Shown here piece by piece: positions 1 to 34,097 of a DNA stretch of 34,097 nucleotides (its first letter is position 1; the number at the start of each line of letters is the position of its first letter). The translations under genes were made by a program, and so were the position numbers. The notes under the pieces are model-generated. The model saw nothing but the letters and a program-made list of their open reading frames with translations, had not been told where the DNA came from and searched no databases. The stretch comes from a virus. The stretch covers positions 1-34,097 of the IMG/VR virus record IMGVR_UViG_3300023178_000157; one strand, given 5' to 3'.

Positions 1-2
1 CC

Positions 3-434
3 AGTAGGCTTGAGCAGTGGGTTAAAGAAGAAGGTGAGTTTGCTAAGAACGTCCTAAGGGTAGCGAATGAAAAGAACCTACGGTCACATAAGCGTAGAGG
101 TCTGAACCATAAGCTAACCCTGGACGGTCAGGACGCTACCAAATGGTCTAACGAAGAGCGCTTGTTTGTGGGTATCAGGCTCATTGATGTCATCATTGTT
201 GAGACAGGCTTAGTACGCTTACAGCAAATGAGAACATCTAAGAATAAAGTCACCACTTTCGTAGAAGCTACACCAGAGACTTTAGATTGGATTAAGAAGC
301 TCAACGAATACCAATCAAGCCGTAGACCGAGATATGCACCCTGCATAATCCCACCGAAAGATTGGGAAGGCGTGTGGGGTGGAGGTTACTACGACAAAAT
401 TATCAACGCATTACCACTAGTGAGGACACACTAA
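3..434 (+). CDS. T7-like RNA polymerase, N-terminal fragment (5' partial)
   Basis: The frame is open from base 3, so the gene starts before the window. The 143 visible codons match the C-terminal part of the N-terminal domain of T7 RNA polymerase: a VGIRLIDVIIVETGLV segment (T7 VGVRCIEMLIESTGMV), then APCIIPPKDWEGVWGGGYY (T7 QPCVVPPKPWTGITGGGYW), then LPLVRTH (T7 LALVRTH). In T7 this domain binds the AT-rich upstream promoter and takes part in promoter melting. The frame stops with TAA at 432-434, straight after the conserved RTH, where T7 continues without a break. The rest of the enzyme is encoded by the next cistron in another frame. The sequence directly shows a split gene. Whether two polypeptides assemble, or this is a mutation or sequence error, is not decided here. 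Confidence 0.88.
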   Translation, partial: SRLEQWVKEEGEFAKNVLRVANEKNLRSHKRRGLNHKLTLDGQDATKWSNEERLFVGIRLIDVIIVETGLVRLQQMRTSKNKVTTFVEATPETLDWIKKLNEYQSSRRPRYAPCIIPPKDWEGVWGGGYYDKIINALPLVRTH

Positions 435-2098
435 TGCAGAAGAACAGTAAAGAATACCTAGCGGAATTAGCGCAGCGTGACCTGAGCCAAGAGCTTAACT
501 GCGTGAACGCTTTGCAACGCACTGCATGGAGAATCAATAAGAACGTAGTGAAGGTTATTCGTACAGTGTGGGATAGTGGTCAGGAGTGGGCAGGGTTACC
601 ACCTCGTGATGACCTAGACCTACCTGCATATCCCTTTGGTGATATTGAGATAGCTGACCTACCACCTGAGCGTAAGCCTGAATTGATAGAGTTCCTGAAC
701 AAACGTACAGCTATCCATAAGTTCAACGGCAAGAGTCGTAGTAAGCGTATTCAGATTGAACGTACAATCCAGATAGCAGAAGACTACATGAAGTATGATA
801 AGTTCTACTTTGTATGGCAGCTAGACTTTAGGGGCCGTAAGTATCCAGTGGAATCTTTCATGTCTCCACAGGTTGCTGATTGGGGTAAAGCTACCATTGA
901 GTTTGCTGAAGGTATGCGGATAGGCAATCCTGAGAACGCTAAGTGGCTTGCTATTCACGGAGCTAATACCTTTGGGAATGATAAGGTATCCTTGGATGAC
1001 CGTGAGCTTTGGGCATACCTACACAAAGAAGATGTCATCAAGACAGTAGAAGACCCTTACAATTACCTGTGGTGGACAGAGGCAGACAAGCCATTCCAAT
1101 TCCTGGCTTGGGTCTACGAATGGTATGGCTACATTCAGGAAGGTGATGACTTCGTAACACATCTACCCTGTGCTGCTGATGGCTCATGTAATGGTCTGCA
1201 ACATCTACTCTCTATTATGAGAGATGAAGAAGGCGGCAAGTCAGTGAACCTTACTGACAGTGACTTACCTGCTGACATCTATAGAGATGTAGCTGAAGCT
1301 ACTGCCATGCGTGTTCAGAAGGATGCTGATGCAGGTAACGAGATGGCTAAGAAATGCTTAGAGTTTGGCATTACCCGTAAGCTGACTAAACGAGCAGTGA
1401 TGATTGTACCTTATAGCGGTACGCAGCACTCATGCAGGGCATACGTTGAGGAAGCTATTGAAGAGCAGGTAGCCAAGGGTGCAGCTAATCCTTTTGGTGA
1501 GGAATACTTCAGAGCTAGTCTTTATCTCACAGCACACATTTGGTCTGCCATAAATGATGTCATTGGAACTGCTAGGCAGGTGATGGATTACGTTAAAGAC
1601 CTGGGGGTTCTGTATGCTCAAGAAAACAAACCGTTAGAATGGGTAACACCAACAAACTTACTTGTTAGACAAGTTTACAATGACTTTAAAAAGAGGAGGA
1701 TAACTACACTGATTGACGGTTCAATTATTAAGTTGAACTGGAGAAAAAACATTGATGATACAGTGAGCAAGAGCAAGACACGGAGCGGGGCATCCCCAAA
1801 CTTTATACACTCACTGGATGCGTCAGCCCTGACCATGACAGTCAATAAATGTATCGATGCAGGCATACAGGACTTTGCAATGGTACATGACAGTTATGGC
1901 ACACACAGCCCTAACATGCAGCGTATGTCAGAGCTGCTTAGGGAAGCCTTTGTGGAGATGTATGAAGAGAATGATGTACTTAATCAACTCTATACACTAG
2001 CGAAGCAAAACCTAGATACTATGGACATACCAGAGCCTCCAAAGGCTGGTGACCTAGATATATCTAAGGTATTGAATTCTAAATACTTTTTTGCATAA
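434..2098 (+). CDS. T7-like RNA polymerase, C-terminal catalytic fragment
   Basis: This 554-residue protein carries the thumb, palm and fingers of a single-subunit phage RNA polymerase. Visible motifs are DFRGRKYP (T7 DWRGRVYA), catalytic Asp249 in DGSCNG (T7 D537), Lys319 and Tyr327 in the O-helix RKLTKRAVMIVPYSG (T7 K631, Y639), His485-Asp486 in MVHDSYG (T7 H811-D812), and a terminal KYFFA like the T7 FAFA foot. The chosen start is ATG 434, whose A is the last base of the upstream TAA. GAGG at 422-425 lies 8 bases before it. An open frame reaches back to 362 but adds only out-of-frame codons of the upstream cistron. From SKEYL to TAWRIN the spacing equals T7, so about 14 extra bases (432-445) separate the two halves. 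All catalytic residues are intact, which argues against a decaying gene. Confidence 0.9.
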   Translation: MQKNSKEYLAELAQRDLSQELNCVNALQRTAWRINKNVVKVIRTVWDSGQEWAGLPPRDDLDLPAYPFGDIEIADLPPERKPELIEFLNKRTAIHKFNGKSRSKRIQIERTIQIAEDYMKYDKFYFVWQLDFRGRKYPVESFMSPQVADWGKATIEFAEGMRIGNPENAKWLAIHGANTFGNDKVSLDDRELWAYLHKEDVIKTVEDPYNYLWWTEADKPFQFLAWVYEWYGYIQEGDDFVTHLPCAADGSCNGLQHLLSIMRDEEGGKSVNLTDSDLPADIYRDVAEATAMRVQKDADAGNEMAKKCLEFGITRKLTKRAVMIVPYSGTQHSCRAYVEEAIEEQVAKGAANPFGEEYFRASLYLTAHIWSAINDVIGTARQVMDYVKDLGVLYAQENKPLEWVTPTNLLVRQVYNDFKKRRITTLIDGSIIKLNWRKNIDDTVSKSKTRSGASPNFIHSLDASALTMTVNKCIDAGIQDFAMVHDSYGTHSPNMQRMSELLREAFVEMYEENDVLNQLYTLAKQNLDTMDIPEPPKAGDLDISKVLNSKYFFA

Positions 2099-2132
2099 AA
2101 TTAAAACCTGCCCCAATAGCCCGAAAGGGTTA
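2099..2132 (+). promoter_or_regulatory. Candidate phage promoter motif with hairpin (phi2.5-like position)
   Basis: The gap between the RNA polymerase and SSB genes begins with AATTAAAACCTGCCCC (2099-2114). The first 14 bases recur exactly at 11990-12003, and 15 of the 16 recur at 33736-33751. It is followed by a hairpin, TAGCCC-GAAA-GGGTTA (2117-2132). The context AGGGTTAAA..CT..ACTAC is also shared with 33767-33777. T7 has a promoter (phi2.5) at the same map position. That this is the promoter of the phage polymerase is inference; a processing or structural signal is the alternative. Confidence 0.5.
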
Positions 2133-2157
2133 AAACTTACTACACTTAGGAGACAAC

Positions 2158-2781
2158 ATGACAGTTAAAAATGTAATTGAAGGTTCAGCATTATGGGCAA
2201 AAGTCCACGAACCTGATACTAAATTTGACCCTGATGGAACGTACAGTATTAGCGTATTAGTTCCTGAAACAAAAGCACAAGAAATGTGTGAATATCTTGA
2301 TGACATTGTTGATAAAGCATATGCTGAAGAGATTAAAAGTAATCCAAAGAAAAAGAATACTTTGTCCACACGCAAAGGCTACGACCATAACTATGACCAA
2401 GATGGCAATCAAACAGACCTTATCGAATTTAAGGTTAAGCTGAAAGCCAAAGTCACTCGACATGATGGTACATCGTTTAGTCAAAAGCCTGTTGTAGTAG
2501 ACGCTAAACGTCAGCCTTTAAACCCTGACATTGCTATAGGTAATGGCTCAGATGTTAAAGTAGCTTTCGAGCCTCGACCTTATGTGATGAACAGCACTAA
2601 GCAAGTAGGTGTCTCTTTAAGATTGAAAGGCGTTCAGGTCATTAATCTGGTAGAGTATGGCAACAGTGTATCCACCATGTTTGATGAAGAAGACGGCTAC
2701 GTAGCTGAAGTACCAGCCCCTGTAGCTAGTACACCTCTCGATGACGGTATTGCTACTGATGAATCTGAAGGGGACTTTTGA
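2158..2781 (+). CDS. Single-stranded DNA-binding protein (gp2.5-like)
   Basis: A 207-residue protein at the gene 2.5 position between RNA polymerase and endonuclease I. It begins MTVKNVIEGSALWAKVHEPD, which fits the OB-fold SSB of T7-like phages, and it ends in an acidic tail, DESEGDF. T7 gp2.5 also ends in an acidic tail with terminal Phe, which contacts the polymerase and helicase. It coats single-stranded DNA at the fork and helps annealing and recombination. TTAGGAGA lies about 6 bases before the ATG. The candidate promoter 2099-2132 lies just upstream. The 3' end overlaps the endonuclease start. Assignment rests on position, length and tail; the OB-fold core has little obvious motif to read by eye. 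Confidence 0.85.
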   Translation: MTVKNVIEGSALWAKVHEPDTKFDPDGTYSISVLVPETKAQEMCEYLDDIVDKAYAEEIKSNPKKKNTLSTRKGYDHNYDQDGNQTDLIEFKVKLKAKVTRHDGTSFSQKPVVVDAKRQPLNPDIAIGNGSDVKVAFEPRPYVMNSTKQVGVSLRLKGVQVINLVEYGNSVSTMFDEEDGYVAEVPAPVASTPLDDGIATDESEGDF

Positions 2782-3139
2782 GCATAGGGTTATCTCTGAC
2801 CTAGAAAAGAGAGAGGTATCGTTTGAGTATGAGCCACATGTAATACCCTACTCAGTGGAGAGAAAGTACATCCCAGACATCTTCGTAAATGGCATCTACG
2901 TAGAAGCCAAAGGGTACTTTCGCCAAGATGCCCAGCGGAAAATGAAGGCAGTCAAAGCACAACACAGTGACCTTGACATACGCTTTCTTTTCCAAAGGGC
3001 AAACTCTCCAATCCAAGGCGCGAAGAAGCGCAAGGATGGGTCAAAGATGACTTGTAGTGAATGGGCTGACCGTAACGGTTTCTTATGGGCAGAAGGTGAA
3101 CAAATCCCTGAGGAGTGGATTAATGAACTTAAAAATTAA
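2741..3139 (+). CDS. Endonuclease I, Holliday-junction resolvase (gp3-like)
   Basis: The product matches T7 endonuclease I, which resolves branched DNA and helps degrade host DNA. The PD-(D/E)XK catalytic set is intact: Glu14 in TFEHRV (T7 E20), Asp46 in YIPDIF (T7 D55), and Glu55 and Lys57 in YVEAKG (T7 E65, K67). The C-terminal IPEEWI matches T7 IPAEWI. At 132 residues it is slightly shorter than T7 (149), with a shorter N-terminus and no basic tail. The start is uncertain: ATG 2741 and ATG 2759 are in frame, both inside the SSB gene, and neither has a clear Shine-Dalgarno. Translation probably depends on ribosomes from the SSB gene. Confidence 0.9.
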   Translation: MTVLLLMNLKGTFEHRVISDLEKREVSFEYEPHVIPYSVERKYIPDIFVNGIYVEAKGYFRQDAQRKMKAVKAQHSDLDIRFLFQRANSPIQGAKKRKDGSKMTCSEWADRNGFLWAEGEQIPEEWINELKN

Positions 3140-3275
3140 CGTAGATGATTTACTACAAACTGTATTCGAGAACACTAAGGATGAAGAGCTGGCAGATTTA
3201 CTGGCTTTCTTAGAGTCTTGGGTAAAGAACGTAGAAGATGAACTTGAGTATCTTCAAGAAGACGCAGGCTGCTAA
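3123..3275 (+). CDS. Small acidic protein of unknown function
   Basis: A 50-residue ORF between endonuclease I and primase-helicase. ATG 3123 is chosen over the upstream in-frame ATG 3057 because GAGGAG ends 7 bases before it and the overlap with endonuclease I falls to 17 bases. The stop codon (3273-3275) forms a TAATG overlap with the primase start, which implies coupled translation. The protein is acidic and predicted helical (DDLLQTVFENTKDEELADLLAFLESW), with no motif I recognise. It is probably real because of its ribosome site and tight packing. Confidence 0.65.
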   Translation: MNLKINVDDLLQTVFENTKDEELADLLAFLESWVKNVEDELEYLQEDAGC

Positions 3276-4876
3276 TGAAAGAAGAGAGTACATACATCCG
3301 TAAAGGTGCATGTCCTCACTGTGGCAGTAGTGATGCTAATGTAGAGTATACTGACGGTCATCACTACTGCTTTTCCTGCGAAACAACAACACCATCGGAT
3401 AAAGCAATGGAACAACAACCAGTAAAACAACCAGAGTTTAACCCTGTAAGGGGTACAGTACAGGCACTGCCTAAGCGAAAGCTAACAGATGCAACATGTA
3501 AGCTCTGGGGGTATGAAGTAGCCGACTATAATGGCGAGAAGGTACAAGTAGCCAACTATAAAGATGACCAGCAAAACCTGATAGCTCAGAAGATTAGGTT
3601 TGCAGGTAAAGACTTCAGATTTACAGGGGACGCTAAGAAGGCTGGCCTATACGGTAGGCACTTGTGGCGTGATGCTGGTAAGATGCTGACTATAGTGGAA
3701 GGGGAGCTGGACGCTCTTTCAGTAAGTCAGGCTTTCGACAACAAATGGCCTGTAGTTTCAATCAGGTCAGGTGCAGCAGGTGCTAAGAGGGACATAGCAA
3801 ACAACATTGATTGGATTGAGAACTTCGAGTCAGTCATATTCATGTTCGATAACGATGACGTAGGGAGGAAAGCAGCAGAAGAATGTGCCTTACTATTAAC
3901 ACCAGGTAAGGCGAAGATAGCTTCACTACCTGAGAAAGATGCTAGTGATATGTTAGTCACTGGTAAGGTCAAGATGTTAGTGGATGCAGTATGGTCGGCT
4001 AAGATATTTAGACCTGACGGTATCATTTCAGGAACAGACCTTTGGGAAGTAATAACTGAAGAAGATAACGTAGAGGCGGTTAGCTATCCGTTTAACGGCT
4101 TAAACGAGAAAACCCTTGGTATGCGTAGGGGTGAGATTGTAACGGTCACAGCAGGTTCTGGTATAGGTAAATCACATTTAACCCGTGAATTTGCACATCA
4201 CTTAGTGAAAGAAGGGCAGACTGTTGGATACATTGCATTAGAAGAATCGGTTAAGCGTACAGCGCTGGGCTTGATGGCTATTGAGTTAAACAAACCATTG
4301 CACTTAGGGCAGCATGAAGTAACTGAAGAAGAGTTAAAGCAAGCCTATGATGCAACTGTAGGCTCAGGCAGAGTGTTCTTATATGACCATTGGGGAAGCA
4401 CAGATAGTGATAACCTATTGGCTAAGATAAGATACTTGGTCAGAGGCTGTGGATGTACCTACATTATATTAGACCATCTAAGTATTGTAGTATCAGGCAT
4501 GGGCGAAGGGGATGAACGGAGACTCATTGATAATACAATGACCAAACTTCGTACATTGACGGAGGAAGTACAGTGTGGCATGGTACTCGTATCACACCTT
4601 AAACGACCAGCAGGGGACAAAGGACACGAAGAAGGCGCATCAACAAGCCTTTCACAACTGAGGGGTTCAGCAGCCATAGCACAATTAAGTGACATGGTTA
4701 TTGGGCTGGAGAGAAACCAACAAGATAAGGCAAGAGCTAACACCACAACTATCAGGGTTTTAAAGAACCGTTGGACAGGTGAGACAGGTATTTGCTGTGA
4801 CTTAGCATACAATAAGGAAACAGGCAGAATGATTGAATCTGTATTTACTGAAGAAGTGTATGAGGAGGATTTCTAA
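3275..4876 (+). CDS. Primase-helicase (gp4-like)
   Basis: A 533-residue bifunctional replication protein, close in size to T7 gp4 (566). In order it has a zinc-binding domain (Cys13, 16, 32, 35; T7 C17, 20, 36, 39), a TOPRIM primase core (VEGELDALS near residue 141; FDNDDVG near 192) and a RecA-type hexameric helicase. The helicase shows Walker A GSGIGKS (about 294-300), Walker B YIILDHLSIVVSG, the DERRLIDNTMTKLR segment and RGSAAIAQLSDMVIGLERN. It ends EEVYEEDF, acidic with terminal Phe, like the T7 gp4 tail that docks on the polymerase. It unwinds DNA 5' to 3' and makes lagging-strand primers. It is coupled by TAATG to the genes on both sides. Confidence 0.96.
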   Translation: MKEESTYIRKGACPHCGSSDANVEYTDGHHYCFSCETTTPSDKAMEQQPVKQPEFNPVRGTVQALPKRKLTDATCKLWGYEVADYNGEKVQVANYKDDQQNLIAQKIRFAGKDFRFTGDAKKAGLYGRHLWRDAGKMLTIVEGELDALSVSQAFDNKWPVVSIRSGAAGAKRDIANNIDWIENFESVIFMFDNDDVGRKAAEECALLLTPGKAKIASLPEKDASDMLVTGKVKMLVDAVWSAKIFRPDGIISGTDLWEVITEEDNVEAVSYPFNGLNEKTLGMRRGEIVTVTAGSGIGKSHLTREFAHHLVKEGQTVGYIALEESVKRTALGLMAIELNKPLHLGQHEVTEEELKQAYDATVGSGRVFLYDHWGSTDSDNLLAKIRYLVRGCGCTYIILDHLSIVVSGMGEGDERRLIDNTMTKLRTLTEEVQCGMVLVSHLKRPAGDKGHEEGASTSLSQLRGSAAIAQLSDMVIGLERNQQDKARANTTTIRVLKNRWTGETGICCDLAYNKETGRMIESVFTEEVYEEDF

Positions 4877-5040
4877 TGGTTCTCTACACTGAAGCACAAC
4901 TTAAGGAAGCCTACGACATCTTTATAAAGTCTCTTAATGACTTAACAGAAGAAGGCTTCGATATGGGCCAAAAGCCCGACTTAGAAGAGTTCCGTATAAT
5001 CTTTGAAGAAGAACACGAAGCTCAAGCAAACGAACAATAA
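4876..5040 (+). CDS. Small acidic protein of unknown function
   Basis: A 54-residue ORF beginning MVLYTEAQLKEAYDIF and ending EEEHEAQANEQ. Its ATG overlaps the primase-helicase stop (TAATG). GAGGAGGA, the strongest Shine-Dalgarno seen in the window, ends 6 bases upstream, inside the acidic tail codons of the helicase. It is acidic and likely helical, without a recognisable domain. It sits between helicase and polymerase, where T7 relatives carry small accessory genes. The ribosome site and gene packing make it likely to be expressed. Confidence 0.65.
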   Translation: MVLYTEAQLKEAYDIFIKSLNDLTEEGFDMGQKPDLEEFRIIFEEEHEAQANEQ

Positions 5041-5059
5041 CTACTGCGGAGACAGGGTA

Positions 5060-6760
5060 ATGAGATACATTTTTGATATAGAAACAGATGGGTTACTGGA
5101 TGAAGTAACAATGGTTCACTGCGTAGTCTTGCGTAATGTAGATACTGATGAAGTGCTTACATTTAGAGATGACAAGAGTGCATGTATTAAAGCATTAGAG
5201 GAAGCTGACCAGTTAATAGGTCACAACATCATAGGTTATGATTTTCCAGTGCTACAAAAGCTATGGGGATGGACATATGAAGGTGACATCCTCGACACCT
5301 TAGTATGCAGTAGAACTATCTGGCCCAACCTGGGTGAGTTAGACAGGCCGCCAATGCCTTCAAAGCTAAGAGGTTCACACTCTTTGAAAGCTTGGGGTAT
5401 TCGCTCAGGTGTTCTTAAAGGTGACTTTAATGATGGGTCACCTGATGTCTGGGATGTATTCACGCAAGAAATGCTAGACTATTGTATTCAAGATACAGCA
5501 GTCACAGCAGCTTTATTAAAACGTATTGAGAGCAAACAGTTCTCAACAGATGCGTTAGGTTTAGAGCATGACATGGCTAAGTTGATGTTTCTACAGGAAA
5601 AACGTGGTTTTGACTTTGATGTAGACGCAGCTCGTGAGTTATACGGAAGACTTACACAACGTAAGACCGACATAGAAAATGAGCTTGTATCTACATTTGA
5701 GCCAACCATTGTAGAGATGAAGACCAAGACTAAGGTATTACCCTTCAACCCTGCAAGCCGCCAGCAGATAGCCGATAGGTTAATGAAACGCGGTTGGGTT
5801 CCAGAAGCCTTTACAGATAATGGTCAGCCTAAGGTAGATGAAACAATCCTATCAAAGATTGAGATGCCTGAAGCTGCTCTATTAGTAGAGTACCTGACAC
5901 TGAACAAACGCTTAGGTCAGATAGGTAATGGTAAGCAAGCTTGGTTGAAAGCTGAGAAGAACGGTAAGCTACATGGCAGGGTAAACCCTATGGGTGCGGT
6001 TACATCACGATGTACACACAGCAACCCGAACATGGCTCAAGTTCCATCAGTAGGCGCACCATTTGGTAAAGAATGCCGAGCATTGTTTACAGTGCCTGAG
6101 GGTTACTCACTACTTGGTGCAGATGCTTCTGGTTTAGAGCTACGCTGTCTTGCTCATTACATGTCACGGTATGACGGGGGCAAGTATGGTCTTGAGATAC
6201 TTGAAGGTGACATACACACAGCTAACCAAAAAGCAGCAGGTCTTCCCGAAAGGTCACAAGCAAAAACATTCATATATGGTTTCTTATATGGAGCAGGTGA
6301 TGCCAAGACAGGAAGCATTATTGGTAAGGGTGCTAAAGAAGGTAAGGCTATTAAGAAAAAGTTTCTAGCCAAGACACCAGCTTTAGCCAAGCTAAGAGAA
6401 GCTGTTAATACAGCAGTAGAAGACAAGGGGTGGATAAAGGGTTTAGACGGAAGGGTAATACCTGTTCGCTACCCTCACGCCGCACTCAATACATTACTTC
6501 AAAGTGCAGGCGCTATTATATGTAAGCGCTGGTACGTAGAGATTGTCAAAGCATTACAGGCAAATAACTACACTGAAGAAGATGTTGCGATAGTGGCTTT
6601 TATTCACGATGAAGTACAAATTAAAGTAAGGAAATCATTAGAAGATGAAATCGGAATGCTCGTCGTGCGAGCAATGCAAGAAACTGAACAATACTACAAG
6701 TTTCGATGCAAGCTCGACGCAGAATACAAATACGGAAGGAACTGGGCAGACACACACTAA
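5060..6760 (+). CDS. Family A DNA polymerase (gp5-like), no thioredoxin-binding insertion
   Basis: A 566-residue replicative polymerase with 3'-5' exonuclease. Exonuclease residues are Asp6 and Glu8 in DIETDG, HN..GYD, and the YCIQD motif. Polymerase motif A is DASGLELRCLAHY (Asp355), motif B holds Arg398, Lys402 and Tyr406 in KTFIYGFLYGAG, and motif C is His516-Asp517-Glu518. ATG 5060 (MRYIFDIETDG) is preferred over ATG 5003 because GGAG lies 8 bases upstream and the family starts at the exonuclease motif. T7 gp5 has 704 residues. Much of the difference is the missing thumb insertion that binds host thioredoxin: here TFEP runs to FNPASR within about 17 residues. Processivity must therefore be achieved another way. 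Confidence 0.96.
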   Translation: MRYIFDIETDGLLDEVTMVHCVVLRNVDTDEVLTFRDDKSACIKALEEADQLIGHNIIGYDFPVLQKLWGWTYEGDILDTLVCSRTIWPNLGELDRPPMPSKLRGSHSLKAWGIRSGVLKGDFNDGSPDVWDVFTQEMLDYCIQDTAVTAALLKRIESKQFSTDALGLEHDMAKLMFLQEKRGFDFDVDAARELYGRLTQRKTDIENELVSTFEPTIVEMKTKTKVLPFNPASRQQIADRLMKRGWVPEAFTDNGQPKVDETILSKIEMPEAALLVEYLTLNKRLGQIGNGKQAWLKAEKNGKLHGRVNPMGAVTSRCTHSNPNMAQVPSVGAPFGKECRALFTVPEGYSLLGADASGLELRCLAHYMSRYDGGKYGLEILEGDIHTANQKAAGLPERSQAKTFIYGFLYGAGDAKTGSIIGKGAKEGKAIKKKFLAKTPALAKLREAVNTAVEDKGWIKGLDGRVIPVRYPHAALNTLLQSAGAIICKRWYVEIVKALQANNYTEEDVAIVAFIHDEVQIKVRKSLEDEIGMLVVRAMQETEQYYKFRCKLDAEYKYGRNWADTH

Positions 6761-7184
6761 GGTTTTCAACAACAATAAGAAGTTCGATATTGACCTACAA
6801 TATGGGCAGATGCACGAACAACGCATCCTAGACATGCTCGAAGGTAAGAAGATTGAAGTCAAAACAGAGCGGGGTATGTGGACAAAGACAGGCAACATAG
6901 CAATAGAATTTGAAAGCTATGGTAAGCCTTCAGGTATAGCATCCACTGAAGCAGATTACTGGTTTCATAACTTAGCTATTGAAGATGATGTATATTGTAC
7001 GCTTGTCTTCAAAACTGATATATTGAGAAAGATTGTTGAAGAGCTTGATGACCATAAGGTCGTTAAAGGTGGGGATAACTGGGCATCTAAAATGTACCTC
7101 GTTAATCTCAGCAAATTGTTTCGCACAGATACCTTAAAAATCTACAAAGAATTGGGAGATACTGATGACAACATTAGTGATTGA
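6645..7184 (+). CDS. Conserved phage protein, possible PD-(D/E)XK nuclease
   Basis: A 179-residue product lying between DNA polymerase and exonuclease. The core reads FDIDLQYGQMHEQRILDML followed by GKKIEVKTERG. The E-x-K at Glu71-Lys73, after a helix with acidic residues, resembles a PD-(D/E)XK nuclease core; similar small proteins are common next to the polymerase in marine T7-like phages. Function is inferred from this pattern only. The start is problematic: ATG 6645 overlaps the polymerase gene by 116 bases and gives about 40 low-complexity residues, while the next ATG (6810) would remove the conserved FDIDLQYG. No GTG or TTG lies between them near the polymerase stop. The 3' end overlaps the exonuclease gene by 20 bases. 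Confidence 0.7.
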   Translation: MKSECSSCEQCKKLNNTTSFDASSTQNTNTEGTGQTHTKVFNNNKKFDIDLQYGQMHEQRILDMLEGKKIEVKTERGMWTKTGNIAIEFESYGKPSGIASTEADYWFHNLAIEDDVYCTLVFKTDILRKIVEELDDHKVVKGGDNWASKMYLVNLSKLFRTDTLKIYKELGDTDDNISD

Positions 7185-7878
7185 TGGAGACATCATTGCA
7201 TACAAAGTAGCCGTAAGTAGTGAGCACCCAATCAACTGGGGCAACGGACTATGGACGCTGCACTCTTATGAACATGAAATCATAGAGGGTGTGGACGGTG
7301 AGATAGAAAGGTTGATGGAAGAAACAGGGGCTGATGATTACATTACAGCTCTTAGTTCAACTAACAACTATAGAAAGACTGTAGCCAGTTATTATAAAGC
7401 TAACAGGAATGACACACGTAAGCCCATGCTATTACCTTTTGCCCGTGACTACATCATGGACAAACAAAAGGGATTGATATGGGAAGGTGTAGAAGCAGAT
7501 GATGTACTAGGTGTATTAACATCTAGGTCAGACAAGTACATGTCTTGGTCAATTGATAAAGATTTAATGACCATTCCTGGTCGGCACTGGATGGATGGTG
7601 AAGAGAAAGTCATCAACCAAGAAGAGGCTGACCACTGGTTCTACATGCAGACATTGATAGGTGACTCTACGGATAATTATAAAGGTTGTCCTAAGGTCGG
7701 AATCAAAACTGCGGAAAAAATTTTAGCGGAAAATTCAACATGGGAAACTGTGGTGGCTGCATTTGAGAAGGCAGGTCTTAGTGAAGAAGATGCTTTAGAA
7801 AATGCGAGGTTAGCCAGAATCCTACGGGATGGCGAATACAATAACGAGACAGGCGAGGTAAAACTGTGGCTGGACTAA
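7165..7878 (+). CDS. 5'-3' exonuclease, FEN/PIN fold (gp6-like)
   Basis: A 237-residue flap-type nuclease (T7 gp6 is 300). Metal-binding acidic residues are visible: Asp7 and Asp9 in IDGDIIAYK, EADD (110-113), SIDKDL, and GDSTDN (166-171) leading into a helix-three-turn-helix, GCPKVGIKTAEKIL. In T7 this enzyme removes RNA primers, degrades host DNA to recycle nucleotides and works in recombination. GGGAG ends 6 bases before the ATG, inside the upstream gene. The 3' end overlaps the DUF3310 gene by 13 bases. The C-terminus is shorter than in T7 but the catalytic core is complete. Confidence 0.93.
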   Translation: MTTLVIDGDIIAYKVAVSSEHPINWGNGLWTLHSYEHEIIEGVDGEIERLMEETGADDYITALSSTNNYRKTVASYYKANRNDTRKPMLLPFARDYIMDKQKGLIWEGVEADDVLGVLTSRSDKYMSWSIDKDLMTIPGRHWMDGEEKVINQEEADHWFYMQTLIGDSTDNYKGCPKVGIKTAEKILAENSTWETVVAAFEKAGLSEEDALENARLARILRDGEYNNETGEVKLWLD

Positions 7879-8183
7879 ATGACGTAACACCAGAGGAATG
7901 GAATGAAGTGGCTAAGCTAAGTCGCGGGCGTATTAAGGAAAGAGATGATGAGATGGTAAATAATCCTGCTCACTATAATGAAGGTGAGATTGAAACCATT
8001 GATTACATTGTCGATGTGCTAGGCGAGTGGGACAGTATTCATTACTGTCACGGTAACATCATCAAGTATTTAAGCACCCGCTTATGGGTCAAGGGCAAGC
8101 CGTTACAGGATGCTAAGAAAGCCCGTTGGTACTTAGACAAGATGATTGACCTAATGGAAAAAACAGAAGGGAAGAATTGGTGA
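7866..8183 (+). CDS. DUF3310 protein (related to T7 gp1.7 nucleotide kinase C-terminus)
   Basis: A 105-residue protein with the DUF3310 signature: NPAHY (about residues 33-37), then IETIDYI, then YCHGNIIKYLSTR, then a DAKKARWYLDKM helix. T7 gp1.7, a nucleotide kinase, has the same pattern in its C-terminal half (KPSHY, IEAIEVI, GNILKY, DLAKADFYKEL). A kinase role here is inference, but the location at the head of a nucleotide-metabolism cluster fits it. The start is GTG 7866, with GAGG 7 bases upstream. The nearby ATG 7879 is in another frame and meets a stop two codons later. It overlaps the exonuclease gene upstream and mazG downstream. Confidence 0.82.
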   Translation: MAGLNDVTPEEWNEVAKLSRGRIKERDDEMVNNPAHYNEGEIETIDYIVDVLGEWDSIHYCHGNIIKYLSTRLWVKGKPLQDAKKARWYLDKMIDLMEKTEGKNW

Positions 8184-8482
8184 GATTAAACACACTAGAA
8201 ATGCTCATTGAACGATGGGGACATGAGAAAGGTATCCTTCCTTATGTTGTACCTGGCGCTCAACTAGAGAAGACTGAGGAAGAAGTAGCCGAGCTACGTC
8301 AAGCTATTGAAGAACGTGATGTTGAAGAAATTGCAGATGCTATCGGAGACATCTTTGTAACCTTGGTCATGCAGACACGAGCTTGGGGCTTAGACATGGA
8401 AGCATGTGTGGAGCAAGCATACAAGACAATCAGCCAGCGCACAGGAAAGATGGTTGATGGTCAATTTGTTAAGGACTCTTAA
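8180..8482 (+). CDS. mazG: MazG-like nucleotide pyrophosphohydrolase
   Basis: A 100-residue all-alpha NTP pyrophosphatase-like protein. The metal-binding motif is present: EExxE at Glu34, Glu35, Glu38 (KTEEEVAEL) and ExxD at Glu50-Asp53, with Asp57 (EIADAIGDIFVTL). Members cleave (d)NTPs to monophosphates; phage versions have been proposed to sanitise pools or alter ppGpp signalling. GTG 8180 is preferred to TTG 8177 because AAGGGA lies 7 bases before it. The GTGA overlaps the DUF3310 stop. Its own stop overlaps the ATG of a 13-codon leader (TAATG). It is part of the nucleotide cluster with nrdA, thyX and nrdB. Confidence 0.88.
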   Translation: MRLNTLEMLIERWGHEKGILPYVVPGAQLEKTEEEVAELRQAIEERDVEEIADAIGDIFVTLVMQTRAWGLDMEACVEQAYKTISQRTGKMVDGQFVKDS

Positions 8483-8541
8483 TGATTAAAATAGATTACA
8501 TAAACCAACTTAAGGACGCTTAATGATTAAAATAGATTACA
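8469..8541 (+). repeat. Tandem duplication of the nrdA translation start region
   Basis: Two 32-base copies, 8469-8500 and 8510-8541, are offset by exactly 41 bases and differ at one position (T8477 versus G8518). Each holds AAGGA, a 6-base spacer and ATGATTAAAATAGATTACA. The second copy is the real start of nrdA. The first starts a short upstream ORF. The 41-base period shifts frame, so the first copy cannot extend nrdA. Confidence 0.95.
8482..8523 (+). CDS. 13-residue leader peptide upstream of nrdA
   Basis: Reads MIKIDYINQLKDA and stops with TAA 8521-8523, whose last A is the A of the nrdA ATG. Its first six residues copy the nrdA N-terminus because the start region is duplicated. AAGGA lies 6 bases upstream. 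Its ATG also overlaps the mazG stop, so mazG, leader and nrdA form a chain of two TAATG junctions. Expression is likely from the signals. A regulatory role (setting or coupling nrdA translation) is inference; it could be a neutral slip duplication. Confidence 0.5.
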   Translation: MIKIDYINQLKDA

Positions 8542-10250
8542 CACGCAATGAGGGGTTTACTGACCAAGCTCTTACATTGCTTAAAGATTATTACTGTAGG
8601 GAAGGGGAAGACCCACAAGATGCGTTAGCTAGAGCTAGTATGGCTTACAGTGAGGGTGACATGGAGTTCGCCCAGCGCATCTATGACTATTGTAGCAAGC
8701 AATGGTTTATGTTTGCCTCTCCAGTGTTAAGTAATGCACCAGCTAAGGGTGAAGCTCCTAAGGGCTTACCTATCTCGTGCTTTCTTACATACATTGGGGA
8801 TAACCTCGAAAGCCTTATCTATCACAAGTCAGAAGTATCTTGGCTGTCTGTTAAAGGTGGTGGTGTAGGTGGTCATTGGTCAGCAGTGCGTGGGGTCAGT
8901 GATAAAGCTCCAGGTACTATCCCATTTCTAAAAGTAGTAGACAGTCTGATGACTGCATACAAACAAGGTAAGACACGCAAGGGTAGCTACGCTGCTTACA
9001 TCGATATTGACCACCCAGATGTCATAGAAGTGATGAACTTCAAAACACCTACAGGTGGTGACGTAAACCGTAAATGCTTTAACCTGTTTAACGCAGTGAA
9101 TGTGACTGACAAGTTTATGGAAGCAGTATCTGAAGGCGCTGAGTGGGAACTTAAAGACCCTCATAGCGGTGAAGTAAGAGACACAGTTAAAGCTAGAGAG
9201 CTTTGGCAACGCATCTTAGACACCCGTTTTAGAACTGGCTCACCTTATGTAAACTTTATTGATGCAGCTAACGAAGCTTTGAACCCATATCAGAAAGAGA
9301 AAGGTCTTAAGCTACATGGCTCTAACCTTTGTAACGAAATACACCAAGCCACTAACGAAGAGCGTACAGCAGTTTGCTGTCTTAGCTCAGTAAACATTGA
9401 AAAGTTTGATGAATGGTGTGATACTGAAATGGTTAAAGACTTAATCCGTTTATTGGATAACGTGTTATCATTCTTTATTAAACACGCTCCTGATGAACTA
9501 AGCAAAGCTAGGTTCTCAGCAGAACAAGAACGCTCTATTGGCTTAGGTGCTATGGGTTTTCATGGTTACCTTCAGTCTAAACAAGTTCCTTGGGAATCTT
9601 TCCAAGCTACAATACACAACAACATGATTTTTAACACTATTAAAAAGCAAGCTGTGGAAGCTAGTAAGGAACTAGCAGTCGAGAAGGGGGAGCCTAACGA
9701 CATCAAAGGCTCAGGTATGAGGAATGCACACCTACTTGCTATAGCACCTAACGCGAACAGCAGTATTATCTGTGGGTGTACAGCTTCGATTGAACCACTG
9801 AAGTCTAATGCCTTTACACACAGGACACGCGCAGGCGCACACTTGGTTAAGAATAAGTATCTTGAGAAAACCTTAGAAGAGCTGGGTATGAATACTCAGG
9901 AAGTATGGTCAAGTATTATTAATAACGATGGTTCTGTGTTACACTTGGATATTCCTGATGAAGTTAAGGATATTTACAAGACTGCTTTTGAGCTAGACCA
10001 GACATGGGTAGTAGAACATGCAGGTAAGAGACAGAAGTATGTATGCCAAGGTCAATCAGTAAACCTTTTCTTCCCAGCAGGTTCAGAGCGTAGCTATGTC
10101 AACATGGTACACCTGAAGGCTTGGAAGATGCGAATGAAGGGTTTGTATTATCTACGGACTAATGCCGTAGTTCTATCAGACAAAGTAGGACAGAAGGTTG
10201 AGCGTGTAGCATTGAAAGATGCTGACGAGTGCTTGTCCTGTCACGGTTAA
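8523..10250 (+). CDS. nrdA: Class I ribonucleotide reductase, alpha subunit
   Basis: A 575-residue NrdA that reduces ribonucleotides to deoxyribonucleotides with NrdB. Active-site residues are present: Cys86 (PISCFL; E. coli C225), Asn268, Cys270 and Glu272 in NLCNEI (N437, C439, E441), Cys285 in VCCLSS (C462), the radical-transfer pair Tyr542-Tyr543 in YYLRT, and the C-terminal CLSC shuttle (570-573). The protein starts directly at the catalytic barrel region. E. coli NrdA has 761 residues, and the N-terminal ATP-cone that senses dATP is absent here. Loss of that brake would suit dNTP production during infection. The start region is duplicated upstream. thyX follows after 9 bases. Confidence 0.95.
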   Translation: MIKIDYTRNEGFTDQALTLLKDYYCREGEDPQDALARASMAYSEGDMEFAQRIYDYCSKQWFMFASPVLSNAPAKGEAPKGLPISCFLTYIGDNLESLIYHKSEVSWLSVKGGGVGGHWSAVRGVSDKAPGTIPFLKVVDSLMTAYKQGKTRKGSYAAYIDIDHPDVIEVMNFKTPTGGDVNRKCFNLFNAVNVTDKFMEAVSEGAEWELKDPHSGEVRDTVKARELWQRILDTRFRTGSPYVNFIDAANEALNPYQKEKGLKLHGSNLCNEIHQATNEERTAVCCLSSVNIEKFDEWCDTEMVKDLIRLLDNVLSFFIKHAPDELSKARFSAEQERSIGLGAMGFHGYLQSKQVPWESFQATIHNNMIFNTIKKQAVEASKELAVEKGEPNDIKGSGMRNAHLLAIAPNANSSIICGCTASIEPLKSNAFTHRTRAGAHLVKNKYLEKTLEELGMNTQEVWSSIINNDGSVLHLDIPDEVKDIYKTAFELDQTWVVEHAGKRQKYVCQGQSVNLFFPAGSERSYVNMVHLKAWKMRMKGLYYLRTNAVVLSDKVGQKVERVALKDADECLSCHG

Positions 10251-10259
10251 AGGAACCTA

Positions 10260-10895
10260 ATGAAAATAGAACTTGTAGACTGCGCTGGGGGTGACCTTAG
10301 CGTAGTAAACTCAGCACGAGTAAGCTTTGCAAAAGAAGCAACAGAGCTGGAACTTAAAGACGAAAAGCTCATTAAGTATCTGGCTAAACATAAACACATG
10401 ACACCGTTTCGTCATAACTTTGTACAGCTTAGATGTTCAGTACCTTTGTTCCTAGCTAGGCAGCTCATGAAGCACCAAGCAGGACTAACATGGAATGAAG
10501 TAAGCAGACGATATGTAGATGCACCTCCAGAGTTTCATCAACCAGAAGGATGGAGAACTCGACCTGAGGGTGGCATTAAACAAGGTAGCGGGGGTGTAGC
10601 TGAGGACACTGAACAGTGGGCAGTTACATACGGGGGATACCTAGAGTCAGCTCAACGCTTGTACATCGGAATGATTAAGGCAGGCATAGCTCCTGAACAA
10701 GCCCGTATGGTCTTACCACAATCAATGATGGTGGACTTCATATGGTCAGGTAACATCTTAGCTTTCTCTCATGTGTACACCTTACGGATTGGTGAGGGCG
10801 CACAGGTAGAAGCTCAAGAGTTTGCAAAAAAATTAGACGAAGTAATTAAACCTGCATTTCCTGTTAGTTGGAAAGCATTAACACAAGAGGACTAG
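10260..10895 (+). CDS. thyX: FAD-dependent thymidylate synthase ThyX
   Basis: A 211-residue ThyX, which makes dTMP from dUMP with methylene-tetrahydrofolate, NADPH and FAD. Family features are HMTPFRHNFVQLR, the signature region MKHQAGLTWNEVSRRY (residues 70-85, with Ser82) and LPQSMMVDFIWSGN. The usual RHR-x7-S signature is altered: KHQ replaces RHR and the spacing to Ser is one longer. NE-x-S-x-RY is kept, so activity is likely. AGGAA lies just before the ATG. It sits between nrdA and nrdB, giving a unit that supplies thymidine nucleotides for replication. Confidence 0.93.
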   Translation: MKIELVDCAGGDLSVVNSARVSFAKEATELELKDEKLIKYLAKHKHMTPFRHNFVQLRCSVPLFLARQLMKHQAGLTWNEVSRRYVDAPPEFHQPEGWRTRPEGGIKQGSGGVAEDTEQWAVTYGGYLESAQRLYIGMIKAGIAPEQARMVLPQSMMVDFIWSGNILAFSHVYTLRIGEGAQVEAQEFAKKLDEVIKPAFPVSWKALTQED

Positions 10896-10898
10896 CTA

Positions 10899-11054
10899 AT
10901 GGCTACAGCCAAGAAACCAGCACCTAAACAAGATAATGATAAACGAGACATTGTAGCTATTGTAGCTGCTATTCTAATTCACAAAGGCGCACCAACGTCT
11001 GCCGCAATAGAAAATGCTAAACATATTGTGGAGCAGTGTAATGAGCTTACTTGA
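10899..11054 (+). CDS. Small protein of unknown function between thyX and nrdB
   Basis: A 51-residue ORF starting ATG 10899, three bases after the thyX stop, and ending TGA 11052-11054, overlapping the nrdB start by 14 bases. It reads MATAKKPAPKQDNDKRDIVAI at the start region, with a basic, proline-containing N-terminus and a helical alanine-rich C-terminal half ending VEQCNELT. No domain is recognised. The tight fit between two genes and protein-like composition support it, though the only upstream purine run (AAGAGGA, inside thyX) is about 10 bases away. Confidence 0.55.
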   Translation: MATAKKPAPKQDNDKRDIVAIVAAILIHKGAPTSAAIENAKHIVEQCNELT

Positions 11055-11991
11055 TACAAACATCGCTTATAAACCTTTCAGCTACCCTTGGGCAGTTGAG
11101 ATAGCCACAGGCCATGAGAAAATTCATTGGGGTGAGTGGGAAGCAAAGCTACAAGATGATGTAGGTCAGTGGGCAACTAAGCTTTCTGATGTAGAGAAAA
11201 ACCATATAACTCAGATACTTAGACTGTTTACGCAGTCAGACGTAGCTGTAGGCACTAACTACATTGAGAGTTACTTGCCTAAATTTAAGAACAATGAAAT
11301 CAGAGCAATGCTTACTTCGTTTGTGAACCGTGAGTTCGTACACCAACGTAGCTATGCACTGCTTAATGACACCTTAGGTTTACCTGAAGAAGAGTTCTCG
11401 GCGTTCACCGCCGTCACAGCGATGCAGGATAAACTAGACTTCATGGGTGACATAGATGTTCACAGTCACTCTGGTCTTGCCTTATCAGTTGCAAGGTCAG
11501 TCTTAAACGAGGGCGTGTCCCTCTTCTCAGCTTTTGCAATGCTACTTAACTACCAACGCTTTGGTAAGATGAAGGGCATGTGTGAAATTGTCGAATGGAG
11601 TGTACGAGATGAAACTATCCACTGTGAAGGAATGGTACGCTTGTTCCGTGAGTTCTGTGAAGAACATCCTAAAATCGTTACGGATGAGTTTAAATCCACT
11701 ATATATCAGATGTTTAGAGATGCGGTTAAACTTGAAGATAAAGTTATTGAACTTGCATTTGAGATGGGTGACATCGAAGGTCTGTGCAAAGGTGAAGTCA
11801 AAGACTACATCCGATACATAGCTAACCGTAGGCTCATTCAGCTAGGCTTAAAGTCTAACTGGAAACACCTAAAGGAAAACCCAATCCCTTGGTTGGATTG
11901 GATTATCAATGGGGACAGCTTCAAGAACTTCTTTGAAGGCACTGTCACAGATTATAACGCATCGGGCATGGAAGGTGAGTGGGGCTGGTAA
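11041..11991 (+). CDS. nrdB: Class I ribonucleotide reductase, beta subunit
   Basis: A 316-residue NrdB that houses the di-iron centre and radical. All ligands of the E. coli type are visible: Asp67 (QSDVAV), Glu98 and His101 (REFVHQRSY), Glu157 (VLNEGV), Glu191 and His194 (RDETIH). The radical tyrosine is present at Tyr105, in the canonical E-x2-H-x3-Y spacing, so this is a tyrosyl-radical enzyme. ATG 11041 is chosen over ATG 11014 because GGAG lies about 8 bases upstream and the family starts near here. It works with NrdA; thyX and one small gene lie between them. Confidence 0.95.
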   Translation: MSLLDTNIAYKPFSYPWAVEIATGHEKIHWGEWEAKLQDDVGQWATKLSDVEKNHITQILRLFTQSDVAVGTNYIESYLPKFKNNEIRAMLTSFVNREFVHQRSYALLNDTLGLPEEEFSAFTAVTAMQDKLDFMGDIDVHSHSGLALSVARSVLNEGVSLFSAFAMLLNYQRFGKMKGMCEIVEWSVRDETIHCEGMVRLFREFCEEHPKIVTDEFKSTIYQMFRDAVKLEDKVIELAFEMGDIEGLCKGEVKDYIRYIANRRLIQLGLKSNWKHLKENPIPWLDWIINGDSFKNFFEGTVTDYNASGMEGEWGW

Positions 11992-12003
11992 TTAAAACCT
12001 GCC
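11990..12003 (+). promoter_or_regulatory. Candidate phage promoter motif (phi6.5-like position)
   Basis: AATTAAAACCTGCC overlaps the nrdB stop codon and matches 2099-2112 exactly. It precedes the virion gene block, where T7 has its class III promoter phi6.5. Downstream bases (TCTATGGATACTGGGG) do not form the hairpin seen at the other copies. Promoter function is inferred from exact repetition and map position. Confidence 0.5.
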
Positions 12004-12025
12004 TCTATGGATACTGGGGAAATAT

Positions 12026-12208
12026 ATGAAAGTGTTAAACAACAATAACTTAGGTATAACTGACGTTATGCTTAATCAACTTAAACAGCTCTTCCCCGAC
12101 ACCCTACCTGCGTCACCTATTACTGGTGAAGATTTAAGATACTTACAAGGTCAGCAGAGTGTAATCAGGAAACTGGAAGAGCTACAGAATGAATTTTATG
12201 AGGAATAA
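12026..12208 (+). CDS. Small protein of unknown function
   Basis: A 60-residue ORF, first gene after the candidate promoter at 11990. GGGGAA lies about 6 bases before ATG 12026. It begins MKVLNNNNLGITDVMLNQL and ends LEELQNEFYEE. It is acidic and mostly helical, with no domain I recognise. T7-like phages often carry one or two small genes between the replication block and the portal cluster. It ends two bases before the next gene. Confidence 0.6.
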   Translation: MKVLNNNNLGITDVMLNQLKQLFPDTLPASPITGEDLRYLQGQQSVIRKLEELQNEFYEE

Positions 12209-12210
12209 AT

Positions 12211-12423
12211 ATGTGTTTAGGAAGTCCTAAAATGCCTAAGGTGGAAACACCTGTTACAGCGGCTCCACCACCTCCACCAGCTCCATCTCCAGATATTGAA
12301 ACAGAACTGACAGATGCTGAACTACGTGCAGAAAAATTAAAGAAACGCGCCAAAGGTAAGAAAGGTCTACGCTACAAACCTACTAATACCTCAGGAACTG
12401 GCCTTCAGATTCCTAAGGGGTAA
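12211..12423 (+). CDS. Small virion protein, gp7.3-like
   Basis: A 70-residue protein with a Cys-Gly N-terminus (MCLGSPKMPKVE), a proline-rich stretch (APPPPPAPSPD), a charged helix and a glycine-bearing C-terminus (GTGLQIPKG). This order (short head, Pro-rich linker, basic region, Gly-containing tail) resembles the T7 gp7.3 class of small tail-assembly and host-range proteins, which also lie just before the portal gene. The link is by composition and position, so it is tentative. GAGGA precedes the ATG by 6 bases. Confidence 0.6.
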   Translation: MCLGSPKMPKVETPVTAAPPPPPAPSPDIETELTDAELRAEKLKKRAKGKKGLRYKPTNTSGTGLQIPKG

Positions 12424-12426
12424 GAT

Positions 12427-12888
12427 ATGGCACAACGTAACTGGTACAAACCGCCAAAGCCTCTTCCAACATATGAAAAAGAACTTGGTAAGCGTGTAGG
12501 AAAGTTTAGGGCGATGAAACTCAGAAGCCTTCTTCGCGCTGAAAGTGCTGACCTAAAGCGTCAACGGCTATTATTAAAACATCAGGGTTATGATAGCACC
12601 AATCCTCTGCGTAGGAGGTTAGTAGAGGGCATAGGGCGTGACTCCGATGGGGCTCTGTTTGAAGAAGCACACAGAGGTAAAGCCGATGCCAGAGTGGGCG
12701 TTAATGATGAAGCCACTTTAGACGGTAAAACCCGTAAAAAACTACGTAAGTCTGAACAGCTCCGCGCTCAACGTAGAAGCAAACGCAGACTACGTGTCGG
12801 AGGAAACCTTAGTATTGGTACTAAAGGTGACTCAGGCGTGGGAATAGGTGGCTCTAAGAAGGCATCTTTAAACATTCCAAAAGGTTAA
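12427..12888 (+). CDS. Basic protein of unknown function, probable virion component
   Basis: A 153-residue, very basic protein with many Arg and Lys, for example RKKLRKSEQLRAQRRSKRR. It ends in a glycine-rich tail, GVGIGGSKKASLNIPKG. The last residues, IPKG, match the end of the preceding gene product, which suggests a shared C-terminal sorting or assembly signal or a common origin. It lies directly upstream of the portal gene, with AAGGGG about 6 bases before the ATG. Its charge would suit nucleic-acid contact or assembly, but no domain is recognised. Confidence 0.6.
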   Translation: MAQRNWYKPPKPLPTYEKELGKRVGKFRAMKLRSLLRAESADLKRQRLLLKHQGYDSTNPLRRRLVEGIGRDSDGALFEEAHRGKADARVGVNDEATLDGKTRKKLRKSEQLRAQRRSKRRLRVGGNLSIGTKGDSGVGIGGSKKASLNIPKG

Positions 12889-12891
12889 ATT

Positions 12892-14457
12892 ATGATGAAT
12901 GACGGAAGTGGGTATGTAGCCAAGCGCTACAGCCAACTGGAATCTGACCGTGATTCTTTCCTAGAAAGGGCAAGAGAAGCAGCAGAGCTTACTATCCCTT
13001 ACCTTATGCCTCCTGAGGGGCATACAGGTTCAACAGTCTATAAAACACCCTTCCAAGGTATTGGAGCAAGAGGTGTAAATAACCTGGCATCTAAACTGCT
13101 TCTCTCACTTGTACCGCCTAACAGTCCTTTCTTTCGTCTTTCTATAGATGATTTTGATTTGGCTGCTTTAGGTGATGCAGGTAGAGGAGCGGTAGAAGAA
13201 GCTCTAGGAAGGATTGAACGTGCAGCACAACAAGAGATTGAAACCTCTGCTGTTCGTGTTCCAGTATTTGAAGCAATAAAACAATTAATTGTAGCAGGTA
13301 ATGCCCTTGTCTACCTTCCTAAGAAGGAAGGCATGAAAGTATTTAGGTTAGACCGTTTCGTCTGTCACCGTGATACTATGGGCAACCTGTTAGAAATTAT
13401 TACAAAAGAAGTGGTAGCCTTCGATATGCTACCAGACTCAGTAAAAGAGTTATTAAAACAAGAAGATAATCAAGAGCAATCAACACACAAGAGCTTAGAC
13501 TTATTCACCTACGTATATCGTAAAGACAAAAAGTGGGAAGTATATCAAGAAGTTATGGGTGTAGAAGTTCCTGATTCTCGTGGTTCTTATGCTGAAGACA
13601 AAAACCCTTTCATACCTTTAAGATTCTCTAGGATTGATGGGGAAAGCTATGGCCGTGGTTTTGTCGAAGAATACATTGGTGACCTAAAATCTTTAGAGTC
13701 ATTAACACAAGCTATCGTTGAAGGTAGTGCAGCATCATCTAAGGTCTTATTCCTTGTACGTCCTAACGGCACTACAAAGGCTAGAGACTTAGCGAAGTCA
13801 CCTAATGGTGCTATCGTGAATGGTGATGCTAATGACATCTCTACACTACAAGTTCAGAAAGCTTCTGACTTCAATGTAGCAGCACAGACCATACAAGCTA
13901 TTACAGAAAGAATGAGTTTTGCTTTCTTGCTTAACAGCTCAGTACAGAGAAGTGCTGAACGTGTTACAGCAGAAGAAGTACGTTACATGGCTCAGGAGTT
14001 GGAAACAGCTCTTGGTGGTGTATACTCAATTCTATCACAAGAGTTCCAATATCCTTTGGTCAATCTTCTACTGGGTCGTATGGAGCAATCAGGCAAAATG
14101 CCTAAGATGCCTAAAGACTCAGTTAAGCCTACCATTGTTACTGGTATGGAAGCGTTAGGTCGTGGACAAGATTTAAATAAACTTGCTACATTCCTGCAAT
14201 ACTTACAGCCTTTAGGTGCTGAAGTAATCCAATCAGAAGTGAACGTAGGTGACTACATTGACCGTTTAGGTGCTTCACTGGGTATTGATACCCAAGGCTT
14301 AATTAGAAGCCCTGAGCAGAAGCAAGCTGAACAGGAAGCAGCACAGCAACAACAACAGCAACAAATGATGGAAAGCACAATGGCTGATATGGCTACTAAA
14401 GCTGCCCCTCAGATGGCTAAGTCTGCTGGTGAAGCTATGCAGCCTCCACAAGAATAA
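12892..14457 (+). CDS. Portal protein (gp8-like head-tail connector)
   Basis: A 521-residue portal protein, close to T7 gp8 (536). Typical stretches are the N-terminal RYSQLESDRDSFLERAREAA helix, NNLASKLLLSLVPPNSPFFRL, and FIPLRFSRIDGESYGRGFVE followed by the ring-core helix. The C-terminus is glutamine-rich (AAQQQQQQQMMES), as in the family. The dodecameric ring sits at one vertex, nucleates the capsid with scaffold, and passes DNA during packaging and ejection. Two adjacent ATGs (12892 and 12895) exist; the first is taken. Scaffold and capsid follow in the standard order. Confidence 0.95.
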   Translation: MMNDGSGYVAKRYSQLESDRDSFLERAREAAELTIPYLMPPEGHTGSTVYKTPFQGIGARGVNNLASKLLLSLVPPNSPFFRLSIDDFDLAALGDAGRGAVEEALGRIERAAQQEIETSAVRVPVFEAIKQLIVAGNALVYLPKKEGMKVFRLDRFVCHRDTMGNLLEIITKEVVAFDMLPDSVKELLKQEDNQEQSTHKSLDLFTYVYRKDKKWEVYQEVMGVEVPDSRGSYAEDKNPFIPLRFSRIDGESYGRGFVEEYIGDLKSLESLTQAIVEGSAASSKVLFLVRPNGTTKARDLAKSPNGAIVNGDANDISTLQVQKASDFNVAAQTIQAITERMSFAFLLNSSVQRSAERVTAEEVRYMAQELETALGGVYSILSQEFQYPLVNLLLGRMEQSGKMPKMPKDSVKPTIVTGMEALGRGQDLNKLATFLQYLQPLGAEVIQSEVNVGDYIDRLGASLGIDTQGLIRSPEQKQAEQEAAQQQQQQQMMESTMADMATKAAPQMAKSAGEAMQPPQE

Positions 14458-14476
14458 ATTTTAAAAAGGCATAAAA

Positions 14477-15268
14477 ATGGCAGAGACATTAAACACATTT
14501 ACTGGTGAACAACAGGCAACAGCCCCTGAAAATCATGACGAGGCTATGCTGGAGAAGGCTGAACAGATTGAACAAGCTAATAATCCAGACCGCCCTGAGT
14601 GGTTACCAGAAAAGTTTGAGTCTCCTGAAGCACTGGCTCAAGCTTACCTACAGTTAGAAAGTAAGCTTGGGTCTGCACCTTCAGAAGAGACAGACGTAAA
14701 AGAAGCAAGCTCTGAAGAGATTGCAGAAGAAGTAGAACAAGAAGCCCAAGAAGTAGCCTCAGCTCTTAGTGAGAAAGGTTTAGACTTTGAGGACTTTCAG
14801 CAAGAATACTTAGAGAAAGGTGGGCTATCTGAAGATGCCTACACTAAACTAAGTGAAGCAGGCTTTGGCAAAGAGTTAGTTGATTCATGGATTAATGGTC
14901 AACAAGCTATTGCTGATAAGCTTCAAAATGAAGTGTTTGGGATGGTAGGTGGAGAAGAAGGCTACCGCGCTATGACTGAATGGGCAGCGGCTAATCTATC
15001 TCCAAGTGAGGTAGATGCATTTAATGCTAACATTGAGTCTGGTGACCCAGCACTAACACAGTTTGCAGTACAAGGATTAAGCGCGAGATATCGTTCTGAA
15101 GCAGGAAGTGAACCGACACTATTACAGGGACAGGCTTCCAATAATCAGGGTGGGGTATTCAACTCAGTTGCAGAACTAACAGCAGCGATGGGTGACCCCA
15201 GATATCAGAAAGACCCCGCTTACAGAAAGACTATAGCCGACAAGTTGGCTAGGTCTAATGTGTTCTAA
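14477..15268 (+). CDS. Capsid assembly scaffolding protein (gp9-like)
   Basis: A 263-residue strongly acidic, helical protein between portal and capsid, the expected place for T7 gp9 (307 residues). It holds RPEWLPEKFESPEALAQAYL, a common N-terminal motif of podovirus scaffolds, long Glu-rich helices, and a C-terminus with basic residues (DPAYRKTIADKLARSNVF) that likely binds the capsid protein. It shapes the procapsid and leaves before maturation. AAAGG precedes the ATG by about 7 bases. A strong terminator follows 17 bases after the stop. Confidence 0.92.
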   Translation: MAETLNTFTGEQQATAPENHDEAMLEKAEQIEQANNPDRPEWLPEKFESPEALAQAYLQLESKLGSAPSEETDVKEASSEEIAEEVEQEAQEVASALSEKGLDFEDFQQEYLEKGGLSEDAYTKLSEAGFGKELVDSWINGQQAIADKLQNEVFGMVGGEEGYRAMTEWAAANLSPSEVDAFNANIESGDPALTQFAVQGLSARYRSEAGSEPTLLQGQASNNQGGVFNSVAELTAAMGDPRYQKDPAYRKTIADKLARSNVF

Positions 15269-15285
15269 AAAACTGTCTCCTTTTT

Positions 15286-15309
15286 AGCCCCTCTTCGGAG
15301 GGGTTTTTT
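15286..15309 (+). terminator. Rho-independent terminator after scaffold gene
   Basis: A perfect 6-bp GC stem, CCCCTC and GAGGGG, closes a TTCG loop (15294-15297) and is followed by six T residues (15304-15309). An outer A-T and a G-T pair can extend the stem. It lies 17 bases after the scaffold stop, so it would reduce upstream transcripts entering the capsid gene. Confidence 0.9.
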
Positions 15310-15330
15310 ATATACGAAGCAATGCATTAC

Positions 15331-15352
15331 AAACTAATTACCTTTGGCCTCC
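15331..15352 (+). promoter_or_regulatory. Possible promoter for the capsid gene (phi10-like position)
   Basis: The 135-base gap 15310-15444 has no credible gene. It contains AAACTAATTACCTTTGG, which shares AAACTAATTA with 29547-29556 and AATTA with the stronger motif copies, then a CTCC-TGCG-GGAG hairpin (15349-15360). A promoter is expected here because a terminator precedes the capsid gene, and T7 has phi10 at this place. The sequence match alone is weak. Confidence 0.3.
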
Positions 15353-15444
15353 TGCGGGAGACAACCTAAGCGAAAAGGATGTGATGACTAAGCTGAGTAG
15401 CTAACAAAACAACTCAACTAATCATTACTAAAAGGTAAATTAAA

Positions 15445-16467
15445 ATGGCATTTCCAACAGACCAAACTGTATCACGTTTGGGCCAAGTAAACGCAGCAGG
15501 CGATAACCGCGCGCTGTTCTTAAAACTATATGCAGGCGAAGTCCTTACAGCTTTTGAAGAGCGTAACGTCTTTATGCCTCTTCACCGTAACCGTACTATC
15601 AGCAATGGTAAGTCTGCTCAATTCCCATTGACAGGTCAAGCTGCTGCTAAATACCACACTCCAGGTGAGCTTATCCAAGCTGACGCTGTGAAGCATGGTG
15701 AGCGTACTGTTACAGTTGATGACTTGCTTATCTCTAGCCAGTTCATCAGCAATATCGATGAAGCTATGAACCACTACGATGTGCGTTCTATCTACTCTAA
15801 AGAAGCTGGCTTCGCATTAAGTAACACTTGTGACAAAAACGTAGCTCGCATCATTGCTAAAGCTGCTAGTATTACAAACGCTACTGAAGCTGCTGCACAG
15901 TTTGGTGCTTCTTTTGATGAAGAAGTTTACACAAACAACGTCACAATCGGTTCTGTAGCTGGTGACGCTTTAGACGGTGGTAAGATTGCTAAGGCTATCT
16001 ATGCTGCTCTTGAAGAGTTCGACAAGAAAGATATCACAGGTTCTAAAGTTTGTGTCTTACCGCCAGAGCAGTATTACTCTCTATTCGGTGCAGACCAATC
16101 AGTAAACAACCTTGCACACATGAACCGTGATGTAGGTGGTTCTGGTTCTATCGCTTCTGGCGCTGTACCTATGATTGGTGGCGTTAAGATTATGATGTCT
16201 AACCACATTCCTACAACTGACGAGTCTAGCACTTCTGCTACTCCAGTTCCTTTAACTTCTAGCCGTTCTGGTGCTTATAAAGCTGACTTCAGCTCTGTGC
16301 GTGGTCTTATCTTCGCTGAAGATGCTGCTGCTACAGTTAAATTACTCGACCTTGGTGTTGAGTCTGAGTACCAAATTGACCGTCAAGGTACAATTATGGT
16401 TGCTAAGTACGCAATGGGCCACAATGTTTTACGCCCTGCATGTGCTATCAGCTTGAACGTAGCATAA
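15445..16467 (+). CDS. Major capsid protein (gp10-like)
   Basis: A 340-residue HK97-fold capsid protein, near T7 gp10A (345). It begins MAFPTDQTVSRLGQVNAAGD and has AGEVLTAFEERNVFMPLHRNRTISNGKSAQFP, the E-loop region, and a C-terminal VGGVKIMMSNHIP-type segment (IGGVKIMMSNHIPTT), as expected for podovirus capsids. No frameshifted 10B-type extension is evident: the gene stops and a terminator follows 10 bases later. Coding bases are noticeably more GC-ending and regular (GCT, GGT, ATC) than neighbours, which suits very high expression. A terminator on each side makes it nearly a separate transcription unit. Confidence 0.96.
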   Translation: MAFPTDQTVSRLGQVNAAGDNRALFLKLYAGEVLTAFEERNVFMPLHRNRTISNGKSAQFPLTGQAAAKYHTPGELIQADAVKHGERTVTVDDLLISSQFISNIDEAMNHYDVRSIYSKEAGFALSNTCDKNVARIIAKAASITNATEAAAQFGASFDEEVYTNNVTIGSVAGDALDGGKIAKAIYAALEEFDKKDITGSKVCVLPPEQYYSLFGADQSVNNLAHMNRDVGGSGSIASGAVPMIGGVKIMMSNHIPTTDESSTSATPVPLTSSRSGAYKADFSSVRGLIFAEDAAATVKLLDLGVESEYQIDRQGTIMVAKYAMGHNVLRPACAISLNVA

Positions 16468-16477
16468 GTTCAAATTT

Positions 16478-16506
16478 GGGGAGTCCTTCGGGATTCCCCT
16501 TTTTTT
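16478..16506 (+). terminator. Rho-independent terminator after capsid gene (Tphi-like)
   Basis: Stem GGGGAGTCC (16478-16486) and GGATTCCCC (16491-16499), nine pairs including one G-T, closes a TTCG loop and is followed by seven T residues (16500-16506). T7 has its main late terminator Tphi at exactly this position, after gene 10. Confidence 0.93.
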
Positions 16507-16529
16507 GTTTTTAATAAGGAAAAGACAGC

Positions 16530-17120
16530 ATGACACCAAACTCAACACTAGAAGCTGTCAACATTATGCTATCGGCAATCGGTGAAGCTCCAGTAAACCG
16601 TTTGTCCTCTGGTCTTGTTGAAGCAGAGCAAGCCGAAACTACGCTTGCACAGACCAGCCGTTCAGTACAGGCAGAAGGATGGCACTACAACCGAGAGACA
16701 GGTGTAAAGATTGCACCTAATCTAAACGGTGATGTTGTTCTGGCTCCCAACACTATAAGGGCTGACCAAACTTACAACTCTGACTCTTCAATAGATTTAG
16801 TCCAACGTGGAACTAAAATGTATGATAGAGTAGGCCACACTTATAACATAGGCAAAGAAGTAAGTTTAGATATTACATACGAATTAGAATTTGAAGAATT
16901 ACCCTCAGTTGCTCGTAGATACATTACAATCAAAGCAGCTCGTGTCCTACAAGACAGTATCGTAGGAGCAGGTGATTTACACACATTCCATACTAACGAT
17001 GAAACACAAGCCCTCTTTGAAATGAAGGCATTTGAGAATGAAATGGCAGATTACAACATAGGCGACAGCTACGATGTCTACCGCGTAATTGACCGTATTG
17101 GAACTAAGAGGACTTACTAA
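16530..17120 (+). CDS. Tail tubular protein A (gp11-like adaptor)
   Basis: A 196-residue protein, same length as T7 gp11 (196), directly after the capsid terminator. It begins with TLEAVNIMLSAIGEAPVNRL, a conserved start of gp11-type adaptors, and contains EGWHYNRETGVKIAPN and a FEELPSVARRYITIKAARV helix. A dodecamer joins the portal to the nozzle. AAGGA precedes the ATG by 9 bases. Its stop overlaps the start of the next gene (TAATG), so the two tail-tube proteins are coupled. Confidence 0.94.
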   Translation: MTPNSTLEAVNIMLSAIGEAPVNRLSSGLVEAEQAETTLAQTSRSVQAEGWHYNRETGVKIAPNLNGDVVLAPNTIRADQTYNSDSSIDLVQRGTKMYDRVGHTYNIGKEVSLDITYELEFEELPSVARRYITIKAARVLQDSIVGAGDLHTFHTNDETQALFEMKAFENEMADYNIGDSYDVYRVIDRIGTKRTY

Positions 17121-19495
17121 TGCCTTTAATCAGTGCTTCAATACCAAACTTAATAAATGGTGTTTCCCAACAGCCTCCTTCACTACGACTAAAAACCCAA
17201 GGTGAAGAGCAGTTAAATGCTGTGTCCTCAGTTGTTTCGGGATTGTCTAAGCGACCTGGCACTGAGCATTTAAAACTATTGAATGATGCAGGTAATGTCT
17301 TACAGAACATATCTAACATAGACACTGCTTTCATTCACACTGTTAGGCGTGACAACGAAACATTAAACACCCTAATAGTAACGAATGACGGTACTACTGC
17401 ATATACTTACATGTTCGACAAAGTGGGCAACCCTTTAACACTAGGGGGAACAGCTACTTATCTTAATTCAGCTACTAATCCTAAAGAGGATTTATCGGCT
17501 GTAACGATTGCGGATTATACGTATATACTTAATAAGAAGAAAGTGGTAGCGATTGACCCCACTCTTTCTCCTCTGCCTTCCACAGACGTTAATAGACGTT
17601 ATGAAGCGCTTATCTATGTGAAGCAGGGAGATTATAGGTCTACTTATACACTTAAGGTGCGTAGAACAGGTAACTCTTGGAATAGCCAAAGTTACACCAC
17701 AGGCCATTCTACAAACGGTAGTACAACGGATACACAGGCCGCAGAAAACAGTGTCAAAACTGATAACATTGCTGCTGAATTATTTGGCATCTCACTGCCT
17801 TCAGGTATCAATAAAACTCGTTATAATAACGTAATACATTTGTATTCGAATACTGACTTTGAGGTCGAGGTAGAAGATTCACGAGGTAACACTCACGTAC
17901 TAGCCTTCAAAGAAGAAACTGGTGATTTTAAAGGTCTGCCTAAACATGGCCCTGAAGGCTTTACTATTAAGATTGCAGGGGACAATGAAGAGGCTCAAGA
18001 TGATTACTACGTTAAGCTAATCTCTGACAGCGTGGGTACAGGCTTATGGAAAGAAACAATCAAACCTGAGATTACATACCAGTTTGATACAACAACCATG
18101 CCTCACCAAATACGCAGAACAGGTAATACTGCATATACTTTTGAGGCAATGCCTTGGGAAGAACGTAAGGTAGGTGATGATGACTCAAACCCATTCCCTA
18201 GCTTTGCTACAGATGGCTTAACGCTAACTGATATCTTCTTCCACAGAAACCGTTTAGGTATGCTGTATGATGAAAACATTATCTTATCAGAGTCAGGTGA
18301 GTTTGAAACGTATAACTTATTCAGACGTACTGTACTGACAGTAGTTGATAGCGACCCTATTGATATTGCAGTCTCAAACAACCAAGTATCTATCCTAAAA
18401 CATGCTGTACCTTTTGCAGAGAGCTTACTGCTCTTCTCAGAACAAACACAGTTTAAACTTACAGCTATTGACTTACTTACTCCTGAAACGGCTACCATCG
18501 ATGTAACCACACAGTTTGAAGCTAGTCTTAAAGCCAAACCTGTTGGTGCAGGTAAGTATGTCTTCTTCCCCGTTAAGCGTGGTAAGTGGGCAGGTATCCG
18601 TGAATACTTCGTAGAAGACCAAGCGGAAACTAACGATGCCGTGGATGTAACAGCTCATATACCTCAGTACATTGAGGGAGAAATTACAGCACTGACAGCA
18701 AGTACAAACGAAGATACCATACTATGTACAACAGAAGAACAGCCTAAGACTGTCTACGTCTATAACTACTACTGGCAAGATAAGCAGAAGCTTCAAGCTA
18801 GTTGGGGTAAATGGACGTTTGAGGGACAGGTACTTAACCTAGCCTTTAACAAGTCTGACATCCTAGTTCTTCTTAAGTATGATAATGGTGATGTTGCTCT
18901 TGAGAAGATTAACCTCTCAACTGATAATGCAACAGAAGAAACAAGTGGAGCATGGCCTGTACGGTTAGACCGTAGGGTTCTTATAGATGGCTCTACAGTG
19001 TCCTCTGTGCCTTACACAGCAAGCAACCTTACCTATGTTACCACTACAGGTGAGATAATTGAATCTACAGACATACAGGCAGCTTTAACAGCAGGTAAGA
19101 AAGTATTTGCAGGTACACCTTACGAGTTCAAGTACGTATTCTCAGAACAAGTAGTTAGGGATGATAATGAACCTATAACTATTGGTCGATTACAGATACG
19201 TAATATGAACGTGGTCTACAACGGCACAGGCTTCTTTGAGGCTACAGTTAAACCCAAAGGTGCTTCTAATGCTGCTGCTCGTGACACATACAAATCAGTA
19301 TTCACTGGGCGTGTTGTAGGCGGTCTTACTAACATTCTTAACCAACCCGCAATCTCTGATGGAACATTCCGTATTAACGTAATGGCTCAGTCACAGGGTG
19401 TAAAAATAGAGCTTACAAGTTCTTCACACTTACCTTGTGCTTTCCAAAGTGCAGAGTGGGAAGGTTTCTTCCACTTGAGGTCAAAACGAATATGA
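17120..19495 (+). CDS. Tail tubular protein B (gp12-like nozzle)
   Basis: A 791-residue nozzle protein, matching T7 gp12 (794). It starts with the family pattern LISASIPNLINGVSQQPPSLR and SVVSGLSKRPGTEHL, and contains NPFPSFATDGLTLTDIFFHRNRLGML and DPIDIAVSNNQVSILKHAVPF. A hexamer forms the tapered end of the tail through which DNA leaves. The stop (ATGA overlap at 19492-19495) is shared with the start of the gp13-like gene, and the start is coupled to tail tubular A by TAATG. Confidence 0.96.
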   Translation: MPLISASIPNLINGVSQQPPSLRLKTQGEEQLNAVSSVVSGLSKRPGTEHLKLLNDAGNVLQNISNIDTAFIHTVRRDNETLNTLIVTNDGTTAYTYMFDKVGNPLTLGGTATYLNSATNPKEDLSAVTIADYTYILNKKKVVAIDPTLSPLPSTDVNRRYEALIYVKQGDYRSTYTLKVRRTGNSWNSQSYTTGHSTNGSTTDTQAAENSVKTDNIAAELFGISLPSGINKTRYNNVIHLYSNTDFEVEVEDSRGNTHVLAFKEETGDFKGLPKHGPEGFTIKIAGDNEEAQDDYYVKLISDSVGTGLWKETIKPEITYQFDTTTMPHQIRRTGNTAYTFEAMPWEERKVGDDDSNPFPSFATDGLTLTDIFFHRNRLGMLYDENIILSESGEFETYNLFRRTVLTVVDSDPIDIAVSNNQVSILKHAVPFAESLLLFSEQTQFKLTAIDLLTPETATIDVTTQFEASLKAKPVGAGKYVFFPVKRGKWAGIREYFVEDQAETNDAVDVTAHIPQYIEGEITALTASTNEDTILCTTEEQPKTVYVYNYYWQDKQKLQASWGKWTFEGQVLNLAFNKSDILVLLKYDNGDVALEKINLSTDNATEETSGAWPVRLDRRVLIDGSTVSSVPYTASNLTYVTTTGEIIESTDIQAALTAGKKVFAGTPYEFKYVFSEQVVRDDNEPITIGRLQIRNMNVVYNGTGFFEATVKPKGASNAAARDTYKSVFTGRVVGGLTNILNQPAISDGTFRINVMAQSQGVKIELTSSSHLPCAFQSAEWEGFFHLRSKRI

Positions 19496-19950
19496 TTGGT
19501 ACTTTCAGACCTACTGTGTCTGAAGATATTGTAATACTCACTGACAACCTAAGAACCGCAGATTTAAAAGAGCTAAGGGCTTCCCAACCATTACCACCGT
19601 TGGAAGCTCTTACGCTTTCTGTGGAGGTATCAGACGAAGCCAACACCATCATTACAGGTGATGGTAAGATTGCAGGTATCTTTGGAGTAGCTACAGTTAA
19701 TGAAATGATAGGCGCTCCTTGGTTAATGGGGACTGACCTCATCCCAAGTATACAAAAGTCTTTCCTTAAAGGCTCTTATAAATGGGTAATTGATAAAAAC
19801 GAACACTACCCGATATTAATGAATTATGTCCACAAAGATAACAAGTTAGCTATCCAGTGGTTACGTTTTTTAGGTTTCAACTTCACACAACTCATTGAAG
19901 AATACGGTGTGGGTAAAGAACCTTTCTATGAATTTGTGAGGATTAAATAA
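19492..19950 (+). CDS. Internal virion protein A (gp13-like), GNAT-like fold
   Basis: A 152-residue protein at the gene 13 position (T7 gp13 is 138). It starts MIGTFRPTVSEDI at ATG 19492, which overlaps the gp12 stop; an upstream ATG at 19435 lies within gp12 and is less likely. The C-terminal half, YVHKDNKLAIQWLRFLGFNF, is the N-x-xAIxxLxxxGF pattern of GNAT acetyltransferases, as seen in marine relatives, with IAGIFGVA forming the likely acetyl-CoA strand. T7 gp13 is needed for assembling the internal core. Real acetyltransferase activity is not shown. Confidence 0.85.
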   Translation: MIGTFRPTVSEDIVILTDNLRTADLKELRASQPLPPLEALTLSVEVSDEANTIITGDGKIAGIFGVATVNEMIGAPWLMGTDLIPSIQKSFLKGSYKWVIDKNEHYPILMNYVHKDNKLAIQWLRFLGFNFTQLIEEYGVGKEPFYEFVRIK

Positions 19951-20564
19951 TGTGTGACCCAGTAACTATGGCTGCATTGACAATCGCTATGGGCTATCAG
20001 CAATATAAGACAGCAGAGGCCCAAGCTGATTACTCAAATGATTTAGCAGATGCTCAAACAGAAGCAGCTCATAAAGCATTTGAAGACCAAGCTAGAGCAA
20101 CCAACGCCCGACAAGGGCAAGAACAAGATGCAATCGCAGACAAGCGTATGCAGAACTTAAAAGCTTATATGCAGAATATGGGTACAGCCCAAGCAGCCGC
20201 AGGTGAACGTGGTGTAACGGGTAGAGTTACAGAATTAGACTTCATGCAGAGACAAGCAGACATGTTACGGGCTGATACTAGCGTGAACAGGGCTTTAGAT
20301 AACGTATCAACAGCGTATGCTTTTGAGCGCCAAGGTTTAGAGTCTCAGTTGCAAGGCCGTATTATGCAAGCAGATTCAAGTAGACAAGCTGACCCATCCC
20401 CTTGGGCTGCTGCGTTAGAGACAGGGGCTAAAGCTGCCTTTGCTTATGCCACAGCAAACGCTGGAACTGGAGCAGACGGTAAAGGTTTGTCTTTCAGTCA
20501 AAACTTAGACAAAACAGCTACTAATTTTCAAACAGGCTTTGGGTATTTTCCCCAAACACCTTAA
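19950..20564 (+). CDS. Internal virion protein B (gp14-like)
   Basis: A 204-residue protein (T7 gp14 is 196) between the gp13-like and gp15-like genes. It starts MCDPVTMAALTIAMGYQQYK, a short hydrophobic head followed by a long Ala, Gln and Asp-rich helix (EDQARATNARQGQEQ), and a C-terminal Ala-rich segment (GAKAAFAYATANAG). In T7, gp14 leaves the capsid on infection and sits in the outer membrane as part of the DNA ejection channel. Identification rests on gene order, length and composition. Its start overlaps the previous stop (TAATG). Confidence 0.85.
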   Translation: MCDPVTMAALTIAMGYQQYKTAEAQADYSNDLADAQTEAAHKAFEDQARATNARQGQEQDAIADKRMQNLKAYMQNMGTAQAAAGERGVTGRVTELDFMQRQADMLRADTSVNRALDNVSTAYAFERQGLESQLQGRIMQADSSRQADPSPWAAALETGAKAAFAYATANAGTGADGKGLSFSQNLDKTATNFQTGFGYFPQTP

Positions 20565-20584
20565 AATTTACAGGAGAGTCATAA

Positions 20585-22318
20585 ATGGCTAAGTCACTTA
20601 AAGTCGAGCGCTTGCGAGGGCTTGATATTAATGTAATGCCAAACATCCGTACAGTTGATACATATGCTCCACCTGCTGCGGCAGATACGCGGAACAATAG
20701 AGGTACTCAACTCGTTAATTTCATCTCACAACTATCACCACAACTTCAAGAGTATAAGAAGAAACATGATGCTGCTACAGAAGAGCTACAACTGCGTCAA
20801 ATTACTGATATGCAGTTTGAGAATAAAGACGGCACTTTCAAGTCGCTAGAACAGCTTAGAGAAAGTGGTGAGTTCCATGCTAGTAACCCTACAGTAGCCT
20901 ACGCCTTTAATAAAAGCTTAGGCATGGAAATAGGGGATAAGGTTAGAGCTTCTGTTCTTGATAGGTATAATCAAGGAGTAAAGGATGGTTCTATCCTTCG
21001 CCTTACCTCTGAGCAAACTCAACAGTGGGTCGAGCAGACTACTCAACAGGTAGCCTCTGAGTACAAGGAGTACACTTCAGGTATGGGGGTTATGGCGGGT
21101 ATTAAAGCCAGTACCAAAGAGCTTGAAGGGTCACTAATTAGTAACCAAGCATCTCGTGCTGAAGCTCATGCAGAAGACATGATGAACCATGCTTTTAATG
21201 TACAAGTATCTAACGCATTGAGAGGTGTGGATATGACAGACGCAGGCGCTCTTGAGAGAGCTTTGAGTACCTTAGGTGAATCTTTATATGCAACAGATAG
21301 CTCTCTCACAGGGACTGAAGTTAATAAGAAAATGACTAACGCTCTTAAAGCCCGTATAGCCGTCACGCAAGACCCTGCTGAATTAACAGCTATTATAGAA
21401 GCTTCTCGGAATATTAAGGCAGGCTCAGGAACTCTAGGGGGTACAAGTTATTGGACAGAACTAGGGTTAGATACTGTAATTAATGACGCTATTGAACGAA
21501 GCGACAGACTCGCTACTGCTAATCAAAGCCGTAAGAATAGGGTAGAGTTAGCAGCATCTGAGCAACTACAAGAGCAGGTTATCGCCCATATCCAAAGGGG
21601 TGGCACTGCTGAAGACTTTGATTATCCTTTGCATAGTGTTTTAAACCCTGCACAGCAGAGCAGAATTTACGCTGCCACTGCAAATGCACTGACTGTAACA
21701 GAGCCAATGACTTCGGAAGAATATGTTGAGGTTTATAATTACTTTTCGAAATTAACACCTCCTCAAGCAACTAGTGAATACCAAAAGATTATGAATGGCA
21801 CTCACCCACAATTTAAAAACTCAAGTATTGCAGACTTAAATGTTATTGCAAGTATTAAGAACGTAGCTCCTAAGAACGGTACAGAGTTATATAGCGACCC
21901 ATTCTATAAGGGGTTAGAGAAAAAGACCGCAGAAGGTTATGGAGCTTGGGATGTTCTAAGTCGGGACATTAAAGTATTTAGTGAAGATGAAAACGCCCGT
22001 ATTTGGGACGAAGCTTCTGTTTTATTAAAAGAGAAATGGTTAGAAGTGGTCGCAGATACTTCAGCTATTGAGCAGTACCTACCTGAGCATACCAGTAAGG
22101 TGGAGCAGGCAGGAGGGACTGTAAATTTGCAGACCATATTAAATACCCCAGCACTCAACCGTAAGTTGAAAGATGCTATGTATAATAGCGTCATACAGCG
22201 GATTGAGCCTGGAGATTTATCTGAGGCTGCAAATACTCAGGGCGCTGGTAATCAAACAGAAGTCTTAGACGGAAACGGTAACAATAAAACAATAAAATTC
22301 ACACCAGGGGGTGACTAA
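20585..22318 (+). CDS. Internal virion protein C (gp15-like)
   Basis: A 577-residue largely helical protein at the gene 15 position. T7 gp15 is 747 residues, so this one is shorter. It opens with KVERLRGLDINVMPNIRTVD and has long charged helices (LQEYKKKHDAATEELQLRQ). In T7, gp15 forms part of the inner core and, after ejection, a periplasmic tunnel with gp16. AGGAGA lies about 7 bases before the ATG. The stop overlaps the gp16-like start (TAATG). There is no specific motif; the call is positional. Confidence 0.85.
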   Translation: MAKSLKVERLRGLDINVMPNIRTVDTYAPPAAADTRNNRGTQLVNFISQLSPQLQEYKKKHDAATEELQLRQITDMQFENKDGTFKSLEQLRESGEFHASNPTVAYAFNKSLGMEIGDKVRASVLDRYNQGVKDGSILRLTSEQTQQWVEQTTQQVASEYKEYTSGMGVMAGIKASTKELEGSLISNQASRAEAHAEDMMNHAFNVQVSNALRGVDMTDAGALERALSTLGESLYATDSSLTGTEVNKKMTNALKARIAVTQDPAELTAIIEASRNIKAGSGTLGGTSYWTELGLDTVINDAIERSDRLATANQSRKNRVELAASEQLQEQVIAHIQRGGTAEDFDYPLHSVLNPAQQSRIYAATANALTVTEPMTSEEYVEVYNYFSKLTPPQATSEYQKIMNGTHPQFKNSSIADLNVIASIKNVAPKNGTELYSDPFYKGLEKKTAEGYGAWDVLSRDIKVFSEDENARIWDEASVLLKEKWLEVVADTSAIEQYLPEHTSKVEQAGGTVNLQTILNTPALNRKLKDAMYNSVIQRIEPGDLSEAANTQGAGNQTEVLDGNGNNKTIKFTPGGD

Positions 22319-25300
22319 TGGCTGGCGGTACATATGATTTGGGTGGGGTGAAGTATAGAACAGACCATGAACTCTCTCAAGACGAATTACAAAGTTTGTA
22401 TACTAGCTATGAAGAAGCTGGCTTATTAAACACACAAGTCCAAGAACAACAGCAAATGAATTACGAAGCTGTTACTAAGAACAAAGGTCTTTTAAACGCT
22501 TATAAAACATACTGGGAAATAGATAACGAAGCTAAATGGGAAGGTACAAACGAAGAGCTTACTGACGAATATTATGAGCAAATGCGGTGGTTTGAAAACA
22601 ACACCCAAGGGGCTTTAGGGCTAGTTGCGAGGCTTAACGATGTGGGTAACTCCATGTCAGAGGAAGAGCGTCAATCTTTGGCAGTTATGTTTAACTCTTG
22701 GGATAATATCGTTCCTTTCTACGCAGACGAACAGAAGAAATGGAGAGGCTTCTTTGACCATGTTGAAGCTAACTTATTAGATGTAACCAACCTACTAGGT
22801 GCTGTAAGTTTTGGCACAGGCGCAGCAGCGGGTGTAGCTGCGAAACAAGCTGCAAAGTTTGGAATCAGAGAAGCTTTGAAGGCTGGATTAAAACCAGCTA
22901 TTCACGGTGCTGGTGTAGCAGGTGCGGTGGGAACAGCTCTTTCAGTTGGTAACCAAGAAGCGCGTACTGAATTAGGTATGCAAGACGAGATAGACACTAA
23001 CCAAGTTTTAACTACTGGTTTACTATCAGCGGGAGCTGGTGGATTAATTGGTGGAGGCTTAGGTGCAGCCACTAGTGCTAAGGTTGCTAAAAACTCAGCT
23101 AAATACGCAGCGGAGGTTGCAGAAACAGCCGCAGAGAAATCAGCAGCAAGTGCATTGACAGGCGCTACTGACGAAATGGCTGGTCAAACTCTTAACGCTG
23201 CAAAACAATGGCGTGAAGTTCTGTCTAACCCTGAGATTACAGGACAAGCTCGACAAGATGCCCGTAATGAGTTCCTTAGAAACCTTGGGGATAGCACACG
23301 CACTCGTTTAGACAGAAACCATGAAGGTGTAGGTCATACAGTAACGAATGAACAGGCTTTAGAGAATGGTGTTAAGCTTATACAGGATTTAGGTATTGAG
23401 CTAACAGATGATTTAACTCCTGAGTATTTAGTTAATAGGCTTTATGATAAGTACACTAAGGGTGATATTGCACTAAAGGATTCCACATCTTTTAAAGCAG
23501 TTGCAATAAAGCTTGAGAATGAGATGTATGAGAAGTTCCTTCAAGCTTGGGATGCAGAAGGGGGTGTCCCTTCATCACACATGGCTTCATTTGAAAAAAT
23601 TATATCTATAAGTGAAGACCTTAGCTCAATGTCAGGTCGGGATTTACAACAGCAGTCCTTAAGGCAGAGAGTAGGTGTAATGAGTTTTAATGACATTATA
23701 GCTGACTTTAAAGATAAAGCAGCTAAAGGCCAACCTTTCTCAGCTCAGGATGCTAAAGTCGCTTTATTGAAAGCAGCAGAAAAAGGCCCGACATGGAAAG
23801 ATAATATGGTGGGCGGTCTTAACGAGGTGTGGATTAATAACATCTTAGGCTCTCTAGTTACCTTAATGATTAACTCTGGTTCTGCTGCGGCTCATATGCT
23901 TGAGAACAATATCATTGATATTGGAGGAGCGGTACGCACGGGAAATGCGAGAGAGATGCGTAGGGCTGTAACTACATTAGGTAGAGAACTAACAGCCGCC
24001 CCAGCAGCGTTTAGATATATGTTAAAGGCTGTGAATGAAAGTAAAGGCTCTATAGACCCTGGTCGTAACTTTGCGGGTGATGTTGAAGATTCCATAGGTA
24101 TTGGCACACGTAACTACAAACTAAGTAAGCTTTTGTCACCTAAGGGTGAAGGTATCTATAAGAAAGGTGAAGGGCTTAGAGGAGGCGTAATGAACGCCTT
24201 GGGTAACTTTAACAGGCTCATAGGTTCTCGTGGCATGGTAGCTACAGACGAGCTTATTAAACAAATGACGTTTAGAGGTAAGTTAAGAGCTGATATCACA
24301 GACGAAGCTTTACAGCGGATAGGTGTTGAGGGCGGTTTCAAAAACGCTAGTGAAGCACATAGATGGGCTAAGAAAGAATTTAATGCTCTCATGGAAGACC
24401 ATATAGATGCTGTAGGTCGTGGGGTTGCCCCTGAAGACCCTCGTTTAGTATCCGCTTTAGATGAAGCCCGAAGAATTGCCTTCCAAGAAGACTTCCACAA
24501 TGACCCTCTTAGCTCTGTAGGGCGTAAGATTAATGAAGTTTCAACTAAACATCCTATCTTAAAACAAGCTATACCTTTCATCCGTACGCCTACAAACTTG
24601 GTGGCGTGGGCTGGTGAAAGAACACCAGGCCTACAACTTCTAAGTAAGGACTTCACGGCTCGCTTAAATAGTCCAGACCCTCAAGTGTCTGCTAAGGCTG
24701 AGATGGCTTTGAACATGGGTGTTATGTACTGGACTGCTGCTTTGTCTACTGCAATGTCAGGAGATTTACAGGGAGCAGGAAGTACAGACTTTAAGAAACA
24801 ACGAGTTGCCGAAGCAGGTGATTTTTTACCTTATTCAATACGAGCAGAAGATGGAACAAGAGTTCAGATTAGACGGGGTGACCCAATGTCTCGGTACTTT
24901 ATGGCGCTGGGTGCTATTCAAGACGCTATGGTTAATGACCATGAAAGCGCGACAGACTTGTTCGCTTCGGCTGCTATCGGCACAGCTAAGGTGCTGGTAG
25001 AAGTGCCCTCTTTAACAGGTATTGCTGACATTTTCCAATTAGCTACTGATGTAGCCAATGATGTAGATGGGGCGTTCCTTCGTTTTGCAGAAAATAGAGC
25101 TAAAACGCTAGTGCCTTATTACAGGTTTTATAGGGATATGTTAGTTCCTGAAGGTGTGGATAAGACAATGTTTACGAATGTTGGGCTTAACCCTGTTGAC
25201 CTGATGAACACAGCTTATTTCCAAGATAACCCTGAAGACCCTTATGATAAAAGACGCGACCCTCTGGGCAACGTGATTAATATCAAGGATAACGCAGGTT

Positions 25301-25821
25301 TTGAACTATCTGGTTTTGCAATGATTGAGCCTAAAGATAGCCCAATTATGGATGAACTAGTTAGATTAGGGTCTACTCGATATGCTCCTGAGCCTTCTAA
25401 GTATGGTGTTGACCTTCAAGACTATAAAGTCATGGAAGGCGGTAGGCAGTCTGTTTATGATTTGTGGCAAGAACAAACATCTACCCATAGAATTAAGGGT
25501 ATGCCAGGAAGCCGCAGTGCTAAGGGCGCTACAATGGAAGAAGCCTTGAAACATCAACTACAGTCTAAGGTTTATAAGCAGTTGCTTGGTGATAAAAAGC
25601 GTTTACAGGCTCTGCACTCTATCATGTCTCAATATCAAGATTCAGCCTTTAAAGTAGTCATTAAGTCTTTAGGTGAAGAGCATCAGTTGGTTAAAGATGT
25701 GAACTTTTATAGGACTAATGAGAAAAAAGGCCTTTATCATGCTCAAGACCAGTACATCAAAGATAATCCAGCTGTCTATGACCAACTCAATTCAGTATTA
25801 AATAATCAAGGTAATCAATAA
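22318..25821 (+). CDS. Internal virion protein D (gp16-like), no transglycosylase domain
   Basis: The largest gene, 1167 residues (T7 gp16 is 1318). It is the inner-core ejection protein that in T7 spans the cytoplasmic membrane and pulls in DNA. Gly and Ala-rich, membrane-prone stretches are visible near residues 155-260 (GAVSFGTGAAAGVAA; GLLSAGAGGLIGGGLGAA) and near 505-525 (ILGSLVTLMINSGSAAA). T7 gp16 begins with a lytic transglycosylase; here the N-terminus (MAGGTYDLGGVKYRTDHELS) shows no catalytic Glu-Ser or GLMQ-type motif, so wall-digesting activity is probably missing or elsewhere. It is coupled by TAATG on both sides. Confidence 0.92.
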   Translation: MAGGTYDLGGVKYRTDHELSQDELQSLYTSYEEAGLLNTQVQEQQQMNYEAVTKNKGLLNAYKTYWEIDNEAKWEGTNEELTDEYYEQMRWFENNTQGALGLVARLNDVGNSMSEEERQSLAVMFNSWDNIVPFYADEQKKWRGFFDHVEANLLDVTNLLGAVSFGTGAAAGVAAKQAAKFGIREALKAGLKPAIHGAGVAGAVGTALSVGNQEARTELGMQDEIDTNQVLTTGLLSAGAGGLIGGGLGAATSAKVAKNSAKYAAEVAETAAEKSAASALTGATDEMAGQTLNAAKQWREVLSNPEITGQARQDARNEFLRNLGDSTRTRLDRNHEGVGHTVTNEQALENGVKLIQDLGIELTDDLTPEYLVNRLYDKYTKGDIALKDSTSFKAVAIKLENEMYEKFLQAWDAEGGVPSSHMASFEKIISISEDLSSMSGRDLQQQSLRQRVGVMSFNDIIADFKDKAAKGQPFSAQDAKVALLKAAEKGPTWKDNMVGGLNEVWINNILGSLVTLMINSGSAAAHMLENNIIDIGGAVRTGNAREMRRAVTTLGRELTAAPAAFRYMLKAVNESKGSIDPGRNFAGDVEDSIGIGTRNYKLSKLLSPKGEGIYKKGEGLRGGVMNALGNFNRLIGSRGMVATDELIKQMTFRGKLRADITDEALQRIGVEGGFKNASEAHRWAKKEFNALMEDHIDAVGRGVAPEDPRLVSALDEARRIAFQEDFHNDPLSSVGRKINEVSTKHPILKQAIPFIRTPTNLVAWAGERTPGLQLLSKDFTARLNSPDPQVSAKAEMALNMGVMYWTAALSTAMSGDLQGAGSTDFKKQRVAEAGDFLPYSIRAEDGTRVQIRRGDPMSRYFMALGAIQDAMVNDHESATDLFASAAIGTAKVLVEVPSLTGIADIFQLATDVANDVDGAFLRFAENRAKTLVPYYRFYRDMLVPEGVDKTMFTNVGLNPVDLMNTAYFQDNPEDPYDKRRDPLGNVINIKDNAGFELSGFAMIEPKDSPIMDELVRLGSTRYAPEPSKYGVDLQDYKVMEGGRQSVYDLWQEQTSTHRIKGMPGSRSAKGATMEEALKHQLQSKVYKQLLGDKKRLQALHSIMSQYQDSAFKVVIKSLGEEHQLVKDVNFYRTNEKKGLYHAQDQYIKDNPAVYDQLNSVLNNQGNQ

Positions 25822-28253
25822 TGTCTTATAGTATTTCAGAAGTAACCGCTACAGGCGGCAATACTTTTAGTATCCCCTTTGATTACATAGCACAAAGTGA
25901 AATTGCAGTATTCGTGGATGGGGTTTCGACCTCATTCACTTTCACAAGTGCCAATGTAATTGATATTACGCCTGCACCAACCAGTGGAGCTTTGGTACGA
26001 ATTAAACGTACTACTTCCTTAACAGATAGGACAGTTGATTTCCAATCAGGTGCGGTATTAACAGAAGAAGATTTAGATAACTCTAACATCCAGGTCTTCC
26101 ATGCAGCTCAAGAAGCTATCGATGCAGCTAGTGAGTCAATCTCAGTAGGCTTAGATGGTAAGTTTGATGCTCAATTAGATAGCGTAAACAGAGCTATCAA
26201 GAATGTAGCAGACCCTACAGATGCCCAAGACGTAGTTACGAAGAACTGGGCAGAAACTGGCATGTCTTCTCAACTAGCTACAGCAACTGCTAAGGCTTCT
26301 GAAGCATCCACTAGCGCATCTAGTGCGTCAGCGAGTGAAACAGCAGCAGCCTCTAGTGCTTCTACAGCCTCAACTAAGGCTTCTGAGGCATCTGTAAGTG
26401 CAGCTAACGCAGCAGTGAGCGCAACTAACGCAGCTCAGAGTTCAGTAAGTGCTGCTACAAGTGCAACCAATGCAGCTACTAGCGCTACTAATGCCTCTAC
26501 ATCTGAAAGTAATGCTTCTAGTGATGCCACTACAGCTTCTAATGCAGCTTCCACAGCTACGTCACAGGCTAGTGTAGCATCTTCAGCAGCAACTACAGCT
26601 ACGTCACAGGCTACCTCTGCAACAAACTCAGCAAACGCTGCGGCTTCTTCAGAGAGTAATGCAAGTACGTCAGCAACTAATGCAGCTACAAGTGCAACAT
26701 CTGCATCAACAAGTGCTTCTCAAGCTCAAGGCTATAGAGACACTACACTAGGCTACAAGGACTCTGCGGCTGCTTCAGCTACAGACGCTCTTAGCAGTAA
26801 GAATGCAGCGGCAACCTCTGAGACTAATGCAGCGGCTTCTGAGTCTAGCGCAGCGGCTGACGCTTCTACAGCGACCACTAAGGCTTCTGAGGCAGCTACG
26901 AGTGCGTCTAACGCAGCCACAAGTGCAACCAATGCAGCAAGCTCTGCTAGTGCAGCAGCTCAAAGTGCTATTGATGCAGCGGATGCTGCTGGGTTTGACC
27001 CTGCTGATTTTATACAAACATCAGGCACCCAAACGAGGTCGGGTAACCTTCAATTATATAGTACAGATATTACAGGAAATTACTTAAATTCGCCTATTGA
27101 AATTAGGGAAGTTAATCAAGTAAATACAACACAAACTACAATGGCCTATGCACCAGCTATAGCTTTTCTTTGGGGGGGCACCGCTCAAGGACAGATAGCT
27201 CTCCATAGTAACGGCGATTTCCATTTCAGGGACGGAGCTGTCCATACAAATTACAGGGATGTTTATGTAAAAAGCCTAGTCCCAACGGGAACAGTAGATG
27301 GTCGTGATGTTGCGGCTGATGGTGCTAAATTAGATGGAATTGAGGCTGGCGCAACGGCTGACCAGACCAAAGCTGATATTGATGCTTTAGGGGTAGATGC
27401 AGCAACACTCGGTGGCTATGGTTGGAGCAATGTTGCGACTAATATTGAAACAACATCACATATTATATCAGGCGCTGGCAGTGGTGGAGTCAGCTTGACA
27501 GTAAATGATGGTTATGGCAATGCTAACATAGCATTTAATCACTTCGCAGGCATACCTGAGCAGAGCGGTAATGCAGCTCGTATTGAGGTTAATACTGACA
27601 ATACAGTAAATGCTTCTATGAATTTTGAGGTTAAAAGTGGTGTAACAGAAGGCGCTGCTACGGGCTTAACTACTGTTCTTAATTTAGCAGAAGGACAAGC
27701 AACTGTAACAGGCAACACTGTTGTAACAGGCAACATTGCTGTCACAGGAACAGTAGATGGTCGTGATGTTGCGGCTGATGGTGCAAAACTAGACACTGTA
27801 GAATATGGCGCTACAGCTGACCAGACCAAAGCAGATATAGACGCCCTTGGAGTGGATGCTGGTACGCTGGACGGGTTGGATAGTACAGCTTTTGGCAGAT
27901 TGGCTACAGCCTCAGACTGGTCAAGAACACAGAGTTATAACCGTGTCACGTTAACTGATGCTGCAACTATTAACTGGAACATGGCAACGAGCCCATCTGC
28001 TATTGTTTCGTTGTCTGCTAATAGAACGATGGGTAATCCAACAAATATTAAGGCAGGAAACTGGTATACCCTAAGGGTTTATCATTCCGGAGCACCTAGA
28101 ACATTGGCGTGGAGTAGTTACTGGAAATTTGGTGGAAATGGTGCGCCTGCTTTATCTACCGTAGCTGGCAGGTATGATGTGTTAACTTTCTATGCACACG
28201 CAACTACAGCGTTAACTTTCGTTGGTATTACTCTTCATACCGTAGGAGCTTAG
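25821..28253 (+). CDS. Tail fibre protein (gp17-like N-terminus)
   Basis: An 810-residue fibre. Residues 1-150 match the T7 gp17 anchor domain that binds the tail: ATGGNTFSIPFDYIAQSEIAVFVDG and SGALVRIKRTTSLTDRTVDF, then EEDLDNSNIQVFHAAQEAIDAA. Residues about 150-390 are a low-complexity Ala, Ser, Thr, Asn segment predicted to form a trimeric coiled coil or shaft. Two in-frame copies of a 39-residue module (VDGRDVAADGAKLD..IE.GATADQTKADIDALGVDA.TL) follow at 492-530 and 645-683. The end (600-810) is beta-rich and is the likely receptor-binding part. A run of seven G at 27172-27178 lies in frame. The start overlaps the gp16-like stop (TAATG). Confidence 0.93.
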   Translation: MSYSISEVTATGGNTFSIPFDYIAQSEIAVFVDGVSTSFTFTSANVIDITPAPTSGALVRIKRTTSLTDRTVDFQSGAVLTEEDLDNSNIQVFHAAQEAIDAASESISVGLDGKFDAQLDSVNRAIKNVADPTDAQDVVTKNWAETGMSSQLATATAKASEASTSASSASASETAAASSASTASTKASEASVSAANAAVSATNAAQSSVSAATSATNAATSATNASTSESNASSDATTASNAASTATSQASVASSAATTATSQATSATNSANAAASSESNASTSATNAATSATSASTSASQAQGYRDTTLGYKDSAAASATDALSSKNAAATSETNAAASESSAAADASTATTKASEAATSASNAATSATNAASSASAAAQSAIDAADAAGFDPADFIQTSGTQTRSGNLQLYSTDITGNYLNSPIEIREVNQVNTTQTTMAYAPAIAFLWGGTAQGQIALHSNGDFHFRDGAVHTNYRDVYVKSLVPTGTVDGRDVAADGAKLDGIEAGATADQTKADIDALGVDAATLGGYGWSNVATNIETTSHIISGAGSGGVSLTVNDGYGNANIAFNHFAGIPEQSGNAARIEVNTDNTVNASMNFEVKSGVTEGAATGLTTVLNLAEGQATVTGNTVVTGNIAVTGTVDGRDVAADGAKLDTVEYGATADQTKADIDALGVDAGTLDGLDSTAFGRLATASDWSRTQSYNRVTLTDAATINWNMATSPSAIVSLSANRTMGNPTNIKAGNWYTLRVYHSGAPRTLAWSSYWKFGGNGAPALSTVAGRYDVLTFYAHATTALTFVGITLHTVGA
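26270..26990 (+). repeat. Low-complexity Ala/Ser/Thr-rich coding repeat in tail fibre
   Basis: Degenerate repetition of units such as AATSATNA and STKASEA. Nucleotide copies include GCTACGTCACAGGCT at about 26557 and 26596, GTGCAACCAATGCAGC twice, and ACTAAGGCTTCTGAGGCA twice (about 26371 and 26879). It probably encodes a long fibre shaft and is a likely spot for length change by recombination. Confidence 0.85.
27288..27784 (+). repeat. Duplicated 39-residue module in tail fibre
   Basis: A 38-base exact repeat (27288-27325 and 27747-27784, offset 459 bases, in frame) begins two copies of the VDGRDVAADGAKLD module. The match continues with GCTGACCAGACCAAAGC at the same offset. The intervening 150 codons differ, so the module probably marks boundaries between exchangeable fibre domains. 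Confidence 0.9.
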
Positions 28254-28255
28254 CT

Positions 28256-28984
28256 ATGAGTGTATTTAGTTGTGGTGTGCAGGGAGGGGGAGGGGGTTTA
28301 AGTCCTCCAGTAGCATTAACGAGTTTTGAAAGTGACTCTGCCAGTTTTGCTAATAACATAAATGTTCTTTATGATGCCTCGGGTTCAAATAGATTATTGG
28401 TAGCCATTGTTGGAGTTAGAGATGCGTCTGTTGCGTCAACTTCATCCGTTACATTTAATGGAGTTTCAGGTACGATTGCTGAGTCAGGCGCAACAGATGC
28501 GGGAGTAGCTACCTCCTCTGTTTTAGTTTATTGGTTGGACTCTGAATTACCATCTTCCAATGGAACATACGCGATTGACCATAATTTTTCAGGAACACCG
28601 GACGAAGGATTTAGTGCTTGTTGGATGTTTGAAAATGTGAACCAAACTACGCCCTTGAGTTTTAGTGATGTGCTTGTTGGAACACAGTGGCTTTCCGGCA
28701 CAAGCAAGTCTATTACCAATACGGCAAATGAAGGACATTTTGCGGGTAGTGGCATTATATATAATGATGACGATTCTGGTTACACAATAAACCAAAATAC
28801 GATACCAACAGGATTAACAGAAAGATATGATGTAATACACCCAGACCAGAATAGGTTTGCTCACAATGGCGCAGATACAGATGCTAAATCCAGCAATTCT
28901 GACACCTATACATGGACTAATAATTCAGGGAAAGGCTACGACTCTTGGCAAGTATATTCCTTTGCCATTAACCCATTAAGTTAA
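28256..28984 (+). CDS. Probable accessory tail or receptor-binding protein
   Basis: A 242-residue protein three bases after the tail fibre stop, with GGAG about 8 bases before the ATG. The N-terminus has a Gly run (CGVQGGGGGLSPP), encoded by a G-rich tract (28280-28296). The rest is rich in Ser, Thr, Asn, aromatic residues and alternating strands (SVTFNGVSGTIAE; SWQVYSFAINPLS), suggesting a beta-sandwich (jelly-roll-like) fold as in phage tail tips. No catalytic motif is seen. Position in the host-recognition cluster suggests it is mounted on the fibre or tail. The specific function is unknown. Confidence 0.75.
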   Translation: MSVFSCGVQGGGGGLSPPVALTSFESDSASFANNINVLYDASGSNRLLVAIVGVRDASVASTSSVTFNGVSGTIAESGATDAGVATSSVLVYWLDSELPSSNGTYAIDHNFSGTPDEGFSACWMFENVNQTTPLSFSDVLVGTQWLSGTSKSITNTANEGHFAGSGIIYNDDDSGYTINQNTIPTGLTERYDVIHPDQNRFAHNGADTDAKSSNSDTYTWTNNSGKGYDSWQVYSFAINPLS

Positions 28985-28993
28985 GGAGCACAT

Positions 28994-29512
28994 ATGAAAG
29001 CACATAAAGCAGAATTAAAAGCATATAACAATTTTCCAAAATCATTCGTAGGAGACGATGGAATAACCTACCCTCGCAAATGGTTAGAGGATTTAGATAC
29101 AGCGGGTCGAGAGGCTCTGGGCTGGTATGAGGTGGTTGATAATACAATTACGCTAGGTGCTAATGAACGTGCAGTCAAATCACCTTTAGTGTTCACAGGT
29201 ACAAGTATTGAACAAAACTACACTACGGAAGCCTTTTCTGCTGAAGAAATTGCCTATAACGCTAAATTACTTAAAGACGAAACTAGAGCTGCTGGTATGA
29301 ACGGTTTGACGGTAACTACGTCTTCAGGTAAAGAATTCGATGGGGATGAAATATCTCAAAGTAGAATGGCTAGAGCGGTTGTATCAAGTGATACGTTAGA
29401 GACAACATATTGGGTTCTAGCAGATAACTCAGTTGCTTTGGTAACAAGAGAAGAGTTAAAGGAAGCATTGAAATTAGCAGGACAAGCACAGACAGCTCTT
29501 TGGACAACTTAA
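28994..29512 (+). CDS. DUF4376-like tail fibre-associated protein
   Basis: A 172-residue protein with AAGGAG about 6 bases before the ATG. The C-terminal half fits the DUF4376 pattern often found in tail fibre and tail-fibre-assembly proteins: GKEFDGDEISQSRMARAV, then WVLADNSVALVTREELKEAL and a final LAGQAQTALW. The N-terminal half (KSFVGDDGITYPRKWLEDL) is typical of short phage tail accessory proteins. It follows the fibre and the beta-rich protein, so it likely helps fold or decorate the fibre. Exact role is unknown. Confidence 0.78.
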   Translation: MKAHKAELKAYNNFPKSFVGDDGITYPRKWLEDLDTAGREALGWYEVVDNTITLGANERAVKSPLVFTGTSIEQNYTTEAFSAEEIAYNAKLLKDETRAAGMNGLTVTTSSGKEFDGDEISQSRMARAVVSSDTLETTYWVLADNSVALVTREELKEALKLAGQAQTALWTT

Positions 29513-29551
29513 GTGGTGGGAATTTGACCCTAACGCTTTGATTATAAAACT

Positions 29552-29566
29552 AATTAAAACTTGAGG
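29552..29566 (+). promoter_or_regulatory. Weak copy of the promoter-like motif before the lysis genes
   Basis: AATTAAAACTTGAGG in the 61-base gap 29513-29573 shares AATTAAAAC-TG with the copies at 2099 and 11990, and AAACTAATTA with 15331-15340. Its end, GAGG, also serves as the ribosome site of the next gene. Lower confidence because AT-rich matches arise easily. Confidence 0.3.
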
Positions 29567-29573
29567 AATCCAT

Positions 29574-29807
29574 GTGGAATTTCAAACAGTATTTAACGCT
29601 CTCTTAGGGTTAATGTCGATATTTGTAGGATGGTATTTAAGAGCTGTGTGGGATGCTGTCAGTAACCTACAGAAAGACGTTAAAGAAATAGAACGTCATA
29701 TACCAGATACCTACGTCAGACGCGATGACTACCAGTTAGACATTGCTGAGATAAAATCGATGCTAATTCGGATTGCAGATAAACTAGACAATAAGGTGGA
29801 TAAGTAA
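29574..29807 (+). CDS. Small membrane-anchored coiled-coil protein, lysis region
   Basis: A 77-residue protein with one N-terminal membrane segment (about residues 6-25, FNALLGLMSIFVGWYLRAV) followed by a charged helix (NLQKDVKEIERH) and a C-terminal helix (IKSMLIRIADKLDNKVDK). This layout resembles XhlA/DUF2730-type haemolysin or holin-associated proteins. The start is GTG 29574, with GAGG 7 bases upstream. ATG 29572 overlaps it in another frame and runs only 11 codons. It begins the lysis gene group, so a role with the holin or as a spanin-like part is possible but not shown. Confidence 0.7.
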   Translation: MEFQTVFNALLGLMSIFVGWYLRAVWDAVSNLQKDVKEIERHIPDTYVRRDDYQLDIAEIKSMLIRIADKLDNKVDK

Positions 29808-29881
29808 TGTCCATCAGCATGTATGCAACAATAACACAAGTTTCATACACTGTCGGAATTACTTTCACCTTTCCATTCTAA
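29807..29881 (+). CDS. Possible 24-residue hydrophobic peptide
   Basis: The ATG overlaps the stop of the preceding gene (TAATG), with AGGTGG about 9 bases upstream. It reads MSISMYATITQVSYTVGITF then TFPF, uncharged and hydrophobic. The junction matches that of true genes in this window, and lysis regions often hold tiny membrane peptides. It is too short to be certain. Confidence 0.3.
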   Translation: MSISMYATITQVSYTVGITFTFPF

Positions 29882-29893
29882 AGGTAAAACAAA

Positions 29894-30235
29894 ATGATTC
29901 AGTTCCTTTCAATTCTGGGGGGAATAGCTACGCAATGGGTACAGGGAAAAGCTGACGAAGCTAAAGCAAAACAAGACGTTAAGCTTAAAGCTATGCAGTC
30001 AGAAGAGAACTGGGAAAAGATAATGGCTGAGGGCAGCAAGAACTCGTGGAAAGACGAGTGGTTTGTTGTTGTCCTCTCCATCCCCATGATTGGCTCATTC
30101 ATCCCCAGCTTAGTGCCGTACATCCAACAAGGCTTCGCAGTCTTGGACACAATGCCTGAGTATTACAAAGGCTTCTTAGCAGCCGCCATAGCCGCCAGTT
30201 TTGGTCTTAAAGGCTTGGCTAATTGGAAAAAATAA
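29894..30235 (+). CDS. Putative holin-like membrane protein
   Basis: A 113-residue protein with an amphipathic N-terminus (MIQFLSILGGIATQWVQG), a charged helical middle (KADEAKAKQDVKLKAMQ) and two likely membrane segments, about 56-80 (WFVVVLSIPMIGSFIPSLVPYI) and 91-108 (YKGFLAAAIAASFGLKGL). It is similar in layout to the three-segment phage holins often seen in marine phages and GTAs. It lies upstream of the endolysin, which supports a role in lysis timing. The holin call is inferred from topology and position. AAAGGT precedes the ATG. Confidence 0.65.
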   Translation: MIQFLSILGGIATQWVQGKADEAKAKQDVKLKAMQSEENWEKIMAEGSKNSWKDEWFVVVLSIPMIGSFIPSLVPYIQQGFAVLDTMPEYYKGFLAAAIAASFGLKGLANWKK

Positions 30236-30236
30236 C

Positions 30237-30461
30237 ATGGCTAGAAACTATAGAAAAGAGTACGACAACTATCATAAAAAACCTGCCCAGCGCAGGCGTA
30301 ACGATGCCCGTAAGAAAGCCCGTAGACTAATGGAGGCTAAAGGCAGAGTACGTAAAGGTGACGGTATGGATGTAGACCATAAAGACCGTAATCCTAAAAA
30401 CAACTCAACAAGTAACCTTAGGGTTCAACCTAAATCCAAGAACAGAGCTAGGAATAAGTAA
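30237..30461 (+). CDS. Small basic HNH-like protein
   Basis: A 74-residue, very basic protein. ATG 30237 lies one base after the holin-like stop; the longer frame from 30201 overlaps that gene and is not preferred. The C-terminal part reads DVDHKDRNPKNNSTSNLRV with a following NR, which fits the HNH_3-type nuclease core (Asp47-His48, Asn55/Asn56, Asn60-Leu61). The first half (RRRNDARKKARR) would bind DNA. It has one visible His, so activity is uncertain. HNH proteins near terminase can take part in packaging. It may instead be a small free-standing endonuclease. Its stop overlaps the endolysin start (TAATG). Confidence 0.72.
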   Translation: MARNYRKEYDNYHKKPAQRRRNDARKKARRLMEAKGRVRKGDGMDVDHKDRNPKNNSTSNLRVQPKSKNRARNK

Positions 30462-30964
30462 TGGCTGCGTTTGAGGAAGCTTTGGACTTAGTTCTAAAGC
30501 ATGAGGGAGGTTACGTTAATCATCCTAAAGACCCAGGTGGTGAGACTAACTACGGGATAAGTAAAAGAGCATATCCTGAGGTAGACATAAAGAACATCAC
30601 TAAAGAAGAAGTAGCTTCTATATACCGCAAGGACTACTGGGAGAAAATCCAAGGGGACTCTCTTCCACCTGCAATAGCTCTTCTTACCTTCGATTTTGCA
30701 GTGAACGCTGGTGCTAGGAGAGCTTCTAAGGCACTTCAGAGCGTAGTTCACGCAGTACCCGATGGGATAGTAGGTATTAAGACCATTAAAGCCGTTAGAG
30801 AGGCATACAGTAAAGACCCTTACCTTTTAGCTTTCTCATATAAAGAGAAGCGCCAGGATTTCTATATGGGTCTTCGTACTTACGAAACATTTGGCAGAGG
30901 ATGGACACGTAGAAACATCGATACATACGAGGAGGCTATCCAATGGATAACAAAGACATCATAG
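30461..30964 (+). CDS. Endolysin, glycoside hydrolase family 108-like
   Basis: A 167-residue muramidase-type endolysin. It has the GH108 signature LKHEGGYVNHPKDPGGETNYGIS, with catalytic Glu15 in KHEGGY, and a C-terminal peptidoglycan-binding-like segment (GIVGIKTIKAVREA) ending in YKEKRQDFYMGL and FGRGWTRR. It would cut the glycan strands of peptidoglycan at the end of infection. There is no signal peptide, so it needs the holin for export. This differs from T7, whose lysozyme gp3.5 is an amidase encoded in the replication region. It overlaps terS by 22 bases. Confidence 0.93.
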   Translation: MAAFEEALDLVLKHEGGYVNHPKDPGGETNYGISKRAYPEVDIKNITKEEVASIYRKDYWEKIQGDSLPPAIALLTFDFAVNAGARRASKALQSVVHAVPDGIVGIKTIKAVREAYSKDPYLLAFSYKEKRQDFYMGLRTYETFGRGWTRRNIDTYEEAIQWITKTS

Positions 30965-31158
30965 ATGCCCTTCACGGTGCAGTAGCGCAAGAGTTACTTG
31001 CTCGTGTTAAGGCTGGAGAAGCAACAGCTTCAGAACTGTCAGTAGCTACCAAGTTCCTTAAGGATAATGGTGCAAGCTTAGACGTTATAACAGCAGAAAG
31101 TCCTATGGCTAACCTGCTAGAAGCACTGCCCTTTGAAGCAGCAGATAAAATTCAATAA
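30943..31158 (+). CDS. terS: Terminase small subunit (gp18-like)
   Basis: A 71-residue protein, shorter than T7 gp18 (89), with a helical pattern ALHGAVAQELLARVKAGEATASELSVATKFLKDNG typical of small terminase subunits of marine T7-like phages. It recognises the concatemer and delivers it to TerL. GAGGAGG lies 7 bases before the ATG, inside the endolysin gene. The zinc-ribbon and phoH genes separate it from terL, whereas T7 has lysis genes between 18 and 19. The call is based on pattern and position. Confidence 0.82.
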   Translation: MDNKDIIDALHGAVAQELLARVKAGEATASELSVATKFLKDNGASLDVITAESPMANLLEALPFEAADKIQ

Positions 31159-31159
31159 G

Positions 31160-31345
31160 ATGCCTATCTACGAATTTAAGTGTAGCTTTTGTGGGCGCAC
31201 TCACGACTACTTGCAGAAGTTTGATGACCCTGCACCTGTATGTCCTGAGTGTGCTTCAGAAGAACCCATGACCCGTTTAATATCTGAGTCTAGCTTTAGG
31301 CTTAAGGGTGATGGTTGGTACGAGACTGATTTTAAAAATAAATAA
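31160..31345 (+). CDS. FmdB-type zinc-ribbon protein
   Basis: A 61-residue protein with a four-cysteine ribbon: Cys8, Cys11, Cys28 and Cys31 in MPIYEFKCSFCG and PVCPEC. This is the pattern of the FmdB/CxxC_CxxC_SSSS family of small putative regulators. ATG 31160 (MPIYEFKC is the usual start) is preferred to ATG 31133, which lies inside terS. No strong ribosome site is seen; it follows terS by one base. It probably binds zinc and nucleic acid or protein. Its role between terS and phoH is unknown. Confidence 0.8.
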   Translation: MPIYEFKCSFCGRTHDYLQKFDDPAPVCPECASEEPMTRLISESSFRLKGDGWYETDFKNK

Positions 31346-31353
31346 AGGCTTTT

Positions 31354-32031
31354 ATGTCTAAACGTAATAAACGCAACAATGTAGACCACAGCCCCCAAAT
31401 AGACTTCGCTCCAAAGACCCAGACACAATCAGAGTTATTCCAAGACCTAGAGAGTAATGACCTGATGGTAGTCTTAGGGCCAGCAGGCACAGGTAAAACA
31501 TATACCACATGTGTTAAGGCTGCTCAGTGGTTAGTTCGAGGTGCAGTTAAAAAGATTGTACTAGCACGAGCTAATGTTTCCACTGGGAAATCCCTAGGTG
31601 CTATACCAGGCAACCTAGATGAGAAGTTAGCTCCTTGGACAATGCCCATGACAGAAGTGCTGAGAGAACACCTCGGTAGCACAATGTTTGAGTATTGTAC
31701 AAATAAGGGGAAGATACAAACGGTAGCACTAGAGACTATCCGTGGACGTTCCTTCAGGGACACCTTTATCATTGTGGATGAATGTCAACAGCTTACCTTG
31801 GATGAGATTAAAGCAATATCCACTAGGGTAGGTGAGGGGAGTACCATTGTATTTATGGGTGACCCTAAGCAATCAGACTTAAAAGGACAGTCTGGCATCA
31901 GTACATTTATGAATCTTCTCGACAATTATAACCCACCTAACACAAGCATCATTGAATTTGATTTAGATGACATTGTTAGGTCAGACACCTGCGCCAACAT
32001 GGTAAGAATGTTCCATGAGGCAGGTTACTAA
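31354..32031 (+). CDS. phoH: PhoH-like ATPase
   Basis: A 225-residue P-loop ATPase of the PhoH family. Walker A is GPAGTGKT (42-49), Walker B is FIIVDECQQLT (Asp142-Glu143), and the sensor region is GSTIVFMGDPKQSDL. Such genes are very common in marine phages. The biochemical role is unsettled; links to phosphate stress and to RNA metabolism have been suggested. It lies between the zinc ribbon and terL, and a hairpin repeat follows directly. AAAGG lies about 6 bases before the ATG. Confidence 0.93.
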   Translation: MSKRNKRNNVDHSPQIDFAPKTQTQSELFQDLESNDLMVVLGPAGTGKTYTTCVKAAQWLVRGAVKKIVLARANVSTGKSLGAIPGNLDEKLAPWTMPMTEVLREHLGSTMFEYCTNKGKIQTVALETIRGRSFRDTFIIVDECQQLTLDEIKAISTRVGEGSTIVFMGDPKQSDLKGQSGISTFMNLLDNYNPPNTSIIEFDLDDIVRSDTCANMVRMFHEAGY

Positions 32032-32050
32032 AGCTTCGTCAGAAGCTGAC
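32032..32050 (+). repeat. Hairpin element, copy 1 (upstream of terL)
   Basis: AGCTT (32032-32036), loop CGTCAG, AAGCT (32043-32047). An alternative stem GTCAG/CTGAC uses 32038-32042 and 32046-32050. It begins at the phoH stop and lies 12 bases before the terL start. A near copy is at 33847-33866 with one compensating pair change, T-A to A-T. Confidence 0.7.
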
Positions 32051-32061
32051 AAAGGAAACAT

Positions 32062-33729
32062 ATGAATGAACTGCCAAAGGAGTTACATGACTTCCGTAAC
32101 TTCATGTATTTGGTTTGGAAACACTTAAACCTTCCAGACCCCACACCTGTACAATATGACATTGCAGAGTTCCTACAGACTGCTCCTAGGCGTTCTATTA
32201 TCGAAGCGTTCCGTGGGGTAGGGAAGTCATACATTACCTGTGCTTTCGTAGTTCATCAACTACTGCTAGACCCTGACAAGAAGTTCATGGTCGTATCAGC
32301 ATCCAAAGCACGAGCTGATGACTTCTCTACCTTTACACAGCGTATTATCTTAGAGCTTCCTTTATGTAAGCACCTGATAGCCAAGGAGTCCCAAAGGTGG
32401 AGTAAGATAGCCTTTGACGTAGCTCCTGCTAAAGCTAGTGGTTCACCTTCGGTTAAGTCCGTAGGTATCACAGGTCAGCTTACAGGTTCTCGTGCTGACA
32501 TCATCATTGCAGATGACGTAGAAGTACCTAACAACTCTATGACCCAAGGGATGCGTGAGAGACTCAGTGAAGCTGTAAAAGAGTTCGATGCTGTACTGAA
32601 GCCTGAAGGTAAGATTATATACCTGGGTACTCCCCAGTGTGAAATGTCCTTGTACAACACATTGACTGAACGTGGTTACCAACTACGTGTATGGCCTGCT
32701 AGATACCCAAGAGCAGACAAGCTTATCAACTACAGTGATAGACTAGCTCCAATACTCCTAAGCAGCTTTGAGGAAGACCCAGAGCTAGAGTGGCAACCTA
32801 CAGACCCTAAGCGCTTCCATGAGGAAGACCTATTAGAACGTGAACTATCTTATGGTCGTTCAGGCTTTGCCCTACAGTTCATGCTTGATACTAGTCTCAG
32901 TGATGGTGATAGATACCCATTAAAGCTATCTGACTTACTGGTCATGTCATGTGACAGTACAACAGCCCCTGAGAAGCTCGTATACGGCATTATGAAGCCC
33001 TTAAGTGACCTACCCTGCGTAGGACTAGCGGGTGACAAGTTCTATGCCCCTGAGGAGGCTCTAGGACGCTCTGAGTATACAGGTTCATTGCTCGCTATTG
33101 ACCCCTCTGGTCGTGGTGCTGATGAAACAGCCTATGCAGTCGTTAAGATGCTTAATGGTTTCCTGTATGTTGTGGATGCTGGAGGTATTGCTGGTGGGTA
33201 TGGTAAAGATACCCTACAGAAACTAGCAGATACCGCTAAGTTCAATAAGGTAAACACGGTTCTCATTGAGAGTAACTTTGGTGATGGTATGTTCACTGAG
33301 CTATTTAAGCCTTACCTGCAAAAAACATATCCTGTGACCACTGAAGAGGTGAGACACAGTAAGCAGAAAGAAGCTAGGATAGTGGATACCTTAGAACCTA
33401 TAATGAACCAACACAGATTGGTCATAGACCCCAAGGTAATCCATTCAGACTACAACAGTGTACAACATCATCCACCTGAGAAAGCCCAAAGGTACATGTT
33501 ACAGTACCAGATGTCTCGTATAACAAGAGACAAAGGAGCCTTAGCTCACGATGATAGACTAGATGTACTAGCAATGGCTTGTGCATACTGGGTAGAACAG
33601 ATGGCTGCTGATGCAGACAGAGAGATGAGGGATAGAAGGGAAGAACTGATGGACAAAGAACTCAACAAGTTCATTAATGGTGTCAATACCATGACATCTG
33701 TGGATAATTCTCCTAACTGGTTGAATTAA
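32062..33729 (+). CDS. terL: Terminase large subunit (gp19-like)
   Basis: A 555-residue packaging motor, near T7 gp19 (586). The ATPase has Walker A RGVGKS (51-56) in the family context IEAFRGVGKSYITCAF, and Walker B IIIADDVE with Asp151, Asp152 and Glu154. The RNase H-like nuclease has Asp347 in AIDPSGRGADE, Glu403 in IESNFGDG and Asp497-Asp498 in HDDRLD. It translocates DNA through the portal and cuts the concatemer. AAAGGA lies about 7 bases before ATG 32062. A hairpin element lies just upstream and a second copy follows the gene by 117 bases. Confidence 0.96.
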   Translation: MNELPKELHDFRNFMYLVWKHLNLPDPTPVQYDIAEFLQTAPRRSIIEAFRGVGKSYITCAFVVHQLLLDPDKKFMVVSASKARADDFSTFTQRIILELPLCKHLIAKESQRWSKIAFDVAPAKASGSPSVKSVGITGQLTGSRADIIIADDVEVPNNSMTQGMRERLSEAVKEFDAVLKPEGKIIYLGTPQCEMSLYNTLTERGYQLRVWPARYPRADKLINYSDRLAPILLSSFEEDPELEWQPTDPKRFHEEDLLERELSYGRSGFALQFMLDTSLSDGDRYPLKLSDLLVMSCDSTTAPEKLVYGIMKPLSDLPCVGLAGDKFYAPEEALGRSEYTGSLLAIDPSGRGADETAYAVVKMLNGFLYVVDAGGIAGGYGKDTLQKLADTAKFNKVNTVLIESNFGDGMFTELFKPYLQKTYPVTTEEVRHSKQKEARIVDTLEPIMNQHRLVIDPKVIHSDYNSVQHHPPEKAQRYMLQYQMSRITRDKGALAHDDRLDVLAMACAYWVEQMAADADREMRDRREELMDKELNKFINGVNTMTSVDNSPNWLN

Positions 33730-33735
33730 CTAGAG

Positions 33736-33777
33736 AATTAAAACCTTCCCCTAAGGGTACACCCCAGGGTTAAACTA
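33736..33777 (+). promoter_or_regulatory. Candidate phage promoter motif (phiOR-like position)
   Basis: AATTAAAACCTTCCCC matches 2099-2114 at 15 of 16 bases. Further shared blocks are AGGGTTAAA and CT..ACTAC (33767-33777 against 2127-2143). A small hairpin CCC-TAA-GGG lies within. It is seven bases after the terL stop. T7 has promoter phiOR after its packaging genes at the right end. Promoter or replication use is inference. Confidence 0.5.
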
Positions 33778-33837
33778 CATAACAACTGTAGGCTCTGGGG
33801 AACACTCTATAGGTAACCTTTAGGAATGCTTAAGAAT

Positions 33838-33872
33838 CTAACGTAAAGCTACGTCAGTAGCTGACGAGTTAG
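33838..33872 (+). repeat. Hairpin element, copy 2 (downstream of terL)
   Basis: AGCTA (33847-33851), loop CGTCAG, TAGCT (33858-33862), with alternative stem CGTCAG/CTGACG (33852-33857 and 33861-33866). CTAAC (33838-33842) and GTTAG (33868-33872) can close an outer stem. The block TAAAGCT-n-CGTCAG-n-AGCTGAC is identical to copy 1 apart from the paired n positions. Confidence 0.7.
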
Positions 33873-33912
33873 GATGTTAAGGAATGCTAAAGACTACCTA
33901 CAGATAAATGTT

Positions 33913-34050
33913 GTACAAGATATATATATATATATACATACACAGTACATATATACATATATACATACACAGTACAAGATATATATATATATATACATAC
34001 ACAGTACATATATACATACATATATATACATACACAGTACATATATACAT
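33913..34050 (+). repeat. AT-rich array with four copies of a 12-bp element
   Basis: CATACACAGTAC occurs at 33937, 33964, 33996 and 34029 (spacing 27, 32 and 33 bases). Between copies are alternating TA runs and TATATACATA. A longer unit starting GTACAAGATATATATAT repeats at 33913 and 33972 (offset 59). The location after terL recalls the short-repeat arrays beside the T7 terminal repeats. Whether it marks a genome end, a replication site or a packaging site cannot be told from the sequence. Confidence 0.85.
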
Positions 34051-34097
34051 AGATAAGAGAAGAGAGTTGCTGATGAATTCTACACTTACATTTGTAG

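Follow-up and report, generated by a model that had tools for sequence, protein, structure and literature searches.

How does a gene in a tightly packed phage operon come to have its translation start site in duplicate, and does the extra copy change how that gene is translated? The question is raised by the junction between mazG and nrdA in a 34,097-nucleotide stretch of viral DNA (IMG/VR record IMGVR_UViG_3300023178_000157), referred to here, at its full length, as the window. Judged from the window and its relatives, the duplication is probably a tolerated, nearly neutral 41-bp variable-number tandem repeat that preserves translational coupling, with an effect on nrdA of mild tuning at most.

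The phage and its gene neighbourhood

The window covers part of the genome of a T7-like marine phage. It encodes a single-subunit RNA polymerase, a T7-type primase-helicase, DNA polymerase A, a 5'-3' exonuclease and a DUF3310 protein, then MazG, NrdA, ThyX and NrdB (identities by Pfam), and further on a head-tail adaptor, a scaffold, the major head protein, a tail protein and terminase. By the primase-helicase, the nearest cultured relatives are the Roseobacter CRP phages, at 55-57% identity. Alignment of relatives with the window breaks down at 12424-12718 and 16513-16529, between flanks that are 96-98% identical; these two stretches are likely variable gene slots. An AT-rich 59-nt tandem repeat of 2.4 copies lies at 33913-34051, close to the right contig end.

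Around nrdA the gene order varies. In more distant relatives, with about 70% NrdA identity (L008-L014, L025, L043 and L051), mazG and nrdA are separated by a glutaredoxin-like gene, which overlaps nrdA by 8 nt. The clade of the window does not have this gene there and has presumably lost it; as a consequence of its absence, nrdA adjoins the Shine-Dalgarno (SD) sequence in the mazG tail. On the other side, where nrdA ends at 10250 and thyX starts at 10260, two relatives (L005 and L058) have a further gene inserted, about 286 codons long and similar to phosphoadenosine phosphosulfate reductase (PHROG 424, E=1.8e-31), which is found neither in the window nor in the other alleles.

Architecture of the duplicated start site

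The features of the junction, all on the plus strand, are as follows.

8177..8482, +: mazG, the upstream cistron (Pfam MazG PF03819, E=8.7e-7; sequence)
end of mazG: tail GTTAAGGACTCTTAA (VKDS*), which holds the SD for the next ORF
8469..8500, +: repeat copy 1, TTAAGGACTCTTAATGATTAAAATAGATTACA, comprising the mazG tail, SD, leader ATG and first codons (repeat search)
8482..8523, +: leader ORF of 13 codons, MIKIDYINQLKDA* (sequence, relatives)
8501..8509, +: filler of 9 nt between the copies, TAAACCAAC (TAAACCACC in relatives)
8510..8541, +: repeat copy 2, TTAAGGACGCTTAATGATTAAAATAGATTACA, comprising the leader tail, SD, nrdA ATG and first codons (repeat search)
8523..10250, +: nrdA, ribonucleotide reductase large subunit, the downstream cistron (Pfam Ribonuc_red_lgC, E=5.2e-112)

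A preliminary description of this DNA reported a 32-base block duplicated with a 41-base period, a 13-codon leader coupled to both neighbours through TAATG, and the retention of both ribosome sites, and all three hold. Positions 8469-8500 and 8510-8541 form a direct repeat of 32 nt, spaced at 41 bases, in which 31 of the 32 bases are identical (97%, one mismatch). In copy 1 the sequence AAGGAC serves as SD within the mazG tail and is followed by TAATG and the codons MIKIDY: the mazG stop codon TAA occupies 8480-8482 and the leader ATG begins at 8482. In copy 2 AAGGAC forms leader codons 11-12, and the leader stop overlaps the nrdA ATG at 8523. Both junctions are thus -1 overlaps of a single base, and both SD-ATG sites are intact. 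The TAATG arrangement is ordinary for this phage, being shared with six other gene junctions among those listed.

The leader peptide is a chimera, the N-terminus of NrdA joined to the C-terminus of MazG, from which it follows that it was made in situ by duplication of the junction. By sequence comparison, then, the locus is a 41-bp variable-number tandem repeat that formed locally, out of the mazG-nrdA junction itself. The filler does not betray a source: by eye it resembles neither flank, and the window has no second match to ACATAAACCAACTTAAGGAC even when up to 3 mismatches are allowed.

How unusual is the arrangement?

A 22-base core of the unit has only two sites in the 34 kb of the window with 3 mismatches allowed, both at the mazG-nrdA junction, and 0 are expected in shuffled sequence. 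A mobile or dispersed unit is ruled out by this lack of any other copy in the window. Near-tandem repeats of comparable score are scarce: among the matches listed from 967 kb of phage DNA (a redundant set) there are five distinct ones, two of which are the mazG-nrdA locus itself, counted once per strand, and this locus is the only one of those listed that lies at a TAATG gene start. A separate tandem duplication, of 132 bp, lies at 989-1252 of L168, inside an apparent DUF3310-type gene.

The exact landing of the leader stop on the nrdA start had been put forward as unlikely to result from random drift. Enumeration does not bear this out. All simple duplications of 20-90 nt that include the SD-ATG were generated from a single-copy allele, and 968 of 2,982 (32%) gave a leader that ends exactly in TAATG on the second ATG; with random filler the figure is 28%. 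The successful cases are essentially all those whose length is 2 mod 3, and at 41 nt all 28 of 28 duplications land in this way. A chance of 28-32% is this high because the length of the duplication need only be 2 mod 3. What is unusual here is the duplication itself, not its exact stop-start landing.

Copy number among close relatives

Junctions were compared in IMG/VR contigs whose NrdA is 95-100% identical to that of the window. They comprise seven distinct alleles, all from metagenome assemblies, with NrdA 95-99% identical. The tandem unit is present at one, two or three copies, and the differences between alleles are always exact 41-nt steps. Four of the seven (L003, L004, L005 and L007) have a single copy and no leader. 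Two copies are found in the window and in L002/L058 (L002 differs by about 2% in DNA), and one allele, L006/L055, has three copies and two leader ORFs. In L006 the chain of ORFs is unbroken in the TAATG register: MIKIDYINHLKDA* / MIKIEYINHLKDA* / MIKIEYTRNE... Contig L001/L056 is 100% identical to the window (L001 over 5,988 bases) and so may not be independent of it. Searching with the unit and with the mazG tail brought up no further leader alleles, nor were further alleles found in GTDB genome contigs, and none of the annotated phage records is closer than about 69% DNA identity.

Absence of the duplication from all relatives would have counted against the preliminary description, and this is not what the comparison shows: one independent two-copy allele and one three-copy allele carry it, but the leader is missing from four of the seven and is not conserved. 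Since four of these near-identical alleles do not have it, the leader is dispensable.

A read-level assembly error, which the preliminary description had allowed for, has a very small probability of explaining the repeat. Every sequence here is a metagenome assembly, which leaves such an artefact conceivable, but the repeat recurs in independent contigs 2-4% apart, with private substitutions inside the repeat: a second contig, about 98% identical, has two copies and a third has three. The array is also small enough, at about 105 nt or less, to be contained as a whole in a single short read.

Differences within the leader bear on the peptide itself. Leader codons differ between alleles at three positions, all of them amino-acid changing (Q/H, A/S and D/E); the variable codons of nrdA, by comparison, number 117 with synonymous and 33 with amino-acid-changing differences. 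From these small numbers nothing suggests a selected leader peptide. Likewise, the locus does not have the marks of a regulatory leader peptide: the peptide is not conserved, the repeat has no match in Rfam, no attenuation structure or stall motif was found in the leader, and predicted folding at the nrdA start does not change consistently across the one-, two- and three-copy alleles. That the 13-residue peptide is functional is hard to credit, even though the ORF is open and has an SD in every leader copy seen: it is absent from four close relatives, every difference between alleles alters an amino acid, and its sequence is fully accounted for as a by-product of duplication. The leader peptide is probably without function.

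Origin and direction of copy-number change

The two- and three-copy alleles have a common haplotype at the 3' end of mazG, which suggests that they have one origin; the nrdA side has recombined. Copies 2 and 3 of L006 have in common a T-to-G change (D5E) that is missing from copy 1, as would be the case if slippage or unequal recombination had duplicated the last unit, or if one unit had converted another. In a tree of full-length nrdA the single-copy allele L007 is basal, and in a tree of the first 560 nt the two-copy alleles are basal. Recombination puts these trees in conflict, and the order 1->2->3 is as compatible with them as an ancestral two copies with losses. Most differences of L007 nrdA from the other alleles lie downstream of about codon 200, a pattern that suggests recombination within nrdA.

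The basal place of the two-copy alleles in the local tree would also suit a different history, in which a glutaredoxin gene between mazG and nrdA was deleted down to a 13-codon stub with a MIKI... start and a Y..LKD end, and recombination of the flanking repeats with each other then gave the single-copy alleles. The relatives with about 70% NrdA identity do have the order mazG-grx-nrdA, with a grx that starts M-I-E-I-Y-G and ends GGYTELKEKL, and L092 has a mazG-coupled grx starting MIKIYG. Even so, this history has little chance of being the right one, given that 31 of 32 identical bases, including the mazG tail and nrdA-specific codons, would be unexpected from two different genes, and that duplication requires one step.

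Consequences for nrdA translation

In the preferred reading, that of a tolerated repeat, a duplication with a 9-nt filler would have copied both the nrdA translation start region and the mazG tail. With a unit length of 41 bp (2 mod 3), each copy is a full mini-cistron, its ATG on the previous stop and its stop on the next ATG, and any copy number would keep the chain of termination and reinitiation from mazG to nrdA whole. Overlapping gene pairs are known to couple by termination-reinitiation, and for the pairs tested in E. coli the final 15 nt of the upstream gene were enough (PMC10666635); by this rule mazG, leader and nrdA of the window would be translated as a chain. Each added unit would then contribute one more reinitiation step and one more ribosome entry site before nrdA, and may modestly tune or buffer nrdA translation, moving it off the mazG rate and closer to the level that the repeated SD itself sets. 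We infer in this way the translation of the leader and reinitiation at its stop, as well as the size and sign of any effect on NrdA.

A simple flux model makes the possible outcomes explicit. If reinitiation has efficiency r and de novo initiation contributes d at each site, every junction yields N = rM + d. In the model, nrdA translation rises with an added unit only if d > M(1-r); the dependence of nrdA on mazG is always multiplied by r and so lowered, and output approaches d/(1-r). Folding predictions give a local dG at the nrdA start of -8.3 for one copy, -6.6 and -8.2 for two copies, and -3.7 for three, the SD being less open in the three-copy allele. Neither a sigma-70 promoter nor a forward terminator was found in the repeat.

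The preliminary description had proposed that the leader tunes nrdA against nrdB or loads ribosomes; the sequence gives no sign of either, although such a role is compatible with it. A selected translational tuner, in which the leader serves as a natural bicistronic device to raise NrdA synthesis or insulate it relative to mazG, with copy number as its setting, is unlikely but deserves some weight. Its architecture equals that of the synthetic bicistronic design (PMC6302717, PMC10367133), copy number ranges from 1 to 3 among alleles, and in the flux model each unit multiplies mazG dependence by r. Four of seven close alleles do without the leader, however, predicted start-site structure follows no consistent trend with copy number, and the same model permits a rise, a fall or no change. 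Start, stop and SD are intact in at least two clearly diverged lineages, which is also as expected under mild selection. A bolder version, in which the locus is a self-expandable rheostat, the number of 41-bp units, changeable in one replication or recombination event, setting both the strength and the mazG-independence of ribonucleotide reductase translation, is improbable.

Comparison with known systems

Ordinary -1 (TAATG) coupled pairs in bacteria and phages (PMC10666635) have the same type of overlap as the mazG-nrdA locus, where the ORFs overlap by one base at each junction; the phage locus differs in that a 13-codon ORF is interposed, in variable number. Short leader peptides and uORFs that deliver ribosomes (reviewed in PMC12548453) are likewise short ORFs coupled to a main gene; in the phage leader no attenuation structure, stall motif or peptide conservation was found. 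The literature search found nothing that directly matches duplicated start sites in phages.

The closest parallels are the mycobacterial MIRUs and the bicistronic design (BCD), and on paper the phage locus would work like both. At senX3-regX3, MIRUs form an intergenic array that differs between strains (PMC4213456). According to PMC12548453, which cites Supply et al. 1997, the small ORF of the MIRU is stop-start-coupled to the downstream gene, and its insertion likely has little effect on expression. MIRUs resemble the phage repeat in being short tandem repeats between co-directional genes with a strain-variable array and a coupled small ORF; those of the senX3-regX3 array measure 53-77 bp, are interspersed and apparently mobile, and have -4 overlaps. 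The phage unit measures 41 bp, is confined to one locus, is a copy of the local junction, and has TAATG, a -1 and not a -4 overlap, at both ends of every leader copy. It is therefore not a MIRU: its core occurs in the window only at this junction, it derives from phage mazG-nrdA and not from a mycobacterial family, and its overlaps are -1.

BCDs are expression elements (Mutalik et al. 2013, as described in PMC6302717 and PMC10367133) with a short first ORF that has its own SD, a second SD inside it, and a stop that overlaps the target ATG as TAATG. The phage locus has the same layout, with the second SD inside a short ORF whose stop overlaps the nrdA ATG. The BCD is engineered and its first SD is accessible, whereas in the phage one SD is a copy of the other and a third gene, mazG, would feed the leader.

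Implications

The mazG-nrdA junction is a small, clean natural case of a start site duplicated in a tightly packed operon with translational coupling kept, and of an apparent bicistronic design arising through one duplication. The natural one-, two- and three-copy alleles are a ready series for the effect of reinitiation steps and repeated SD sites. If copy number matters for the dose of NrdA, the repeat would give a phage gene of nucleotide metabolism a simple expression switch; if not, copy number would serve as a neutral marker of phage microdiversity.
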